DNA from: Bradyrhizobium sp. CCBAU 53340
GTDB lineage: Bacteria > Pseudomonadota > Alphaproteobacteria > Rhizobiales > Xanthobacteraceae
DNA length: 64,000 bases
NCBI RefSeq assembly: GCF_015291645.1
Contig: NZ_CP030055.1
Location: 2,790,001 to 2,854,000, forward strand
Direction of reading: 5' to 3'
Part shown: positions 1 to 64,000 of the stretch, piece after piece
How positions within the stretch are numbered: position 1 is the first letter of the stretch
Layout: each line of letters starts with the position of its first letter
Made by a program: the position numbers and the translations under genes
The notes under the pieces: model-generated
What the model was told of the DNA's origin: nothing
The model's database searches: none
What the model saw: only the letters and a program-made list of their open reading frames with translations

Positions 1-745
1 TTAGGAGCCAGTGAGAGGCCACGGTCAGCCAGCCGAGCGCAATGCCCTGGCCGAGCAGCGCGGCCTGCACCACGACCGCATAGTCGGTCAAGCTTAGCGC
101 TTTGGCCGCGCCGCGGCGTCCGGTAAGGAGCGAGGCGTAATCTGCAGCCCAGTCGTCCGGCGTCTCCGCGAGGCGGATGATGGTATTGCCTTCGGCGGGA
201 TCAGCCTCGCCGAGATAGCCCGGGCTGCACATCGGCAGCATGACTTCCTTCATCACCAATGTGCCGCCGGAGGACGGCTCGTCGCGGTCGCGGAAGCGCA
301 TGCCAAGATCGACGTTCTCCACGGCTCCGCGCAGTGCGCCGGAGATGAGTTGGAAGCGCAAATCGACCTGCGGAAACTGCCTCTGCAGCTTGTCGATGCG
401 CGGCATCAGCCAGTGCGTGGTGAAGGCGGAGGAGACCGACAGTGTCACGGTCTCGGTGCCCTTGCGACGGCGCTCGATCTCGGTGAGGCCGGTCTCGATG
501 CTGCGAAATCCTTCGAGCACGCGGCGATAGAGCAGCTCGCCTTCTTCGGTGAGCACCGCGCGTCCCGCCTTGCGGTCGAACAGGCGCACGCCGAGATGCT
601 CCTCGAATTGCCCGAGCATGCGGCTCACTGCCGGCTGCGTGACATTCAGTTCGGCGGCGGCAGCCGTGAAGCTGCCATTGCGCGCCGCTGCGTCGAAGAC
701 GAACAGGGCGTTACTTGAGGGCAGCATCCGGCGCAGCTCGGGCAT
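1..745 (-). CDS. LysR-family transcriptional regulator, C-terminus cut by window edge
   Basis: The gene reads leftwards and is still open at base 1, so the C-terminus is missing. About 248 codons are visible. The N-terminus has the LysR winged helix-turn-helix (about residues 8-65, with the typical SFTAAAAELNVTQPAVSR recognition region), followed by the start of a type 2 periplasmic-binding-like effector domain that includes a GcvA-like GMRFRDRD stretch. A second in-frame ATG at 727 is an alternative start; the 745 start codon lies inside a palindrome that looks like a LysR box. It is divergent from the ABC/oxidase operon beginning at 909, so control of that operon is the natural inference. 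The ligand is unknown. Confidence 0.9.
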   Translation of the reverse strand, partial: MPELRRMLPSSNALFVFDAAARNGSFTAAAAELNVTQPAVSRMLGQFEEHLGVRLFDRKAGRAVLTEEGELLYRRVLEGFRSIETGLTEIERRRKGTETVTLSVSSAFTTHWLMPRIDKLQRQFPQVDLRFQLISGALRGAVENVDLGMRFRDRDEPSSGGTLVMKEVMLPMCSPGYLGEADPAEGNTIIRLAETPDDWAADYASLLTGRRGAAKALSLTDYAVVVQAALLGQGIALGWLTVASHWLL

Positions 746-759
746 AACACCATGTTATG
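743..759. promoter_or_regulatory. Putative LysR box (T-N11-A palindrome)
   Basis: CATAAC-ACCAT-GTTATG is a perfect 6-bp inverted repeat containing T-N11-A, the generic LysR recognition format. It lies in the divergent region between the LysR gene and the ABC operon and overlaps the upstream candidate start codon of the regulator. This would fit negative autoregulation plus control of the operon at 909. The motif is seen directly; binding by this regulator is inference. Confidence 0.5.
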
Positions 760-908
760 AGCGCCGTGAGAATTTGGCAATTGCCGGTTTTCGGCAAGTC
801 TGTTGTCATCGGCATCGCGAGCTTAAAGGCTAGGTTCGCGAGCGAGGATTAGGTGCACTGCACGCTGCAACCGTGCGTGCCCAAAATCGGTGTCTATAAA
901 GCAAGCTT

Positions 909-2036
909 ATGGCGCGCAGCGAGGCACGCCGTCGAGGGACATGGCGAGGTCGATCGTTGGACAAACGAGCGGAAAGCGTCGAGATCAGGTCCGCGAGCAA
1001 GTCATATGGCGCCGTTCGCGCCCTCGACCATGTGTCCCTCAATGTTGCCGCCGGCGAGTTCGTCTCGCTGCTCGGTCCGTCCGGTTCCGGCAAGACCACG
1101 CTGCTCGGCATTCTGGGCGGCTTCATCCTGCCGACGTCAGGCACCATCCTGTTCGGCGGCCGCGATGTCACTTACATGCCGCCGCACAAGCGCGACATCG
1201 GCGTCGTGTTCCAGAACTACGCGCTGTTCCCGCATATGAGCGTCGGCGAGAATGTTGCCTTTCCCCTGCGTGCGCGCCGTTTGCCGAAAGCGAGCTGGCC
1301 CGACAAGGTGCGCGCGGCGTTGTCGATGGTCGGCCTTGCCGGCTACGAGGAGCGCGGCATCGCCCAGCTCTCCGGCGGCCAGCGCCAGCGCGTGGCGCTC
1401 GCGCGCGCCATGATCTTCGAGCCGCGGCTGATCCTGATGGATGAGCCGCTTTCCGCGCTCGACAAGCAGCTGCGCGAATCCATGCAGATCGAGTTGCGCG
1501 CGCTGCACAAGCGCATCCAGGCCACCATCATATACGTCACCCATGACCAGCGCGAAGCGCTCACGATGAGCGACCGCGTCGCCGTGATGAGGGACGGCCG
1601 CCTGGTCCAGATCGACAAACCCGAGCAGCTGCACGATCATCCCGCCGATTCCTTTGTCGCGAGTTTCATCGGCGAGGCGACAATGCTGCCGGTCCGCCGC
1701 GTCGATGCGTCCAGCGTCGCGCTCGGCAACGCCTTGCTGCGCAGCGCTCGGCGCATTCCTGACGGTGACGCCCTGATGCTCGCCGTGCACAGTGAAAAGC
1801 TCCTAATCGACGACGGCGCACAAGACGCCGCCTGCAATCGCCTGACTGGGACAGTCACCGACACCGTCTACCAGGGCGAGAGCCTGCGCATCTTCCTGGC
1901 GCTGGCCGGCGGCATCACGCTCAGCCTGCGCCAGCCCAGCTATCACCAGGCCTATAGCCGGATCCCGCCGCTCGGCGGCAGCCTCACCGTCACCCTTCAC
2001 CCCGAGGACACCATCGTCGTGCCCCGGGTGGACTGA
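909..2036 (+). CDS. ABC transporter ATP-binding protein (polyamine/opine-type)
   Basis: This is a PotA-like importer ATPase, about 375 aa, the usual family length. Walker A GPSGSGKT is at about residues 56-63, the signature LSGGQ at 154-158, Walker B LILMDEP at 174-180 and an H-loop near THDQREA. A C-terminal TOBE-like regulatory segment follows. The start is uncertain: the ATG at 909 lacks a good ribosome site, and an in-frame TTG at 957 would remove a basic leader. It is the first gene of a tight operon (gaps of 31, 16, 23 and 12 bases, then a 4-base overlap) with a HAD hydrolase, an FAD oxidase, a binding protein and two permeases. The substrate is likely a small amine or amino-acid derivative (inference from context). 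Confidence 0.92.
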   Translation: MARSEARRRGTWRGRSLDKRAESVEIRSASKSYGAVRALDHVSLNVAAGEFVSLLGPSGSGKTTLLGILGGFILPTSGTILFGGRDVTYMPPHKRDIGVVFQNYALFPHMSVGENVAFPLRARRLPKASWPDKVRAALSMVGLAGYEERGIAQLSGGQRQRVALARAMIFEPRLILMDEPLSALDKQLRESMQIELRALHKRIQATIIYVTHDQREALTMSDRVAVMRDGRLVQIDKPEQLHDHPADSFVASFIGEATMLPVRRVDASSVALGNALLRSARRIPDGDALMLAVHSEKLLIDDGAQDAACNRLTGTVTDTVYQGESLRIFLALAGGITLSLRQPSYHQAYSRIPPLGGSLTVTLHPEDTIVVPRVD

Positions 2037-2067
2037 ATCCCTGTCGCAAACCTGAGAGAAGAAGAAC

Positions 2068-2784
2068 ATGTCGACCCAAGCCGCGTTCAGCAATTTCAAG
2101 GTTCTCACCTTCGACGTCGTCGGCACCTTGATCGATTTCGAAACCGGTGTGCTCGAAGCCGTGCGCAAGATCGGAGGCAAGAAGGCGGCCGAGCTCAGCG
2201 ACGAGCAGATATTCGAGCCCTACAAGCGTGGCCGCGACAAGCATTACGAGCGCTCCAGCGAAGCGATGTTCCACGTCTATCGCCATCTCGCGACCGAGCT
2301 CGGACTGCCGGCTGATGATGCATCCTGCGACGTGTTCCAGCTCTCGGTGCTGCGCTGGGGGCCGTTCGTGGATTCGGTCGAGGCGCTGAAGCGGCTGCGC
2401 ACGAAATTCCGTCTCGTGGCGATGACCAATGCCGACCGCGTCGCGCTGTCCTGCTACGCGCATGCGCTCGGCAATCCGTTCGACGACACCGTTTGCGCCG
2501 ACGACACTGGCGTGGCGAAGCCCAACCCGGAATTCTTCGCCTATAACAAGGGCCGGCAATCCGCGTTCGGCTACAAGCAGTCCGACATCCTGCACGTGGC
2601 GCAGAGCCAGTATCATGACATCGGGATCGCGCGAAAACTTGGCTACAAGGTGTGCTGGATCGAGCGCCGCCAGGGCATTGCCGGCTTCGGGGGCACGCCC
2701 GCCGTAGAGGCGCTGACCAAGCCGGACTTCCATTATCCGACGCTGAAGGCGCTTGCCGACGCCGCCATTGGCCCCGCGTCATAA
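2068..2784 (+). CDS. HAD-superfamily hydrolase, haloacid-dehalogenase type II-like
   Basis: The 238-residue protein has HAD motif I as FDVVGTL, placing the nucleophile at Asp16; the second motif-I position is not Asp, as in L-2-haloacid dehalogenases rather than HAD phosphatases. Motif II (MTNAD, about residue 120) and a Lys motif (AKPNPEFF, about residue 153) follow. The cap lies between motifs I and II. Starts at ATG with a purine-rich site (GAGAGAAGAAG). Its position inside an importer operon, just before an amine-oxidase-type flavoprotein, suggests it processes the imported compound or a breakdown product. Dehalogenase activity is family inference; some relatives have no known substrate. 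Confidence 0.85.
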   Translation: MSTQAAFSNFKVLTFDVVGTLIDFETGVLEAVRKIGGKKAAELSDEQIFEPYKRGRDKHYERSSEAMFHVYRHLATELGLPADDASCDVFQLSVLRWGPFVDSVEALKRLRTKFRLVAMTNADRVALSCYAHALGNPFDDTVCADDTGVAKPNPEFFAYNKGRQSAFGYKQSDILHVAQSQYHDIGIARKLGYKVCWIERRQGIAGFGGTPAVEALTKPDFHYPTLKALADAAIGPAS

Positions 2785-2800
2785 ATCCGTGAGCGCGGGC

Positions 2801-4108
2801 ATGACACGGGACTGGAGCGTGCTGCCATCGGCCAACTCGCTGTGGGAAGCCACGGCGGAGCCGGCACGCGACTTTCCCGTGCTCTCCGGCGAGCAACAAG
2901 CGGATGTGGTGATCATCGGTGCCGGCTACACGGGCCTCTCCGCCGCGCACCACGTCGCCAAAAGCGGGCTCAGCCCCATCGTGATCGAGGCCAATCGCCC
3001 GGGCTGGGGCGCGAGCGGACGCAATGGCGGCGTGATCACCGCGAAATTCCGCCTCTCGTTCCGCGAGATCGATGCCATGCACGGCCGCGCCATGGCAAAG
3101 CGCATGTACGAGATCGCGCATGAATCGACCGACATGGTCGAGGAGCTCGTCTCCGAATTCGGCATGACCGGCGCGAACCTCACCCGCACCGGCCAGGTCA
3201 AGGCTGCCCACAACGAGACGACGCTGAAGGCCGCGATCGACGAAGCCAACTGGATGACGCGCGAGATGGGCTCTGCCGAAGTCCGCATCCTCGACAAGCA
3301 CGGAGTGTGCGAAGAGACCGGCTCCGGCGTCTTTGTCGGCGGCGTGCTCAATCCCGGCTCGGGCGGCATCCATCCGCTGAACTATCTGCGCGGGCTTGCC
3401 GATGGCGTGGCGCGCCGCGGCGTGCCGATCTTTCAGGAGTCGCCGGTCATCAAGCTTCGGCGCGAGAAGGAGGGTATCGTCGCCGAGACGCCACGAGGCG
3501 CAGTGCGTGCCAAGCAGGCGATTATCGCTACCAACAGCTATTCGGATCTGACCGGCGCCACCGTACATCTGCAACGCACGCTGATCCCGTTCCGCAGCGC
3601 CCTGGTCGCCACCGAGAAGCTGCCGCGCAATCTCGCCGGAAAGCTGATGCCGACGGGGCGCACCTATACCGAGACCAAACGCATGATGCGCTGGTTTCGC
3701 ATGGTCGACAACCGCGTGATCTTCGGCGGCCGCGGCGCCTTCGGCAGGCAGGATTCGCAAGCCGCGTTCGACGCCTTGCGCAAGGCGATGGTCGGCATCT
3801 TCCCGGATCTCGCCGATATCCCGCTCGAATACAAATGGTCGGGCCTCGTTGCCATGACGCTGGACTCGGTGCCGCATATCGGCCGGCTCGACGAGCGCAC
3901 GCTGTTCTCGGTGGGCTACAACGGCGCCGGAGTTGCGATGTCAAGCCTGATGGGCCGCTATCTGGCCGCTTTCGTGCGCGGCGAGACGCCCAACGTCGGC
4001 CTGCTCGACGCGCGGTGCATGAAGACCATTCCTTTCTATCCGCTGCGTGAGCCCGCCGTGCGCATGGTCGCCGGCTGGTATCAGTTTCTCGATGCGATCG
4101 GTCGGTGA
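2801..4108 (+). CDS. FAD-dependent oxidoreductase (DAO family)
   Basis: A 435-residue D-amino-acid-oxidase/gamma-glutamylputrescine-oxidase-like flavoprotein. The dinucleotide-binding GAGYTG is at residues 40-45 within VVIIGAGYTGLSAA, followed by the ASGRNGG segment common in PuuB-like oxidases, and a C-terminal FAD contact near YNGAGVAMSS. I chose the ATG at 2801 because the upstream ATG at 2753 lies inside the HAD gene and adds an unconserved leader; a GTG at 2789 is also possible. Expected reaction: oxidative deamination of an amine or amino acid delivered by the surrounding ABC importer, releasing H2O2 or passing electrons on. The exact substrate is not visible. Confidence 0.87.
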   Translation: MTRDWSVLPSANSLWEATAEPARDFPVLSGEQQADVVIIGAGYTGLSAAHHVAKSGLSPIVIEANRPGWGASGRNGGVITAKFRLSFREIDAMHGRAMAKRMYEIAHESTDMVEELVSEFGMTGANLTRTGQVKAAHNETTLKAAIDEANWMTREMGSAEVRILDKHGVCEETGSGVFVGGVLNPGSGGIHPLNYLRGLADGVARRGVPIFQESPVIKLRREKEGIVAETPRGAVRAKQAIIATNSYSDLTGATVHLQRTLIPFRSALVATEKLPRNLAGKLMPTGRTYTETKRMMRWFRMVDNRVIFGGRGAFGRQDSQAAFDALRKAMVGIFPDLADIPLEYKWSGLVAMTLDSVPHIGRLDERTLFSVGYNGAGVAMSSLMGRYLAAFVRGETPNVGLLDARCMKTIPFYPLREPAVRMVAGWYQFLDAIGR

Positions 4109-4131
4109 AGATATCTTTGGAGGAGGCGAGG

Positions 4132-5178
4132 ATGAATATGAGGCGGACTATTGGACTGGGTTGTGGGCTGGTCGGCGCAATCGGATGGATCAGCGCGGCT
4201 GATGCCGCCGAGCAGATCACTTTCGTCTCGCAAGGCGGCGCCTATCAAGAGGCGCAGACGGTGGCGATTCTCGATCCTTCAGCCAAGAAGCTCGGCATCA
4301 CCATCAACCAGGATTCCATTCCGGACGCCTGGCCCGCGATCAAGACCCAGGTCGGCAGTGGCAAGCCGATCTGGGATGTCGTCGATACTCCGACCGGCTA
4401 TTGCCTGCGCGGCGGAGAGCAGGGGCTGATCGAGAAGCTCGACTTCGCGAAAATGCCGAACGCCGCGGCGATGCCGGAGGCCTATCGCAGCCCCTATTCG
4501 GTCTCCTACGAATTCTATTCCAGCGTTCTGGCCTACAGCCAAAAGACCTTTCCGAAGGACGCGCCGAACAGCTGGGCCGATTTCTGGGACGTCAAGAAGT
4601 TCCCGGGCCGCCGCGCGCTGCGCAACCATCCGATCGCGACCCTCGAGGCCGCGCTGATGGCCGACGGCGTCGCGCCTGACAAGCTCTACCCGCTCGACGT
4701 CGATCGCGCCTTCAAGAAGCTGGAGGAGATCAAGCCGAACATCACGGTGTGGTGGACCTCCGGCGCGCAGTCGGCGCAACTGCTCAATGACGGCGAGGTC
4801 GATATGGAGATGGCCTGGAACGGCCGCGTCAGCGCGGTGGCCAAGGAGGGCGCCAAGGTCGCCTTCACCTACAACCAGGGCATCCTGCAGAGCACCTCGC
4901 TCTGCATCCTCAAGGGCGCGCCGAATCTCGACACCGCGGTCAAGTTCCTGAATGAAGCCGTCGATCCTGTGCACCAGGCCAATCTGCCGCTCAACATCGA
5001 TTACGGCCCGGGCAATCCCAAGGCGTTCGAGACCAGCGTGATCAAGCCGGAACGCGCGGCGCAATTGCCGAGCGAGCCCGTCAATGCGGCCAAGCAGGCG
5101 CTGATGTCCTACGCCTGGTGGTCCTCGCCCGCGGGCGAAGCCGCCGAGAAGCGTTGGGCATCCTTCATGCAGAAGTAA
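4132..5178 (+). CDS. Periplasmic substrate-binding protein (polyamine type)
   Basis: A 348-residue PotD/PotF-like binding protein. It has a signal peptide with basic start (MNMRR), hydrophobic core and an AADA cleavage region near residue 26; the mature part begins EQITFVSQGG. The start at 4132 is preferred over 4105 because it has a strong GGAGG site and gives a clean signal peptide. Features of the fold include the VVDTPTGY segment and AWNGR, which normally line the ligand cleft. Located 12 bases before the permease pair. It should capture the ligand in the periplasm for the importer at 909-6842. Confidence 0.9.
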   Translation: MNMRRTIGLGCGLVGAIGWISAADAAEQITFVSQGGAYQEAQTVAILDPSAKKLGITINQDSIPDAWPAIKTQVGSGKPIWDVVDTPTGYCLRGGEQGLIEKLDFAKMPNAAAMPEAYRSPYSVSYEFYSSVLAYSQKTFPKDAPNSWADFWDVKKFPGRRALRNHPIATLEAALMADGVAPDKLYPLDVDRAFKKLEEIKPNITVWWTSGAQSAQLLNDGEVDMEMAWNGRVSAVAKEGAKVAFTYNQGILQSTSLCILKGAPNLDTAVKFLNEAVDPVHQANLPLNIDYGPGNPKAFETSVIKPERAAQLPSEPVNAAKQALMSYAWWSSPAGEAAEKRWASFMQK

Positions 5179-5190
5179 GCGAGGTCAGCC

Positions 5191-6060
5191 GTGGCGACAT
5201 CCGTGCCGGATCCCTCCCAAAAGCATCAGCGCCGCGAGCACGGCCTGATGCTGGCACTGGTGTCGCCGGCGCTGCTGGTGATCCTGGCGCTGATCGTGCT
5301 GCCGGTCGGCTGGCTCGCCTGGCAGTCGATCTACCATGACGGCTTCACGCTGGAGAACTATCTCCGCGTCTTCACCGAGGACATCTACTGGCGCAGCTTT
5401 GCGCTGACCTTCGAGATCAGTTTCGCGGTTACCGTCATCGCACTACTGCTCGGCTATCCCGTTGCCTACCTCGCCAATTCCGTGCCGAAGGGATGCAGCA
5501 TTCTCATCCTGTCGCTGGTCGTGTTGCCGTTCTGGACGTCCGTGCTGGTGCGTGCCTATGCCTGGCTGGCCCTGCTCCAACGCACCGGTGTTATCAATCA
5601 GTTCCTGCGCTATCTCGATGTGATCTCCGAGCCGCTGGCGCTGGTCCACAACACTCTCGGCACGGTGGTGGCGACCGTGCACATCCTGCTGCCCTTCATG
5701 GTGCTGCCGCTCTATGCCACCATGCAGAAGATTCCGAGCGATCTGATGCAGGCCGGCGCCAGCCTGGGCGCGAGCCCGTCGCTGACTTTCTTTCGCGTGT
5801 TCCTGCCGCTGTCGCTTCCGGGCGTGCTCGCCGGCTGCACCATGGTGTTCGTGCTTTGCCTGGGCTTCTACATCACGCCGGAGCTGCTCGGCGGCGGACG
5901 CACGGTGATGGTGTCGATGCTGGTGAGCCGCAATGTCGAGCTCTACAACCAGTTTGGCGCCGCCAGCGCGGTCGCGGTGGTGCTGCTCCTCAGCGTGCTC
6001 GCCATCTTCTTTATGGTCAGCCGCTTCATTCCGCTCGATCGTGTGCTGGGGCAGAAATGA
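5191..6060 (+). CDS. ABC transporter permease (PotB-like)
   Basis: A 289-residue inner-membrane permease with about six hydrophobic segments. The cytoplasmic EAA loop, which docks the ATPase, is visible around residues 188-210 (GASLGASPSLTFFRVFLPLS). Starts at GTG, 12 bases after the binding-protein gene. Its stop overlaps the next permease start by 4 bases (ATGA), a sign of translational coupling. Together they form the heteromeric channel of the importer. Confidence 0.92.
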   Translation: MATSVPDPSQKHQRREHGLMLALVSPALLVILALIVLPVGWLAWQSIYHDGFTLENYLRVFTEDIYWRSFALTFEISFAVTVIALLLGYPVAYLANSVPKGCSILILSLVVLPFWTSVLVRAYAWLALLQRTGVINQFLRYLDVISEPLALVHNTLGTVVATVHILLPFMVLPLYATMQKIPSDLMQAGASLGASPSLTFFRVFLPLSLPGVLAGCTMVFVLCLGFYITPELLGGGRTVMVSMLVSRNVELYNQFGAASAVAVVLLLSVLAIFFMVSRFIPLDRVLGQK

Positions 6061-6842
6061 TACGCCTCTCGCCCGCTCGGATTGCCCTCTACATGATCAG
6101 CGCGCTGGTGCTGGTCTATCTGATCCTGCCTGTGCTGATCATCGCGCCGATCTCGTTTTCCAGCGCGCGCTTCCTGACGTTCCCGCCGCCGTCGTTCTCG
6201 ACGCGCTGGTACCAGCAATATTTTGGCAACCCAGCTTGGATGCAGGCGACGCGGGTGACGCTGACGGTCGCGCTGTCGACCGTGGTGATCGCGACCCCGT
6301 TCGGCGTGGCTGCGGCCTATGCCATCAGCCAGTCGAAACTGCGGATCATGCGTTTCATTCATATGGCACTGCTGCTGCCGCTGGTGGTGCCGATCATCAT
6401 CACCGCAGTCGGCATCTTCTTCGTCTATGCCAGGGTCGGCCTGGTCGCGACCATGCCGGGCCTCGTGCTGGCGAACGTGATGCTGGGGTTGCCCTATGTC
6501 GTGATCTCCGTGCTGGCGGGCTTGCAAAGCTTCGACGCCGCGCAGGAGATGGTCGCGCGCAGCCTCGGCATGAACCGCCTGCGCAGCTTTTTCGCGGTGA
6601 CGCTGCCGCAGATCAAATCCAGTGTCGTAGCCGGCGGCATCTTCGCCTTCATTTCCGCGATGGACGAGACCATCGTCGCGCTGTTCATCTCCGGTGGCCA
6701 GTACCAACCGCTGACCAAGCGCATGTTCACCGCGCTCCGAGATGAGATCGATCCCACGATTGCCGCGATCTCGACGCTGATGACCGCGGCTTCCTTCATG
6801 CTGGTGCTGCTGGCGAGCGCCCGGCAGCGGAGGAACTCTTGA
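6057..6842 (+). CDS. ABC transporter permease (PotC-like)
   Basis: A 261-residue membrane protein with about six transmembrane segments and an EAA loop around residues 166-190 (ARSLGMNRLRSFFAVTLPQI). Starts in the ATGA overlap with the preceding permease. Last gene of the operon; about 170 bases without a gene follow. Partner of the permease at 5191. Confidence 0.92.
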   Translation: MIRLSPARIALYMISALVLVYLILPVLIIAPISFSSARFLTFPPPSFSTRWYQQYFGNPAWMQATRVTLTVALSTVVIATPFGVAAAYAISQSKLRIMRFIHMALLLPLVVPIIITAVGIFFVYARVGLVATMPGLVLANVMLGLPYVVISVLAGLQSFDAAQEMVARSLGMNRLRSFFAVTLPQIKSSVVAGGIFAFISAMDETIVALFISGGQYQPLTKRMFTALRDEIDPTIAAISTLMTAASFMLVLLASARQRRNS

Positions 6843-7011
6843 CGCGCGGCGTTCCGGGGCAGAGCTTCGCCCCTTGGTGCACCCACCAAATGTCCGCGTG
6901 GAAATACCAGGGTCGCGCAGATCGTGCCCTGACTTTCTTCTGTAGCTCATAGGCAGTGTTATTGTCGGTTCGAGGAGACTGTCGACAGCAAGAGAAAAGA
7001 AGGAGAACAAG

Positions 7012-7392
7012 ATGCGGATGCTGATGCTCGGGGTGGTGCTCGTCGCGATGACATCTGCCGCCATGACCCATTCTGCTCTGGCGGATGATGACGGCACCAA
7101 AGGCGCGCAGAAGCTCGCCATGCAGGGCCGCGACGATTACTGGCATTGTCTGGCGCGGGAGTATTCGCGCGACAGCAATCAGGGCCTGTCGGAGCAGGAG
7201 TTCGGCCGCTCGGTCGCCGGAGCCTGCCCGTCGGAGCGGCAATACTACCGGGTGGCGCTGCTCGACTATCTCACCTCGCAATACCCGAACATCGAATCCG
7301 GCGCCCATCTCGCGACCGCGAACAAGGCGGTGGAGGCGGCGCAGAAGGACATCGTGACCGCTTTCGTCAAGCACAGGCCGCCGGCGAAGTAG
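7012..7392 (+). CDS. Hypothetical secreted protein, 126 aa
   Basis: Not recognised. It has a good ribosome site (AAGGAG) and a signal peptide of about 24 residues ending SALA, then a small acidic-start domain with two Cys residues (WHC and GACPS) that could form a disulphide in the periplasm. The mature part is helical in character with a DYWHCLAREY segment. It stands alone; an imperfect inverted repeat follows its stop. Confidence 0.75.
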   Translation: MRMLMLGVVLVAMTSAAMTHSALADDDGTKGAQKLAMQGRDDYWHCLAREYSRDSNQGLSEQEFGRSVAGACPSERQYYRVALLDYLTSQYPNIESGAHLATANKAVEAAQKDIVTAFVKHRPPAK

Positions 7393-7403
7393 GGAATGGG
7401 AGG

Positions 7404-7453
7404 TGGCGAATAGCGACTAGAGCAAGCCCGGGTTACGTCATTCGCGATTCGCC
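7404..7453. repeat. Imperfect intergenic inverted repeat
   Basis: GGCGAATAGCGA (7404-7415) pairs with TCGCGATTCGCC (7442-7453) with one mismatch, and flanking CATTCGCCC-like sequence extends the symmetry. It could act as a transcript end hairpin for the gene at 7012 or be a mobile palindromic repeat. No T-run follows directly. Confidence 0.4.
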
Positions 7454-7532
7454 ATTCGCCCTTCTTCGGCCCTTCCGGCACCGCGCTGATCCATGGTATC
7501 ATTGGATCTATCTGGAGCAGGGATAGGCTTTC

Positions 7533-7739
7533 ATGTCGTCTGAGTCGGTAGGTGGCATTTTTGGCGCGATCGTCGCGGCGGTCGTGCTGGCGGTCGCCGT
7601 CGTCTTCGGGCCGATCGGGCAGTACGGCAAGCCCCCCAAGCCGGCCAAGGTCGAGCCGGCTCCGACCGCCGCGGTGCCCATGACCCCGGTGGCGCCAACG
7701 CCGCGGGGCCCGGTGATCCGGGAAGTCCCGAACCAGTAA
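7533..7739 (+). CDS. Small single-pass membrane protein with Pro-rich tail
   Basis: A 68-residue protein, not recognised. One transmembrane helix spans about residues 8-27 (GAIVAAVVLAVAVVF), followed by a Pro/Ala/Lys-rich tail of about 40 residues (PPKPAKVEPAPT...). A GGAGCAGGGA stretch upstream of ATG may serve as ribosome site. Codon usage fits the neighbours. The shape suggests a membrane-anchored tail in the periplasm or cytoplasm; no function can be assigned. Confidence 0.55.
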   Translation: MSSESVGGIFGAIVAAVVLAVAVVFGPIGQYGKPPKPAKVEPAPTAAVPMTPVAPTPRGPVIREVPNQ

Positions 7740-8002
7740 TGGGCTCGAAATAGGGCCCCTTTGCCCCCCTTGCGAAGCCGATCTCGCATTCCTATCTAGG
7801 CTTCAACGGCGACGTTGAGCCAAAAGCTCCGGCGCTGGGACGACCTTGGAATAGCTTGGGCCTGCGCCGGATGTACGCGCGGTCCGCCGTTCCGGGGTCG
7901 TTGGCATTTTGGGGCCCCTTTTTGGGGCCGTCCCCCAGAGACCCCTGGCCCGGTAGCGCAAGAACTTGGCATCGCAGGACGCGGCGGATATACGCTGCCG
8001 TC

Positions 8003-9130
8003 ATGAATGAAGCGATCAGACCGGGCGCCGACGGCCAGGCCCAAGAGGGGCCGGAACTGTCGGTCATCGTCCCGACTTTCAACGAGCGCGATAACGTCAC
8101 GGTGCTGTACCGGCGGCTGGAGGCGACGCTCGTCAACGTCGCCTGGGAGGTCGTGTTCGTCGACGACAATTCGCCCGACGGCACCTCGGACGTAGTGCGG
8201 GCGCTGGCGCAGCAGGACAGCCGCGTGCGCTGCATCCGCCGCATCGGCCGCCGCGGCCTGTCGGGCGCCTGCATCGAGGGCATCCTGGCGTCGAGCGCGC
8301 CCTATGCGGCCGTGATCGACGCCGATCTCCAGCATGACGAGACGCAGCTGCCGAAGATGCTGCTGCTGCTCGCAAGCGATCAGGCCGACCTCGTCGTCGG
8401 CAGCCGCTACATCGAAGGCTACAAGAGCGAAGGGTTCAACAAGCAGCGCGCCGGCGCCAGCGCACTGGCGACCGAGGTCGCCAAGAAGATGCTCCGGGTC
8501 GAGATCGCCGATCCGATGAGCGGCTTCTTCATGGTTCGCCGCGATCGTTTCGAGCAATTGGCGCCGAAACTGTCGGTGCACGGCTTCAAGATCCTGCTCG
8601 ATCTCGTTGCGACTGCGCACGGCAATTTGCGTGCGGTCGAAATTCCCTACACCTTCGGTGCCCGTCAGCACGGCGAGAGCAAGCTCGATTCCATGGTTGC
8701 GCTCGACTTCCTCGGCCTGGTGCTGGCGAAGCTGACCAACGACATCGTCTCGCTGCGCTTCATCCTGTTCGCGATGGTGGGCGGTATCGGGCTCGTGGTG
8801 CATCTCACCACGCTGTTCATCGCGCTTCAGCTGATCAAGGTGCCGTTCGCGGAGGCGCAGGCCGCCGGCGCCATCGTCGCCATGACGACAAATTTCATCA
8901 TGAACAATTTCCTCACCTATCGCGACCAGCGGCTGAAGGGTTTTGCGATCCTGCGCGGCCTGATCATGTTCTACATCGTGTGCAGCGTCGGCCTGCTCGC
9001 CAATGTCGGCGTCGCCTTCTCGGTGTACGACCAGGAGCCGATCTGGTGGCTGGCTGGCCTTGCCGGCGCGATGATGGGCGTGGTGTGGAACTACGCGATG
9101 TCCGGACTGTTCGTCTGGCGCAAGAAATAG
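8003..9130 (+). CDS. GT2 polyprenyl-phosphate glycosyltransferase fused to GtrA domain
   Basis: A 375-residue two-domain protein. Residues about 20-235 are a dolichol-phosphate-mannose-synthase-like GT2 domain with VIVPTFNE, FVDDNSPDGT and the metal/nucleotide motif DADLQHD near residue 106. Residues about 240-375 form a four-helix GtrA-like membrane domain (start RFILFAMVGG). Expected reaction: transfer of a sugar from a nucleotide donor to polyprenyl phosphate at the inner membrane, with GtrA helping flip the product. I chose the ATG at 8003; upstream in-frame codons translate an unconserved stretch. The GT39 gene 18 bases downstream is the obvious user of a polyprenyl-linked sugar. Confidence 0.9.
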   Translation: MNEAIRPGADGQAQEGPELSVIVPTFNERDNVTVLYRRLEATLVNVAWEVVFVDDNSPDGTSDVVRALAQQDSRVRCIRRIGRRGLSGACIEGILASSAPYAAVIDADLQHDETQLPKMLLLLASDQADLVVGSRYIEGYKSEGFNKQRAGASALATEVAKKMLRVEIADPMSGFFMVRRDRFEQLAPKLSVHGFKILLDLVATAHGNLRAVEIPYTFGARQHGESKLDSMVALDFLGLVLAKLTNDIVSLRFILFAMVGGIGLVVHLTTLFIALQLIKVPFAEAQAAGAIVAMTTNFIMNNFLTYRDQRLKGFAILRGLIMFYIVCSVGLLANVGVAFSVYDQEPIWWLAGLAGAMMGVVWNYAMSGLFVWRKK

Positions 9131-9148
9131 CGCGCCAAGGATCGAGGT

Positions 9149-10654
9149 ATGGGCGGGGCTGACGCGCGGATCGTCCGCAATACGGCGCTGGTGATCCTTG
9201 CGCTGGTCGCATTGCGGCTGGTCGCGGCCGCCTTCACGCCGATTACCTTCGACGAAGCCTATTACTGGATGTGGTCGAAGAGCCTTGCGGGCGGCTATTA
9301 CGACCACCCGCCGATGGTGGCTTATGTCATCCGCGCCGGCACCATGATCGCCGGCGATACCGAGCTCGGTGTCCGCCTGGTCTCGATCCTGCTGGCGCTG
9401 CCGATGAGCTATGCGATCTATCGCTCGGCCGCGATTCTGTTTGGCGGTGCTCGCGTGGCGGCGACCAGTGCCATCCTGCTCAACGTGACCATGATGGCCT
9501 CGGTCGGCACGCTGATCGTCACGCCGGACGCGCCGCTGCTGGTCGCCTCCAGCTTCGTGCTGTTCTTCCTTGCAAAGGTGCTGGAGACCGGTCGAGGCAT
9601 CTGGTGGCTCGCAGTCGGCGCGGCGGTTGGCGCGGCGCTGCTGTCGAAATACACAGCGATGTTCTTTGGCGCCGCGATCCTGATCTGGCTCGTGTCCGTG
9701 CCGAAGCTCAGGCGCTGGTTCCTGTCGCCTTGGCCTTATCTCGGCGGCCTCGTTGCCCTTGCGCTGTTCTCACCGGTCATCCTGTGGAATGCGGACCACC
9801 ACTGGGTCTCGTTCGTCAAGCAACTCGGGCGCGCCAGGATCGAGGATTTCCGACCGGTCTTCATAGCGGAGCTGATCCCGACCCAGATTGCGTTCGCAAC
9901 GCCGCTGGTCTTCATCCTTGGTGCGATGGGGCTGCATGCGCTGACCTGGCGACGCGCTGGCGCGCTGGCTTCGCGCCTGCTGATCGAGACGATGTTCTGG
10001 ACCATCGTCGCCTATTTCGTCTGGCATTCGCTGCATGCCCGCGTCGAGGCCAACTGGTTCGCGCCGGTTTATCCGCCCTTCGTGGTCGCCGCCGCAGCCG
10101 CAGCCAACCTCGCGCAATGGAAGCCGCGGGCTCAGCGCCTGGTGGGCTTTTGCCTGCGCTGGGCCGCGCCTGCCGGCATCGTTATGTTTGCCGCGTTGAT
10201 CCTGCAGGCCAATACCGGTTTGCTCTCGGGCTATCGCCGCGATGCGACCGTGCGCAGCGTCGGCGTCGGCTGGCGCGAGCTTGCCAGCGGGATCGAGGCG
10301 GAGCGCGTGCGCAGCGGTGCGACCTGCGTGCTCACGCCGGATTACGGCACCACCGGCTGGCTCGCCTTCTACCTGCCGCGCGGCACCTGCGTGGTGCAGC
10401 AGAACCAGCGCATCCGCTGGGTCAACATGCCCGAGCCCGATCCGAAGCTGCTTGCGGGCAAGCTGCTCTATGTCGACGAGATCAGGCCCGACGGCCATCC
10501 GTTCCTGAACGAGCTGTTCGCGAAAGTGACGCGCCTCGGCGAGTTGCAGCGCAAGCGCGGGCCGCTCGTGGTCGAGACCTACGGCATCGATCTGCTGGAA
10601 GGCGCCAGGGGCGACGTACTGGACCGCTCGCCGCCGCCCGAACTTCAGCCTTGA
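9149..10654 (+). CDS. GT39-type (ArnT/PMT-like) membrane glycosyltransferase
   Basis: A 501-residue integral membrane protein with about ten hydrophobic helices and the characteristic acidic first-loop motif FDEAYYW (Asp35-Glu36) followed by YYDHPPM, as in PMT/ArnT lipid-linked sugar transferases. The soluble C-terminal region (about 365-501) is periplasmic in relatives. Located 18 bases after the GT2-GtrA gene, so the two probably work in sequence: the first charges a polyprenyl carrier, this one transfers the sugar to a lipid or surface glycan. Acceptor unknown. Confidence 0.87.
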   Translation: MGGADARIVRNTALVILALVALRLVAAAFTPITFDEAYYWMWSKSLAGGYYDHPPMVAYVIRAGTMIAGDTELGVRLVSILLALPMSYAIYRSAAILFGGARVAATSAILLNVTMMASVGTLIVTPDAPLLVASSFVLFFLAKVLETGRGIWWLAVGAAVGAALLSKYTAMFFGAAILIWLVSVPKLRRWFLSPWPYLGGLVALALFSPVILWNADHHWVSFVKQLGRARIEDFRPVFIAELIPTQIAFATPLVFILGAMGLHALTWRRAGALASRLLIETMFWTIVAYFVWHSLHARVEANWFAPVYPPFVVAAAAAANLAQWKPRAQRLVGFCLRWAAPAGIVMFAALILQANTGLLSGYRRDATVRSVGVGWRELASGIEAERVRSGATCVLTPDYGTTGWLAFYLPRGTCVVQQNQRIRWVNMPEPDPKLLAGKLLYVDEIRPDGHPFLNELFAKVTRLGELQRKRGPLVVETYGIDLLEGARGDVLDRSPPPELQP

Positions 10655-10666
10655 GCGCAGCGCATC

Positions 10667-11407
10667 TCACCAGCGGGGGATTTCTCCGGTCGGAACGGTG
10701 GTCGAGACAGCGTTGTTGTTCCTGGGAATGACGAGCGGACTGAGGCAGGCGAAGGCCTCGATGGATTGATAGATGAAGTTCATCATGCCATCGACGCCCA
10801 GAACCGGGACCATGCGATTGAACACCGGAAGTTTGAGAAACCGGTTCTCCATCGGCAAGCACAGCTCCAGCAGTTTCTTTGCTCCGCGAGGCGAAACCAC
10901 GTACCCGGCCGTGCCGAAGCAGCTGCTGAGCCGCAAGGCGGTGACCTCCGAGGTCGATGTCTGGAACGCCGCCGCGTTTTGATCGGTCGGCTGCTTGGGC
11001 GAAAACACCATGGCGGACCTGAAGCCAGGCGTCAGCTCAACTTCAAGGGTGGAGTCCGTGTTGTAGCCGAGTGCGACGTAGTCCCAGTCCTCGAGACGAC
11101 GAACGACATCGAGGCGCTCGGTGATGTCATGGCGGACAATCGCATCGTCTTCGAACACGAGCGCCGGGATTCCGGATTGAATTGTCTGTTGCCAGATCCG
11201 GACGTGGGAGGCCGCACAACCGACGGCACCCGCAGTGAACTGCGATCCTGGTACAACCAGGTTCATGCCGAGTGCCTCTTCCGGCGAGAACGAGGCACCA
11301 TCGGATGCCTCAAATCGTTCAAAGGCGATTCCCGTTCCGGCATTCAGCCTCAGGAAGCTTTCGAACTTCTCCGGCTGACGATTGAGGTTGACGACAAAGT
11401 TCTTCAT
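10667..11407 (-). CDS. Glycosyltransferase family 25 (LPS/LOS biosynthesis type)
   Basis: A 246-residue protein beginning KNFVVNLNRQPEKF, typical of GT25, with GAVGCAASHVRIW and the acidic VFEDDA motif near residue 91 that binds the metal-nucleotide sugar, and a conserved GTAGYVVSPRGAKKL segment. The start at 11407 fits the family; upstream in-frame sequence translates an unconserved Arg-rich leader and would run into the divergent gene. It converges with the GT39 gene (13 bases apart). Role: cytoplasmic sugar transfer during surface-glycan assembly. Confidence 0.85.
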   Translation of the reverse strand: MKNFVVNLNRQPEKFESFLRLNAGTGIAFERFEASDGASFSPEEALGMNLVVPGSQFTAGAVGCAASHVRIWQQTIQSGIPALVFEDDAIVRHDITERLDVVRRLEDWDYVALGYNTDSTLEVELTPGFRSAMVFSPKQPTDQNAAAFQTSTSEVTALRLSSCFGTAGYVVSPRGAKKLLELCLPMENRFLKLPVFNRMVPVLGVDGMMNFIYQSIEAFACLSPLVIPRNNNAVSTTVPTGEIPRW

Positions 11408-11619
11408 GCAGGGACCAGATGCAAGGTTCGGATAAAGCGCGCCGATCGCTGCTCGCAGCCATATCAACGGTCCCGGCGATTCGCCACGCAGCGGCGCGGC
11501 GCGCCGGAAGCGGTGTCCAGCTTCAAGCAAGCTCCAGCGGATAGGTGGGAAGCGGCAACCTTTCTGACGTCCCGGGAATCGGGTTGCCGTCCGCTCTCCC
11601 ATGATCCGGAAGGTCCTCG

Positions 11620-13620
11620 ATGAATTATCATGACGGCACTCTCGCAAGAGCAAACGAGATCTCGACAGAGCCGTCATCGCTGACGCGGGATGAAGTCTAC
11701 CAGATCTGCCTTCGTCACCTGAAGACGGGCGAGCTCGAGCAGGCCGAGGCCCGTTGTCGCGAAGGGCTTGCCTCGGATGCGAACCATGCCGGGTTGCTTC
11801 ATCTGATGGCCGGTGTGTCGCTGCTCAACGGGGATTACGATGCCGCCATCAATTGGGCCGGCCGCGCACTCACGAACGAGATGAAGGCGACCTATCTCGC
11901 AACGTTCGGGACGGCGCTGCTGGGCAAGGGGCTGCAGGCGCAGGCGTTCGAAGCGTTTCAGCGCGCGGTGGCGCTCGATCCCGTTGATGCTTCAATCTGG
12001 GAGAATTTCGGCAATGCTCTGAACAGGGTGGGGCAGGCCAACCAGGCGAGCCTCTGCTTCCTGATCGCGCGTGCCTATCAGAAGCTGCCGTTCCTCGGCG
12101 AGTGCCGGTCTGTTCCTCGCAACGGCTGGAATGCCCTGACGGCGCAATTCAATCCGCATCTTCAAAGCCGCGCAAAGTCGAACGAAGCGCGCGATCCCAT
12201 TCATTGCTTCTGGTCGAACGCGCCCTTGAGCGAGATGTCGCGCCTGTCGCTCCAGTCGATGGTCCGTCAGGGCCATCCGGTCAAGCTGTACACTTACGAC
12301 AACGTCGCCGCCATGCAGGCGCGTGTACCGCCGGGGGTGATGGTGGCCGACGCCGGAAATCTCGTGCTCAGCGCGATCTACCAGCATGCGGTTCTGAACA
12401 GCGAGATCCGCTACTTCAGCGACATCTTCCGCTACGCCGTTCTGCACGAATTCGGCGGCTGGTGGCTCGATACGGATATCGTTCTTGTGAAGCCCCTGGA
12501 TTTCGGACGGGAACACGTTTTCTCCGCGCAATGGTCGGGAGTCGAGAACGGGCACGTCTGCGTCGGCGACGTGATGCGCGCGCCCAAGGGCTCGGTTCAC
12601 ATGGCCAATCTGTATGCCTTGTCGCTTCAGCGCCTGTTCAGCGAAAAGCGCGTCGAATACGGCGCGGTGGGACCGCTGTTGCTCAGCGAATATCTGCTCG
12701 TGGCCGGTGACGAAGAGCTGCAAGCGTCGATCTTGCCGCCGACGACCTTCAACGCCATCGACTGGCGCGAAGTTGACTTGTTCGCCAGCGAAGGCCGGGC
12801 CGGCTTCGAGCTGTTGAGCGACGCGCGTGTGACCGGGGTCCATCTCTGGGGCAAGATGTGGGCCGAGCGGGGCTTGCGCTTCGATGCCGTCCCCGAGCAG
12901 AGCGTGGCCGGCTATCTCAAGAAGCTGGTGCTCGAACCGAACTGGTTGACGCAGCTCGCTGCGAAATACGACTCCGACAAGGGCGCCGTCTACAAGGGCC
13001 ACATGGCCCATCACTATACCCGCGTCTATCACGAGCTGTTTCGATCGAAGGCCCTCGAGCCCATCCGCATCCTGGAAATCGGCCTATGCCGCGGCCGCGT
13101 CGAAGGCTGGGCCCAGGATCAGGTGCCGTCGCTGCAGATGTGGCTCGACTACTTCCCGAATGCCGAAGTCATCGGCGCCGATATCGAGGATTTCAGCTGG
13201 TTCTCCCATCCCCGCGTCAGGATCCACCGCGTCGATCAGGGCGACCGGACCATGCTGGAAGAACTCGCCGGCAAGGAAGAGCCGCTGGACATCATCATCG
13301 ACGATGGCTCGCATGCCTCGGTGCACCAGCACCTGACGCTCGGCGTGCTGTTTGCCGCGCTGAAGCCGGGCGGCCTGTTCGTCATCGAGGATCTGGATTG
13401 GCAGCCGCCGGAGATTCCATCGGGCGGTGCGCCCCTGGTCAAGGATGTGCTCAACGCGATGAAAGCGGGCGGCGCCTTCACGTCCAACGTCATGACCGAG
13501 GCCGAAGCGAAGCTGATCTCGGACGAGGTCGACGAGATTCTTCTCAACGACAGCTTTCGCGAATTGATGTCGCGCGGCCTGCTCGGTGGCCTCGGCGTGC
13601 TGAGGCGCAAGGCGCAATAG
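11620..13620 (+). CDS. TPR - GT32-like glycosyltransferase - SAM methyltransferase fusion
   Basis: A 666-residue three-part protein. Residues about 25-160 are TPR-like helical repeats. Residues about 190-425 resemble DXD sugar transferases of the GT32/capsular type: DPIHCFWSN, RYFSDIFRYAVLHEFGG and the Asp-Thr-Asp at 284-286. Residues about 435-666 are a class I methyltransferase with motif I ILEIGLCRG (about 482-490), ADIEDF and IIDDGSHAS followed by KPGGLFVIEDLDW, as in CmcI/MycE-like enzymes. It probably adds and methylates a sugar on a surface glycan. It diverges from the GT25 gene and ends in a strong terminator. Each domain is recognisable; the order of action is inference. Confidence 0.85.
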   Translation: MNYHDGTLARANEISTEPSSLTRDEVYQICLRHLKTGELEQAEARCREGLASDANHAGLLHLMAGVSLLNGDYDAAINWAGRALTNEMKATYLATFGTALLGKGLQAQAFEAFQRAVALDPVDASIWENFGNALNRVGQANQASLCFLIARAYQKLPFLGECRSVPRNGWNALTAQFNPHLQSRAKSNEARDPIHCFWSNAPLSEMSRLSLQSMVRQGHPVKLYTYDNVAAMQARVPPGVMVADAGNLVLSAIYQHAVLNSEIRYFSDIFRYAVLHEFGGWWLDTDIVLVKPLDFGREHVFSAQWSGVENGHVCVGDVMRAPKGSVHMANLYALSLQRLFSEKRVEYGAVGPLLLSEYLLVAGDEELQASILPPTTFNAIDWREVDLFASEGRAGFELLSDARVTGVHLWGKMWAERGLRFDAVPEQSVAGYLKKLVLEPNWLTQLAAKYDSDKGAVYKGHMAHHYTRVYHELFRSKALEPIRILEIGLCRGRVEGWAQDQVPSLQMWLDYFPNAEVIGADIEDFSWFSHPRVRIHRVDQGDRTMLEELAGKEEPLDIIIDDGSHASVHQHLTLGVLFAALKPGGLFVIEDLDWQPPEIPSGGAPLVKDVLNAMKAGGAFTSNVMTEAEAKLISDEVDEILLNDSFRELMSRGLLGGLGVLRRKAQ

Positions 13621-13634
13621 CCGGAAGCGGGAGC

Positions 13635-13674
13635 GGCCTCGGTCGATCATCTCGACCTTGGCCGGCGCCTTTTT
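13635..13674 (+). terminator. Rho-independent terminator
   Basis: Hairpin GGCC-TC-GGTCGA / TCGACC-TT-GGCC with a small loop, followed by GGCGCCTTTTT. It lies 15 bases after the fusion gene. Confidence 0.8.
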
Positions 13675-13776
13675 CGGGCGTCGAATCCTGGCCTCTCCGC
13701 ACAGGCGGGGTGAGGCGGTGGCGGTGCGAACGCACCAGCCTCGCGCAACGCATCCCCCGCTATCTTCCGGACATTG

Positions 13777-13866
13777 ATGACCACGAAAATGACTTGGTTG
13801 ATGCGTTTAGAGATGCGGCCGAAGACGTCCGCTGAGCGTGCTGAACCGGCCGAGAATTATAGTTAA
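13777..13866 (+). CDS. Possible 29-aa small ORF (uncertain)
   Basis: In the 450-base gap between 13620 and 14075 there is a 29-codon frame beginning MTTKMTWLMRLEMRPK, ending TAA just before a small terminator hairpin. It is Met- and Arg-rich and has no convincing ribosome site. The rest of the gap shows no gene. The region may equally encode a short noncoding RNA ending at the terminator near 13904. Confidence 0.2.
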   Translation: MTTKMTWLMRLEMRPKTSAERAEPAENYS

Positions 13867-13881
13867 CAGCGTCGCCTAAGT

Positions 13882-13904
13882 CCGTAGTTCTGCGGGCTTT
13901 TTTC
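13882..13904 (+). terminator. Probable terminator in the 13.6-14.1 kb gap
   Basis: Short stem CCGTA / TGCGG with a 4-base loop, then GCTTTTTT. It is separate from the fusion-gene terminator 200 bases upstream, so some transcript (small ORF or sRNA) may end here. Confidence 0.45.
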
Positions 13905-14074
13905 TCGAAATGGCACAGCGTTAACGAGTTGCCCTACATCCGCCCGAACTTAATCCGCATTTAACTAAAAGTCGCCTTAATGACGCTCCGACCCTCTGCG
14001 AGATGCTGTTTCCGGATCGTGACCAGCGGCACTTCGGAGGGGGACTTAGTGACACCGTCCTGGACGCAAGGCGA

Positions 14075-15229
14075 ATGAGTACGAGTATCGCTGCGCAGAG
14101 TTACGCGGCACGGAAGCCAAACAATTCTCGGAAGTCTTCCCGGAAAATGACCACCCAAAACGTGCTTGGCGCCGCCGTGGCCGGTTGCGTCTTGCTTGCC
14201 GGCTGGACCGTCTACAACAACATCTTCGCCGCCAGCGTCTATCCGACCGTCGGCAGCGCCGGTTACGACGAACCCGTGATCAAGCGCACGCCCAAGGTCG
14301 CGCTGCGCGAGGCGGACGAGGCCATCCGGGAGACGTTTGCGCTGCTGCCCGACCGGCTCCAGGTCGCCGCGCCGATTTCGCGCGAACAGTTCAACGAGCG
14401 CTTTGCCGCGGCGGCGACGCAGGGCGTGGATTCGAACGCGGCGAGCGCTGCGCCTGCGGCGAAGGTCGCTGAAGCTCCGAAGCCGACCGTTGTTGCCAAG
14501 GTCGCCGAAGTGCTGAAACCGCTCAACCCGGCCAAGGTGGCTGAGCGGGTCGCCGACAAGGTCGCTGACGTCGCGAAGGGCAAGCGCTCGGACGCGCAGG
14601 TCCAACTTGCTTCGGCCGACCCGGCCCAGATCGTGCCGGCGCCTGAAGCCAAGAAATCCTTTGCCGATCGCGCCAAGGCCGCGGTGATGTCGATCACCGG
14701 TCCGCGCCAGTCGATGGTCGAAAAGCTCTGGGGCAAGCGTGAGTCCTCCGGCGGCCTGCTGGCCTATGCCTCGGCCGACGCCAGCGTGACTTCGGCGATC
14801 GCGCCGAAGGAGCAGAACCCGATGTTCGGCGGCGCGCCGCCCTATGAGCGCGACACTGCAGTCTACGACATCACCGCCAAGACCGTTTACCTGCCCGATG
14901 GCACCAAGCTCGAGGCGCATTCCGGCCTCGGCGACAACCTGGACGATCCGCGCTCGCAGCGCGTCCGCATGCGCGGCGTCACCCCGCCGCACATCTACAA
15001 TCTGAAGCCGCGCGAAGCGCTGTTCCACGGCGTGCCCGCGCTGCGCCTGACCCCGATCGGTGGCGAGAGCGCGATCTACGGCCGCGACGGCCTGCTCGCG
15101 CATACCTTCATGCTCGGGCCGAACGGCGATTCCAACGGTTGCGTGTCGTTCAAGGACTATTACGCATTCCTCGACGCCTATCGCAACAAGGGCATCCGCA
15201 AGCTCGCGGTGCTGGCGCGGGTTCAGTAG
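14075..15229 (+). CDS. Membrane-anchored DUF2778 (Tlde1-like L,D-transpeptidase fold) protein
   Basis: A 384-residue protein: basic N-terminus, one transmembrane helix at about 28-50, a long Ala/Lys/Val-rich linker (about 120-240) with repeated KVAE/KVADKVAD units, and a C-terminal catalytic domain (about 270-384). The domain has HTFMLGPNG with His343 and SNGCVSF with Cys356, the His/Cys pair of the L,D-transpeptidase-like DUF2778 family. The likely site of action is peptidoglycan in the periplasm. The start at 14075 leaves a standard N-in anchor; an ATG at 14003 would add an unconserved leader. Ends in a terminator at 15257. Confidence 0.75.
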   Translation: MSTSIAAQSYAARKPNNSRKSSRKMTTQNVLGAAVAGCVLLAGWTVYNNIFAASVYPTVGSAGYDEPVIKRTPKVALREADEAIRETFALLPDRLQVAAPISREQFNERFAAAATQGVDSNAASAAPAAKVAEAPKPTVVAKVAEVLKPLNPAKVAERVADKVADVAKGKRSDAQVQLASADPAQIVPAPEAKKSFADRAKAAVMSITGPRQSMVEKLWGKRESSGGLLAYASADASVTSAIAPKEQNPMFGGAPPYERDTAVYDITAKTVYLPDGTKLEAHSGLGDNLDDPRSQRVRMRGVTPPHIYNLKPREALFHGVPALRLTPIGGESAIYGRDGLLAHTFMLGPNGDSNGCVSFKDYYAFLDAYRNKGIRKLAVLARVQ

Positions 15230-15256
15230 GCCCGGTCAATTCGAGATCATGCAAAA

Positions 15257-15280
15257 GGGCCGCTCGCTGCGGCCCTTTTT
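15257..15280. terminator. Bidirectional terminator
   Basis: GGGCCGC / GCGGCCC stem with a TCGCT loop, flanked by AAAA on the left and TTTTT on the right. It can serve both the DUF2778 gene and the convergent GST gene. Confidence 0.85.
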
Positions 15281-15304
15281 CGTTTTCTGTTTCCGTAGCG
15301 ACCT

Positions 15305-15943
15305 CTACGCTGCGTTGGCCGGCATGGCCTTGCGCAGCGCCATCTCGGTGGCGATCGCCTCTCGCACTACGGGCCGCGCCTGCATGCGTTCGAGATATCG
15401 AGTGAGCGATGGCCATTGCGCGATGTCGACGCCTGCGGGACGAAGCAGCAGCAGAGCCCAGGTGAGATGTGCGTCCGCGACGGTGAAGCGGTGACCGACG
15501 AGGAATTCGCGGTCCGCCAGATGCGCTGACGGCACCGACAGCGTCTGCGCGATTCGCGCGCGCGGCTTGGCGAGGGAGCCGTCGTCCTTGTACCAGAAGG
15601 TCGGGAACAGGAACGCCTTGTGGATCTCGGCGCCGATGAAACTGAGCCATTCCTGCAGGCGGTAGCGATCCAAATCTCCCGGCCGCGTCGCAAGGCCGTG
15701 CTCGGGCTTCAGGTCGGCAATGTATTGCAGCACCGCCGCGCACTCGGTCAGCCGCTCGCCGTTCTCCAGCACCAGCACCGGCACGGCGCCCTTCGCGGAG
15801 ATGTCGCGAAAATCGCCGTCGCCGTCCGCGACCGTCTTGGTCGCGAGATGTACCTGATGATAGCTCGCCTCGAGGCCAGCTTCCATCAGGGCGATGCGGC
15901 TCGCGAGCGAGCAGGCCATCGGCGAGAAATAGAGTTGCAGCAT
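15305..15943 (-). CDS. Glutathione S-transferase (beta-like)
   Basis: A 212-residue cytosolic GST. The N-terminal thioredoxin-like domain begins LQLYFSPMACSLASRIAL with a Cys11-type active-site region as in beta-class bacterial GSTs, contains the cis-Pro GAVPVL and the glutathione-binding ECAAVLQYIAD. The C-terminal helical domain has FTVADAHLTW with the conserved N-capping Asp. Downstream of an isochorismatase-type gene, 12 bases apart, so both may share a transcript. Role: conjugation or reduction of an electrophile; substrate unknown. Confidence 0.9.
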   Translation of the reverse strand: MLQLYFSPMACSLASRIALMEAGLEASYHQVHLATKTVADGDGDFRDISAKGAVPVLVLENGERLTECAAVLQYIADLKPEHGLATRPGDLDRYRLQEWLSFIGAEIHKAFLFPTFWYKDDGSLAKPRARIAQTLSVPSAHLADREFLVGHRFTVADAHLTWALLLLRPAGVDIAQWPSLTRYLERMQARPVVREAIATEMALRKAMPANAA

Positions 15944-15955
15944 CGCATTGCTCCG

Positions 15956-16549
15956 TTATGTCAGCGCATCGCCGCGCGCGATGATCGCGAAGCGGTCGGA
16001 CAGTTCGGCCAGCGCAACCTCGTGGATGGTCCGCGCATCCAGCGTGCCGCCGCGACCGTCCGGCAGGTCGCGCGTGGCGCAGGCGTCGGCATCGATGGTG
16101 GTGCGAAAGCCGAGATCGAGCGCGGCGCGTGCGGTCGAGCTCACGCACATATGCGTCATGAAGCCGGCCAGCACGATGTTCTTTTTTTCTGTCGCGTCAA
16201 GACGCGCCTTCAGATCGGTGCCGGCGAACGCGTTGGGCAACTCCTTTTCGATCACCAGCTCGCCGGCATGCGGCGTCAGCTCGGCGACGATGGCGCCGCG
16301 CTCGGCGCTGCGATCGAACAGGCCGCCCGCCTTGCCGCGATGGGCGATGTGGATGATCGCCGCGTTTGCTTCGCGTGCCCGTGCCAATAGCTTGGCCGCG
16401 TGCGCGATCGCGGGCTTGGCGTCGGGCAAGGCGAGGGGGCCTGCGAGATATTCGTTCTGGATGTCGATCAGCACCAGCGCAGCGTCGGCAAGGCGCGGCG
16501 GGGTGAGGTCGGCGTCGGCGAGCTGGAGCAGGGTCTTTGCGGTCGTCAT
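15956..16549 (-). CDS. Isochorismatase-family cysteine hydrolase
   Basis: A 197-residue cysteine hydrolase with the family triad: Asp29 (LIDIQNEY), Lys102 (VIEKELPNAF) and Cys135 (GFMTHMCVSSTARAA). Length is normal. The ATG at 16549 has a GGAGAA site; longer frames upstream overlap the divergent LysR gene. It starts about 130 bases from that LysR gene, which is probably its regulator. Substrates in this family include amides such as nicotinamide and carbamoyl compounds; nothing here selects one. Confidence 0.88.
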   Translation of the reverse strand: MTTAKTLLQLADADLTPPRLADAALVLIDIQNEYLAGPLALPDAKPAIAHAAKLLARAREANAAIIHIAHRGKAGGLFDRSAERGAIVAELTPHAGELVIEKELPNAFAGTDLKARLDATEKKNIVLAGFMTHMCVSSTARAALDLGFRTTIDADACATRDLPDGRGGTLDARTIHEVALAELSDRFAIIARGDALT

Positions 16550-16679
16550 GGTCTTGGCGATTCTCCGAAAGCGAAAGGCTGGTCCAGCATAGCCCCGGGA
16601 CGGCCTGCCGATATGCAGGGATATTGCAGCGGGCGGCTGCGATATTGCAGGCGCCTCGCGGCCGATGTAGCCTCGCCCT

Positions 16680-17513
16680 ATGAACTGGGACGATCTGCGC
16701 ATCATCGCCGCCGTCAGGGACGAGGGCACCTATGCCGGCGCCAGCGCGCGGCTGCGCATCGACGAGACCACGGTCGGGCGCAGGCTGTCGCGCATCGAGC
16801 GCGCGCTCGGCCTGCGCCTGTTCGAGGCCGCCGACGGCGTGCGCAGGCCGACGCGCAGTTGCGAAGCTGTGCTGGCACATGTCGAGGCGATGGCGGCGCA
16901 CGCCGCCGAGATCGGCCGGCTCAGCGAGAGCCTGGAAGGCCCGGTCGGGCGCCTGCGCATCGCCTCCACCAACACGGTCGCCGAGGCGGTGCTGTCGCCG
17001 CGCGCGAGCGACTTCCTGCTCGTTCATCCCGGGCTGACGCTGCAATTCCTCACCTCGAGCGAGAACGTCAAGTTCTCGCGCTGGGAGGCCGATCTCGCCA
17101 TCCGCCTGCGTAAGCCCGACAAGGGCGACTTCGCGATCTCCAAGCTCGGCGACATCAAGCTCTATTATGTCGAGCCCCTTGCCACCGAGGGCGAGCCGAT
17201 GTTGTGCGCCTATCCGGATGAGTTAGGTGCCATTCCCGAGATGCAATTCCTGCGCACCAGGAAAGCCCGCGCGCGCTGCGTCACCGATAACGTCCGCGTC
17301 ATCCGCAATTTGATCCGCGCGCATCAGGCCGCCGGCGTGTTGCCGGAGTACGTTTGCGCGGACTTGCTCGGCGATCGCCGCCTGCGCGCCACATTGCTGC
17401 CGAAGCGGCGCGACGTCTGGCTGCTCGTGCAAAACCACCTCAAGCGCGACGCCGCAACCCGCGTGACGATCGACTGGGTGAGGGCGTGTTTTCAGGAGAT
17501 GTCGCGGGAGTGA
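16680..17513 (+). CDS. LysR-family transcriptional regulator
   Basis: A 277-residue regulator with an N-terminal winged helix (about residues 1-60: MNWDDLRIIAAVRDEGTYAGA and TTVGRRLSRIERALGLRLFE) and an effector domain from about 88. It is a little short for LysR proteins (usually about 300 aa). It diverges from the isochorismatase/GST pair, which it probably controls. Confidence 0.88.
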   Translation: MNWDDLRIIAAVRDEGTYAGASARLRIDETTVGRRLSRIERALGLRLFEAADGVRRPTRSCEAVLAHVEAMAAHAAEIGRLSESLEGPVGRLRIASTNTVAEAVLSPRASDFLLVHPGLTLQFLTSSENVKFSRWEADLAIRLRKPDKGDFAISKLGDIKLYYVEPLATEGEPMLCAYPDELGAIPEMQFLRTRKARARCVTDNVRVIRNLIRAHQAAGVLPEYVCADLLGDRRLRATLLPKRRDVWLLVQNHLKRDAATRVTIDWVRACFQEMSRE

Positions 17514-17588
17514 GGCGATGTGGCGATCGCAATATTGAGAGTACAGCTTTTGGTTGATGTGTTCTCCGCTTGATCCTAACATCCGCTC

Positions 17589-17628
17589 GTCATTCCGGGC
17601 TCGGCGCTTTGCGCCGCCCCGGAATGAC
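17589..17628. repeat. Palindromic intergenic repeat, family A
   Basis: GTCATTCCGGG ... CCCCGGAATGAC forms a long hairpin with a GC-rich arm. Other copies of this family are at 20347-20487, 38361-38385 and 44935-45040. It follows the LysR gene. Confidence 0.75.
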
Positions 17629-17655
17629 AAATCAAAAAATCTTCTCATACCCCCC

Positions 17656-17684
17656 TTGCAACCCGAACGTGCTTCGTCTATTAG
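17656..17684 (+). promoter_or_regulatory. Candidate sigma-70 promoter for the tRNA-like RNA
   Basis: TTGCAA, a 17-base spacer, then TATTAG. The spacing is ideal and both hexamers match the consensus at 4 of 6 positions. No coding start follows; transcription beginning near 17691 would run through the two tRNA-like folds to the terminator at 17963-17997. I looked for and did not find a sigma-54 promoter here. Confidence 0.5.
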
Positions 17685-17773
17685 CGCGCTCCTTCGCTAG
17701 GCCATGTGCCCGGGCTCGTTGAGATCCCGGCTGGCGCGGATCGCTCTGCGATGTCGTGTTCCGCCGAATGAAG

Positions 17774-17851
17774 GCAAGAGCAGGATGTAGCTCATGGAGA
17801 GCGTCGGGGTGAAACCCGAAGGCATCGGTTCGATTCCGGTCTCTTGTCCCA
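17774..17851 (+). ncRNA. tRNA-like RNA element 1 (non-canonical)
   Basis: A tRNA-like fold with departures from a real tRNA. Acceptor stem: GCAAGAG (17774-17780) with CTCTTGT (17841-17847), 7 bp including one G-U, followed by C and an encoded CCA (17849-17851). T-arm: ATCGG-TTCGATT-CCGGT, standard. Anticodon arm: TCGGG / CCCGA with a six-base loop GTGAAA instead of seven. D-arm: GCTC-ATGGA-GAGC, with an unusually small loop, and nine rather than two bases between acceptor and D-stem. It would be a poor tRNA. It abuts element 2 and lies upstream of a slipin gene. The fold is seen; the assignment to an RNA-repair-type tRNA-like molecule is inference from known SPFH associations. Confidence 0.65.
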
Positions 17852-17923
17852 CAAAGGATAGCTCAGTTGGGTAGAGCAGATGACGTTAATCATCGGGTCG
17901 CGGGTTCGAATCCCGCTCCATCG
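17852..17923 (+). ncRNA. tRNA-like RNA element 2 (non-canonical)
   Basis: Immediately follows element 1. D-arm GCTC-AGTTGGGTA-GAGC and T-arm GCGGG-TTCGAAT-CCCGC are textbook, and the variable loop GGGTC is standard. The anticodon stem GATGA / TCATC closes a six-base loop CGTTAA, one base short, with no U33 in the normal position. The acceptor stem (17852-17858 with 17917-17923) pairs at only 5 of 7 positions and no CCA is encoded. The D and T arms are well preserved while decoding and acceptor parts are not, so I doubt it is a working tRNA. It shares a short anticodon loop with element 1. Confidence 0.65.
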
Positions 17924-17962
17924 CTCCGGGTCAGCCTGAAAAACTGACACCTCTGACGAGGA

Positions 17963-17997
17963 CCGGACGCGCGCTTCAGTCGCAGTCCGGCCGTTTT
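17963..17997 (+). terminator. Terminator of the tRNA-like RNA unit
   Basis: CCGGAC (17963-17968) pairs with GTCCGG (17985-17990), followed by CCGTTTT. A smaller GTCAG/CTGAC hairpin precedes it. This closes the noncoding unit before the slipin gene. The 260 bases from here to 18256 hold no recognised gene. Confidence 0.6.
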
Positions 17998-18256
17998 GCC
18001 GCAAGGCTTTCCGTCCGAACATCGACACTGTGAGACCGGCTTTGCGCCGCGGGTAGATACCGCTTGCGCCGATGCCGGGTGGCTACGCACGGCCGCGCGA
18101 CAGATGTCGCGCGATCGCGCGCGTGCGCCCGTCATCGCGCAAGCTAAAGCCCCGGCCCGCCGATGTCATGGGAAGCGTCGTCCGCGTCCTCACGTTCCTT
18201 TGCAAACGAAACCTGTTGTCCGGCATCCAGCCGGGCGCAAACGAAGGAGGCGTGCC

Positions 18257-19407
18257 ATGAGCTGGCACTTGCTGACGTTGAACGTGACGGTGAAGGATGG
18301 CGAGCGCGCGTTGCTGACGCGCAATGGGCAGCTCGTGCGCGTGCTCGCGCCCGGTCGTCATCGCCTGTTCGATCCCCTGCACGAGCTGAAGGCCGAGGTG
18401 CTCGATGTGGTCCGCACCGAATTCTCCGCGGAGCGCTACGCGGTGCTGAAGGCAGCGCGGCCTGATCTCGCCGCCGAGCTGTTCGAGGCGGTCGAGACCC
18501 GGGCGGACGAGATCGCGATCGTCAGCCTCGACGGCCGGCCCGTGCATCTGATGACGCCCTGGCAGGTGCGTGTCTACTGGAAGGTCGCAACCCGCATCGA
18601 TGTCGAGCGCATCGATGTGTCCAGCGATCCCAAGATCGACGCGCGGCACCTGAGCATGATCGAGCGCAACCGTTCGGCCGTGTCGTCCGAGACGGTGGTC
18701 GAGAACCACGAGGCGGGTCTGCTCTATGTCGAGGGCCGGCTCGTCGAGCGGCTCGCGCCCGGCCGGCACGCCTTCTGGACCGTCGGCCGCAAGATCGAGG
18801 TGAAGCGCCTCGACCTGCGGCCCCAGGCGGTCGAGATTACCGCGCAGGAGATGCTGACCAGGGATCGCATCGCCCTGCGGGTGACGCTGACGGCGTTCCG
18901 CAAGGTGGTCGATCCCGAGCGCACGGTTGCCACCGTGCCCGACGTGGATGCGTGGCTGTATCGTTTGGTGCAGTTCGCGATCCGCGAGGCGGTCGCGGGC
19001 CGGACGCTGGACGAGGTGCTGTCTGCGAAGGCGGCGCTGGATGCGGAGCTGCGCGACTATGTGCGTGCACGCGTTGCAGAGGCCGGTGTCGAGGTGACCG
19101 AGCTCGGCGTCAAGGACGTGATCCTGCCCGGCGAAATCCGGGAGCTGGTGACAAGGTGGTGGAGGCGGAGCGGGTCGCCAAGGCGAACCTGATCCGCCGC
19201 CAGGAGGAGACGGCGGCAACGCGCTCGCTCCTGAACACTGCCCGCCTGATGGAGGAGAACCCCTTGCTGCTCCGGCTCAAGGAGCTGGAGTCGCTGGAGC
19301 GGCTGGTCGAGAAGGTCGGCCGCATCGATCTCCACGCCGGAAACGGCGAGGGCCTCGATGCTCTCCTGACCCGGCTCGTGCGCCTGAAGGCGCCCGAGAG
19401 CGCGTGA
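18257..19407 (+). pseudogene. Slipin (SPFH/Band 7 family), interrupted by a -1 frameshift
   Basis: ATG at 18257 follows a strong GAAGGAGG site. The N-terminal part (residues 1-120) holds a partial copy of the SPFH strand region (ERALLTRNGQLVRVLAPGRHRLFDP) that is repeated near residue 150 (EAGLLYVEGRLVERLAPGRH), followed by the Band 7 body (about 170-290). Near 19149-19151 one base is missing compared with the expected ELVNKVVEAERV reading. The frame stops at 19192 after about 311 residues, while the next frame continues with KVVEAERVAKANLIRRQEE and a coiled C-terminus to 19407. Restoring one base gives about 384 residues. This could be a real mutation or a sequencing error. Slipins are membrane scaffolds; in some RNA-repair loci an SPFH protein is paired with a tRNA-like RNA such as the one just upstream. 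Confidence 0.85.
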
Positions 19408-19415
19408 GAACGAGG

Positions 19416-19439
19416 AAGGGCCGCCCACGGGCGGCCCTT
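19416..19439. terminator. Terminator after slipin gene
   Basis: AAGGGCCGCC / GGCGGCCCTT perfect 10-bp stem with a CACG loop, nine bases after the slipin stop. The T-run is short. Confidence 0.65.
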
Positions 19440-19577
19440 CAACTATCCGTCAAATGACGGCTCGCGCTGAACGCCCGTTTGTACTCGCGCGACCAAGATC
19501 ATCAAGTGCATCGGGATTGCGCGCGCCGTTGCGTGCGCTAAACTTGGCATACAACCTATCGGGCAGGCGTTCAGGCG

Positions 19578-20324
19578 ATGACAACTGTTCAAGACACCAT
19601 CCGGCCGAAGGCCAGATCCAGCGAATGGAAAGCCGTTATCATCCTGATCCTGCTTGTCCCCGTGTTGTGGTCGCCACTCTTCCTGTTCCGCACCTTCGTG
19701 TATCAGCCGTTCAACATTCCGTCCGGCTCGATGATTCCAACGCTGGCGGTCGGCGACTACGTCCTTGCCGCCAAATACGCCTATGGCTACGGCCGCTTCT
19801 CGTTTCCCTATGCGCCGTCATTTATCTCCGGCCGTTTCCGGGCGGCCGATCCCGCCTATGGCGATATCGTCGTATTCGCCGTGCCCAAGGACACCTCGAC
19901 CGTCTACGTGAAACGCGTCGTCGGCCTGCCGGGCGATCGCATCCAGATGCGGAACGGCCAGCTCTTCCTCAATGACAAGCCGGTGACGCGCGTCGCATTG
20001 AAGGATGTGGCTGCCGCAGCCGCCTGCGGCGGCGAGGTCGGCGCAAGGGCCAAGCGCTGGCGGGAGACGATGCCGAACGGGGCGAGCTACATCACCTACG
20101 ATTGCGTCGACAATGGCTTCGTCGACAACACGCAAGTCTACACGGTCCCGCCAGGCCATTTCTTCGCGATGGGCGACAACCGCGACAACTCGACGGACAG
20201 CCGCTTCCAATCGGCGATGGGCTTCATCCCCCTGGACAATCTGGTCGGCAAGGTGACGCGAATCTACTGGTCGCTGGATTCCAGAGGCGAGCTGCGCCCG
20301 GATCGGATGGGGAAGGTGTGGTGA
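19578..20324 (+). CDS. lepB: Signal peptidase I
   Basis: A 248-residue S26A signal peptidase. One transmembrane helix (about 19-37) anchors it; the catalytic domain is periplasmic. The nucleophile is Ser51 in IPSGSM and the general base is Lys112 in VYVKRVVGLPGD; the GDNRDNSTDSR box is present near residue 196. It removes signal peptides from exported proteins. An alphaproteobacterial-type insertion with Cys residues (AAACGGE ... YDCVDNG) lies between the boxes. Not next to lepA or rnc as in many genomes, so it may be a second copy. Confidence 0.95.
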   Translation: MTTVQDTIRPKARSSEWKAVIILILLVPVLWSPLFLFRTFVYQPFNIPSGSMIPTLAVGDYVLAAKYAYGYGRFSFPYAPSFISGRFRAADPAYGDIVVFAVPKDTSTVYVKRVVGLPGDRIQMRNGQLFLNDKPVTRVALKDVAAAAACGGEVGARAKRWRETMPNGASYITYDCVDNGFVDNTQVYTVPPGHFFAMGDNRDNSTDSRFQSAMGFIPLDNLVGKVTRIYWSLDSRGELRPDRMGKVW

Positions 20325-20346
20325 GGGAGCCCGCCTCCTTCCATTC

Positions 20347-20487
20347 GTCATTCCGGGGCGGCGCGCAGCGGCGAGCCCGGAATCCATAACCACAGGCGGG
20401 TGCGATGGCCTATCCGGCAATAGCCAACTGACAATTGTGGTTATGGATTCCGGGCTCGCGCCCCAAGAGGGCGCGCCCCGGAATGAC
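20347..20487. repeat. Palindromic repeat, family A, double copy
   Basis: Two head-to-head copies: GTCATTCCGGGG ... CCCGGAATCCATAACCAC and GTGGTTATGGATTCCGGG ... CCCCGGAATGAC. The whole 140-base stretch can fold as one long imperfect hairpin. It sits between lepB and the convergent groEL terminator. Confidence 0.8.
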
Positions 20488-20513
20488 GAGTGGAGCGAGT
20501 TGCCCCCCCAGAC

Positions 20514-20541
20514 AAAAACCCCGGCATCGCTGCCGGGGTTT
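20514..20541 (-). terminator. Terminator of groESL
   Basis: On the minus strand, AACCCCGGC / GCCGGGGTT stem followed by a T-run (AAAAA on the plus strand), about 30 bases after the groEL stop. Confidence 0.88.
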
Positions 20542-20571
20542 CGCATTTCGTATTGTGCCTGAATGGCTGGA

Positions 20572-22257
<1,686 letters not shown>

Positions 22258-22572
22258 TTAGGCCGCCTTCTTCTTGGAAGCGGGGACGTCGAGGACGCCC
22301 ATGATGTCGCTTTCCTTCATGATCAGCAGGTCTTCGCCGTCGATCTTGACTTCAGTGCCGGACCACTTGCCGAACAGCACGCGGTCGCCGACCTTCAGGT
22401 CGATCGGGACCAGCTTGCCAGCTTCGTCGCGGCCACCGGGGCCAACGGCGACGACTTCACCCTGGGAGGGCTTTTCCTTGGCAGTGTCGGGAATGATGAT
22501 GCCGCCAGCGGTCTTCTCTTCTGCGTCGATGCGCTTGACCACGACGCGGTCGTGAAGCGGACGGAATTTCAT
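22258..22572 (-). CDS. groES: 10-kDa co-chaperonin GroES
   Basis: A 104-residue GroES with [20 protein letters not shown], the mobile loop [15 protein letters not shown] and the C-terminal half [18 protein letters not shown] strong AGGAGG site precedes the ATG. It caps the GroEL ring. First gene of the groESL operon. Confidence 0.99.
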
Positions 22573-22616
22573 GCAGTCCTCCTAAGCATTTGCACGAGTT
22601 GAGGATTTCAACATTG

Positions 22617-22643
22617 TTAGCAATCTACGCTCGCGAGTGCCAG
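22617..22643 (-). promoter_or_regulatory. CIRCE operator (HrcA site)
   Basis: TTAGCAATC-N9-GAGTGCCAG matches the CIRCE consensus TTAGCACTC-N9-GAGTGCTAA at 8 of 9 and 6 of 9 positions, with exact spacing, in the groES leader. HrcA binding represses groESL in unstressed cells. Confidence 0.85.
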
Positions 22644-22657
22644 CGTAGGCGAAGGTG

Positions 22658-22687
22658 AAATAGGACAGGAATTTTGCGGGGGCAAGG
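22658..22687 (-). promoter_or_regulatory. Candidate RpoH (sigma-32) promoter for groESL
   Basis: On the minus strand, CCTTGCC, a 16-base spacer, then CCTATTT. The -10 matches the alphaproteobacterial RpoH form CCTATNT, and the -35 is CTTG-like. It is just upstream of CIRCE, so the operon would be under both HrcA repression and heat-shock activation. Confidence 0.6.
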
Positions 22688-22778
22688 GCTTCTAGCAGAA
22701 AAATCGGCACTCTGAAGGCCCAAGTGCCAGAAAGCTTTACCATCGTTAACCGATCTCGCAGGCCCTTTTGGAGGCCCC

Positions 22779-22795
22779 TTGGCACTGTATTAGCA
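22779..22795 (+). promoter_or_regulatory. Possible sigma-54 promoter upstream of usg
   Basis: TTGGCAC-tgtat-TAGCA matches the -24 element fully and the -12 with one change (TAGC for TTGC), at correct spacing. It lies 176 bases before usg; the rest of the 22573-22970 gap shows no gene. Single-motif evidence only. Confidence 0.3.
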
Positions 22796-22970
22796 CGGAG
22801 CCGCTTCTGCTGCTAACGCATTGAATTTCAACAGCTTGTTAAACTTTTGGGCTTGAGATGAATTGTCAGTTTGCGTCACATTTCTCTCATGTGAGCGCAT
22901 CGTTTCCGGGTGGCTCCCGGGGCACGGATCAAGCCACCCCCTGTATGCGCTCCTGCAAAGGAGGTTTGGC

Positions 22971-23258
22971 ATGGGACTGCGCGTTGGGGGCGTTTCCGAG
23001 GACTTCCGGAAACAGATGCTGGGTTACGGGCTGACGACGGCACAAATTCTCTACCGGATGCCGGATCACCCCTCGCTGCTCCAGACCTACGTCTGGCAGA
23101 ACTACGACACGTTTCCGAAATTCCCGGCGTTGACCGACTTCCTCGCGTTCTGGACCGAGAAGCTCGACGGCCCGCTGCATTCGGTGACGGTGGCGCATTC
23201 CAAGCTGATCAAGCCGGCCGAGCTGCGCGCCGTGGACGGCGTGTTCCGGTTGAACTGA
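22971..23258 (+). CDS. usg: Usg family protein
   Basis: A 95-residue member of the alphaproteobacterial Usg family, with GYGLTTAQILYRMPDHPSLLQTYVWQNYD and LTDFLAFWTEKLDGPLHSVTVAH as the conserved body. A strong AAAGGAGG site precedes the ATG at 22971. Its molecular function is not established. It stands alone, upstream of a palindromic repeat. Confidence 0.9.
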   Translation: MGLRVGGVSEDFRKQMLGYGLTTAQILYRMPDHPSLLQTYVWQNYDTFPKFPALTDFLAFWTEKLDGPLHSVTVAHSKLIKPAELRAVDGVFRLN

Positions 23259-23274
23259 CGCAGACGCCGCTCTC

Positions 23275-23373
23275 GTAGGGTGGGCAAAGGCGCGGCTCTT
23301 CGCGCGCCGTGCCCACCATCTCTCCATGATCGCACACCGAACGTGCGCACGTTTGCGCTTTGCCCACCCTACA
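23275..23373. repeat. Palindromic intergenic repeat, family C
   Basis: GTAGGGTGGGCAAAG at the left pairs with CTTTGCCCACCCTAC at the right; the 70-base interior holds further partial symmetry (GTGCCCACCAT). Another copy is at 46668-46756. Confidence 0.75.
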
Positions 23374-23427
23374 GGACCTGTTTCCGTGTTAGCCTTCCGC
23401 CCATAACAAACAACGGGAGGCCGGCCC

Positions 23428-23967
23428 ATGGCCAAGAAAGCAAAATCGCGCAGCGCAGCCCAGACCGCGGTGAAGAAGCGGAGCGGCGCCAAGGCCGCAT
23501 CACGATCCTCAGCGCGCAAGGCCGTGAAATCCAAGGCGCGCACGACGCCCACGAAAGCTGCTACGAAAAAGCCCGCCCGCCCGAAGCAGCGCATCGCCAT
23601 CAGCCATCACCGCGAGGAAGACTTCAAAGCCGACGGCCTGCGCGCCTACGCGAGGTACCGCGACCTCGGCATCGCCGACGCGACCCATGGCCTCGCACAA
23701 GCTCACGTCATCCGCCTGCAAGGCCCGTGCGATCCCGCCGAAGTCTCAAAGCTTCACTTCCACGACGTCGACTTCCAGATGGTCTATGTGCTCAAGGGCT
23801 GGGTGAAGACCTACATGGACGGGCAGGGTGAGACCTTGATGACAGAAGGCAGCGCCTGGACCCAGCCGCCGAAGATCAAGCACATGATCCTGGATTATTC
23901 CGACGACGTCGAACTGCTGGAGGTGATCCTGCCGGCTGAGTTCAAGACGGTGGAGTTGAAGGCGTAG
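23428..23967 (+). CDS. Cupin-domain protein with Lys-rich histone-H1-like tail
   Basis: A 179-residue protein. Residues 1-55 are almost all Lys, Ala, Ser, Arg and Thr (repeats like KKRSGAKAASRSSARKAVK), resembling histone H1/AlgP tails. Residues about 60-179 form a small cupin barrel with KLHFHDVDFQMVYVLKGWVK and QPPKIKHMI, where the His residues could bind a metal. The ATG follows a GGGAGG site. The tail suggests binding to nucleic acid or another polyanion, unusual for a cupin. Function unknown. Confidence 0.8.
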   Translation: MAKKAKSRSAAQTAVKKRSGAKAASRSSARKAVKSKARTTPTKAATKKPARPKQRIAISHHREEDFKADGLRAYARYRDLGIADATHGLAQAHVIRLQGPCDPAEVSKLHFHDVDFQMVYVLKGWVKTYMDGQGETLMTEGSAWTQPPKIKHMILDYSDDVELLEVILPAEFKTVELKA

Positions 23968-24000
23968 GAGCGGTCGGGAAGGGCACAGGTCTCTCCACTC

Positions 24001-24122
24001 GTTATTGCGAGGAGTCCTCGCGACGAAGCAATCCAGACTTTCTCCGCGGATGCAGACTGGATTGCTTCGCGGAGCCTGTCATCGGGCCGCGCGTTGCGCG
24101 GACCCGGTGGCTCGCAATGACG
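24001..24122. repeat. Palindromic intergenic repeat, family B
   Basis: ATTGCGAGGAG ... GAAGCAATCCAGACT / GACTGGATTGCTTCGCGGAG ... GGCTCGCAATGACG. Nested inverted repeats around GAAGCAATCCAG. Copies at 25525-25645 and 51961-52040. It fills most of the gap 23968-24282, which has no gene. Confidence 0.8.
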
Positions 24123-24282
24123 GCGGAGAGATTTACGGAACACGCAATCGCTAAAATGCACGCGATCCGCGACACCGGGCCGTTACTAGTTGGAAGGTTC
24201 CGGCCATCCGCAGCGCTGGCGGTAACCTCTCGAAAATACCTCTCGCATCAACTCAAGGTCGTAGAAATGCGGGAATGCTTTC

Positions 24283-25488
24283 ATGGCGACCAACAGCTTT
24301 GGCCGACGCGGCGTCGCGGCACCAGCCCCAAGCCGATCGTTTCAACCCGCGCCGATCGCTCCTGCGGCCACGGACGATCGCGATCAAACCAGTGAGGGTT
24401 CGCTTTTTGCCGACAACAAGCTGCTGGCCGATATCCCCATCCTCACAATCGGCCTGATTTTCGGCCTGATGGCGATCTTCGCACTGCAACGCAGTCTGGC
24501 TGTCGACATTGCGCGCGACGGCTCACTTGATGTCCGCTCGTTGATTGCTCAGGGCGCGTCCGGCTACGACCTGGTTGTCGGACGAAACGAATGGTGGCGG
24601 ATCGGACTGGCGCCGCTTCTGCATGGCAGCCAGTGGCACCTCATCGGCAACTGCGTTGCGCTGTTCATCGTTGGCGTCAGGGTGGAGAGCCTGATCGGCC
24701 GTGGCTGGTTTTCGCTGATCTTCGTCGTCAGTGCGTTGGCCGGTGAGGCCGCCTCGCTGCTGGGCAATGGCTCCGGCATGGTAGGCGTCGGCGCATCCGG
24801 CGCCATCACCGGGCTCATCGCCGCGCTGTTCGTTGCGAGCTTCGAGCCGGAGGCGGACGCCGAGACGACGATATCGAGGCTGAAGACGTCGCTCTTTTTC
24901 GGTGTTCCAGCGCTGCTGCCGCTTGCCTTTGGCGCCTCGGGCAATGTCAATTATTACGCCCATGGAGGCGGTGCGCTGGCTGGCGCTGCGCTTGCCATCA
25001 CGCCGTGGCTCGCCTTCTGGTCCTATGACAGCCTGCCGCGAAGCGCCGGCCTGGTGTTGCTCGGAGGATTGGCCGGATCCCTGATCTGCGCCGGCTTCGC
25101 CGCTATTCATTATCGGTCCTACGTGGCTGACGTCGGGCAATATATCCGTGCCTCGGAAATGCCGGCGAGCACGCGCGAAATGGCCAGCCGATCCTCTGAT
25201 TTCGTCAACCGCTATCCGAAAGACCCGCGAGCTCATGTGTTCCGTGCAATCTACTTCATTGAGCAAAACAGCCTCGGCCCTGCCGAGACGGAAGTGCAAA
25301 CCGCGATGTCGCTCGCCGCTTCGGACGTGACGGGTGGGCCGGTGCGATCATTAGCCCAGGCCTTGTTGGCGCAGTTGCTGCTCGCGCGAGGACAGACCAG
25401 CGAGGCGAAGGCCATGGCGGCCGCGGTGTGCCGCGCCAAGCTGGGTGAGGTGCGTCGTATGCTGGAGAAGTCGAAATTGTGCGGTTGA
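24283..25488 (+). CDS. Rhomboid-family intramembrane serine protease with C-terminal extension
   Basis: A 401-residue membrane protein. After a Pro/Ala-rich cytoplasmic tail of about 50 residues, six or more hydrophobic segments contain the rhomboid core: LLHGSQWHLIGN (loop/helix 2), GVGASGAITG with catalytic Ser172, and YYAHGGGALAGA with His227. The region after about residue 285 is soluble, with TPR-like helices (YPKDPRAHVFRAIYFIEQNSLGPAETE) and may recruit partners. It should cleave transmembrane substrates in the inner membrane; substrates unknown. Confidence 0.85.
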   Translation: MATNSFGRRGVAAPAPSRSFQPAPIAPAATDDRDQTSEGSLFADNKLLADIPILTIGLIFGLMAIFALQRSLAVDIARDGSLDVRSLIAQGASGYDLVVGRNEWWRIGLAPLLHGSQWHLIGNCVALFIVGVRVESLIGRGWFSLIFVVSALAGEAASLLGNGSGMVGVGASGAITGLIAALFVASFEPEADAETTISRLKTSLFFGVPALLPLAFGASGNVNYYAHGGGALAGAALAITPWLAFWSYDSLPRSAGLVLLGGLAGSLICAGFAAIHYRSYVADVGQYIRASEMPASTREMASRSSDFVNRYPKDPRAHVFRAIYFIEQNSLGPAETEVQTAMSLAASDVTGGPVRSLAQALLAQLLLARGQTSEAKAMAAAVCRAKLGEVRRMLEKSKLCG

Positions 25489-25524
25489 GCGGGCAGGATT
25501 GACGGCGTAGGCGCTCTCTCCCCC

Positions 25525-25645
25525 GTCATTGCGAGGAGCCCTTGCGACGAAGCAATCCAGAATTTCTCAACGGAACGAATCTGGATTGCTTCGCGGAGCC
25601 TGTCATCGGGCCGCGCGTTGCGCGGACCCGGTGGCTCGCAATGAC
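25525..25645. repeat. Palindromic intergenic repeat, family B
   Basis: Near-identical to the copy at 24001-24122, with the same outer ends (GTCATTGCGAGGAGCC ... GGCTCGCAATGAC) and the inner GAAGCAATCCAG / CTGGATTGCTTC. The two copies flank the rhomboid gene as direct repeats. Confidence 0.8.
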
Positions 25646-25659
25646 GAGCGGGGAGAGGC

Positions 25660-26910
25660 CTACGTCAACACCCCGACGATCGCGCCCATCAGACACGTCG
25701 TCAGCGTCCCCGATACGATCGACTTCAGCCCCAGCGCATTGATCTCGTCGCGCCGCTCCGGCGCCATGACGCCGAGGCCGCCGATCATGATGCCGAGGCT
25801 GGCGAAATTGGCGAAGCCGCACATCGCGTAGAGCATGATCAGGCGCGAGCGCGCATCGAGCGTGCCCGGCGGCAGCTTCGAGAAGTCGACATAGGCGACG
25901 AGCTCGTTGAGCACGGTCTTGGTGCCCATCAGGCTGCCGGCGGTGATCGCCTGGCCCCACGGCAGGCCCATCAGCCAGCACACCGGCGCCATGATCAGCC
26001 CCAGCACCCGCTGCAGCGAGATTGCGGCGCCGCCGACGTTCGGCAGCAGCCCGAGCACCGCATTGGCGAGATAGACCAGCGCTACCAGCACCAAGAGCAT
26101 CGCGACGATGTTGATCAGCAGCTCGATTCCCGCACTGGTGCCCTTCACGATCGCATCCATCGTGCCTGATACCGCCATCTCCGGATCCTCCAGCGCACCG
26201 CCGGTGCGCTTGTCCGAGGTTTCAGGGATCATGATCAGGCTGACGAGGATTGCGGCCGGTGCGCCCAGCACCGAGGCGATGACGAAATGCGCGGCGGCGT
26301 CAGGGATCAGCGGCGCAAGCAGCGTCGCATAGAGCACCAGCACGGTGCCGGCAATGCCCGCCATGCCGCCCGTCATCACCAGAAACAGTTCGCTGCGCGA
26401 CATCTGCGAAAGATACGGCCGCACGAACAGCGGTGCTTCGACCATGCCGAGGAAGATGTTGGCGGCCGTCGAGAGCCCGACCGCCCCGCCGACCCCGAGC
26501 GTGCGCTCGAGCAGCCAGGCCATGCCGCGCACGACAGGCGGCAGCACGCGCCAATAGAACAGCAGCGTCGTCAGCACGCTCATGACCAGCACGATCGGCA
26601 GCGCCTGGAACGCCAGGATGAAATCGGCGCCCGGCGCCTTCAGCTCGAAGGGCAGGGCGCCGCCTCCGACATAGCCGAACACGAAGGAGGAGCCGGCGCG
26701 CGAGGCTGCGGAGATGGCGCCGACTGCGTCGTTGATGGCGCCGAAGGCGTGCGCTACGAAAGGCACCTTCAGCAGCACGACCGCGCTGACGAAGGTGACG
26801 ACAAGGCCGATCACCGCCTGGCGCAGCGAGACCGCGCGGCGATTCTCCGCGAGCACGAAGGCGATCAGCAGCAATGCGAAAACGCCGAGTGTCGATTGCA
26901 GCCGCAGCAT
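25660..26910 (-). CDS. Concentrative nucleoside transporter (NupC/CNT family)
   Basis: A 416-residue polytopic membrane protein. It contains the CNT motifs GLSTAANIFLGMVEAPLFVRPYL and TGGMAGIAGTVLVLYA, with the C-terminal CGFANFASLGIMIGGLG, which bind cation and nucleoside. The ATG at 26910 matches the family; upstream sequence translates an unconserved leader. It imports nucleosides with H+ or Na+. Divergent from the MFS gene. Confidence 0.93.
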   Translation of the reverse strand: MLRLQSTLGVFALLLIAFVLAENRRAVSLRQAVIGLVVTFVSAVVLLKVPFVAHAFGAINDAVGAISAASRAGSSFVFGYVGGGALPFELKAPGADFILAFQALPIVLVMSVLTTLLFYWRVLPPVVRGMAWLLERTLGVGGAVGLSTAANIFLGMVEAPLFVRPYLSQMSRSELFLVMTGGMAGIAGTVLVLYATLLAPLIPDAAAHFVIASVLGAPAAILVSLIMIPETSDKRTGGALEDPEMAVSGTMDAIVKGTSAGIELLINIVAMLLVLVALVYLANAVLGLLPNVGGAAISLQRVLGLIMAPVCWLMGLPWGQAITAGSLMGTKTVLNELVAYVDFSKLPPGTLDARSRLIMLYAMCGFANFASLGIMIGGLGVMAPERRDEINALGLKSIVSGTLTTCLMGAIVGVLT

Positions 26911-27052
26911 GATGTCCCCAATCCCCCAATGATTATGGCCGCGCGTGCGTTGCAAAGGCAATGCCGGATAGCCCTGTGCGCCGCCCGCTGTTGACATCCA
27001 GGCCCGCCTCAGCCACGCGGGCGCGTCGATATCAGGGGCGAATACTCCGCGC

Positions 27053-28306
27053 GTGACCGAAGAGGCGATGCCAGAACAGCCAGTTGCAGCGAACCGGCCG
27101 GTCACCGCCGGTGAGCTCCTCCGCCATCCCGCCTTCCTGTTCTTTCTGCTCTCGCGCAGCCTGTCGCGTTTCTCCAGCCAGATCGCGGCGGTGGCGATCG
27201 GCTGGCAGATCTACGACCTCACCGGCTCGGCCTTCGACCTCGGCATGGTTGGCCTCGTGCAATTCGCGCCCACCGCGCTGCTCGTTTTCGTCGCCGGCCA
27301 CGCTGCCGACCGTTTCGAGCGCAAGCGTGTGGTCCAGCTCTGCCAGCTCGTGGAAGCCGCGACCGCGCTCTATCTCGCATTGATCACCTATCTCGGCGCG
27401 GTCAGCGAGGTCCAGATCTTCGTCGCGACCTTCATGCTCGGCATTGCCGGCGCGTTCGAGAGCCCGACCACTGCGGCGCTGCTGCCGCTGATCGCGCCGC
27501 AGGGGTCGCTCCAGCGCGCCACCGCCGTGTCCAGCGGCGCGGCCCAGGTCGCGACCATCACCGGTCCGGCCCTCGGCGGCTTAGCCTACGCGATCGCGCC
27601 GCATCTGGCCTATGCCGTGATGCTGCTGTTCTGGATTCTCGGGATGATCCTGACCGGCTTCATCCAGCCGCGCCCGCAGGCGGTCGCCAAGGAGGGAACG
27701 GACGAGGACAACATCTTTGCCGGCGTCCGCTTCATCCGGCAGAGCCCGGCGATCCTCGGCACCATCTCGCTCGACCTGTTCGCCGTGCTGTTCGGCGGCG
27801 TCACCGCGCTCTTGCCGATCTATGCCCGCGACATCCTCCAGGCCGGTCCGGTCGGGCTCGGCGTGCTGCGTGCTGCGCCCGCGGTCGGCGCGCTGCTGAT
27901 GACCACGGTGCTGGCGCGCCACGCCATCACGCGGCATGTGGGCCTGCGCATGTTTCAGGCCGTGATCGTGTTCGGCCTCGCCACGATCGTATTCGCGCTG
28001 TCGTCCTGGATGTGGCTGTCGGTGCTGTCGCTCGCCATTCTTGGCGCCGCCGACACGATCAGCGTCGTGATCCGCTTCTCGCTGGTGCAGCTTTCAACAC
28101 CCGACGAGATGCGCGGCCGCGTCGGCGCGGTGAACTTCCTCTTCATCAACGCCTCGAACCAGCTCGGCCAGTTCGAGAGCGGCCTGACGGCGGCGCTGTT
28201 CGGGGCAATGCCGGCCGCCGTGCTCGGCGGCGTCTGCACGGTGGCGGTGGCCTTACTGTGGATGAAGCTGTTCCCCAGCCTGCGGCAGGTGGAGAGCTTG
28301 GAGTAG
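27053..28306 (+). CDS. MFS transporter (EntS-like)
   Basis: A 417-residue major facilitator with about 12 helices and the loop 2-3 motif GHAADRFERKRVV. It resembles the EntS/DUF894 branch of exporters. The first codon is GTG at 27053; an ATG five codons later (27068) is an alternative. It is divergent from the nucleoside transporter. Substrate unknown. Confidence 0.88.
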   Translation: MTEEAMPEQPVAANRPVTAGELLRHPAFLFFLLSRSLSRFSSQIAAVAIGWQIYDLTGSAFDLGMVGLVQFAPTALLVFVAGHAADRFERKRVVQLCQLVEAATALYLALITYLGAVSEVQIFVATFMLGIAGAFESPTTAALLPLIAPQGSLQRATAVSSGAAQVATITGPALGGLAYAIAPHLAYAVMLLFWILGMILTGFIQPRPQAVAKEGTDEDNIFAGVRFIRQSPAILGTISLDLFAVLFGGVTALLPIYARDILQAGPVGLGVLRAAPAVGALLMTTVLARHAITRHVGLRMFQAVIVFGLATIVFALSSWMWLSVLSLAILGAADTISVVIRFSLVQLSTPDEMRGRVGAVNFLFINASNQLGQFESGLTAALFGAMPAAVLGGVCTVAVALLWMKLFPSLRQVESLE

Positions 28307-28509
28307 GGAAGCCGGGTTCGGGGCTTGGCCGATATTGCAGCGCCCACCGAACGAATGTCAAAAGAGTATCGGTTCGGCATCTGAATCGTGGTGGCGGCTC
28401 CGGCTGCCACCCGATACGGTTTCGAACAATAGAGAGAGCTGAGCAAAATTCAGCCATCGGGGACGAGCCCAGACGTTTACAAGCCGGGCCGACCCAGGAG
28501 GGAACGGAA

Positions 28510-29394
28510 ATGGAACCAGACCTGGAAGTCGTGCAGATACGGCGCGGCGAGTCGTTCAAGGCTTGGTCGCACGGGTATCCGTTCCACACCGTCCGGTGGC
28601 ACTTTCATCCGGAATACGAGATCCATCAGGTCGTGGCGACGAGCGGTCGCTATTTTGTCGGCGATTTCATCGGCCAGTTCGAACCAGGCAATCTCGTGCT
28701 CACGGGACCCAACCTTCCGCATAATTGGGTGAGCGACGTGCCTGCGGATATGACCATCCCGCTGCGCGGACGCATCATCCAGTTCAGCGAAGAATTCATC
28801 GGCGACACGATGAAGCTCATGCCCGAGCTCTCTGGCCTCGGTGCGCTGCTGGAATTCTCCCGGCGTGGCGTGCTGTTCTCGGGCAGCACAAGCAAGGAGC
28901 TCGCTCCGCTGATGGAGGAGATCGTGGCGGCGAAGGGCGTGCGTCGGATCGAGCTGTTCATGATGATCCTGGGGACGCTCTGCCGCGCTCGGGGCGCGTT
29001 GCCGCTCTCCAGCCCGGACTATTTGCCCGACCCGTCCGGCTACATGTCGGCCGGAATGAACAAGGCGCTGGCCTTCATCCGCGAAAACCTGACGCAGCCG
29101 TTTGGCGAGGCAGATCTCGCGGCGATCGCCGGCCAGTCGCAAAGCGGATTTTCGCGCTCGTTCCGCCGCCACACCGGCATGTCGCTGGTGCAATACGTCA
29201 AGCGGCTCCGCATCAATCTGGCCTGCCAGATCCTGACGAGCGACGAATACGCCTCCATCACCGACATCTGCTTCCAGGTCGGCTTCAACAATCTCTCCAA
29301 TTTCAATCGTCAGTTCCTGGCCGAGAAGGGCATGCCGCCCTCGCGCTTCAGACGATTGCTGGCGGACAACATCAACGCGGCACGCGCCGCATAA
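28510..29394 (+). CDS. AraC-family transcriptional regulator
   Basis: A 294-residue regulator with an N-terminal cupin-like ligand domain (HFHPEYEIHQVV, about residues 30-80) and two C-terminal helix-turn-helix motifs (about 185-285; LAAIAGQSQSGFSRSFRRHTG and ITDICFQVGFNNLSNFNRQF). A GGAGGG site precedes the ATG. It lies directly upstream of, and in the same direction as, the sugar operon at 29612-35242, and probably senses its substrate. Confidence 0.92.
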   Translation: MEPDLEVVQIRRGESFKAWSHGYPFHTVRWHFHPEYEIHQVVATSGRYFVGDFIGQFEPGNLVLTGPNLPHNWVSDVPADMTIPLRGRIIQFSEEFIGDTMKLMPELSGLGALLEFSRRGVLFSGSTSKELAPLMEEIVAAKGVRRIELFMMILGTLCRARGALPLSSPDYLPDPSGYMSAGMNKALAFIRENLTQPFGEADLAAIAGQSQSGFSRSFRRHTGMSLVQYVKRLRINLACQILTSDEYASITDICFQVGFNNLSNFNRQFLAEKGMPPSRFRRLLADNINAARAA

Positions 29395-29611
29395 CCGGGA
29401 GGAGCAGAGGAGGAGGACGATTACGGGAAGAATGACGCGGGCGCGCCGATGGCCGCCTGCGAAGGAGATTGCTTGTCCGGAAATTCCGCGTGGCTTCGGA
29501 GGATATCGGCGCTGACCGCCGTTGCCGTCCGGCTGCGGAAGCAGGGACGGCGTGTCTCCTAGAGATCAATTGATGGCACTCTAACACCTAGTTTCGGAAA
29601 GGGAAGTCCGG

Positions 29612-30685
29612 ATGACGAAACTCTTGTTCAAGACTACGGGTACAGCCGCGCTCGTCCTGTCGCTGCTCGGCGCAACGGCCTTGTTCTCGCAGGCTGCGGA
29701 GGTGAAGGACGCGACTGTTGCTTTCCTCATGCCCGACCAGGCCTCCACCCGCTACGAGCAGCACGACTATCCAGGTTTTGCTGCAGAGATGAAGAAACTC
29801 TGCGCGAGCTGCAAGGTCATCTACCAGAATGCCAGTGCGGACGCCGCGCGCCAGCAGCAGCAGTTCAATTCGGTGATCTCGCAGGGCGCCAAAGTGATCG
29901 TGCTCGATCCTGTCGACTCGACAGCCGCAGCTTCGCTGGTCAAGATGGCACAGTCCCAGGGCATCAAGGTGATCGCCTACGACCGCCCGATCCCCGACGC
30001 CAAGGCCGACTTCTACGTCTCCTTCGACAATGAAGGCATCGGCAAGGCCATCTCGGAATCGCTGGTCAAGCATCTGAAGGACGCCAAAGTCACGGCGAAG
30101 GAGGGCGAAGGGGTGCTCGAGATCAATGGATCACCCACCGACGCCGCCGCAGGCCTGATCAAGAAGGGCATTCATGCGGGCCTCGAGAAGAGCGGCTATC
30201 CTATCCTTGCGGAATACGACACGCCGGACTGGGCCCCGCCCAAGGCGCAGCAATGGGCAAGTGGCCAGGTTACCCGCTTCGGCAAGAAGATACTTGGCGT
30301 CGTGGCCGCGAATGACGGGACGGGCGGTGGTGCGATCGCGGCCCTCAAGGCCGCCGGTGTCGATCCATTGCCGCCGGTGACGGGCAACGACGCGACGATT
30401 GCTGCGCTCCAGCTCATCATCGCCGGCGATCAGTACAATACGATCTCCAAGCCCAGTGAGATCGTCGCGGGCGCTGCAGCCCATGCGGCGATGGAATTCC
30501 TCTCGGGCGGTACGCCCAAGGCGGAAACCACTCTGTTTAACACGCCGTCGAAGCTGTTCATTCCGGCTGTTGTGACCGAGCAGAACCTGAAGGCGGAGAT
30601 CATCGACAAGAAGATTCAGACCGCCGATCAGCTCTGCACGGGCAGGTATGCCGCCGGATGCAAGAAGCTCGGCATCACGCAGTAA
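29612..30685 (+). CDS. Sugar ABC transporter substrate-binding protein (CUT2, XylF-like)
   Basis: A 357-residue periplasmic protein. Signal peptide of about 29 residues (TKLLFKTTGTAALVLSLLGA ... AQA), then a type 1 periplasmic-binding fold with FLMPDQASTRYEQHD, VIVLDPVDSTAA and AYDRPIPDAKADFYVSFDN, close to XylF/ribose-binding relatives. It delivers a sugar or sugar alcohol to the importer encoded next. The pentitol dehydrogenase- and ribulokinase-like genes downstream suggest ribitol or a related pentitol (inference). A perfect hairpin follows the stop. Confidence 0.92.
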   Translation: MTKLLFKTTGTAALVLSLLGATALFSQAAEVKDATVAFLMPDQASTRYEQHDYPGFAAEMKKLCASCKVIYQNASADAARQQQQFNSVISQGAKVIVLDPVDSTAAASLVKMAQSQGIKVIAYDRPIPDAKADFYVSFDNEGIGKAISESLVKHLKDAKVTAKEGEGVLEINGSPTDAAAGLIKKGIHAGLEKSGYPILAEYDTPDWAPPKAQQWASGQVTRFGKKILGVVAANDGTGGGAIAALKAAGVDPLPPVTGNDATIAALQLIIAGDQYNTISKPSEIVAGAAAHAAMEFLSGGTPKAETTLFNTPSKLFIPAVVTEQNLKAEIIDKKIQTADQLCTGRYAAGCKKLGITQ

Positions 30686-30695
30686 GCGAAGAAGT

Positions 30696-30722
30696 GTCCC
30701 GGCCGCTCGTTGCGGCCGGGAC
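30696..30722 (+). promoter_or_regulatory. Intercistronic mRNA hairpin
   Basis: GTCCCGGCCGC and GCGGCCGGGAC form a perfect 11-bp stem with a five-base loop between the binding-protein and ATPase genes, without a T-run. Such hairpins often protect the upstream binding-protein mRNA, giving it higher expression than the membrane components. Confidence 0.6.
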
Positions 30723-30747
30723 GAACGAAGGGAAGGCGAACGCGGAA

Positions 30748-31572
30748 ATGTCCACGATCTCGGATGTCGATCACCCGCAGCAGAGGACAGGCGAACTGGT
30801 CCTGAGCCTTCGCGGCATTTCCAAGAATTTCGGCGCCGTATCCGCCCTGACCGACGTCGATCTCGACGTTCATGCCGGCGAGGTCGTGGCGCTTGTCGGT
30901 GACAACGGCGCTGGCAAGTCCACGCTGGTGAAGATCCTTGCCGGTGTGCACCAGCCCACCTCGGGTACGATTGCCTTCGATGGCGAACAAGTCGTCCTGC
31001 CCGATCCCGCTACGGCACTCGGTCTGGGCATCGCCACGGTCTTCCAGGACTTGGCGCTCTGCGAGAATCTCGACGTGGTCGCCAACATCTTCCTGGGCCG
31101 CGAGTTGAATCCCGCCCGGCTCGACGAGGTTTCCATGGAAGTCCGTGCCTGGACGTTGCTCAACGAACTCTCGGCGCGCATTCCGAGTGTGCGTGACCCC
31201 GTTGCCTCGCTCTCGGGCGGGCAGCGTCAGACCGTGGCGATCGCGCGCTCGTTGCTGACCGAGCCGAAGCTTATCCTGCTCGACGAGCCGACCGCCGCGC
31301 TCGGTGTCGCCCAGACCGCGGAAGTCCTCGACCTGATCGAGCGCGTGCGTGCCCGCGGCCTCGGCGTCATCGTGATCAGCCACAACATGGAGGACGTGCG
31401 CGCCGTCGCCGACCGGATCGTGGTGTTGCGCCTCGGCCGCAACAACGGCGAATTCGGACCCGACGTTTCCAACCAGGATCTCGTCACCGCCATCACCGGC
31501 GCCGACGAGAATTCGGTCTCCCGCCGTGCCAGCCGACGCCAGGCGCAGCAGTCGCGGCAGGTGCTGACATGA
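30748..31572 (+). CDS. Sugar ABC transporter ATP-binding protein, single domain
   Basis: A 274-residue ATPase with Walker A GDNGAGKS (about residue 53), signature LSGGQRQ (about 155) and Walker B LILLDEP (about 178). Many CUT2 ATPases are tandem two-domain proteins of about 500 residues; this is the single-domain form, as in FrcA of rhizobia. Its stop overlaps the permease start by 4 bases. The ATG at 30748 follows GGGAAGG. Confidence 0.9.
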   Translation: MSTISDVDHPQQRTGELVLSLRGISKNFGAVSALTDVDLDVHAGEVVALVGDNGAGKSTLVKILAGVHQPTSGTIAFDGEQVVLPDPATALGLGIATVFQDLALCENLDVVANIFLGRELNPARLDEVSMEVRAWTLLNELSARIPSVRDPVASLSGGQRQTVAIARSLLTEPKLILLDEPTAALGVAQTAEVLDLIERVRARGLGVIVISHNMEDVRAVADRIVVLRLGRNNGEFGPDVSNQDLVTAITGADENSVSRRASRRQAQQSRQVLT

Positions 31573-32825
31573 CCGACGAGACGCAGCGGGTTCCGACCGC
31601 GCGGTTGCTGGACCGTCGCGACGAGCGCGTCGCACATGAGGATACGATCGGCAGCACGATCGGCGCCTTCGTCGACCGCGTGCGGTCGGGCGACCTCGGC
31701 TCTCTGCCAGTGGTGGTCGGGCTGCTGATCATCTGCACCGCATTCCAGAGCCTCAACCCGGTCTTCCTGGCGCCTGACAATCTGGTCAATCTGCTGTTCG
31801 ATTGCTCGACCGTAGGCGTCATCTCGCTCGGCATCGTCTGTGTCCTGATGGTCGGCGAGATCGACCTCTCGGTTGGCTCGGTGAGCGGGTTCTCCTCCGC
31901 GCTGGTCGGCGTGCTCTGGGTCAACCAGGATTGGCCCGTAGCGGTGGCTGTTGTCACGGCGCTGGTGCTGGGCGCCTCGATCGGCGGGCTCTATGCCTTC
32001 TTGTTCAACCGGCTGGGCATGCCGAGCTTCGTCTCGACGCTGTCAGGCCTGCTCGCTTGGCTCGGTTTGCAACTCTATCTGCTCGGCTCGTCCGGCTCGA
32101 TCAACCTTCCCTACGGGTCCCCACTGGTCAATTTCGGACAGATGCTGGTCATGCCGCCGATCGTATCTTACGCGCTCGCGGCACTTGCCGGCGTGGTTAT
32201 GTTCGCGACCGGCTATCGCATGGCCGCGCGCAGGCGAGCGGCGGGACTGTCTGCAAGCTCGCTCGGCCGCCTTCTGCTGAAGGGCGCTCTGGTCGTCGTC
32301 GTGCTCGAATTCATCGTCTACTATCTCAATCTCGCGCGCGGTGTTCCGTGGATGTTCGGCCTGTTCGTCGGCTTGTGCGTGGTCATGAACTACGCGCTGA
32401 AGCGGACCAAATGGGGCCGCTCAATGAGCGCGGTCGGAGGCAATCGCGAGGCCGCCCGTCGTGCCGGCATCAACGTTCGCCGGATCCATACGAGCGCCTT
32501 CATGCTGTGCTCCACGCTGGCAGCCGCCGGCGGTATCCTTGCTGCCGCGCGGCTGGCGTCTTCCAGCCAGCAGGCCGGCACGGGAGATGTGAACCTCAAT
32601 GCCATCGCCGCCGCGGTCATCGGCGGCACCAGTCTGTTTGGCGGCCGCGGCAGCGCTTATTCTGCATTGCTCGGTATCATCGTCATCCAGTCGATCGCCA
32701 GCGGCCTTACGCTGCTCGATCTCTCTTCGTCGCTTCGGTACATGATCACGGGTGCGGTGCTTGCCGTCGCTGTCATCGTCGACTCGCTGGCACGACGCTC
32801 GCGCGTATCCCATGGCCGAGCCTAG
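31569..32825 (+). CDS. Sugar ABC transporter permease (XylH-like)
   Basis: A 418-residue membrane protein of the CUT2 permease family, with about ten hydrophobic segments, the [12 protein letters not shown] segment and [12 protein letters not shown] near the end, both characteristic of RbsC/XylH. Starts in an ATGA overlap with the ATPase gene. It forms the importer channel as a dimer. Confidence 0.92.
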
Positions 32826-32850
32826 ACAAACTCCAACAAGAGGACCGACC

Positions 32851-33579
32851 GTGGGCCAGGAACTTGCAGGAAAGGTTGCCGCGATTACCGGCGCTGCCTC
32901 GGGCATTGGTCTCGAATGCGCGAGGACAATGATCGCGGCGGGGGCGCGCGTGGTGCTGGTCGATCGGGCCGAGGATGCGCTGAACAGTGTCTGCCTTGAA
33001 CTCGGCGACCACGCGATCCCGTTGCGCATTGATCTCACTGATCAGGCGAGCATGGCGGGCATGATGCCGCAGCTGCTGGAAAAGGCCGGCCGGCTCGATA
33101 TCTTCCATGCCAATGCCGGCACCTATGTCGGCGGCGAGGTGCTTGGCGGTGACCCCGACGCCTGGGACCGCATGCTCAACCTCAATGTCAACGCGCTGTT
33201 CCGCTCGATCCACGCGGTTCTGCCACATATGGTGGAACGCAAGAGTGGTGACATCATCGTCACCAGTTCGATCGCCGGTCTCGTCCCCGTGGTCTGGGAG
33301 CCGATCTACACTGCCTCGAAACATGCCGTGCAGGCCTTTGTCCATACCGTGCGTCGGCAGGTCGCGAAATACGGCCTGCGCGTCGGCGCCGTGGCGCCCG
33401 GCCCGGTCGTGACCGCGCTCATCAGCGACTGGCCCAAGGAAAAGCTCGACGCAGAGATGGCGGCAGGTGGCCTGATCCAGCCGACGGAAGTCGCGCAGGC
33501 CGTGCTCTTCATGTTGACTCGTCCGAGAAATGTCACGATCCGCGACCTCGTGATCCTGCCGCAGAGCAACGATCTCTAG
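32851..33579 (+). CDS. Short-chain dehydrogenase, ribitol 2-dehydrogenase-like
   Basis: A 242-residue classical [11 protein letters not shown] cofactor motif near residue 13, NAG (FHANAGTYV), catalytic Ser in VTSSIAG and YTASK. I chose GTG at 32851, which has an AAGAGG site and gives the standard SDR start; an ATG at 32812 would overlap the permease gene. In the operon with a ribulokinase-like enzyme it probably oxidises a pentitol such as ribitol to the ketose. Confidence 0.85.
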
Positions 33580-33628
33580 GCTTCCGCATCTGCGATCTGA
33601 ACGTTGCTTCATGGTGAGGGTCTCCGGG

Positions 33629-35242
33629 ATGACGCGCTATTTTCTGGGCATCGACGTCGGCACGGGCAGTGCGAGAGCCGGGGTCTTCGATCGCTCCGGC
33701 AGACTTGTCGCCACCGACAAGGCCGACATCACGCTTTGGCGGGAGGCCGGCGATATTGTCGAGCAGTCGAGCGAGGACATCTGGCGCGCCGTATGCCGCA
33801 GCGTGCGCAGCGCGGTCGGAAAGGCCGGCATCGCGCCGGACGGCATTGCCGGCATTGGCTTTGACGCGACCTGCTCGCTGGTGGTGCTCGGCGTTGGCGG
33901 CGCACCGCTTGCCGTGGGCCCGTCCGGTGATCCCGCTCGCAATATCATCGTTTGGATGGACCACCGCGCCGTCGAGCAGGCGCGTCGGATCAACCGCACC
34001 GGCGCGAAAGTTCTCGACTATGTCGGCGGAGCGATCTCACCCGAGATGGAGACGCCGAAACTGTTGTGGCTTGCCGAAAACATGCCCGGCAGCTTTGCGG
34101 ACGCCTGGCAGTTCATGGACCTGACTGATTTCCTCACCTGGCGTGCAACCGGGAGCCTTGCCCGCTCCACCTGCACCGTCACGTGCAAGTGGAGCTATCT
34201 GGGCCACGAAGACCGTTGGGATGCCGATTTCTTCCGCTCGGTCGGTCTCGGCGCGTTGGCGGACGAGCAGTTTTGCCGGATCGGCACCGAGATCGTGCCT
34301 GGCGGCACGCGGCTGGCTGCCGGGCTGACAGCGGAGGCAGCGACCGACCTTGGCCTCAAGGTTGGTACGTCCGTTGCGGCAGGCCTCATCGACGCACATG
34401 CGGGCGGTGTCGGAACGGTGGGTGCTCGCGGAGCTGCGGGTACGGCGCTCACGCGTATGGCCTATGTGTTCGGAACGTCTGCCTGCACCATGTCGACCAC
34501 GCAAAACCCGGTCTTCGTTCCCGGCGTCTGGGGACCTTATTTCTCGGCCATGGTGCCGGGGCTATGGCTCAATGAGGGTGGACAGTCAGTCGCTGGTGCA
34601 GCAATTGACCATCTCGTACAGATGCATCCGTATTCGGCACAGGCGACACACGCGGCGCGTCAGGACCAACGGACGCTCGCCGATTGGCTCGCCGGTCAGG
34701 TAGACGCGCGCGGCGGTGCAGAGAGGGTTCGGGACTTGGTCGGCGAGCTTCATGTCGTGCCTGAATTCCTCGGCAACCGCGCGCCCCTCGCGGATCCCGA
34801 TGCGCGTGCGCTGATCGCCGGGCTGGATATGCGCTCCGACCTGGAGAGCTTGCTCGCCCTCTATCTTGCCGGCCTGTGCGGCCTGGGTTACGGCGCGCGG
34901 CAGATCGTGCGGGCCCAGCAGGATAAAGGCATTGCCATCGATACGATCGTCGTCAGCGGTGGTGCGGCCCAGAGCCGCCTGGTGCGGCAGGTGCTCGCCG
35001 ATACGACCGGTTTGACGGTTGCTGCCTCGGCATCTCCGGAGCCGGTGTTGCTCGGCTCCGCGATGCTCGGATCGGTCGCTTCGGGCGATCACACCGATGT
35101 CAGCCAGGCGATGGAGGCGATGTCTGCCTTGGGAGAAATACATCCTCCCGACGCGGCGCTGGCAAGCTGGAACGACAAGCGCTCCGCAGCCTTCGAGGCC
35201 TTGCAGCAGGTCGGGCGATCAATCCGAAGCCACGCTGGTTAG
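33629..35242 (+). CDS. FGGY-family carbohydrate kinase (ribulokinase-like)
   Basis: A 537-residue sugar kinase. The N-terminal phosphate motif GIDVGTGSARAGVFD starts at residue 8, VWMDHRAVEQA binds the sugar face, and the C-terminal ATPase part includes VSGGAAQSRLVRQVLAD. It resembles the D-ribulokinase (YDR109C-type) branch. The ATG at 33629 has a GAGG site; an in-frame ATG at 33611 is less likely. It would phosphorylate the ketose made by the preceding SDR, feeding the pentose phosphate pathway. Last gene of the operon; a terminator follows. Confidence 0.87.
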   Translation: MTRYFLGIDVGTGSARAGVFDRSGRLVATDKADITLWREAGDIVEQSSEDIWRAVCRSVRSAVGKAGIAPDGIAGIGFDATCSLVVLGVGGAPLAVGPSGDPARNIIVWMDHRAVEQARRINRTGAKVLDYVGGAISPEMETPKLLWLAENMPGSFADAWQFMDLTDFLTWRATGSLARSTCTVTCKWSYLGHEDRWDADFFRSVGLGALADEQFCRIGTEIVPGGTRLAAGLTAEAATDLGLKVGTSVAAGLIDAHAGGVGTVGARGAAGTALTRMAYVFGTSACTMSTTQNPVFVPGVWGPYFSAMVPGLWLNEGGQSVAGAAIDHLVQMHPYSAQATHAARQDQRTLADWLAGQVDARGGAERVRDLVGELHVVPEFLGNRAPLADPDARALIAGLDMRSDLESLLALYLAGLCGLGYGARQIVRAQQDKGIAIDTIVVSGGAAQSRLVRQVLADTTGLTVAASASPEPVLLGSAMLGSVASGDHTDVSQAMEAMSALGEIHPPDAALASWNDKRSAAFEALQQVGRSIRSHAG

Positions 35243-35344
35243 CCTGGTTTCGCGATATGCGGGCAGGGTCCGCTCTGTTTCCCGTCATTGTAGAGGCAAC
35301 GCAGGGATTTAGCTGACATCACTGCGCTTGCCGAATGCAGGTAG

Positions 35345-35380
35345 CAACCCCACGCCGTCTACTGTGCATGGGGTTGTTTT
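35345..35380 (+). terminator. Terminator of the pentitol operon
   Basis: CAACCCCA (35345-35352) pairs with TGGGGTTG (35369-35376), followed by TTTT. It lies between the kinase gene and the convergent SDR gene. Confidence 0.6.
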
Positions 35381-35392
35381 CGCAGTCTTCGT

Positions 35393-36151
35393 TCAGCCCC
35401 GTCCGACGAACGGCATCTTCGTCGCCATCACCGTCATGGTCAGCACGTTGGCATCGAGCGGCAGGCCGGCCATGTAGGCGACGGCATCGCCGACCGCCTT
35501 CGCATCCATGCGCGGCTCGTGCTTGGTGGTGCCGTCGGGCTGCAGCACGCCGGGGCCGTTGACCATGCGGTCGGTCATCGGGGTCGCGGCGTTGCCGATG
35601 TCGACCTGGCCGACCGCGATGTCGTACATGCGGCCGTCGAGGTTGCTGGCCTTGGTGAGGCCGGTGATGGCGTGCTTGGTCGAGGTGTAGGCCGCCGAGA
35701 ACGGCCGCGGCGCATGCGCCGAGATCGAGCCGTTGTTGATGATGCGGCCGCCGCGCGGGGTCTGGTCCTTCATGATGCGGAAGGCGTGCTGGGTGCACAG
35801 GAACGGGCCGGTGAGGTTGGTGTTCACCACCGCCTGCCACTGCTCGAGGCTGAGGTCCTCGAAGTTCACCGCCGGCGCGCCCATGCCGGCATTGTTGAAC
35901 AGCACGTCGAGACGGCCATAGGTCGCCTTCACCTTGTCGAACAGCGCGGCGATGGAATCAGGCTTGGTCATGTCGGCAGTCACGCACAGGCTCTTGCCCG
36001 CGGGGCCGAGCTTTGCGGTCTCCTCGAGCATGTCGAGCCGGCGGCCCGCCAGCACCACGGTGAAGCCGGTGTTCATCAGTGCGAGCGATGCCGCGCGCCC
36101 GACGCCGGTGCCGGCGCCCGTCACCAATGCGATCTTTTTCGCTTCACTCAT
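35393..36151 (-). CDS. Short-chain dehydrogenase/reductase
   Basis: A 252-residue SDR with [12 protein letters not shown] (LFNNAGMG), the catalytic Ser in NNGSISA and YTSTK. The start at 36151 begins [13 protein letters not shown]. It is 25 bases downstream of the Anbu gene in the same direction, so it may be the last gene of that operon, though SDRs are not standard members. Substrate unknown. Confidence 0.88.
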
Positions 36152-36176
36152 CGTTTCCTGCCTTTTCTTTGAGTTG

Positions 36177-36935
36177 TCAGGTTTTGGGTTCTTTTTCGTT
36201 CTTGTAGGGCGGCCGCGGGATGTTCTGGTGTGCCGCGCGCAATGCCGCCGACCAGCGCGAGCGCAGGTCGTGGAAGTAGGGCTCGCCGGCCTCGATGCGA
36301 TGGTTGAGGTCCGCATCGTAGACATCCGAGCGCACCACCAGCACGTCGATCGGCAGGCCGACGCCGAGATTGGAGCGCATGGTCGAGTCCATCGAGATCA
36401 GGCCGGTCTTCAGCGCCTCGTAAAGCTCGACGTCGTAATGCATGGCGCGGTCGAGCACCGGCTTGCCGTATTTGTGCTCGCCGATCTGCAGGTAGGGCGT
36501 GTCGGTCGTGCACTCGATGAAATTGCCGGCGGTGTACACCATGAACAGGCGCATGCGCGCGCCCTTGATCTGGCCGCCGAACAGGAACGAGACGTCGAAG
36601 GACACATCCTCCGACTTCAGCGCCGGTCCCTCGGTCGCGTGCACCGCCCGGATTGCCCGGCCGATGCGCTGGGCGGCCTGGAACATGGTCGGCGCGTTCA
36701 TCAGCGTCTCGATCTCGCCCGTGTTGGGATCTTCCAGACCCTCGGTCAGGGTGGAGAGCACCGACTGGCTGATGGCGAGGTTGCCGGCGCTGGCGATCGC
36801 CATGATGCGGTCGCCCGGCTTGGAGAAGATGTGCAGCTTGCGGAAGGTCGAGACGTTGTCGAGGCCGGCATTGGTGCGGGTGTCGGCGATCATCACCAGA
36901 CCGTCCCGAACCAGGATTCCGCAACAATAGGTCAT
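36177..36935 (-). CDS. Anbu, bacterial proteasome-type peptidase homologue
   Basis: A 252-residue Ntn-hydrolase of the Anbu (ancestral beta subunit) family. After removal of Met1, Thr2 of TYCCGILV is the expected nucleophile, followed by [11 protein letters not shown] and [12 protein letters not shown]. Anbu proteins assemble into open rings or helices; substrates are not firmly known. It is in the recognised Anbu operon with the transglutaminase-like, alpha-E and circularly permuted ATP-grasp genes upstream, which were proposed to make and process an unknown peptide tag. Confidence 0.92.
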
Positions 36936-37023
36936 TTCCAGTCCCCGAACGCGTTTGCGCGGAATTACTAGCCAATTTCGCCGGCCGCTCCAACCCCCGA
37001 TTCCTCGGGGGAGGTCGGCGACC

Positions 37024-37431
37024 TCAGTCAGTTGCGTCGGCGAGGAACGCCTGGTCGACGGGAACGCCGAGCGCGGTGACCAGCCGGTTGGTCTCCGCGG
37101 CCATGCCGACGATGGCTAGCATCTCGCCATATTCGGCCTCGGTCATGCCCTTGGCCCGCGCGGCGGCCGTGTGCGAATGGATGCAGTAGCTGCAGCCATG
37201 CGCGATCGACACAGCGACATAGAGCATCTCCTTGACCTTGGGATCGAGCGCGCCCGGCGCCATCACCTCCTTGAGGCTCTCCCAGGTCCGCCGCAGCGTC
37301 TTCGGATCATGCGCCAGCGCGCGCCAGAAATTGTTGATGAAGTCCGATTGCCGCAGCTTGCGGATGTCGTCGAAGACGGCGCGCGCCTCGCTGGAAAGCT
37401 CGTCGTCCGAAAGCAGTTTTACAGTCGCCAT
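37024..37431 (-). CDS. AhpD-like carboxymuconolactone decarboxylase-family protein
   Basis: A 135-residue protein with EMLYVAVSIAHGCSYCIHSHTAAARAKG, the AhpD-like redox signature: Cys80-x2-Cys83 and His87. Such proteins reduce peroxides or act as disulphide carriers. The ATG at 37431 gives the standard length. It lies between the transglutaminase and Anbu genes on the same strand, an uncommon insertion in this operon. Confidence 0.88.
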   Translation of the reverse strand: MATVKLLSDDELSSEARAVFDDIRKLRQSDFINNFWRALAHDPKTLRRTWESLKEVMAPGALDPKVKEMLYVAVSIAHGCSYCIHSHTAAARAKGMTEAEYGEMLAIVGMAAETNRLVTALGVPVDQAFLADATD

Positions 37432-37497
37432 AACATCCTCGCGGATCCATTCCGATCCGGCGATCGTAGCACGGCCCACGCGCTGGGTTGGTCGCGT

Positions 37498-38346
37498 CTA
37501 GCTCTGCCGCTGCGATTGTGATTGCGACGGCCCGCCGCGGCCGGCCTGCTCGACCTTGACCGCGACCGTCAGCGTTTCCGCCCCGCCGCCATAGCGGGTG
37601 CCGCGCACCGGCGCCGCGCCGAGATAGTCGAGCCCGATCGCGACGCGGACATGGGCATCCGTGGTGCAGATGCTGTTGGCCGGATCGAAGCCGACCCAGC
37701 CGAGATCGGGAACGTAGGCTTCCGCCCAGGCGTGGCCCGCATCCTGATGCACGGTGCCGTCGGAGCGCAGGAAATGGCCGGAGACGAAGCGCGCCGGCAC
37801 GCCGCCGGTGCGGGCGCAGGCGATGAAGATATGCGCATAGTCCTGGCAGACACCGCGCTTGAGCGTGAACGCTTCGGCGGCCGAGGTGCCGCTGTTGGTC
37901 GGGTCCTCGTCGAAGGTCATGTGATCGCTGATCTGCGACATCAGCGTGTGCAGGAAGCCGAGCGTGTCGTTCTCGGCCTCGCTGCGCAGCTGGCGCGCCA
38001 CAGCCGCCATCGCCGGATTGACGGTCGTAAGGTCGGTGGGACGCAGGAACATTCCGGCCGGAAAACGCTCGTCGGCGCCGCGCAGCACGCCGCCGGTATC
38101 ATGGGTCTCGATCAGCCCTTCGGCGGTGATCTTGATGTCGCTGACGGGCCCGCAGGACAGCACATGGGTGACGTTGCCGAACGCATCTTCGTGCATGTCG
38201 AGCTTGGTGTCGGTCGAGACGTCGATCTGCCATTCCGCCACATATTGCCCGTCATGGCTGCAGGGCGTCGTGCGCAGGATCTGGATCACGCTCGTCGCCG
38301 CCGGCTCGTAGCGATAGGTCGTGGTGTGCTGGATTCGCAGGCGCAT
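37498..38346 (-). CDS. Transglutaminase-like cysteine peptidase (Anbu operon)
   Basis: A 282-residue bacterial transglutaminase-like protein. The N-terminal beta region (MRLRIQHTTTYRYE) is typical; the papain-like core has catalytic Cys167 (KRGVCQDYAH), His205 (AGHAWAEAY) and Asp221 (GFDPANS). In Anbu operons this enzyme is thought to hydrolyse or ligate amide bonds. The Ser/Gln-rich C-terminus (QSQSQRQS) is probably disordered. Confidence 0.92.
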   Translation of the reverse strand: MRLRIQHTTTYRYEPAATSVIQILRTTPCSHDGQYVAEWQIDVSTDTKLDMHEDAFGNVTHVLSCGPVSDIKITAEGLIETHDTGGVLRGADERFPAGMFLRPTDLTTVNPAMAAVARQLRSEAENDTLGFLHTLMSQISDHMTFDEDPTNSGTSAAEAFTLKRGVCQDYAHIFIACARTGGVPARFVSGHFLRSDGTVHQDAGHAWAEAYVPDLGWVGFDPANSICTTDAHVRVAIGLDYLGAAPVRGTRYGGGAETLTVAVKVEQAGRGGPSQSQSQRQS

Positions 38347-38360
38347 GGTGTTTTGATTCC

Positions 38361-38385
38361 GTCATTCCGGGCGTCCCGGAACGAC
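38361..38385. repeat. Short palindromic repeat, family A (partial)
   Basis: GTCATTCCGGGCGTCCCGGAACGAC, a minimal version of the family A element, lies inside the Anbu operon between the alpha-E and transglutaminase genes. Confidence 0.55.
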
Positions 38386-38393
38386 TGCGTGGA

Positions 38394-39338
38394 TCAGATC
38401 AAATACTGCTTCGTGATGATTTCGCCCAGCCTGGAATTGTCGGCGATGAATTCCTGAATGAATTCATGCACGCCATGCTGGAAAATGTCGTTCATATTGC
38501 TGTGTTCCAGCCGGTTGCGGATGCCGCGGGCGTGGCGCTGGGCCGGGCCCTGGCGGCCATAGGCGACGCCGATCTGGTCGAGATTGCGCACGAGATTGTC
38601 GTAGCAGCTCGCCAGGGAGCGCGGCAGCGTGCCGTTGAGGATCAAGAGATCGGCGACCAGCCACGGCTTCAGCGTCTCGCGATAGACCCAGTGATAGGCG
38701 GTGAGCGCCGACACCGAGCGCAGGATCGAGCTCCACTGATAGAAGTCGAGCGGGCCGCCGACATGCTCCTCTTCCGGCAGCAGTACGTGATACTTCACGT
38801 CGAGAATCCGCGCGGTGTTGTCGGCGCGTTCCAGGTGCAGGCCGAGGCGCGAGAACCAATAGGCGTCGTTGCGCAGCATGGTCCGGTAGGCCGAGCCGTC
38901 GAAGCGCAGCGAGGTCTCCTGCACGAAGCGCAGGAATTTTGCCAGGTCCTCGCGGGTCGAAGTGCCCTTGCTCCAAAGCGCCTGAAGCTCGATCCAGGCC
39001 GAGTTGATGGTGTCCCACATCTCGCTGGTCAGCGCGGTGCGCACCGAGCGCGAGTTCAGCCGCGCCGCCTCGATGCAGTTCCTGATCGAGGACGGGTTGT
39101 CGGCCGAGAACGAGAGGTAGTCGACGACGTTGTGCTCGTTGGCTTCCTCATGGGTCTGATAGAAGCTCTCCGCGACGCCGGCGGTCAGCAGCGCGGAATC
39201 CCATTCGTTGGTCTTGCCGATATAGGCGGCGGGAAGCGCGGTGACGCGCAGGGTCGCATCGATCGTGCGCGCGAGATATTCGGCCCGTTCGACATAGCGG
39301 GCGAGCCAGTAGAGGTTTTCGGCGGTGCGCGACAGCAT
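38394..39338 (-). CDS. Alpha-E domain protein (DUF403)
   Basis: A 314-residue, all-helical alpha-E protein, beginning LSRTAENLYWLARYVERAEYLAR, the family signature. It always accompanies circularly permuted ATP-grasp proteins and transglutaminase-like proteases and is thought to be a partner in peptide-bond formation. It starts four bases after the ATP-grasp gene. Confidence 0.92.
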   Translation of the reverse strand: MLSRTAENLYWLARYVERAEYLARTIDATLRVTALPAAYIGKTNEWDSALLTAGVAESFYQTHEEANEHNVVDYLSFSADNPSSIRNCIEAARLNSRSVRTALTSEMWDTINSAWIELQALWSKGTSTREDLAKFLRFVQETSLRFDGSAYRTMLRNDAYWFSRLGLHLERADNTARILDVKYHVLLPEEEHVGGPLDFYQWSSILRSVSALTAYHWVYRETLKPWLVADLLILNGTLPRSLASCYDNLVRNLDQIGVAYGRQGPAQRHARGIRNRLEHSNMNDIFQHGVHEFIQEFIADNSRLGEIITKQYLI

Positions 39339-39342
39339 CTCT

Positions 39343-40761
39343 CTACTCGTCCAGAATCCAGGTGTCCTTGGTGCCGCCGCCCTGGCTCGAATTGACCACC
39401 AGGGAGCCTTCCTTCAGCGCGACGCGGGTGAGCCCGCCCGGCACGATCGTCGTGCTCTTGCTGCCCGTGAGCACGAAGGGGCGAAGATCGACATGGCGCG
39501 GCGCAAGGCCACTTGCCGTGCAGGTGGGGCAGGTCGAGAGCGCCAGCGTCGGCTGCGCGATAAAGCCTTCCGGCTCGCGCTTGAGCTTTTCGCGGAACGC
39601 TTCGATCGTCGCCTTGGTCGCAGCGGGGCCGATCAGCATGCCGTAGCCGCCGGAGCCGTGCACTTCCTTGACGACGAGCTCGCTTAGATTGTCCAGCACG
39701 TAAGCCAGATCCTTCGGCTCGCGACAGCGCCAGGTCGGCACGTTCTTCAGGATCGGCTCCTCGCCGAGATAGAACTTCACGATGTCGGGCATGTAGGAGT
39801 AGATCGCCTTGTCGTCGGCGATGCCGGTGCCGACGGCATTGGCGAGCGTGATGTTGCCGGCGGCATAGGCCGACATCAGCCCGGGCACGCCGAGCGCGGA
39901 GTCGGGCCGGAAGGTGAGGGGATCGAGAAAGTCGTCGTCGACGCGGCGATAGATCACGTCGACCCGTTTCAGCCCCTCGGTCGTCCGCATGAACACTTCG
40001 TTGTTCTTGACGACGAGGTCGCGCCCTTCCACGAGCTCGATGCCGAGCTTGTCGGCGAGGAAGGAGTGCTCGTAATAGGCGGAATTGTAGACGCCTGGCG
40101 TGAGCAGGGCGACCGTCGGCTCGCTCGATGCGCCATGTGGCGCGACCGAGCGGAGCGCCGAGAGCAGCTCGTCCGGATAGCGCTCGACCGGCGCCACCCT
40201 GTGGCGGGCGAACAGATCCGGAAACAGCCGCATCATGATCTCGCGGTTTTCCAGCATGTAGGACACGCCGGACGGCGTGCGCGCATTGTCCTCCAGCACG
40301 ATGAAGTCCTCGGCATCGACCCGGACAATGTCGATGCCGGCGATGTGCACGTAAACGTCGTGCGGCACCTGCTGGCCGTTCATCTCGGGCCGGAACACCG
40401 GGTTTTGGAAGATCAGATCATCGGGCACGATCTCGGCGCGGAGGATCTCGCGGCCGTGATAGATGTCGCGCAGGAACATGTTCAGCGCCTTGACGCGCTG
40501 CTTCAGTCCCTTTTCCAGCACCGTCCATTCCTTGCCGGACATGATCCGCGGGATCACGTCGAAGGGGATCAGGCGCTCGGTGGATTCGGAGTCGCCATAG
40601 ACGGCGAAGGTGATGCCGATGCGGCGGAACAGGAGCTCGGCCTCCTGGCGGCGATATTCGAGCGCCTCGGGAGGCGTCTCCTTGAGCCAGCGAGCCAGCT
40701 CCTGATAGGCGGGGCGAAGGTCCCCACCGGGGATATTCATTTCATCAAACGCGACTGCCAT
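39343..40761 (-). CDS. Circularly permuted type 2 ATP-grasp protein
   Basis: A 472-residue amidoligase-type ATP-grasp protein (former DUF404/DUF407). Markers include YHGREILRAEIVPDDLI, DFIVLEDNARTPSGVSYMLENR with metal-binding Glu/Asn, and GSGGYGMLIGPAAT, the ATP loop displaced to the C-terminal side by the permutation. It probably activates a carboxylate to form a peptide bond. First gene of the Anbu operon. The ATG at 40761 is used; ATG at codon 8 is an alternative. Confidence 0.92.
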   Translation of the reverse strand: MAVAFDEMNIPGGDLRPAYQELARWLKETPPEALEYRRQEAELLFRRIGITFAVYGDSESTERLIPFDVIPRIMSGKEWTVLEKGLKQRVKALNMFLRDIYHGREILRAEIVPDDLIFQNPVFRPEMNGQQVPHDVYVHIAGIDIVRVDAEDFIVLEDNARTPSGVSYMLENREIMMRLFPDLFARHRVAPVERYPDELLSALRSVAPHGASSEPTVALLTPGVYNSAYYEHSFLADKLGIELVEGRDLVVKNNEVFMRTTEGLKRVDVIYRRVDDDFLDPLTFRPDSALGVPGLMSAYAAGNITLANAVGTGIADDKAIYSYMPDIVKFYLGEEPILKNVPTWRCREPKDLAYVLDNLSELVVKEVHGSGGYGMLIGPAATKATIEAFREKLKREPEGFIAQPTLALSTCPTCTASGLAPRHVDLRPFVLTGSKSTTIVPGGLTRVALKEGSLVVNSSQGGGTKDTWILDE

Positions 40762-40983
40762 AGATCCCGACTTGTCTCACTGGCCATGCGGCAAGAGTGC
40801 ATGACTTTGAGGAGGTAGCAAGGGGCGGGCCAGCGGGATAAGCATGGAGAGCGGGCATTTGCCTGATGTGGCCGAGAAGGTGCCTGAAAAAATGGCTGAG
40901 GACTGCTTATTTCGGCAGCAAAAGCGCGTGACTTCAACGCGTTACCCCGGCAAATTCGGCGAGACAGGTGAGGGACTTAAGGC

Positions 40984-41721
40984 ATGAGCGAGATCGTTAC
41001 GGCGGGCATTCTGGTCATCGGGGATGAAATCCTGTCCGGCCGAACCAAGGACAAGAATATCGGCTTCATCGCCGAATACCTGACCAATATCGGCATCGAC
41101 CTCAAGGAAGTCCGGGTCGTCTCCGACGACGAGGACGACATTATCGCGGCGTTGAATGCACTGCGGCAACGCTACACCTATGTCTTTACCACCGGCGGCA
41201 TCGGCCCGACCCATGACGACATCACCGCCGACAGCGTTGCCAAGGCCTTTGGCGTCGGCATCGACCACCATCCCGAGGTGGTCGCCCGTTTCAGGGAGCG
41301 CTGGAGCGAGCAGGACCTCAACGAGGCCCGCCTGCGCATGGCCCGCATTCCCGATGGTGCCGAACTGATCCAGAGCGCGACCATCCTCGCCCCCGGCTTC
41401 AAGATCGGCAATGTCATCGTCATGGCCGGCGTGCCGTCGATCATGCAGGCGATGATGGACATCGTCTCGCCCAAGCTGAAGTCGGGCGTGCGCATGCTGT
41501 CCGAATCGGTTCGTGCCAATGCGCGGGAAGGCGACATCGGCAGCCCCTTGAGGGCGATCGCCGCCGCTCACCCCGACACCATCATCGGCAGCTATCCGTT
41601 CATGGACGAGGAGCAGAAGCCCAACACCAATCTGGTGGTGCGTTCGCGCGATGCGGATAAGCTCGCCGCAGCAATGGCGGCGGTGAAGGAAATGCTGGCG
41701 GGATTGAACATCACCCGGTAG
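40984..41721 (+). CDS. CinA/MoaB-like molybdopterin-binding domain protein
   Basis: A 245-residue protein with the MoCF/CinA N-terminal domain: TAGILVIGDEILSGRTKDKN and FTTGGIGPTHDDIT. It lacks the C-terminal nicotinamide-nucleotide amidase domain of full CinA (about 400 residues). Such stand-alone domains are widespread in alphaproteobacteria; activity is unproven. It is 35 bases upstream of the xanthine phosphoribosyltransferase gene. Confidence 0.9.
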   Translation: MSEIVTAGILVIGDEILSGRTKDKNIGFIAEYLTNIGIDLKEVRVVSDDEDDIIAALNALRQRYTYVFTTGGIGPTHDDITADSVAKAFGVGIDHHPEVVARFRERWSEQDLNEARLRMARIPDGAELIQSATILAPGFKIGNVIVMAGVPSIMQAMMDIVSPKLKSGVRMLSESVRANAREGDIGSPLRAIAAAHPDTIIGSYPFMDEEQKPNTNLVVRSRDADKLAAAMAAVKEMLAGLNITR

Positions 41722-41756
41722 CAAATGAGCTGCCGGCAGACGAATGTTAGGAGACG

Positions 41757-42287
41757 ATGATGGCTGGTGAAACACCGCAATTGAGCGCGGAGGAACGGGC
41801 AGGTCGGCCCTTTCCAGTGTCGTGGGACCAGTTCCACCGCGACTGCCGGGCGCTGACCTGGCGTCTCAACGAAGTCGGTCCGTTCCACGCCGTGATCGCG
41901 ATCACCCGCGGCGGCCTGGTGCCGGCCGCGATCGTGGCGCGCGAGCTCGGCTTGCGCGTGATCGATACGGTCTGCATCGCCAGTTACGACCATGACAAGC
42001 AGGGTGATCTCCAGGTTCTCAAGGGCATTTCCGAACAGGCGATGAAACTTGGCGGCGGCACCGGCAAGGGGCTGTTGATCGTCGACGACCTCGTCGACAC
42101 CGGCAAGACCGGCAAGCTGGTTCGCGAGATGCTGCCGGACGCGCATTTCGCCACCGTCTATGCCAAGCCGAAGGGGCGTCCGCTGGTCGATACCTTCATC
42201 ACGGAGGTCTCGCAGGACACCTGGATCTTCTTTCCCTGGGATACTGCGCTGTCCTATCACCCGCCGCTCCGCGACGGCGCGGCGTGA
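41757..42287 (+). CDS. gpt: Xanthine(-guanine) phosphoribosyltransferase
   Basis: A 176-residue type I PRTase. The PRPP motif [15 protein letters not shown] is near residue 103, with [17 protein letters not shown] near residue 48. It salvages xanthine or guanine with PRPP. Tandem ATGs (41757, 41760) follow a TAGGAGA site. Probably co-transcribed with the CinA-like gene. The paired repeat D follows its stop. Confidence 0.92.
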
Positions 42288-42295
42288 GCTTTCTT

Positions 42296-42430
42296 CACCT
42301 CGCCCCGCGTGCGGGGAGAGGTCGCGCCGAAGGCGCGGGTGAGGGGCACTCTCCGCGAGTCCAGCGCTCACCATATTTGCGGATGCAGCCCCTCACCCCA
42401 GCCCTCTCCCCGTAAGAACGGGGAGAGGGA
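42296..42430. repeat. Palindromic intergenic repeat, family D
   Basis: Left part CACCTCGCCCCGCGTGCGGGG-AGAGGTCGCGCC-GAAGGCGCG-GGTGAGGGG; right part CCCCTCACCCCAGCCCTCTCCCCG-TAAGAA-CGGGGAGAGGG. The two arms are inverted to each other. Only copy in this window. Confidence 0.75.
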
Positions 42431-42444
42431 GACGAGCAGCGCCC

Positions 42445-43062
42445 ATGCCCCTGCAAAACCGCGTCACCCCCACCGGCGACATCATCGCCACCCCACATCG
42501 CGGGATGTTCACCGGCAATCGTGGCATCATCCATGATCCCGCGACCAAGACGCTTCTGAAGAAGCGTTGGTCCTCGCCGGCCTGGCTCACCTGCACCTGC
42601 GAATTCCGCGGCCGCCGCCGCGAGGTGATGGCGCAGCGAAGCTGGACCGAGCTGTTCTTTCTTGATGAGGCCACAGCGCTCGCCGCCGGGCACCGTCCCT
42701 GTTTCTACTGCCGCCGCGACGATGCCAATCACTTCCGGGCCGCGTGGGAGAAGGGCAACCGCGTACACGACGTCCGCATGCACGACATCGACACGGTGCT
42801 GCACCACGAGCGGCTCGATCACGGCAAGAAGCGGCTGCACGCGCTCTTGGTGCCGCTCGACCAATTGCCCGAGGGCGCGATGCTGCAGCAGGGCGAGGCA
42901 AGCTATCTGGTGATGCAGGGCAGGACGCTAAAGTGGTCGGCGGCGGGATATGCCGCGGCGGAGGACGTCCCCGGTGAGGCAACGCTGCTGACGCCGCCGT
43001 CGACACTCCGCACGCTGAACGCCGGCTATCGACCGGTGCTGCACCCCTCCGCGCAGCCCTAG
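42445..43062 (+). CDS. Conserved-looking protein of unknown function with Cys motifs
   Basis: A 205-residue soluble protein, not recognised. A CTC pair (TCTCEFRGRRREVM) and a CFYC pair (HRPCFYCRRDDANHF) are about 45 residues apart, possibly a zinc site; the second resembles Ada-type metal-binding loops. Several His residues (VRMHDIDTVLHHERLDHGKK) follow. Codon usage and position behind repeat D support a real gene. The start at 42445 has the site GGAGAGGGAGA upstream. No operon partner. Confidence 0.75.
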   Translation: MPLQNRVTPTGDIIATPHRGMFTGNRGIIHDPATKTLLKKRWSSPAWLTCTCEFRGRRREVMAQRSWTELFFLDEATALAAGHRPCFYCRRDDANHFRAAWEKGNRVHDVRMHDIDTVLHHERLDHGKKRLHALLVPLDQLPEGAMLQQGEASYLVMQGRTLKWSAAGYAAAEDVPGEATLLTPPSTLRTLNAGYRPVLHPSAQP

Positions 43063-43078
43063 CGCCGAATCCCTTCCA

Positions 43079-44101
43079 TCACCCCAGCTTCTCGCGCGCG
43101 AGCGCGGCGCCGGCGCCGAGTGCCATCAGCTTGGCTTCGGCGATCTCGCGCCGCATCGGCGCCATGCCGCAATTGGTGGTGGCGATGATGTTGCTCTTGG
43201 GCACGAATTTCGAGACGGCGTCGATCACCTGCACGACGTCCTCCGCGGTCTCGACCGTGTCGCTGGCGACGTCGATGACGCCGGCCTGCACGATCTTGTT
43301 CTTCAACAGCGCGAGCAGATCAAGCGGAACCTTGGAGTTGCGGCACTCGATCGCGACCTGCTGAATCGGGCTGGCGTCGATCGCCGGGAAGATCTGCTCG
43401 TACTGCCGCCATTGCGCGCCAAGCGTCTCCTTCCAGTCGGTGTTGGCTTTGATGCCGTAGCCGTAGCAGATGTGCACGGCGGTGGTGCAGGTCAGTCCCT
43501 GCGCGGCGCGCTCCAGCGCCTTGATGCCCCAGTCATTGACCTCGTCCATGTAGACGTTGAAGGCGGGCTCGTCGAACTGCACGAGATCGACGCCGTCGGC
43601 CTGGAGCGCCTTGGCTTCCTCGTTGAGCAGCTCGGCGAAGGCAAAGGCCATCTTGACGCGGTCGCCGTAGTAACGGTCCGCGATGGTGTCGATGATCGTC
43701 ATCGGGCCGGGCAGGGTGAATTTCAGCTTCTTCTTGGTGTGCGTGCGGGCAACGCGCGCCTCAAAGGCATGGACGCGGTCCTTGAGCCGGAGCGGGGCGA
43801 CCACCTGCGGCACCATCGCCTTGTAGCGGTCCTTGCGGATGCCCATCTCGACCTTGTGGGCGAAGTCGATGCCCTCGATCTTCTCCAGGAAGCCGTGGAC
43901 GAAATGCTGCCGGGCCTGCTCGCCCTCGGTAACGATGTCGATGCCGGCGTCCTCCTGGATCTTCAGCCAGATCAGCGTCGCATCGCGCTTGGCACGAAGC
44001 AGCTCGTCGCCGCCGGACTTCCAGGGCGCCCAGAGCATGTTGGGCTCGGCGAGCCATTCCGGCTTCGGCAGGGAGCCGGCGATCGTGGTTGGAAACAGCA
44101 T
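43079..44101 (-). CDS. Methionine synthase II-like (MetE C-terminal domain) protein
   Basis: A 340-residue TIM-barrel protein like the catalytic half of cobalamin-independent methionine synthase: AGSLPKPEW near the start, GPMTIIDTIAD, VQFDEPAFN, and zinc-ligand segments HICYGYG and TNCGMAPM. It lacks the N-terminal MetE duplication. Stand-alone versions act as methyltransferases in methionine or other thiol metabolism; the methyl donor here is unknown. Divergent from the GST gene. Confidence 0.88.
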   Translation of the reverse strand: MLFPTTIAGSLPKPEWLAEPNMLWAPWKSGGDELLRAKRDATLIWLKIQEDAGIDIVTEGEQARQHFVHGFLEKIEGIDFAHKVEMGIRKDRYKAMVPQVVAPLRLKDRVHAFEARVARTHTKKKLKFTLPGPMTIIDTIADRYYGDRVKMAFAFAELLNEEAKALQADGVDLVQFDEPAFNVYMDEVNDWGIKALERAAQGLTCTTAVHICYGYGIKANTDWKETLGAQWRQYEQIFPAIDASPIQQVAIECRNSKVPLDLLALLKNKIVQAGVIDVASDTVETAEDVVQVIDAVSKFVPKSNIIATTNCGMAPMRREIAEAKLMALGAGAALAREKLG

Positions 44102-44222
44102 GGCGGCCCTCCCGGCAGGTTATGTTGCGCCCCTTCCTGCCATGTCCTAACGTCAAGGTACAGAACAACAAAAGTCGCCCTCTATTCCGGCGATGATGAC
44201 AGGGAAGGCCAGAGGACGGGTC

Positions 44223-44924
44223 ATGATCGACCTCCATTACGCGCCGACGCCGAACGGCTGGAAAATCTCGATCATGCTGGAGGAGCTCGGGCTTCCCTAT
44301 CGAGTGAAGCCCGTCAACATCCGCGCCGGCGAGCAGTTCAACCCTGAATTCCTGGCGATCTCGCCCAACAACCGCATTCCCGCGATCGTCGACCACGAAC
44401 CCGCCGATGGCGGCGCGCCGTTCTCGGTGTTCGAGACCGGCGCGATCCTGATTTATCTGGCGGAGAAGACCGGCCGCTTCCTGCCCACGGACTTGCGCGG
44501 CCGTTCCACCACCATCCAATGGGTGATGTGGCAGATGGCAGGGCTGGGGCCGATGCTCGGCCAGCACGGCCATTTCGCGCTCTATGCGGCCGAGAAAATC
44601 CCTTATGCGATCGAGCGCTACCGCGACGAGGCAACGCGGCTCTACGGCGTGCTCGACCGGCAGCTTGCCAAAACCGGCGCCTATGTCGCCGGCGACTATT
44701 CCATCGCCGACATCGCCTGCTTCCCCTGGACCATGACGCACAAGGCGCAGGGTTTTACCCTCGACGACTATCCAAACGTGAAGCGCTGGTACGCCGAGGT
44801 CCGGGCCCGGCCGCAGGTGCAGGCGGGGCTCGCGATCGGAAAGTTTGTCAAAGAGCCGTTCGATGAGGAATCACGCAAGATCATGTTCGGCCAGCGCGCT
44901 AAGGAAGTGTTGGGAAGGAAGTGA
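44223..44924 (+). CDS. Glutathione S-transferase (YfcG/YghU-like)
   Basis: A 233-residue GST: thioredoxin-like start (MIDLHYAPTPNGWKISIMLEE in family position), ISPNNRIPAIVDHE with cis-Pro, and the VFETGAILIYLAEKTG glutathione-binding segment; the helical domain has YSIADIACFPW. It is close to Nu-class disulphide-reductase GSTs. ATG at 44223 follows AGAGGA. An upstream ATG at 44193 is unlikely. Confidence 0.9.
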   Translation: MIDLHYAPTPNGWKISIMLEELGLPYRVKPVNIRAGEQFNPEFLAISPNNRIPAIVDHEPADGGAPFSVFETGAILIYLAEKTGRFLPTDLRGRSTTIQWVMWQMAGLGPMLGQHGHFALYAAEKIPYAIERYRDEATRLYGVLDRQLAKTGAYVAGDYSIADIACFPWTMTHKAQGFTLDDYPNVKRWYAEVRARPQVQAGLAIGKFVKEPFDEESRKIMFGQRAKEVLGRK

Positions 44925-44934
44925 CGGCTACGCC

Positions 44935-45040
44935 GTCATTCCGGGGCGCGCGTAGCGCGAACCCGGAATCCATCGGGCCGCAATAAATTAGGTGAAATGG
45001 ATTCCGGGCTCGCGCCCAAGAAGGCGCGCCCCGGAATGAC
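44935..45040. repeat. Palindromic repeat, family A, double copy
   Basis: GTCATTCCGGGGCGCGCG ... CCCGGAATCCAT and ATGGATTCCGGG ... GCGCCCCGGAATGAC, head to head with a short spacer, like the element at 20347-20487. It separates the GST and HCCA-isomerase-like genes. Confidence 0.8.
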
Positions 45041-45060
45041 GCGAAACACAAGGAAATCCC

Positions 45061-45669
45061 ATGATCGAATTCTTCTTCGACTGCTCCAGCCCCTGGACCT
45101 ATCTCGCCTTCCACAACATCCAGCCTCTGGCCAAAGAACTCGGCGCCGAGATCATCTGGCGGCCGATCTTGGTCGGCGGCATCTTCAACACGGTCAATCC
45201 GAGCGTCTACGCGCAGCGCGAGAAGCCGGTGCCGCTGAAGGCGCGCTACATGAAGAAAGACCTTGCCGACTGGGCGCGCTCGGCGGGTCTGTCGATCAAG
45301 ATGCCGCCCACAGTCTTCCCGGTGAACAGCGTCAAGGCGATGCGCGGCTGCATCTGGCTCGGCAAGGACATGGTGCCGTTCGCGACTGCAGTGTTCGAGG
45401 CCTATTGGGGCGAGGACAAGGACATCTCGCAGGACGCGGTGCTGGCGGAGCTCTGCAAGAAGAGCGGCATCGACGAGCAGAAGTTTCTCGCCGGCATTTC
45501 CGAGCAGGGCATCAAGGATCAGCTCAAGGCCAATACTGAAGAGGTCGTCGCCCGCGGCGGCTTCGGCTCGCCGACCATTTTCGTGAACAAGACCGACATG
45601 TATTTTGGCAACGACCGCCTGCCGTTGATCCGCGAGGCGCTGTTGCGCAGCAAGGCAAGCGCGGCCTGA
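45061..45669 (+). CDS. DsbA-family, 2-hydroxychromene-2-carboxylate isomerase-like protein
   Basis: A 202-residue thioredoxin-fold protein of the HCCA isomerase/kappa-GST type: IEFFFDCSSPWTYLAF has Ser (Ser9/Ser10) instead of the CxxC of oxidoreductases; GSPTIFVNKTDMYFGNDRL is the conserved C-terminal segment. It probably isomerises an aromatic-pathway intermediate with glutathione. Its stop shares one base with the next start (TGATG). Confidence 0.88.
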   Translation: MIEFFFDCSSPWTYLAFHNIQPLAKELGAEIIWRPILVGGIFNTVNPSVYAQREKPVPLKARYMKKDLADWARSAGLSIKMPPTVFPVNSVKAMRGCIWLGKDMVPFATAVFEAYWGEDKDISQDAVLAELCKKSGIDEQKFLAGISEQGIKDQLKANTEEVVARGGFGSPTIFVNKTDMYFGNDRLPLIREALLRSKASAA

Positions 45670-46646
45670 TGGTACGGGCTGTCGTCTGCCGCGCGCTCGG
45701 CGCGCCCGAAACGTTGCGACTGGAAGAGTTTCCGTCGCGCCCGCTGAAGCCGGGTGAAGTCCGCGTCGCGATCCGCGCCGCCGGGCTGAATTTCCCTGAC
45801 GTGCTGATGGCTGCGGGTGAGTATCAGCTCAAGCCCGAGCTGCCGTTCACGCCCGGCATGGAAGCCGCCGGCGACATCACCGAGATTAGCGCGGAGGCGA
45901 GGGGCGTTTCGGTCGGTGACAAGGTCATCGTCAAGATGCGTCACGGCGCGTTCACGGATGAAGCGGTGGTGATGCCGTCGCAACTCACGCCGATGCCGTC
46001 GACCTTCGACTATGCGGAGGCCGCAACCTATCTCGCCGGCCACGGCACCGCCTATCATGCGTTGATCGATCGCGGCCGGGTCGAACCGGGTGAAGTGCTG
46101 CTGGTGCACGGCGCCGGCGGTGGTGTCGGCCTTGCGGCCGTCGAGATCGGCAAGATGCTGGGCGCAACCGTGATCGCGACCGCGTCCAGCGACGAAAAGC
46201 TCGCGGTCGCGAAATCGCGCGGCGCCGATCATCTCGTGCGTTACGACCGCGAGCCGTTTCGCGATGCCGTCAAGCGTATCACCGATGGCCGCGGCGCCGA
46301 TGTCGTGTTCGATCCTGTCGGCGGCCAGGTCTTTGAGGACTCGATGCGCTGCATCGCCTGGGGCGCGCGGCTACTGGTCATTGGCTTCACCGGCGGCATC
46401 GGCTCGGCGAAGACCAATTTGTTGTTGATCAAGGGCGCCAGCGTGCTCGGCGTGCGTGCGGGCGAAGCAGTGCGGAAAAATCCGGCTCTGGGGGAAATGC
46501 GCCTGAAGGCGCTGCTGCAATGGGCGGAGGGGGGCAAGCTGCGCCCGAACATCTCACATCGCCTGCCGCTCGAGGATTTTGCGAAGGCGATGCGGCTGTT
46601 GCTTGATCGCAAGGCGATCGGGCGTGTGGCGCTGGTGATGGAGTGA
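45669..46646 (+). CDS. NADPH:quinone reductase-like oxidoreductase (MDR family)
   Basis: A 325-residue medium-chain reductase without structural zinc Cys residues. It has the GroES-like start (AGLNFPDVLMAAGEYQ), the nucleotide motif VHGAGGGVGLAAVEIGK and FDPVGG. It reduces quinones or enones with NADPH. Translationally coupled to the HCCA-isomerase-like gene. Confidence 0.9.
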   Translation: MVRAVVCRALGAPETLRLEEFPSRPLKPGEVRVAIRAAGLNFPDVLMAAGEYQLKPELPFTPGMEAAGDITEISAEARGVSVGDKVIVKMRHGAFTDEAVVMPSQLTPMPSTFDYAEAATYLAGHGTAYHALIDRGRVEPGEVLLVHGAGGGVGLAAVEIGKMLGATVIATASSDEKLAVAKSRGADHLVRYDREPFRDAVKRITDGRGADVVFDPVGGQVFEDSMRCIAWGARLLVIGFTGGIGSAKTNLLLIKGASVLGVRAGEAVRKNPALGEMRLKALLQWAEGGKLRPNISHRLPLEDFAKAMRLLLDRKAIGRVALVME

Positions 46647-46667
46647 CGGTGCCGTAACGACGGTGCT

Positions 46668-46756
46668 GTAGGGTGGGCAAAGCGAAGCGTGCCCACCACC
46701 TGTCGCGATTGCCAAGAGATGGTGGGCACGGTGCAAGAGCGCCTTTGCCCACTCTA
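46668..46756. repeat. Palindromic intergenic repeat, family C
   Basis: GTAGGGTGGGCAAAGCGAAGCGTGCCCACCA ... ATGGTGGGCACGG ... CTTTGCCCACTCTA. Inverted ends match the copy at 23275-23373. Its right end touches the stop of the convergent crotonase gene. Confidence 0.75.
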
Positions 46757-47644
46757 TTTATACTCCCGCTCCGTCCACCACGGAAAATAATCCGGCATAT
46801 CGTTCGACACCTTGTTCTTGAACTGCGCCGGCCGCTTCTCCAGGAACGACACCACGCCTTCCTTGACGTCGTCCGAGCGGCCGCGGGCGTAGATGCCACG
46901 GCTGTCGACCTTGTGCGCTTCCATGGGATCGTCCGCGCCCATCATGCGCCACATCATCTGGCGGATCAGCGCGACCGACACCGGCGCTGTCTTGGCGGCA
47001 AATTCCTTGGCGAGCGCGCGGGCGGTCGGAAGCAGATCATCCGGCGGCACGACCTTGCTGACGAGACGGCCGGCGAGGGCTTCCTGCGCCGGGAAGACGC
47101 GACCCGAATAGCACCATTCCAGCGCTTGCGAGATTCCGACGATGCGGGGCAGGAACCAGCTCGAGGCCGCCTCCGGCACGATGCCGCGCTGGGAGAACAC
47201 GAAGCCGAACCGTGCGGCCTCCGACGCAATGCGGATGTCCATCGCGAGCTGCATGGTGACCCCGATGCCGACCGCGGGACCATTCACCGCGGCGATCACA
47301 GGCTTCAGGCATTTGAAGATGCGCAAGGTGACCTGGCCGCCGCCGTCGCGCACCTGAGGGTCGCTGTAATCGACCTTGCCGTCGGCAAAGCGCTTCACCG
47401 GCCCGCGCCGCGCGTCGCGATCGAAGGTGTTGGCGCCCGAGGACAGATCCGCGCCCGCGCAAAAGCCGCGGCCGGCGCCTGTCACGATGATGGCGCGGAC
47501 ATTGTCGTCCTTGTCGGCGGCGTCGAACGCGTCGATCAGCTCGGCTTGCATCTGCGCGTTGAAGGCGTTGAGCTTGTCGGGCCGGTTCAGCGCAATGGTG
47601 AGGATCTGCTCGGCGACCTCGTATTTGATCGTCTCATACGCCAT
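46754..47644 (-). CDS. Enoyl-CoA hydratase/isomerase (crotonase) family protein
   Basis: A 296-residue crotonase: IALNRPDKLNAFN, the oxyanion-hole segment GRGFCAGADLSSG and AAVNGPAVGIG, and the region of the second catalytic residue (RGIVPEAASSWFLPR with Glu). It is slightly long, with an extra loop (about 75-105). It hydrates or isomerises an acyl-CoA; substrate unknown. It follows the amidase gene by 86 bases. Confidence 0.92.
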   Translation of the reverse strand: MAYETIKYEVAEQILTIALNRPDKLNAFNAQMQAELIDAFDAADKDDNVRAIIVTGAGRGFCAGADLSSGANTFDRDARRGPVKRFADGKVDYSDPQVRDGGGQVTLRIFKCLKPVIAAVNGPAVGIGVTMQLAMDIRIASEAARFGFVFSQRGIVPEAASSWFLPRIVGISQALEWCYSGRVFPAQEALAGRLVSKVVPPDDLLPTARALAKEFAAKTAPVSVALIRQMMWRMMGADDPMEAHKVDSRGIYARGRSDDVKEGVVSFLEKRPAQFKNKVSNDMPDYFPWWTEREYK

Positions 47645-47730
47645 GGCGGGGTTTCCTTCCTTGTCTTGAATGCGGTCTCGATGAGACGAGACGCACGCTC
47701 GCCGCTGTCCGTCTTGCGCGGACTGGGCAT

Positions 47731-49152
47731 CTACTTCGCCGGCGGCTTGGGCCAGGGCTTCTGCGCTCCGCGCAGGCCTTCAAACGCCTTGGCGAGGCCG
47801 AGCACGCCGATGTCGTCGAAGCGACGGCCGACGATCTGCACGCCGATGGGAAAACCCTGGATATCGAAACCGCCATTGATGGAGACGGCGGGATTCTCCG
47901 ACATATTCCACGGTACGGTATAGCAGATGTGCTCGAACGGTCGCATCGGATCGTTGGTGGGCGAAGCCCATTCCGCCTCATAGTTCACGTTCGGTGCCGT
48001 CGGCGAGATCACATAGTCGAGCTCGCAGAACAGCTTTGAGGCCGCCGCGCGGATCGCCATGGTCTGGTTGAAGCCCCGGATCACGTCGACGCCAGAGAGC
48101 TTCGCGCCGGACGCGCCCCACTTGAAGATGTAGGGCAGCACCTTTGCCTGTTCGGCCGGTGTCAGCTTCGACAGATCGTCCCACATCCGCGCACGCCAGA
48201 AATTGTCGAGACCATCGAGCATCTCGCGGGTGAGGATGCCATCGACTTCGGTGACGACACTGCCCGCGGATTCGAATGCCTTTGCAGCCTTCACCGCGAC
48301 GTCGCGGACGGCTCGTTCCGCCGGCAGGCCGACGCCGGCATCCAGCATCAGGCCAATCCGCAACTTGCGCGGAGACTTCTCCAAGCCCTTCCAGTTCAGC
48401 GGCTCCGCCGGCAGGCTCATGCCGTCGCGCCGGTCGGGCTTGGCGATCACGCTCATCATCAGCGCGCAATCATCGACGGTGCGGGTCATCGGGCCGGCGA
48501 CGCGGCCGACATAGGCGGGATCGATCGGCACACGGCCGAAGCTCGGCTTTAGCCCGACGAGGCCACACCAGCCTGCGGGCAGGCGCACCGAGCCGCCGAT
48601 GTCGGTGCCGAGATGCAAGGGACCATAGCCGGCTGCTGCCGCGGCGCCCGCGCCCGCGCTGGAGCCGCCGGGGTTCTTGGAGAGGTCCCAGGGATTGCGC
48701 GCGAGCGCATGGAATGAAGAGAGCCCCGAAGACAGCATGCCGTAATCGGGCATGGTGGTCTTGGCGAAGATGATCGCGCCCGCCTCACGCAGCCGCGCGG
48801 CGGGCGGGGCGTCCTTCTCGGCGGGTACCAGCTTGACGCTGGCGGCCCCGAGCGGCACCGGCACGCCCCTGGTCGCGATATTGTCCTTGATGGTCACAGG
48901 CACGCCATCGAGCGGGCCGCAAGGCTCACCGCCGGTCCAGCGCGCGGTCGAGGCCTTTGCGGCCTCGCGCGCGCCATCAGGATCGAACGCATAGAGCGCC
49001 TTCAGATGCGGCTCCCACGCAGCGACATGCGTGAGCAGATCCTCAAGCACCTCGCTGGGCGAGAACTGCTTGGCGCGATAGCCCGCGATCAGATCGACCG
49101 CGGAGAGATCGTGCAACGAGGTGACCGCCTCTTCGACGCTCTTCTTCTGCAT
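47731..49152 (-). CDS. Amidase (amidase-signature family)
   Basis: A 473-residue amidase with Ser-cisSer-Lys catalysis: Lys89 (VPVTIKDNIATRG), the cis-Ser within NPGGSSAGAGA (164/165) and nucleophile Ser188 (LGTDIGGSVRLPAG). It hydrolyses a carboxamide. It is two bases after the M20 amidohydrolase gene and shares the unit with the M81 enzyme, so it probably processes compounds brought in by the importer upstream. Confidence 0.93.
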   Translation of the reverse strand: MQKKSVEEAVTSLHDLSAVDLIAGYRAKQFSPSEVLEDLLTHVAAWEPHLKALYAFDPDGAREAAKASTARWTGGEPCGPLDGVPVTIKDNIATRGVPVPLGAASVKLVPAEKDAPPAARLREAGAIIFAKTTMPDYGMLSSGLSSFHALARNPWDLSKNPGGSSAGAGAAAAAGYGPLHLGTDIGGSVRLPAGWCGLVGLKPSFGRVPIDPAYVGRVAGPMTRTVDDCALMMSVIAKPDRRDGMSLPAEPLNWKGLEKSPRKLRIGLMLDAGVGLPAERAVRDVAVKAAKAFESAGSVVTEVDGILTREMLDGLDNFWRARMWDDLSKLTPAEQAKVLPYIFKWGASGAKLSGVDVIRGFNQTMAIRAAASKLFCELDYVISPTAPNVNYEAEWASPTNDPMRPFEHICYTVPWNMSENPAVSINGGFDIQGFPIGVQIVGRRFDDIGVLGLAKAFEGLRGAQKPWPKPPAK

Positions 49153-49154
49153 TG

Positions 49155-50318
49155 CTAGCCCACCGGCATGCGCGTTTCGATGATGCGGGCGAACATGCTG
49201 GCACCGATCGGCAGGATCTTGTCGTCGAGCACGAAGCCGGGATTGTGCACCGGCACCGAGCCGTCATGGCCGACCCAGAAATAAGCGCCCGGAATGGTCT
49301 CCAGCATGTCGGCGAAATCCTCGCTACCCATCTTCGGCTGGGTGCGGGTGATCACCTTGGCGGGGTCGACGACGGTGCGCGCGACCTCCTCGACCACCTT
49401 GGACTGCTCGACCTGGTTGATCAGCACGTTGAAGGTGTCGCGGATGTCGACGTCGATCTCGCATTGATAGGCGCTGGCGATGCCGGCGCAGATGGTGCGG
49501 ATGCGTTCGCCGACCAGGGTGCGGACTTCCTTCGAGAAGGTCCGGATGGTGCCGCAAAGATGCGCATCGCCGGGAATGACGTTGTAGGCGGAGCCCGCAT
49601 GGATCTGGGTGATCGACACCACGGCAGCCTGCAGCGGCTCGACGTTGCGGCTGACGACGGTCTGGATCGCCTGTGCCAGCGTGGTCGCGATCACGACCGC
49701 GTCCTTGGAGCGCTCGGGCATCGCACCATGCGCGCCATAGCCAGTGATGCGAAGGTCGAAGAAGTCGGCAGCGGCCATGGCCGGGCCGGGCAGGATCGCG
49801 ATCTCGCCGTGGTTCAGATCAGGCGCGTTGTGCAGGCCATAAAGCTCGTCGCAGGGAAACTTCTCGAACAACCCGTCCTTGATCATGGCGCGGGCGCCGC
49901 CAAGGCCTTCCTCGGCCGGCTGGAAGATCAGGTGCACGGTACCGTCGAAATTCCGGGTCTCGGCCAAATAGCGCGCGGTGCCGAGCAGCATGGTGGTGTG
50001 GCCGTCATGGCCGCAGCCGTGGAAGCGGCCTGGAATCTTCGAGCTCCATTTCAGATTGGTGTTCTCTTCCATCGGCAGCGCGTCCATGTCGGCGCGGAGG
50101 CCAATGCGCTTGCTGCCCGAGCCCTTGCCCTTGATGATTCCGATCACGCCGGTGCCGCCGAGGCCGCGATGCACCTCGATGCCCCAGCTCGTCAGCTTGT
50201 CGGCGACGATGCCTGACGTGCGCACTTCCTCGAAGCCGATCTCGGGATGGGCGTGGAGGTCGCGGCGGATGGCGGTGAGTTCGTCGGCGTAGCCGTCGAT
50301 GCGGTCGATGGTGGGCAT
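49155..50318 (-). CDS. M20-family amidohydrolase (hippuricase-like)
   Basis: A 387-residue M20D enzyme. Metal-binding region FHGCGHDGHTTMLLG, the Glu base segment FQPAEEGLGGARAM and GLHNAPDLNHG are diagnostic of N-acyl-amino-acid/hippurate hydrolases; the lid domain includes GAHGAMPERSKDAV. It cleaves an N-acyl or N-carbamoyl amino acid in the cytoplasm. Located 13 bases after the M81 gene. Confidence 0.93.
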   Translation of the reverse strand: MPTIDRIDGYADELTAIRRDLHAHPEIGFEEVRTSGIVADKLTSWGIEVHRGLGGTGVIGIIKGKGSGSKRIGLRADMDALPMEENTNLKWSSKIPGRFHGCGHDGHTTMLLGTARYLAETRNFDGTVHLIFQPAEEGLGGARAMIKDGLFEKFPCDELYGLHNAPDLNHGEIAILPGPAMAAADFFDLRITGYGAHGAMPERSKDAVVIATTLAQAIQTVVSRNVEPLQAAVVSITQIHAGSAYNVIPGDAHLCGTIRTFSKEVRTLVGERIRTICAGIASAYQCEIDVDIRDTFNVLINQVEQSKVVEEVARTVVDPAKVITRTQPKMGSEDFADMLETIPGAYFWVGHDGSVPVHNPGFVLDDKILPIGASMFARIIETRMPVG

Positions 50319-50331
50319 GTGTCCTGTCCGG

Positions 50332-51840
50332 TTAGCGTGAAGGGGGCGTGAAAACGGGGCCGTTCGGCTTGATGCGGATGCCCGGACGCAGCCGCGTCCA
50401 GGGCAGCGAGGCGGTGTCGGCCGGCATCGCGCCGGGGGCGGCGCAGATCATCAGCTTTTCGGCGATCGGCTCGAAATCGGCACGGAAGTGTACCGAGCTC
50501 TTGTTGACCAGGATTTTCTCCCTGGTCGGCTCGATCCCGACATAGCGATACATCGCCTGGTCGGCGAGCTGCGCCTTGTGCGAAGACACGACGACGCGGA
50601 CGTCGCCGATACGCAAGGCTGCGGACAGACCCATCTCCATCTCGCGGCCGCCAAAATAGGGGCCGGGCGCGATGAAGCGGCCGTCGGAGAGTTTTTCGAC
50701 GACGAAGGACTCGGTATAGGGTTCGTCGCCGGCGATCCCTGATTTGCCGCCGAGCGAGAGCGTCACGGTGGCGCCGACGCCGGCTGCATGCGCGGCCTTG
50801 GCCGATTCAGGATCGTAGATCACGCCGGTTGCGGCGCTCGCCCTGTTGCGGACCAGCGCGCGCAGCATGCCTGTCGTATCGGAATCGCCGCCGGCGCCGG
50901 GATTGTCCTGGGTGTCGGCGATGATGATCGGCTTGCTGGCGGTCTTCGCAAGCTCCATGGCGTGGCGCACGCCGTCGTCGGGTGACCAGATCTTGCCGTC
51001 GAAATCGTCCTCGTGGCTTTCGATCAGTTTTACAATTGCATCAGCAGCACGATCAGCATCGGCTTGGGTCTTGCCATAGGCGAACACGCTCGGCCCGCAA
51101 TCGCGGAAATCGGCGGCGGGGAAACCGGGCGCAAAGGACAGCGTCGGAACCGCATCGCTCTCCAGCGCGGCGAGCTTGTCGTAGATGCCTTTGGTCGGAA
51201 AGTCGTTGGTGCATTGCCAGCTGATCGCGATCAGGAACGGCAGTTGCCGGAACGACTTTGCGAAGCGCTGTTTCGTCTTCAGCAGCAGCGCGAGGTGCTT
51301 TGCCGCGGCGCGGCCGGTCTCGGCCATGTCGACGTGGGGATAGGTGCGGTAGGCGATCAGCGCGTCCGCATGGTCCATCATCTCAGGGGTGACGTTGGCG
51401 TGCAGGTCGAGGCTTGCGACCAGCGGAACATCGTTGCCGATGACGCGGCGCACGCGCGCCAGGATCTCCCCTTCGCCGTCGTCGAGATGCTCGGTCACCA
51501 TGGCGCCGTGCAGATCGAGATAGACCGCGTCGATCGGGCCGGCGGCTTTGATGCCGTCCACCATCACCTTCACGATGCGTTCGAACGCATCCTCGGTGAC
51601 ATGCGCTGATGGGCTCGCGCCGCAGGCGATGGTCGGAACCAGTTCCCAGCCATTGGCTTCAGCGCTGTCGACGAAGCCGGCGAGCCCAACATTGATGCGC
51701 CGCATCACCTTCAGCACGTCGGGTCCGACAGTCATCGCGGGCCAGCCGCCGCCATGCTGGAAGTCCGCGAACGTCGCCTTCGTAGGGGCGAAGGTGTTGG
51801 TCTCGTGCAGGAAGCCGCCGATGGCGATGCGTGTCATCAA
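50332..51840 (-). CDS. M81-family metallopeptidase (MlrC-like)
   Basis: A 502-residue MlrC-like protein (microcystinase C family). RIAIGGFLHETNTFAP is the family start, with LDLHGAMVTEHLDDGEGEIL and IADTQDNPGAGGDSDTTG carrying the proposed metal ligands. In microcystin degraders MlrC cuts a linear peptide to amino acids; most homologues have unknown peptide substrates. First in the M81-M20-amidase unit, suggesting a peptide-amide breakdown cascade. Confidence 0.92.
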   Translation of the reverse strand: MMTRIAIGGFLHETNTFAPTKATFADFQHGGGWPAMTVGPDVLKVMRRINVGLAGFVDSAEANGWELVPTIACGASPSAHVTEDAFERIVKVMVDGIKAAGPIDAVYLDLHGAMVTEHLDDGEGEILARVRRVIGNDVPLVASLDLHANVTPEMMDHADALIAYRTYPHVDMAETGRAAAKHLALLLKTKQRFAKSFRQLPFLIAISWQCTNDFPTKGIYDKLAALESDAVPTLSFAPGFPAADFRDCGPSVFAYGKTQADADRAADAIVKLIESHEDDFDGKIWSPDDGVRHAMELAKTASKPIIIADTQDNPGAGGDSDTTGMLRALVRNRASAATGVIYDPESAKAAHAAGVGATVTLSLGGKSGIAGDEPYTESFVVEKLSDGRFIAPGPYFGGREMEMGLSAALRIGDVRVVVSSHKAQLADQAMYRYVGIEPTREKILVNKSSVHFRADFEPIAEKLMICAAPGAMPADTASLPWTRLRPGIRIKPNGPVFTPPSR

Positions 51841-51960
51841 TTCAGGTCCAGCCGATTGAAAGTGCGCGACGTTAGCCTTGGCCTTGCGAGGAGAGCAAGG
51901 CGAGAAGCAATCGCGCCGTGCATGGGGTCAAGCTGTTTTGGGAATGTGTGCTGCGCACAC

Positions 51961-52040
51961 CGTCATTGCGAGCGTAGCGAAGCAATCCAGAGTCTTTCCG
52001 CGGAGGGATGCTGGATTGCTTCGCTGCGCTCGCAATGACG
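51961..52040. repeat. Palindromic intergenic repeat, family B (short form)
   Basis: CGTCATTGCGAGCGTAGCGAAGCAATCCAG ... CTGGATTGCTTCGCTGCGCTCGCAATGACG in family position; perfect outer arms. It separates the M81 unit from the ABC operon upstream. Confidence 0.8.
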
Positions 52041-52050
52041 AACGGAGAGG

Positions 52051-53717
<1,667 letters not shown>

Positions 53718-53718
<1 letters not shown>

Positions 53719-54605
53719 CACTTCCCCTCCCGCTGCTTCATGCGGGGATCGAGTGCGTCGCGGGCGGCGTCGCCGATCAGGTTGATGCTGAGGATGGCGA
53801 TCGAGAGCAACAGGCCCGGCCAGAAGATCAGCGTCGGCTTGAGCTGAAAATACTGGCGGCCTTCGGCCATGATGTTGCCCCAGGTCGGCGTCTCCGGCGA
53901 GATGCCGGCGCCGAGGAAGGAGAGGATCGCCTCGGTGAGGATGGCGGAGGCGCAGACATAGGTGCCCTGGACGATCAGCGGTGCGATCGTGTTCGGCATC
54001 AGGTGCCGCCACATGATTTTCGGCAAGGACGAGCCGACCGAGATCGCGGCTTCCACATAGGGTTCTTCACGCGCGGACAGCACCACCGAGCGCACCAGGC
54101 GCGCGACGCGCGGGACTTCAGGAATGGTGATCGCGATCAGCACGGTCCAGATGCTGGCACCCGACAGCGAGACCACGGCGATCGCGAGCAGGATGCTCGG
54201 CATCGCCATCAGGCCGTCCATGACGCGCATCATCACGGAATCGACCAGCTTGAAGAAGCCGGAGACGAGGCCGATCACAAGCCCGATGGCGATCGAGAAG
54301 ATCGCCGAGCCGATGCCGATCAGCAGCGAGATGCGGCCGCCATAGATGACGCGCGACAACAGGTCGCGACCATAGGCGTCGGTGCCAAGCAGGAATTGCG
54401 CTGATGCGGGCTTGAGCCGCTGCGAGGGCGCAAGCTGGATCGGATCATGCGGCGCGATCAGCGGCGCGAAAATCGAGATCACCACGATCAAGGCGAGCAG
54501 GATCGTGGCCGCCGCGATGATCGGCGTCGAGGTGAGGAATCCGAGGCGCGGCCGCAGCGGCGACGTGATCGGAATGGAAGACTGGGGAAGGCTATCGACC
54601 GTCAT
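53718..54605 (-). CDS. Dipeptide/oligopeptide ABC permease, DppC-like
   Basis: A 295-residue permease with an N-terminal OppC segment, GTDAYGRDLLSRVIYGGRIS, and the EAA loop EEPYVEAAISVGSSLPKIM around residue 190. The C-terminus (DALDPRMKQ) is typical. Partner of the B permease, 17 bases upstream. Confidence 0.94.
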
Positions 54606-54622
54606 TGTTGTTGTCCTTCGCC

Positions 54623-55564
54623 CTAGTACCGGATCCGGGGATCGAGCAGCGTGTAGGCGACATCGATCAGGAGATTGACCACGACGTAGATCAGCGAGGT
54701 CAGCAGGATCATGGCCTGGATCACCGGATAGTCGCGCGCCAGCACCGCGTCCACGGTGAGGCGGCCGATGCCGGGGATGTTGAACACGCTCTCGGTGACG
54801 ACGACGCCGGAGATCAGAAGCGCAAAGCCGGTTCCGATCACGGTGATCACGGGCACCGCGGCATTGCGCAGCGCGTGCCGCATCATCACGGCGACCTCGG
54901 TGATGCCTTTGGCGCGCGCCGTTCGCACATAGTCTTCGCCGAGCACGTCGAGCATCGCCGCGCGCGTCATGCGTGCGATCAGCGCGATGTAGATGAAGGA
55001 GAGCGCGCAGGTCGGCAGGATGATGCGCTCGAAGAACGGCCCGAAGCCGGCCGAGATGCTCTTGAAGCCCTGCACCGGTACCCAGCGCAGGTCGATCGCA
55101 AACACCTCGATCAGCACATAGCCGACCACGAACACCGGCACCGAGAAGCCGAGCACCGACAGCCCCATCACGAAGCGGTCGATCCAGGTGCCGTGCTTCC
55201 ACGCTGCGATCACGCCGAGGGGGACGGCGACGATGACGGCGAGGATGATGGTCGACAGCGCGATCGAAATCGACGGCTCGACGCGCTGGCCGATCATCTT
55301 GATGACGGGCAGGTTGGAAATCAGGGAGGTTCCGAGATCGCCGTGCAGCAGCTTATTCACCCAGGTGATGAACTGCACGATCAAGGGCTCGTTGAGGCCG
55401 AGCGAGGTGCGGATGCGCTCCAGTCGTTCCGGCGTGGCGTTGTCGCCGGCGAGGATCGCCGCAGGGTCGCCCGGCGTCAGCCGCAGCAGCAGGAACACGA
55501 AAAGCGCGACGACGCCCATCACGGGTACGGCAGCGAAAATTCGGCGAAGGAGATATCCGAGCAA
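54623..55564 (-). CDS. Dipeptide/oligopeptide ABC permease, DppB-like
   Basis: A 313-residue permease starting LGYLLRRIFAAVPVM, with LRLTPGDPA, the EAA loop DYVRTARAKGITEVAVM and the C-terminal LLDPRIRY. First gene of the ABC operon; its leader contains the family E repeat. Confidence 0.94.
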   Translation of the reverse strand: MLGYLLRRIFAAVPVMGVVALFVFLLLRLTPGDPAAILAGDNATPERLERIRTSLGLNEPLIVQFITWVNKLLHGDLGTSLISNLPVIKMIGQRVEPSISIALSTIILAVIVAVPLGVIAAWKHGTWIDRFVMGLSVLGFSVPVFVVGYVLIEVFAIDLRWVPVQGFKSISAGFGPFFERIILPTCALSFIYIALIARMTRAAMLDVLGEDYVRTARAKGITEVAVMMRHALRNAAVPVITVIGTGFALLISGVVVTESVFNIPGIGRLTVDAVLARDYPVIQAMILLTSLIYVVVNLLIDVAYTLLDPRIRY

Positions 55565-55663
55565 GTTGGATCCGTCAGATGAGAGTCAAATCAGCGGCAG
55601 CGGTCATGGCCTGTTCTGCCATCAGCCTAACATTTCAGCAATTCCCGTGCCATCCACCCGGTC

Positions 55664-55790
55664 GTCATGCCCGGGCTTGACCCGCCTGCGCGGCCGAAGC
55701 CGCTTCGGCGCGGCGAAGGCCCGGGCATCCACGTCTTTCTTCGCGTTCGGGCGCAAAGGCGTGGATGGCCGGGTCGAGCCCGGCCATGAC
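55664..55790. repeat. Palindromic intergenic repeat, family E
   Basis: GTCATGCCCGGGCTTGACCCG ... CGGGTCGAGCCCGGCCATGAC in family position, with an inner pair around GCATCCACG / CGTGGATGG. Lies between the M20 gene and the DppB gene. Confidence 0.75.
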
Positions 55791-55809
55791 GGCGGTGATC
55801 GCAGTGCGA

Positions 55810-56940
55810 TCACTCCAGCGTCGCCAGCAGTCCCGCCATCAGGCGGCCACGTTCGACCAGGCTTTCGACCTCGATATGCTCTTCCAACGTGTGGGCATTG
55901 GCGCCGCGCACGCCCAGGCCGTCGAGAGTCGGAATGCCCATGGCGCCGGTGAAGTTGCCGTCGGAGCCGCCGCCGGAGCTGGCATGCGGTAATTCCGCGC
56001 CGAGCGCTTTGGCGATGCCGCGTGCCTTGTCATAGAGCGCCATGGTGCCGGCATCCGGTTCCCACACTGGCCGTGTCACCCCGCGCGTGACCTTGAAGGT
56101 CACGTCGTTGCTGGTGCCCGACAGCGCCAGCATCCGCTCGACGCCGCGGTCGAGGTCGGCCTGGCGCTTGGCCATGGAGAGCGCTTCGCCGGTGGCGGTG
56201 GTTGCAACGCAATTCACCCATTGGCCGCCATGCACGATTCCGACCGAGAAGGTGCAATCCTCCGTCGTCATCGCGTCGATCGCAAGGATCTGCCGCGCCA
56301 TCTCGCGGATGGCGGAACGTCCGGCCGATAATGTCGCGCCGGCATGGCTCGGCCGTCCCGTCGCTTCCAGATTGAATCGCGCGATGGCGTAACGTCCGGT
56401 GGTGACACCGTTGTCGGCGCGGCCGGGCTCGGGCACCAGCACATATTTGTTGCGCGCGGCCTCCGCCTCGATGATGTCGCGCGTCGAGGGCGTGCCGACT
56501 TCCTCGTCCGGCGTGAACAGGACGGTGATCGGCAGGGGCGTGGTGAAAGAGGCGCGCGCAAGCTGCCGGATCGCTTCCAGCGAGAGGTAGTTGCCGCCCT
56601 TCATGTCGAAGATGCCGGGGCCGTAGCATCTGTTGCCCTCGCGGCGCCATTTCAGCGTCTCGATGGTGCCGACCGGATGGACAGTATCCATGTGCCCGGC
56701 GATCAGGATGCCCGGCTCGCCTTGCCTGGGATGGGGAAACCGCGCGCGCATGACGCCGCCAAAGCCCTGACGGCCGGCGATGCGTTCGATGGTTGCACCC
56801 ATGATCGCCATATCCCGCGCTGCAATATCGAGCATCCGGTTAACGGCGCCCGCGTCCCAGGTCGGGCTTTCGCATTCCACCCAGGTGCGCAGGCCCGCGA
56901 GCATGGCCTCGGAATCGAAGGGAAGATTGGCTGGATTCAT
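55810..56940 (-). CDS. M20-family peptidase, carboxypeptidase G2-like
   Basis: A 376-residue M20 metallopeptidase. Zinc ligands are in LIAGHMDTVHP and the Asp of GPGIFDMKGG, the Glu base in FTPDEEVGTPSTRD, and a ligand in EPGRADNGV; the lid holds GRPSHAGATL. It resembles glutamate carboxypeptidases that release C-terminal Glu. Same strand as, and upstream of, the Dpp-like operon, so it may process the imported peptides or conjugates. Confidence 0.92.
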   Translation of the reverse strand: MNPANLPFDSEAMLAGLRTWVECESPTWDAGAVNRMLDIAARDMAIMGATIERIAGRQGFGGVMRARFPHPRQGEPGILIAGHMDTVHPVGTIETLKWRREGNRCYGPGIFDMKGGNYLSLEAIRQLARASFTTPLPITVLFTPDEEVGTPSTRDIIEAEAARNKYVLVPEPGRADNGVTTGRYAIARFNLEATGRPSHAGATLSAGRSAIREMARQILAIDAMTTEDCTFSVGIVHGGQWVNCVATTATGEALSMAKRQADLDRGVERMLALSGTSNDVTFKVTRGVTRPVWEPDAGTMALYDKARGIAKALGAELPHASSGGGSDGNFTGAMGIPTLDGLGVRGANAHTLEEHIEVESLVERGRLMAGLLATLE

Positions 56941-57207
56941 CTCAATGTCTCTCAGGCTTCGAAAGATGGAATGCGCATTGCATCAGCATCGGCAGGACGA
57001 GCGGAGAGAGTTGTAGAGCCAAACCGAACTTTGTAGAGCCCGTGCATGCGATGCCATGGCTGCACGGAAACCGGATTGACGCGCTCAAGACTGTCTGCAA
57101 GTCTCGAAAGATAAAGGCATTGCATGAGGTTAGTTCGCCTAAGGAACGAACCAGGTGCTCAATCAATAATCCGCCTTTGAACAGTTTCACGTCAGGAGAA
57201 ACTTTCT

Positions 57208-58818
57208 ATGTTGAGCTTGATGCGCCGGGGGCGTCGCGCGTTCGCCTCCACACTCGCGCTGTCGGTCGTCGCGCTTGCCACGGCGATGGCCTCGCCCGTA
57301 TTTGCGGCCGGCAAGACCATCACTGCGGTGATGCATTCGGATCTGCGCATCATCGATCCGATCTTCACCACCGCCTACATCGCGCGCGACCACGGCTACA
57401 TGGTCTACGACACGCTGATCGCGACGGATGCGAACTTCAAGATCCAGCCGCAGATGGCGGACTGGAAGATCTCCGACGACAAGCTCACCTACACCTTCAC
57501 GCTGCGCGACGGCCTGAAGTGGCATGACGGCGCGCCGGTGACGGCGGAAGATTGCGTCGCCTCGCTGAAGCGCTGGGCCGCGGTCGACGGCATGGGCCAG
57601 AAGCTGATGGATTTCACCGCCAGCATCGAGGCGACCGACGCCAAGACCATCACGCTGAAGCTGAAGGAGCCTTACGGTCTCGTTCTCGAGTCGATCGGCA
57701 AGCCGTCCTCGCGCGTGGCCTTCATGATGCCGAAGCGCCTGGCCGAGACGCCGCCGGACAAGCAGATTCCCGAGCAGATCGGCTCCGGCCCGTTCAAGTT
57801 CGTGCAGGGCGAATTCCAGCCCGGCGTGAAGGCGGTCTACGAGAAGAATCCCGACTACGTGCCGCGCAAGGAGCCGCCGAGCTGGACGGCCGGCGGCAAG
57901 GTGGTGAAGGTCGATCGCGTCGAATGGATCACCATGCCGGACGCGCAGACTGCGGTGAATGCGCTGCAATCGGGCGACATCGACTTCATGGAAGTTCCGC
58001 CGTGGGACATCCTGCCGATGCTCGAGAGCAATTCAGATATCAAAGTCGAGACGCTGAACAAGTTCGGCTATCAGACCGTCGGGCGCATGAACTTCCTCTA
58101 TCCGCCCTTCGACAATCCGAAGATCCGCCGCGCCGCGCTTCTGGCGATGAACCAGAAGGACGTGCTCGACGCGCTCGTCGGCAATCCCAAATACTACAAG
58201 ATCTGCGGCGCCTTCTTCATCTGCGACACGCCGTTTGCGACCGACGTCGGCTCCGAATCGCTGGTCAAGGGCAACGGCATGGCGGAAGCCAAGAAGCTGC
58301 TCGCCGAGGCCGGCTATGACGGCACGCCCGTCGTCGTCATGGTGCCCGGCGATGTCGTGACGCTGAAGGCACAGCCGACGGTCGCGGTGCAGCTGCTCCG
58401 CGAAGCCGGCTTCAAGGTCGATGCGCAAGCGACCGACTGGCAGACGGTGGTAAGCCGCAGAGCCAGCCAGAAGCCTCCGAAGGAGGGCGGCTGGAATATG
58501 TTCTTCACCAACTGGGTCAGCGCCGACGTGTCCAACCCGATCACCAATCTCTCGATCGGCGGCCAGGGCAAGAAGGGCGGCTGGTTCGGCTGGGCGGAAG
58601 ATCTCAAGATCGAGCAGCTCAAGGACCAATTCGTCCGCGCCGCTTCGCTCGACGACCAAAAGAAGATCGCGACCGAGATCCAGAAGGAAGCCTATGACCA
58701 GGTGATCTACATCCCGCTTGGCCAGTACCTGGCGCCGAGCGCGTGGCGGAAGTCGCTCTCCGGCGTGCTCGACGGCCCGGCGACGCCGATCTTCTGGAAC
58801 ATCGACAAGTCGGAGTAA
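57208..58818 (+). CDS. Peptide ABC transporter substrate-binding protein (SBP_bac_5)
   Basis: A 536-residue DppA/OppA-type periplasmic protein. A signal peptide of about 34 residues (twin Arg-rich start RRGRRAF, core ALSVVALATAMA, cleavage after VFA) precedes AGKTITAVM. Family marks include YTFTLRDGLKWHDGAPV and the C-terminal hinge region. It diverges from the M20 gene and is the obvious binding partner for the DppB/C/ATPase set. The 267-base divergent region shows no further gene. Confidence 0.93.
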   Translation: MLSLMRRGRRAFASTLALSVVALATAMASPVFAAGKTITAVMHSDLRIIDPIFTTAYIARDHGYMVYDTLIATDANFKIQPQMADWKISDDKLTYTFTLRDGLKWHDGAPVTAEDCVASLKRWAAVDGMGQKLMDFTASIEATDAKTITLKLKEPYGLVLESIGKPSSRVAFMMPKRLAETPPDKQIPEQIGSGPFKFVQGEFQPGVKAVYEKNPDYVPRKEPPSWTAGGKVVKVDRVEWITMPDAQTAVNALQSGDIDFMEVPPWDILPMLESNSDIKVETLNKFGYQTVGRMNFLYPPFDNPKIRRAALLAMNQKDVLDALVGNPKYYKICGAFFICDTPFATDVGSESLVKGNGMAEAKKLLAEAGYDGTPVVVMVPGDVVTLKAQPTVAVQLLREAGFKVDAQATDWQTVVSRRASQKPPKEGGWNMFFTNWVSADVSNPITNLSIGGQGKKGGWFGWAEDLKIEQLKDQFVRAASLDDQKKIATEIQKEAYDQVIYIPLGQYLAPSAWRKSLSGVLDGPATPIFWNIDKSE

Positions 58819-58952
58819 GACGGCCGAGCTCGGGCAGGGCGTATCCTGCCTCTTCGCCACGCGGCGCCGCTGTCATCAGCGGCGTCGTTGTCTTTCGCCG
58901 TTCTTCCTTCGGCGAGAGCCAAAGCCATCGCTTTTGAGACCCGTTTCCTTGC

Positions 58953-59072
58953 GCATCCTTCGAGACACCCGCCTCTGGAGGGCCGTCAGGATGAGGGCTG
59001 AGTGTGTGTTGGCCGTTGCTGCTTAGCCTCATCCTGAGGAGACCGCGGAGCGGTCGTCTCGAAGGACGAGGC
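58953..59072. repeat. Palindromic intergenic repeat, family F
   Basis: GCATCCTTCGAGACACCCGC ... GTCAGGATGAGGGCTGAG and CCTCATCCTGAGGAGACCGC ... TCTCGAAGGACGAGGC, nested inverted arms in family position. It fills the centre of the 58819-59256 gap, which has no gene. Confidence 0.75.
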
Positions 59073-59256
59073 GTGCGCGCAGGTCGCTCAAAAGGCTCCT
59101 ATGCGATCGCCTTTCGCTGAGCGGGGGCGGCTTTTAACTCTTCCAGTTTCCAATTGTTGCTATTTGTTTCCGATCTGGAATAGATGGTTTGCCTTCCGGC
59201 ATTACTTTTCTCTGTTCGATTTGAATCTTGTGCCGATCGATTTTGCATTCCAGGCG

Positions 59257-60855
59257 ATGGCCGAACGGTCGGATCGCACGCCTTCGCGCTGGCGGCGGCC
59301 GTTGCTGCGCTGGCTCGACGGCGTCGAGGCGGGCTGGGCCGTTCCGCTTCTCATTGCGTGCTTCGTTGCGGTCTGGACGCTCTATCTCGTCATCGCCTAT
59401 GCCGGCGGCGGCCTGCACCCAGACACGCTCGAGGCCTGGACGCTGGGGCGGAATTTCGCGTGGGGCTATCACAAGCATCCGCCGCTGATGGGGTGGATCG
59501 CCGCCAGCTGGACCTCCGTCTTTCCGCTCAACGACTGGTCACTGCAAGCGATGGCGATGGTGAACGCGGGGCTTGCGCTGTTCTTCGTCGACCTAGTGAC
59601 GCGGCAGTTCGTGACCGGGCACAAGCGCGTCCTGGTGCTGCTGCTCCTGATGCTGACGCCGGCCTATCAGTTTCACGCCCAGCGCTTCAACGCCAACTCG
59701 GTGCTGCTCGCGACCTGGCCGCTCGCCACATGGTGTTTTCTGCGCGCGTTCGAGACCCGGTCCGTCCTTTGGGCGATTGCGGTCGGATGCACCACGGCGC
59801 TTGCCATGGTCGGAAAATATTACTCGGTCTTCCTGGTCGCGAGCTTCGCCTTTGCGGCGCTGGCGCATCCGGCACGGCGCGCCTATTTCACCTCGGCTTC
59901 GCCGTGGATCTCGGTCGTGACAGGGCTCGCGGTGCTGTCGCCGCACATGAGCTGGCTCGCGACCACGGGCGCGTCGACCTTCACCTATGCGCTGGCCCAT
60001 GCCAACGGCAATACTTTCAGCTCGCTCGGCGAGGTGAAGAATTTTCTGCTGGGACTGGTGGCGGCCATCAGCGTCGCTGCCCTGATCTGGGTGCTCATTG
60101 CAGGCCGGCGCCTCAAGCAGTTTCCCGCCGACTTTGTCGCGATGAGCCTGGGCCTTCGGCTTCTCTTCTATGTGGCCATCGGCACGATTGCACTGCCGGT
60201 GCTGACCTCGCTCGCGATGGGCACGGACTTGCCATCGCTATGGGCCTTGCAGGGCTTGTTCCTGTTCGTCGTGCTGGTCGTCTGTGGCACCAGCTATTCG
60301 ATCGAACGCTTCTACACCGTCAATGCCGCGGTCGTCGTTGCCGGGGTTGCGCTTGTCGCCGTTCTGATCGTCGCCCCGATCCACGCGGTCTATCGCAATA
60401 GCCACGGCTATGAAGAGGGACGGAATTTCTACGTGCAGGCCGCAGGCGAGCTCACCCGGCAGTGGCGTGAATTGACCGGCGAGCCGCTCGGTGCCGTCAG
60501 TGGCGATGATTCACTCGCATTCGCCACCGCCTTCTACAGCCCGGATCATCCGGATTATGCGCGGCCATTCGAGCACCAATACAATTGGGGACTGCCGCGC
60601 AGGACGACGCTCGATCGCGGCTGGGCCGCGCTCTGTTTCGATGGGCAAGACTCTTGCGGCCGCTGGATGGAATTCGTGTCCTCAAGGGCCGGCAATTATG
60701 TCAGGCGGGAATTCACCGTGCAGGCATCGCTGTGGGGCCGGCAAGGCCTCACACGGAACGTCGTCGTGTTGATGGTACCGCCGCGCGCAAATGGTGGCAC
60801 GTCACCCGAAAGCGCGGCGGACGATTTCAGTGCGAGCAAGCGCAGCCCGCAGTAG
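59257..60855 (+). CDS. GT39-type (ArnT/PMT-like) membrane glycosyltransferase
   Basis: A 532-residue polytopic protein with about ten helices and the GT39 acidic loop HPDTLEAW (Asp56, Glu59) followed by WGYHKHPPLMGW. The start at 59257 is chosen because upstream in-frame codons (from 59101) translate an AT-richer, unconserved stretch. It transfers a lipid-linked sugar in the periplasm; acceptor unknown. It is the second GT39 enzyme in this window and stands alone. Confidence 0.82.
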   Translation: MAERSDRTPSRWRRPLLRWLDGVEAGWAVPLLIACFVAVWTLYLVIAYAGGGLHPDTLEAWTLGRNFAWGYHKHPPLMGWIAASWTSVFPLNDWSLQAMAMVNAGLALFFVDLVTRQFVTGHKRVLVLLLLMLTPAYQFHAQRFNANSVLLATWPLATWCFLRAFETRSVLWAIAVGCTTALAMVGKYYSVFLVASFAFAALAHPARRAYFTSASPWISVVTGLAVLSPHMSWLATTGASTFTYALAHANGNTFSSLGEVKNFLLGLVAAISVAALIWVLIAGRRLKQFPADFVAMSLGLRLLFYVAIGTIALPVLTSLAMGTDLPSLWALQGLFLFVVLVVCGTSYSIERFYTVNAAVVVAGVALVAVLIVAPIHAVYRNSHGYEEGRNFYVQAAGELTRQWRELTGEPLGAVSGDDSLAFATAFYSPDHPDYARPFEHQYNWGLPRRTTLDRGWAALCFDGQDSCGRWMEFVSSRAGNYVRREFTVQASLWGRQGLTRNVVVLMVPPRANGGTSPESAADDFSASKRSPQ

Positions 60856-61057
60856 GGCGCGCATTTCAGCAATGACTGTCGCGAACCTGCTCGAGCCCAT
60901 CACGCGCAAAGGGCGGATTGAAGTCGGCATGCTCGGCTGACGACGTCGACCTTTCAGTTGGCTGACCGTCCTGCTCGTGAGCTTCGTCGCGCTGCTGTGG
61001 TTCCATCAAGACCTCTCGAATTGCTGCAGGACAACATCGCGGGGCCTTTGAAGTTCC
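60856..61057. other. Non-coding gap with a possible gene remnant
   Basis: Between the GT39 gene and the convergent efflux gene. One plus-strand frame reads a hydrophobic run (SWLTVLLVSFVALLWFHQD) with no start codon and stops on either side, so it may be a decayed membrane-protein fragment. No repeat or RNA seen. Confidence 0.25.
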
Positions 61058-62260
61058 TCAGACGATCGGACGATGATGCGGTTTGAACAGCCGTCCTTTC
61101 TCCACCACCAGCACGATTGCAAGCGCCGCAAGCGTCGACAGGAAGAAACCGACCGAGAACGGCAGCAGCGTGCCGTCGAAACTCTGGCCGATCGCAGTGC
61201 CGACCACGATGCCGATCAGTGTCGTGATCGAGCCGTAGAGCGAGGAGGCGGTGCCGGCGATGTGGCCCTGCGGCTCCATCGCGAGCGCGGTGAAATTGGC
61301 GACCATCATGCCGAACGAGAACATCATCAGCGCGGACAGCAGCATGAACAAGGACAGCGGCAGCACGCCGAGGATCTCTGTCAGAAGCATCACGCCCGCC
61401 ACCGCGGCATAGAGCGAGAGCGCGCCGTGCGAGATCACGCGCATGCCGAGCCGCCCGACCAGCCTGGAATTGAGAAACCCTGCAACGGCGGTGCCGGCCG
61501 CAATCGCGGCAAAGGCGAGCGGGAAGTAATGGCCGAGATGATAGATGCCGGTGAAGACCTGCTGCGCGGAGAACACGAAAGCGAAGAGCGCGCCCATGAC
61601 GCTGCCCGCGGCCGTCGCATAGCCGATGGTCTGGCGGTTGGTGACAGTCTGGCGGAACGCCGCGAGCACGTCGGCGGGCGCGAGCGATCTGCGCTCCGTC
61701 TCAGGCAGTGTTTCGGGAAGCCGCCACACGCTCCATGCCAGCGCGATGATGCCGTAGAGCATCAGCACGACGAAGATGCCGCGCCAATGCGTGACCAGCA
61801 GCACCGCCTGTCCGAACGAGGGCGCGATCACGGGCACCGCGATGAAGATCATCATCGCAAGCGACATCACGCTGGCCATGCGGCGGCCCGCATAACAATC
61901 GCGCACGATCGAGGTTGCGATCACGCGCGTCGCCGAGGTGCCGAGCCCTTGCAGCGCGCGGGCGAGCAGCAGCGTCTCGAACGAGGGCGCTGCGACCGCA
62001 AGCACGCTTGCCACCGCATAAACCGCCATGCCGCCGAGCAGCACCGGCCGACGTCCGAACCGGTCGGACAACGGGCCCATGATGAACTGGCCGGCGCCGA
62101 AGCCGATCAGGAAGGTCGACAGCACGAGCTGGAGATGGTTGGCGACCGGGATGTCGAAGGCCGCCCCGATATTGGGAAGCGCCGGCAGCATCATGTCCAT
62201 CGCGAGCGGATTCAGCGCCATGATGGACGCGATCACGATGACGAATTCCGGAAAACCCAT
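61058..62260 (-). CDS. Bcr/CflA-family multidrug efflux MFS transporter
   Basis: A 400-residue 12-helix transporter starting GFPEFVIVIASIMALNPLAMDMMLPALPNI, in Bcr/CflA family style, with loop motif GPLSDRFGRRPVLL and antiporter motif C-like sequence. It exports drugs or amino-acid derivatives using H+. The start is uncertain: ATG at 62260 fits the family, but an in-frame TTG at 62308 is possible. The TetR gene 180 bases away on the same strand may regulate it as well. Confidence 0.88.
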   Translation of the reverse strand: MGFPEFVIVIASIMALNPLAMDMMLPALPNIGAAFDIPVANHLQLVLSTFLIGFGAGQFIMGPLSDRFGRRPVLLGGMAVYAVASVLAVAAPSFETLLLARALQGLGTSATRVIATSIVRDCYAGRRMASVMSLAMMIFIAVPVIAPSFGQAVLLVTHWRGIFVVLMLYGIIALAWSVWRLPETLPETERRSLAPADVLAAFRQTVTNRQTIGYATAAGSVMGALFAFVFSAQQVFTGIYHLGHYFPLAFAAIAAGTAVAGFLNSRLVGRLGMRVISHGALSLYAAVAGVMLLTEILGVLPLSLFMLLSALMMFSFGMMVANFTALAMEPQGHIAGTASSLYGSITTLIGIVVGTAIGQSFDGTLLPFSVGFFLSTLAALAIVLVVEKGRLFKPHHRPIV

Positions 62261-62442
62261 CGGACGGTGTCCCGAGGACACCCAACTGTCGGCATTGACG
62301 TCGGACAAGAAGCCACCTCTGATTTCAGAGGTGATATCTAGCGTCCATGCTGCGACGCACAACCCACGATTTGGGATGGGAGGTAGGCGGGACGGGGAAC
62401 GGACAACAATTGGTGAAGAGCCCGCGCAGGCAGCCGCTGGCG

Positions 62443-63024
62443 TCAGCTCGCGTGGCGGGCCTGCTTGACCAGATCCAGCGCCAACCGTCCCGCCGTCTCG
62501 ACATAGTCGAGATCGCGATGGATCAGCATCACGGTCGTGGCGCCGTCGAGCAGGATCATGATCTGTCGCGCGAGTGCCGCTGCACCGGCAATGCCATGAC
62601 CGTGCAATTCCGCCGCCAACCAGGCTTCAAAGCGTTTCTTGTGAACCGCGCCGGCCTTCACGGCCGGATGTGCCGGCGTGTTTGCGAGCTCGGCGATCGT
62701 GCGCAGGAATCCGCAGCCGCGCCATCGCGGCGTAGCCACGGAGCGTCCGAGCTTGGTGAAGAGGCCACGGACCTTGTCGGCCACCGTGCCCTCGGTTTCG
62801 GCGAACCAGCGCATGTAGAGCTCCAGCGTCGGCTGGTCCCTGGCGGCAATGGTCTCGGCGACCAGCTCGTCCTTGCTGGTGAAGTGATAATAGAGCGTCT
62901 TCTTGGTGACCCCGGCCTTTTCGGCGACGGCGTCCATGCTGACTGCCCGGATGCCCTCGCCATAGAACAGGCGCGTCGCCGCAACGACGATCTGCTCGCG
63001 TGTGGTGTCACCACTTCTGGACAT
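62443..63024 (-). CDS. TetR-family transcriptional regulator
   Basis: A 193-residue repressor with the TetR helix-turn-helix in residues about 8-55 (REQIVVAATRLFYGEGIRAVSM, AVAEKAGVTKKTLYYHFTSKDEL in family position) and a C-terminal ligand domain. The start at 63024 is eight bases from a 24-base palindrome shared with the divergent crotonase gene, the likely operator. Confidence 0.92.
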   Translation of the reverse strand: MSRSGDTTREQIVVAATRLFYGEGIRAVSMDAVAEKAGVTKKTLYYHFTSKDELVAETIAARDQPTLELYMRWFAETEGTVADKVRGLFTKLGRSVATPRWRGCGFLRTIAELANTPAHPAVKAGAVHKKRFEAWLAAELHGHGIAGAAALARQIMILLDGATTVMLIHRDLDYVETAGRLALDLVKQARHAS

Positions 63025-63031
63025 GAGCCAA

Positions 63032-63055
63032 TGTATACTGCCTAGTGAGTATACA
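63032..63055. promoter_or_regulatory. TetR operator palindrome
   Basis: TGTATACT-N8-AGTATACA is a perfect inverted repeat in the divergent region between the TetR gene and the crotonase gene. Its TA-rich arms overlap probable -10 elements on both strands, fitting autorepression and control of the enoyl-CoA hydratase. The motif is seen directly; the binding partner is inferred from position. Confidence 0.75.
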
Positions 63056-63110
63056 CGGCAAGGTCGATATGGCTGACTTCCGCCCCTGTTGACCTGCAAG
63101 GAGCCGGCAC

Positions 63111-63890
63111 TTGTCTGACCTGATACTCTCGGAAACGCGGGGCGCCGTCGCGCTGCTGACGTTCAATCGCCCGAACAAGCTCAATGCGCTGAGCTACGCG
63201 CTCATCGACCAGCTGATGGCGATGCTCGACCGCATCGAGGACGATGCGAGCGTGCGCGCCGTTGTCCTGACCGGCGCGGGAGAACGCGCCTTCTCGGCTG
63301 GCGCCGACATCGCCGAGTTCTCCGAGAGCGTCAGGTGCGGCCCCGATGAAGCGGTGAAGGCCTTCGTGCGGCGCGGGCAGGCGATGACGGCGCGGATGGA
63401 GGCATTCCCGAAACCCATTATTGCCGCGGTCAACGGCATCGCCTTCGGCGGCGGCTGCGAGATCACCGAAGCGGTGCATCTGGCCGTGGCGAGCGAGCGG
63501 GCCAGCTTTGCAAAGCCCGAGATCGCGATCGGCATCACGCCGACCTTCGGCGGCACGCAACGCCTGCCGCGGCTCGCAGGGCGGAAGCGGGCGCTGGACT
63601 ACCTGCTGACGGGAGATTCCTTTTCACCGCAGCGGGCGTACGAGATGGGATTGGTCAACCGCGTCGTGCCGCATGAGCAGCTTCTGGAGACGGCCTTCGC
63701 GCTGGCCCATCGCATCGCGCGACATTCGCGCCTGGCGGTGGCCCGGGTCATCACCGCCGCAACGCGCGGCCTCAACGTCTCGATTTCGGAGGGCCTCGCC
63801 ATCGAGCGGGAACAGTTTGCGCGCATGGCGGCGACGCAGGATACGCGCGAGGCACTCGATGCCTGGCTCGCCGCCCGCGCGTCGCGGTAA
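63111..63890 (+). CDS. Enoyl-CoA hydratase/isomerase family protein
   Basis: A 259-residue crotonase starting at TTG with an excellent AAGGAG site seven bases upstream. It has LTFNRPNKLNALS, the oxyanion-hole segments ERAFSAGADIAEF and AAVNGIAFGGGCEI, and Glu in PEIAIGITPTFGGTQRL. It likely acts in fatty-acid or acyl-CoA breakdown. It is controlled with the divergent TetR gene, as in FadR-like systems. The last 110 bases of the window after it show no certain gene. Confidence 0.93.
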   Translation: MSDLILSETRGAVALLTFNRPNKLNALSYALIDQLMAMLDRIEDDASVRAVVLTGAGERAFSAGADIAEFSESVRCGPDEAVKAFVRRGQAMTARMEAFPKPIIAAVNGIAFGGGCEITEAVHLAVASERASFAKPEIAIGITPTFGGTQRLPRLAGRKRALDYLLTGDSFSPQRAYEMGLVNRVVPHEQLLETAFALAHRIARHSRLAVARVITAATRGLNVSISEGLAIEREQFARMAATQDTREALDAWLAARASR

Positions 63891-64000
63891 GCGCTTGCCA
63901 CAGCCGGGACGGCAACCTCACTGTCCTCGGGACGGAAACCGAAGATTCACCATAACGACGGGGACGCCCCATCGGGGAGATGAATCCGCAACGCATCCTG

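Follow-up and report, generated by a model that had tools for sequence, protein, structure and literature searches.

What are two abutting tRNA-like folds, each with a six-base anticodon loop, doing at a single locus of Bradyrhizobium sp. CCBAU 53340? A preliminary description of the 64,000-nt stretch that we analyzed (hereafter, the window) proposed that a promoter, the two folds and a terminator form a self-contained noncoding unit selected for its tRNA shape. We re-examined that proposal by comparing the locus with its relatives, and we find that the two folds belong to a much longer conserved RNA that lies directly upstream of a gene for an SPFH-domain protein (slipin).

The two tRNA-like elements and their loops

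As previously proposed, the window contains two abutting tRNA-like elements. Both were called by ARAGORN, and both exceeded the 29-bit cut-off of the Rfam tRNA model in the covariance search suggested earlier, element 1 with 36.3 bits and element 2 with 45.1 bits. Their parts are as follows, in window coordinates.

17780..17851, + strand: tRNA-like element 1 (ARAGORN, Rfam tRNA)
17780-17786/17841-17847, + strand: element 1 acceptor stem
17790-17793/17799-17802, + strand: element 1 D-stem
17804-17808/17815-17819, + strand: element 1 anticodon-like stem, loop GTGAAA at 17809-17814
17824-17840, + strand: element 1 T-arm, with CCCA further on at 17848-17851
17852..17924, + strand: tRNA-like element 2 (ARAGORN, Rfam tRNA), with a weak, mismatched acceptor and without CCA
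17861-17864/17874-17877, + strand: element 2 D-stem
17879-17883/17890-17894, + strand: element 2 anticodon-like stem, loop CGTTAA at 17884-17889
17900-17916, + strand: element 2 T-arm

Both elements share with canonical tRNAs a cloverleaf with D, anticodon and T stems. The combination of a seven-base anticodon loop with a conserved anticodon identity is absent from the window and its relatives, and element 2 lacks a regular 7-bp acceptor and a 3′ CCA, as the preliminary description had recognized. A CCA precedes element 2 in 46 of the 99 readable sequences. ARAGORN assigned two-base anticodons, and thus six-base loops, to both elements in this strain, and their Rfam scores are the bottom two among the 48 tRNA matches listed in this 8.7-Mb genome. 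Normal tRNA-Phe(GAA) and tRNA-Asn(GTT) genes are present among the 30 other tRNA loci that we read. ARAGORN called no tmRNA in the window, and we rejected a tmRNA identity on this ground. The six-base loops, the weak acceptor and missing CCA of element 2 and the lowest tRNA scores of the genome would all fit decayed ordinary tRNA genes (pseudo-tRNAs), an explanation against which the selection analyses below speak strongly.

Judged from the aligned relatives, the loop drifts, and six bases is the state that it has in the window. A strict pattern for element 2 parsed 88 of 92 Bradyrhizobium loci, all nine close loci and 10 of 26 distant loci. Among the 88 parsed Bradyrhizobium copies, the loop has seven bases in 77, six in six and eight in five, so the assertion that both loops have six bases holds for this strain (GTGAAA and CGTTAA) and fails for most of its relatives. 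A37 occurs in all 77 seven-base loops and U33 in 59, while positions 34-36 display 20 different triplets. In distant loci, the anticodon stem of element 2 can be wholly different yet paired (GATGA/TCATC, TCAGA/TCTGA, ACGGA/TCCGT and GCCAT/ATGGC). Across the 95 readable copies from Bradyrhizobium and close groups, the loop of element 1 ranges from 3 to 8 bases, sizes that are approximate as the hairpin was picked by script, and by hand count it is a GNRA tetraloop in 18 of these copies; two sequences lack the element 2 anchor. In two Rhodoplanes (L231 and L232) and a MAG (L225), a short stem-loop with ACA or CACA at its end takes the place of element 1, and element 2 is retained; the first element is therefore dispensable. 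The perfect GCAAGAG acceptor of element 1 and the seven extra bases attributed to it were dropped, since these bases are mostly gaps or different in aligned relatives; the acceptor pairing common to close relatives joins GCAGGAY with CTCTTGY and has no insert.

Functional but unusual tRNAs, such as frameshift suppressors or tRNAs with six-base loops, are a highly unlikely explanation. Scores of 55-68 bits in some distant homologues and the usual seven-base, A37-containing loop of element 2 are in line with it, but 20 triplets occur within one genus, normal tRNA-Phe(GAA) and tRNA-Asn(GTT) are already in the genome, element 1 is a mere stem in some genomes, and element 2 has a mismatched acceptor without CCA. 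The preliminary description had named a homologue with seven-base loops and a normal tRNA score as evidence against itself. To the letter, this has come about, with seven-base loops in element 2 of most Bradyrhizobium homologues (77/88) and tRNA scores of 55-68 bits in several distant ones. The intent of that objection does not apply, since the anticodon is free to drift and decoding-tRNA behavior is seen in neither element.

A conserved RNA directly upstream of a slipin gene

Alignment of 94 Bradyrhizobium loci revealed that conservation covers about 600 nt (approximately 17656-18256), from the promoter to the ATG of the slipin gene at 18257. The unit therefore abuts the slipin gene and, contrary to what had been thought, is not self-contained. 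Its remaining features are listed below.

17656..17684, + strand: candidate sigma70-type promoter by consensus match (TTGCAA at 17656-17661, 17-nt spacer, TATTAG at 17679-17684)
17690..17779, + strand: 5′ structured domain with two covarying hairpins (helices 1 and 2, two-sided changes in 9 of 16 pairs)
17963..17997, + strand: conserved hairpin, probably internal (helix 9, 99.1% of cells paired)
18000..18256, + strand: 3′ conserved noncoding domain, ending at the slipin ribosome-binding site (GGAGG at 18246)
18257..19189, + strand: SPFH/slipin gene (Band_7, PF01145, E 2e-29; 311 aa open here)

The promoter was located where it had been placed, and it marks where conservation begins in the locus alignment; a loose version of its pattern (CTTG...T[TA][AT][TA]) is found in 87 of 101 aligned loci. 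By contrast, the terminator assigned to 17963-17997 did not hold up. The hairpin itself is conserved, but a TTTT run follows it in only 44 of 95 readable sequences, and conservation goes on for about 260 nt beyond it, up to the slipin start codon. Since the run is missing in 51 of the 95 sequences, the RNA probably continues into slipin, and the two are probably co-transcribed from the sigma70-type promoter. Covariation in the 5′ hairpins was found in a separate analysis as well. A motif for the 5′ domain is carried by 94 of the 101 loci from Bradyrhizobium and close groups and by 1 of 28 distant ones, so that homology of this domain is shown for close relatives. Near 18050, a single-base indel relative to most relatives argues against coding in the 3′ domain. 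At Rfam 15 cut-offs, nothing but tRNA models matched the RNA, other matches being weak and below cut-off.

Some further observations concern the surroundings. L160 and L234 carry an additional copy of a CAGCCT...GCTG-type hairpin 3′ of element 2. At 19303-19444 of the window, around the end of the slipin frame, a weak match to the Burkholderia sRNA ncS011 (E 0.005, below cut-off) may be a terminator hairpin and nothing more. An inverted repeat at 20373-20458, with arms CCGGAATCCATAA/TTATGGATTCCGG, lies between signal peptidase and groEL-type genes; a microRNA model matches it weakly on both strands, and it looks like a repeat element.

The slipins of relatives are mostly 383-387 aa long and include intact copies. 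The gene of this strain has a frameshift near codon 300, and the C-terminal helix goes on in another frame (18257-19407); the slipin of genome G053 is likewise in two pieces. A predicted model of the slipin matches stomatin, prohibitin and vault folds. In the model of one homologue (L177:10001-11149), the SPFH domain seems to be preceded by a beta unit repeated three times, and a vault-protein-like fold match extends across residues 8-333, a comparison in which residues outside 133-358 are barely tested by the matched rows. Modeled alone, the N-terminus gave a poor prediction (pLDDT 52.9), and the suggested beta repeats therefore depend on the full-length model. PADLOC returned nothing for two slipins.

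The RNA and the slipin occur together. A slipin is encoded in 92 of 265 Bradyrhizobium genomes, and the full RNA lies beside it at 92 loci, one per genome. A probe for the tRNA-like region matched 264 of the 265 genomes, mostly at true tRNAs, and the best 94 of these matches (E up to 3.5e-12) were taken. A slipin is present in the fetched flank of 92 of them, the exceptions being G055 and G230, the latter with a tRNA-sized match; the two loci concerned, L125 and L128, with a partial or tRNA-sized match, were left out. A probe from which the tRNA-like parts had been removed, which covered 257 of the 265 genomes, matched 88, namely 87 slipin genomes and G055; five slipin genomes are missing from its list, and all five have the RNA by the tRNA-like-region probe. 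In G055 (L125/L172), a Bradyrhizobium without slipin, two separated fragments of the RNA lie about 1.2 kb apart, as if both partners had been lost together.

The pair extends beyond the genus. In a sample of the family, 39 of 391 genomes, from 7 of 47 genera, encode slipin, and the RNA lies upstream of six of the seven slipins outside Bradyrhizobium (L160, L225, L231, L232, L234 and L235). The seventh genome, G356 (L165), has a slipin fragment (query residues 157-300) with no RNA detected upstream, possibly a relic of the pair. Dongia and two MAGs of other groups also carry the RNA upstream of slipin (L230, L233 and L241). In all, the RNA precedes slipin in two Rhodoplanes, Dongia and six further loci, MAGs among them. 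Identity to the RNA of the window is 67-75% in the eight loci compared by blastn.

Mobility was considered as well. tRNA-like genes are common attachment sites, and the distribution of the pair is patchy (92/265), features that would suit an integration (att) site or the relic of a mobile element. We regard this as very improbable given the constant slipin neighbor, the groEL-type gene found nearby in 15 of 19 loci compared, a phage collection with no slipin match and viral contigs none of which has the exact 21-base pattern of the conserved hairpin. Of 260 records in a search of plasmid DNA, none covered 80% of the query, and the ten plasmid matches listed are tRNA-sized (62-66 query bases).

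Selection on the RNA structure

We analyzed covariation in 39 diverse sequences with pairwise identities below 91%. In the alignment-derived fold, 98.6% of cells pair. Two-sided changes occur at 20 pairs, compared with a mean of 6.7 in shuffled alignments, and none of 500 shuffles reached the observed number. Six slid controls gave 2-6 pairs, all below 20, although the fold was derived from the tested alignment itself, which favors it in this control. Covariation supports the hairpins of the 5′ domain, both the D and the T stem of element 1, the element 2 anticodon stem (three pairs with two-sided changes) and the next hairpin. The D and T arms of element 2 are near-invariant in this set, and its D and T stems are thus little informative on covariation because they hardly vary. 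The search for compensatory changes in relatives, proposed in the preliminary description, therefore came out in its favor.

Divergence was measured in 31 disjoint close pairs with seven-base element 2 loops on both sides. The RNA core differs at 327 of 9297 sites (0.035 per site), as against 409 of 2584 fourfold sites in the slipin gene (0.158 per site). The element 2 triplet differs at 24 of 93 sites, and A37 at none of 31. The excess of the triplet over fourfold sites is 1.6- to 1.9-fold (p 0.01-0.04) in these disjoint pairs; in overlapping closest pairs, the apparent excess was severalfold, reaching about ninefold. Since the excess shrinks with disjoint pairs, diversifying selection on the triplet is only suggested. 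By these comparisons, constraint on the triplet is no stronger than on synonymous sites, and it is strong in the rest of the RNA. The loop of hairpin 2 in the 5′ domain and the junction between the elements also exceed the divergence rate of the core.

Taken comparatively, these data argue that selection maintains the RNA structure and that the two tRNA shapes are real. Decay is excluded because the stems covary so strongly. As a full account, pseudo-tRNAs are refuted, and we give them next to no probability: compensatory changes occur in both elements and the flanking domains, beyond all 500 shuffles; the core diverges far less than fourfold sites; and the RNA co-occurs with slipin. The earlier conclusion that a tRNA-shaped RNA is under selection is thus upheld by compensatory changes and by co-occurrence with slipin. 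The argument once given for it, that decoding features were lost from intact stems, is not, as six-base loops are not conserved and the insert and terminator were misread.

The same evidence bears on a cis-regulatory leader, in which cuts by RNase P/RNase Z or a stress RNase would switch slipin translation or mRNA stability. The RNA has the same orientation and lies directly 5′ of slipin wherever checked, no conserved terminator separates the two, conservation reaches the ribosome-binding site, and tandem tRNA-like folds are plausible processing sites. However, a processing signal would not call for an RNA of this length or for its near-invariant unpaired positions. Nor would it explain the retained anticodon-like stem, as tRNA processing is expected to need only the acceptor and T-arm. 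Moreover, positions 18200-18245, close to the slipin start, are less conserved than the RNA core (0.107 versus 0.035 per site). We consider such a leader possible but rather doubtful.

RNA-repair context and comparison with known systems

A sample of 337 genomes from the class added five with more distant slipins (32-37% identity). Among 398 Pseudomonadota genomes, 23 encode a slipin of the wider clade, including that of the window and one other Bradyrhizobium. This gave 27 further loci, 22 from the Pseudomonadota sample (own locus excluded) and five from the class sample. A tRNA-like element was called within about 0.6 kb upstream of slipin in 20 of the 27 (19 by ARAGORN, L244 by Rfam), and some of these distant homologues reach the tRNA scores of 55-68 bits given above. 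ARAGORN and Rfam made no such call at L246, L248, L253, L261, L264, L268 and L270; L248 is the other Bradyrhizobium, whose RNA is counted among the 92, and L253 lies at a contig edge with about 100 nt upstream. Upstream of slipin, 26 of the 29 loci examined for it carry a perfect T-arm (5 bp, TTC[AG]A loop; shuffled mean, 0.18), L246, L248, L261, L264, L268 and L270 among them. The loci without one are L253 and two enterobacterial loci, and the latter two have a readable 4-bp T-arm. No part of the RNA is thus more constant than the T-arm.

In all 14 non-alphaproteobacterial genomes found, RtcB is encoded within 4 kb of slipin (within about 1 kb in 13), and RtcR is encoded near it in eight (within about 2 kb in seven and at about 5 kb in one). 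Among 20 neighborhoods, RtcA-like genes occur at five loci and nucleotidyltransferase-like genes at four, names that were taken from sequence starts and an annotated Citrobacter neighbor. By contrast, neither RtcB nor RtcR was found near slipin in any of 13 alphaproteobacterial genomes, our own included. Three of these 13 have RtcB elsewhere, one of them RtcR also, and the genome of the window has neither. At one alphaproteobacterial locus (L290), a gene 3.5 kb away groups with the RtcR cluster by blastp, and an RtcR family match is absent. Sigma54-like sites were detected at 6 of 16 non-alphaproteobacterial loci and at none of 101 Bradyrhizobium and close loci. Because the alphaproteobacterial copies have no ligase or RtcR nearby (0/13), a repair role for them goes by association only.

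Citrobacter (L291, 5401-6010) and E. coli (L292, 5401-6010) records hold a much reduced RNA, with a sigma54-like site, a short 5′ stretch containing GTGTTCCG and a tRNA-like part that consists of the T-arm alone. The Citrobacter record has an annotated rtcR beside slipin; the E. coli record has slipin and a nucleotidyltransferase, with no rtcR annotated in the stretch.

Published work touches on this context at several points. In Anabaena, a slipin gene is derepressed along with rtcB in a trcR mutant (PMC10272220). PaFlo8 is located in the rtc locus of P. aeruginosa PA14, and its deletion left growth, pyocyanin, swimming and biofilm unaffected (PMC13086221). In a term search, the main texts of two Bradyrhizobium transcript papers (PMC4842269 and PMC5082802) contained no tRNA, slipin or stomatin terms.

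The reading that we favor, with modest confidence, is that the two folds are the tRNA-like part of an RNA of about 560 nt that acts as a partner of slipin or as a decoy in a tRNA-damage response, in an alphaproteobacterial form that dispenses with the ligase. The alphaproteobacterial pair would be the ligase-free form of an RNA and slipin that are accompanied by RtcB, and often RtcR, in other Pseudomonadota. The slipin, a presumed stomatin-like former of rings or cages, would bind the constant D/T elbow of element 2 and leave the anticodon-like loop exposed on the particle. Such a particle could serve the tRNA-damage response, most simply by baiting RNases that cut anticodons or by holding broken tRNA on a scaffold. 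We propose that the triplet drifts because the loop must resemble an anticodon loop (about seven bases, with A37) and need not decode, an idea of mimicry that is weakened by the presence of U33 in only 59 of 77 loops. In Bradyrhizobium (one genome tested, no RtcB), the pair would have to act without that ligase. Counting against this reading are the frameshifted slipin of this strain, the slipin fragment of G356 with no RNA detected and the unaltered phenotypes of the PaFlo8 deletion.

A more elaborate and improbable version is a vault-like ribonucleoprotein, a cage of soluble protein that carries the RNA of about 560 nt, its loops diversifying under anticodon nucleases, again ligase-free in Alphaproteobacteria. 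The protein of the predicted cage would resemble major vault protein in its repeated beta domains, its SPFH shoulder and its long helix, and the RNA of the particle would display one or two tRNA-like domains.

What looked like two aberrant pseudo-tRNAs proves to belong to a large, conserved RNA whose protein neighbor is constant. Because the alphaproteobacterial branch lacks the ligase, it serves as a natural experiment in which the role of the RNA and slipin is separable from that of RtcB. The pair occurs in soil and nodule bacteria amenable to deletion tests, and the combination of an invariant A37 and a freely varying triplet puts the idea of a tRNA-like decoy within direct reach of a test.

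Among known systems, the nearest are the SPFH/Band-7 modules with a cognate tRNA-like RNA that Burroughs and Aravind reportedly described in repair systems in 2016. As there, a tRNA-like RNA adjoins an SPFH gene: it lies immediately 5′ of a slipin of this clade, and homologous loci stand beside rtcB and often rtcR. By this analogy, the RNA appears to represent a ligase-free branch of the slipin-linked tRNA-like RNAs that belong to RNA-repair operons. RtcR/RtcB RNA-repair operons have RtcB in the locus and RtcR with a sigma54-type promoter, none of which the present locus has. Compared with those modules, our case differs in a genome without RtcB or RtcR, a sigma70-type promoter, long 5′ and 3′ domains and the behavior of the loops. 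No prior description of this RNA appeared in the titles and abstracts searched, a search that did not extend to the text of Burroughs and Aravind (2016).

OLE RNA is a structured RNA of about 600 nt that lies directly upstream of a partner-type gene and has membrane protein partners. The present RNA is similar in size and in its position 5′ of a gene for a partner-type protein; it has no Rfam match at cut-off other than tRNA, and its taxa and protein differ. The likeness to the eukaryotic vault, with its major vault protein and vault RNA, is one of predicted fold alone. The Y RNA YrlA, which accompanies Rsr/Ro60 (rsr-yrlBA-rtcBA operon), is likewise a noncoding tRNA mimic in an RNA-repair setting, and its tRNA-like domain has been suggested to inhibit an anticodon nuclease and, in the Salmonella operon, to act as a decoy (PMC7790460). 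Our RNA differs from YrlA in its SPFH neighbor and its two elements in cloverleaf order, and we rejected a Y RNA identity on the Rfam YrlA score (RF02553, 24.2 bits against a cut-off of 69). What is new here relative to these systems is the ligase-free form, the sigma70-type promoter indicated by consensus, the full anatomy of the RNA and the behavior of its loops.
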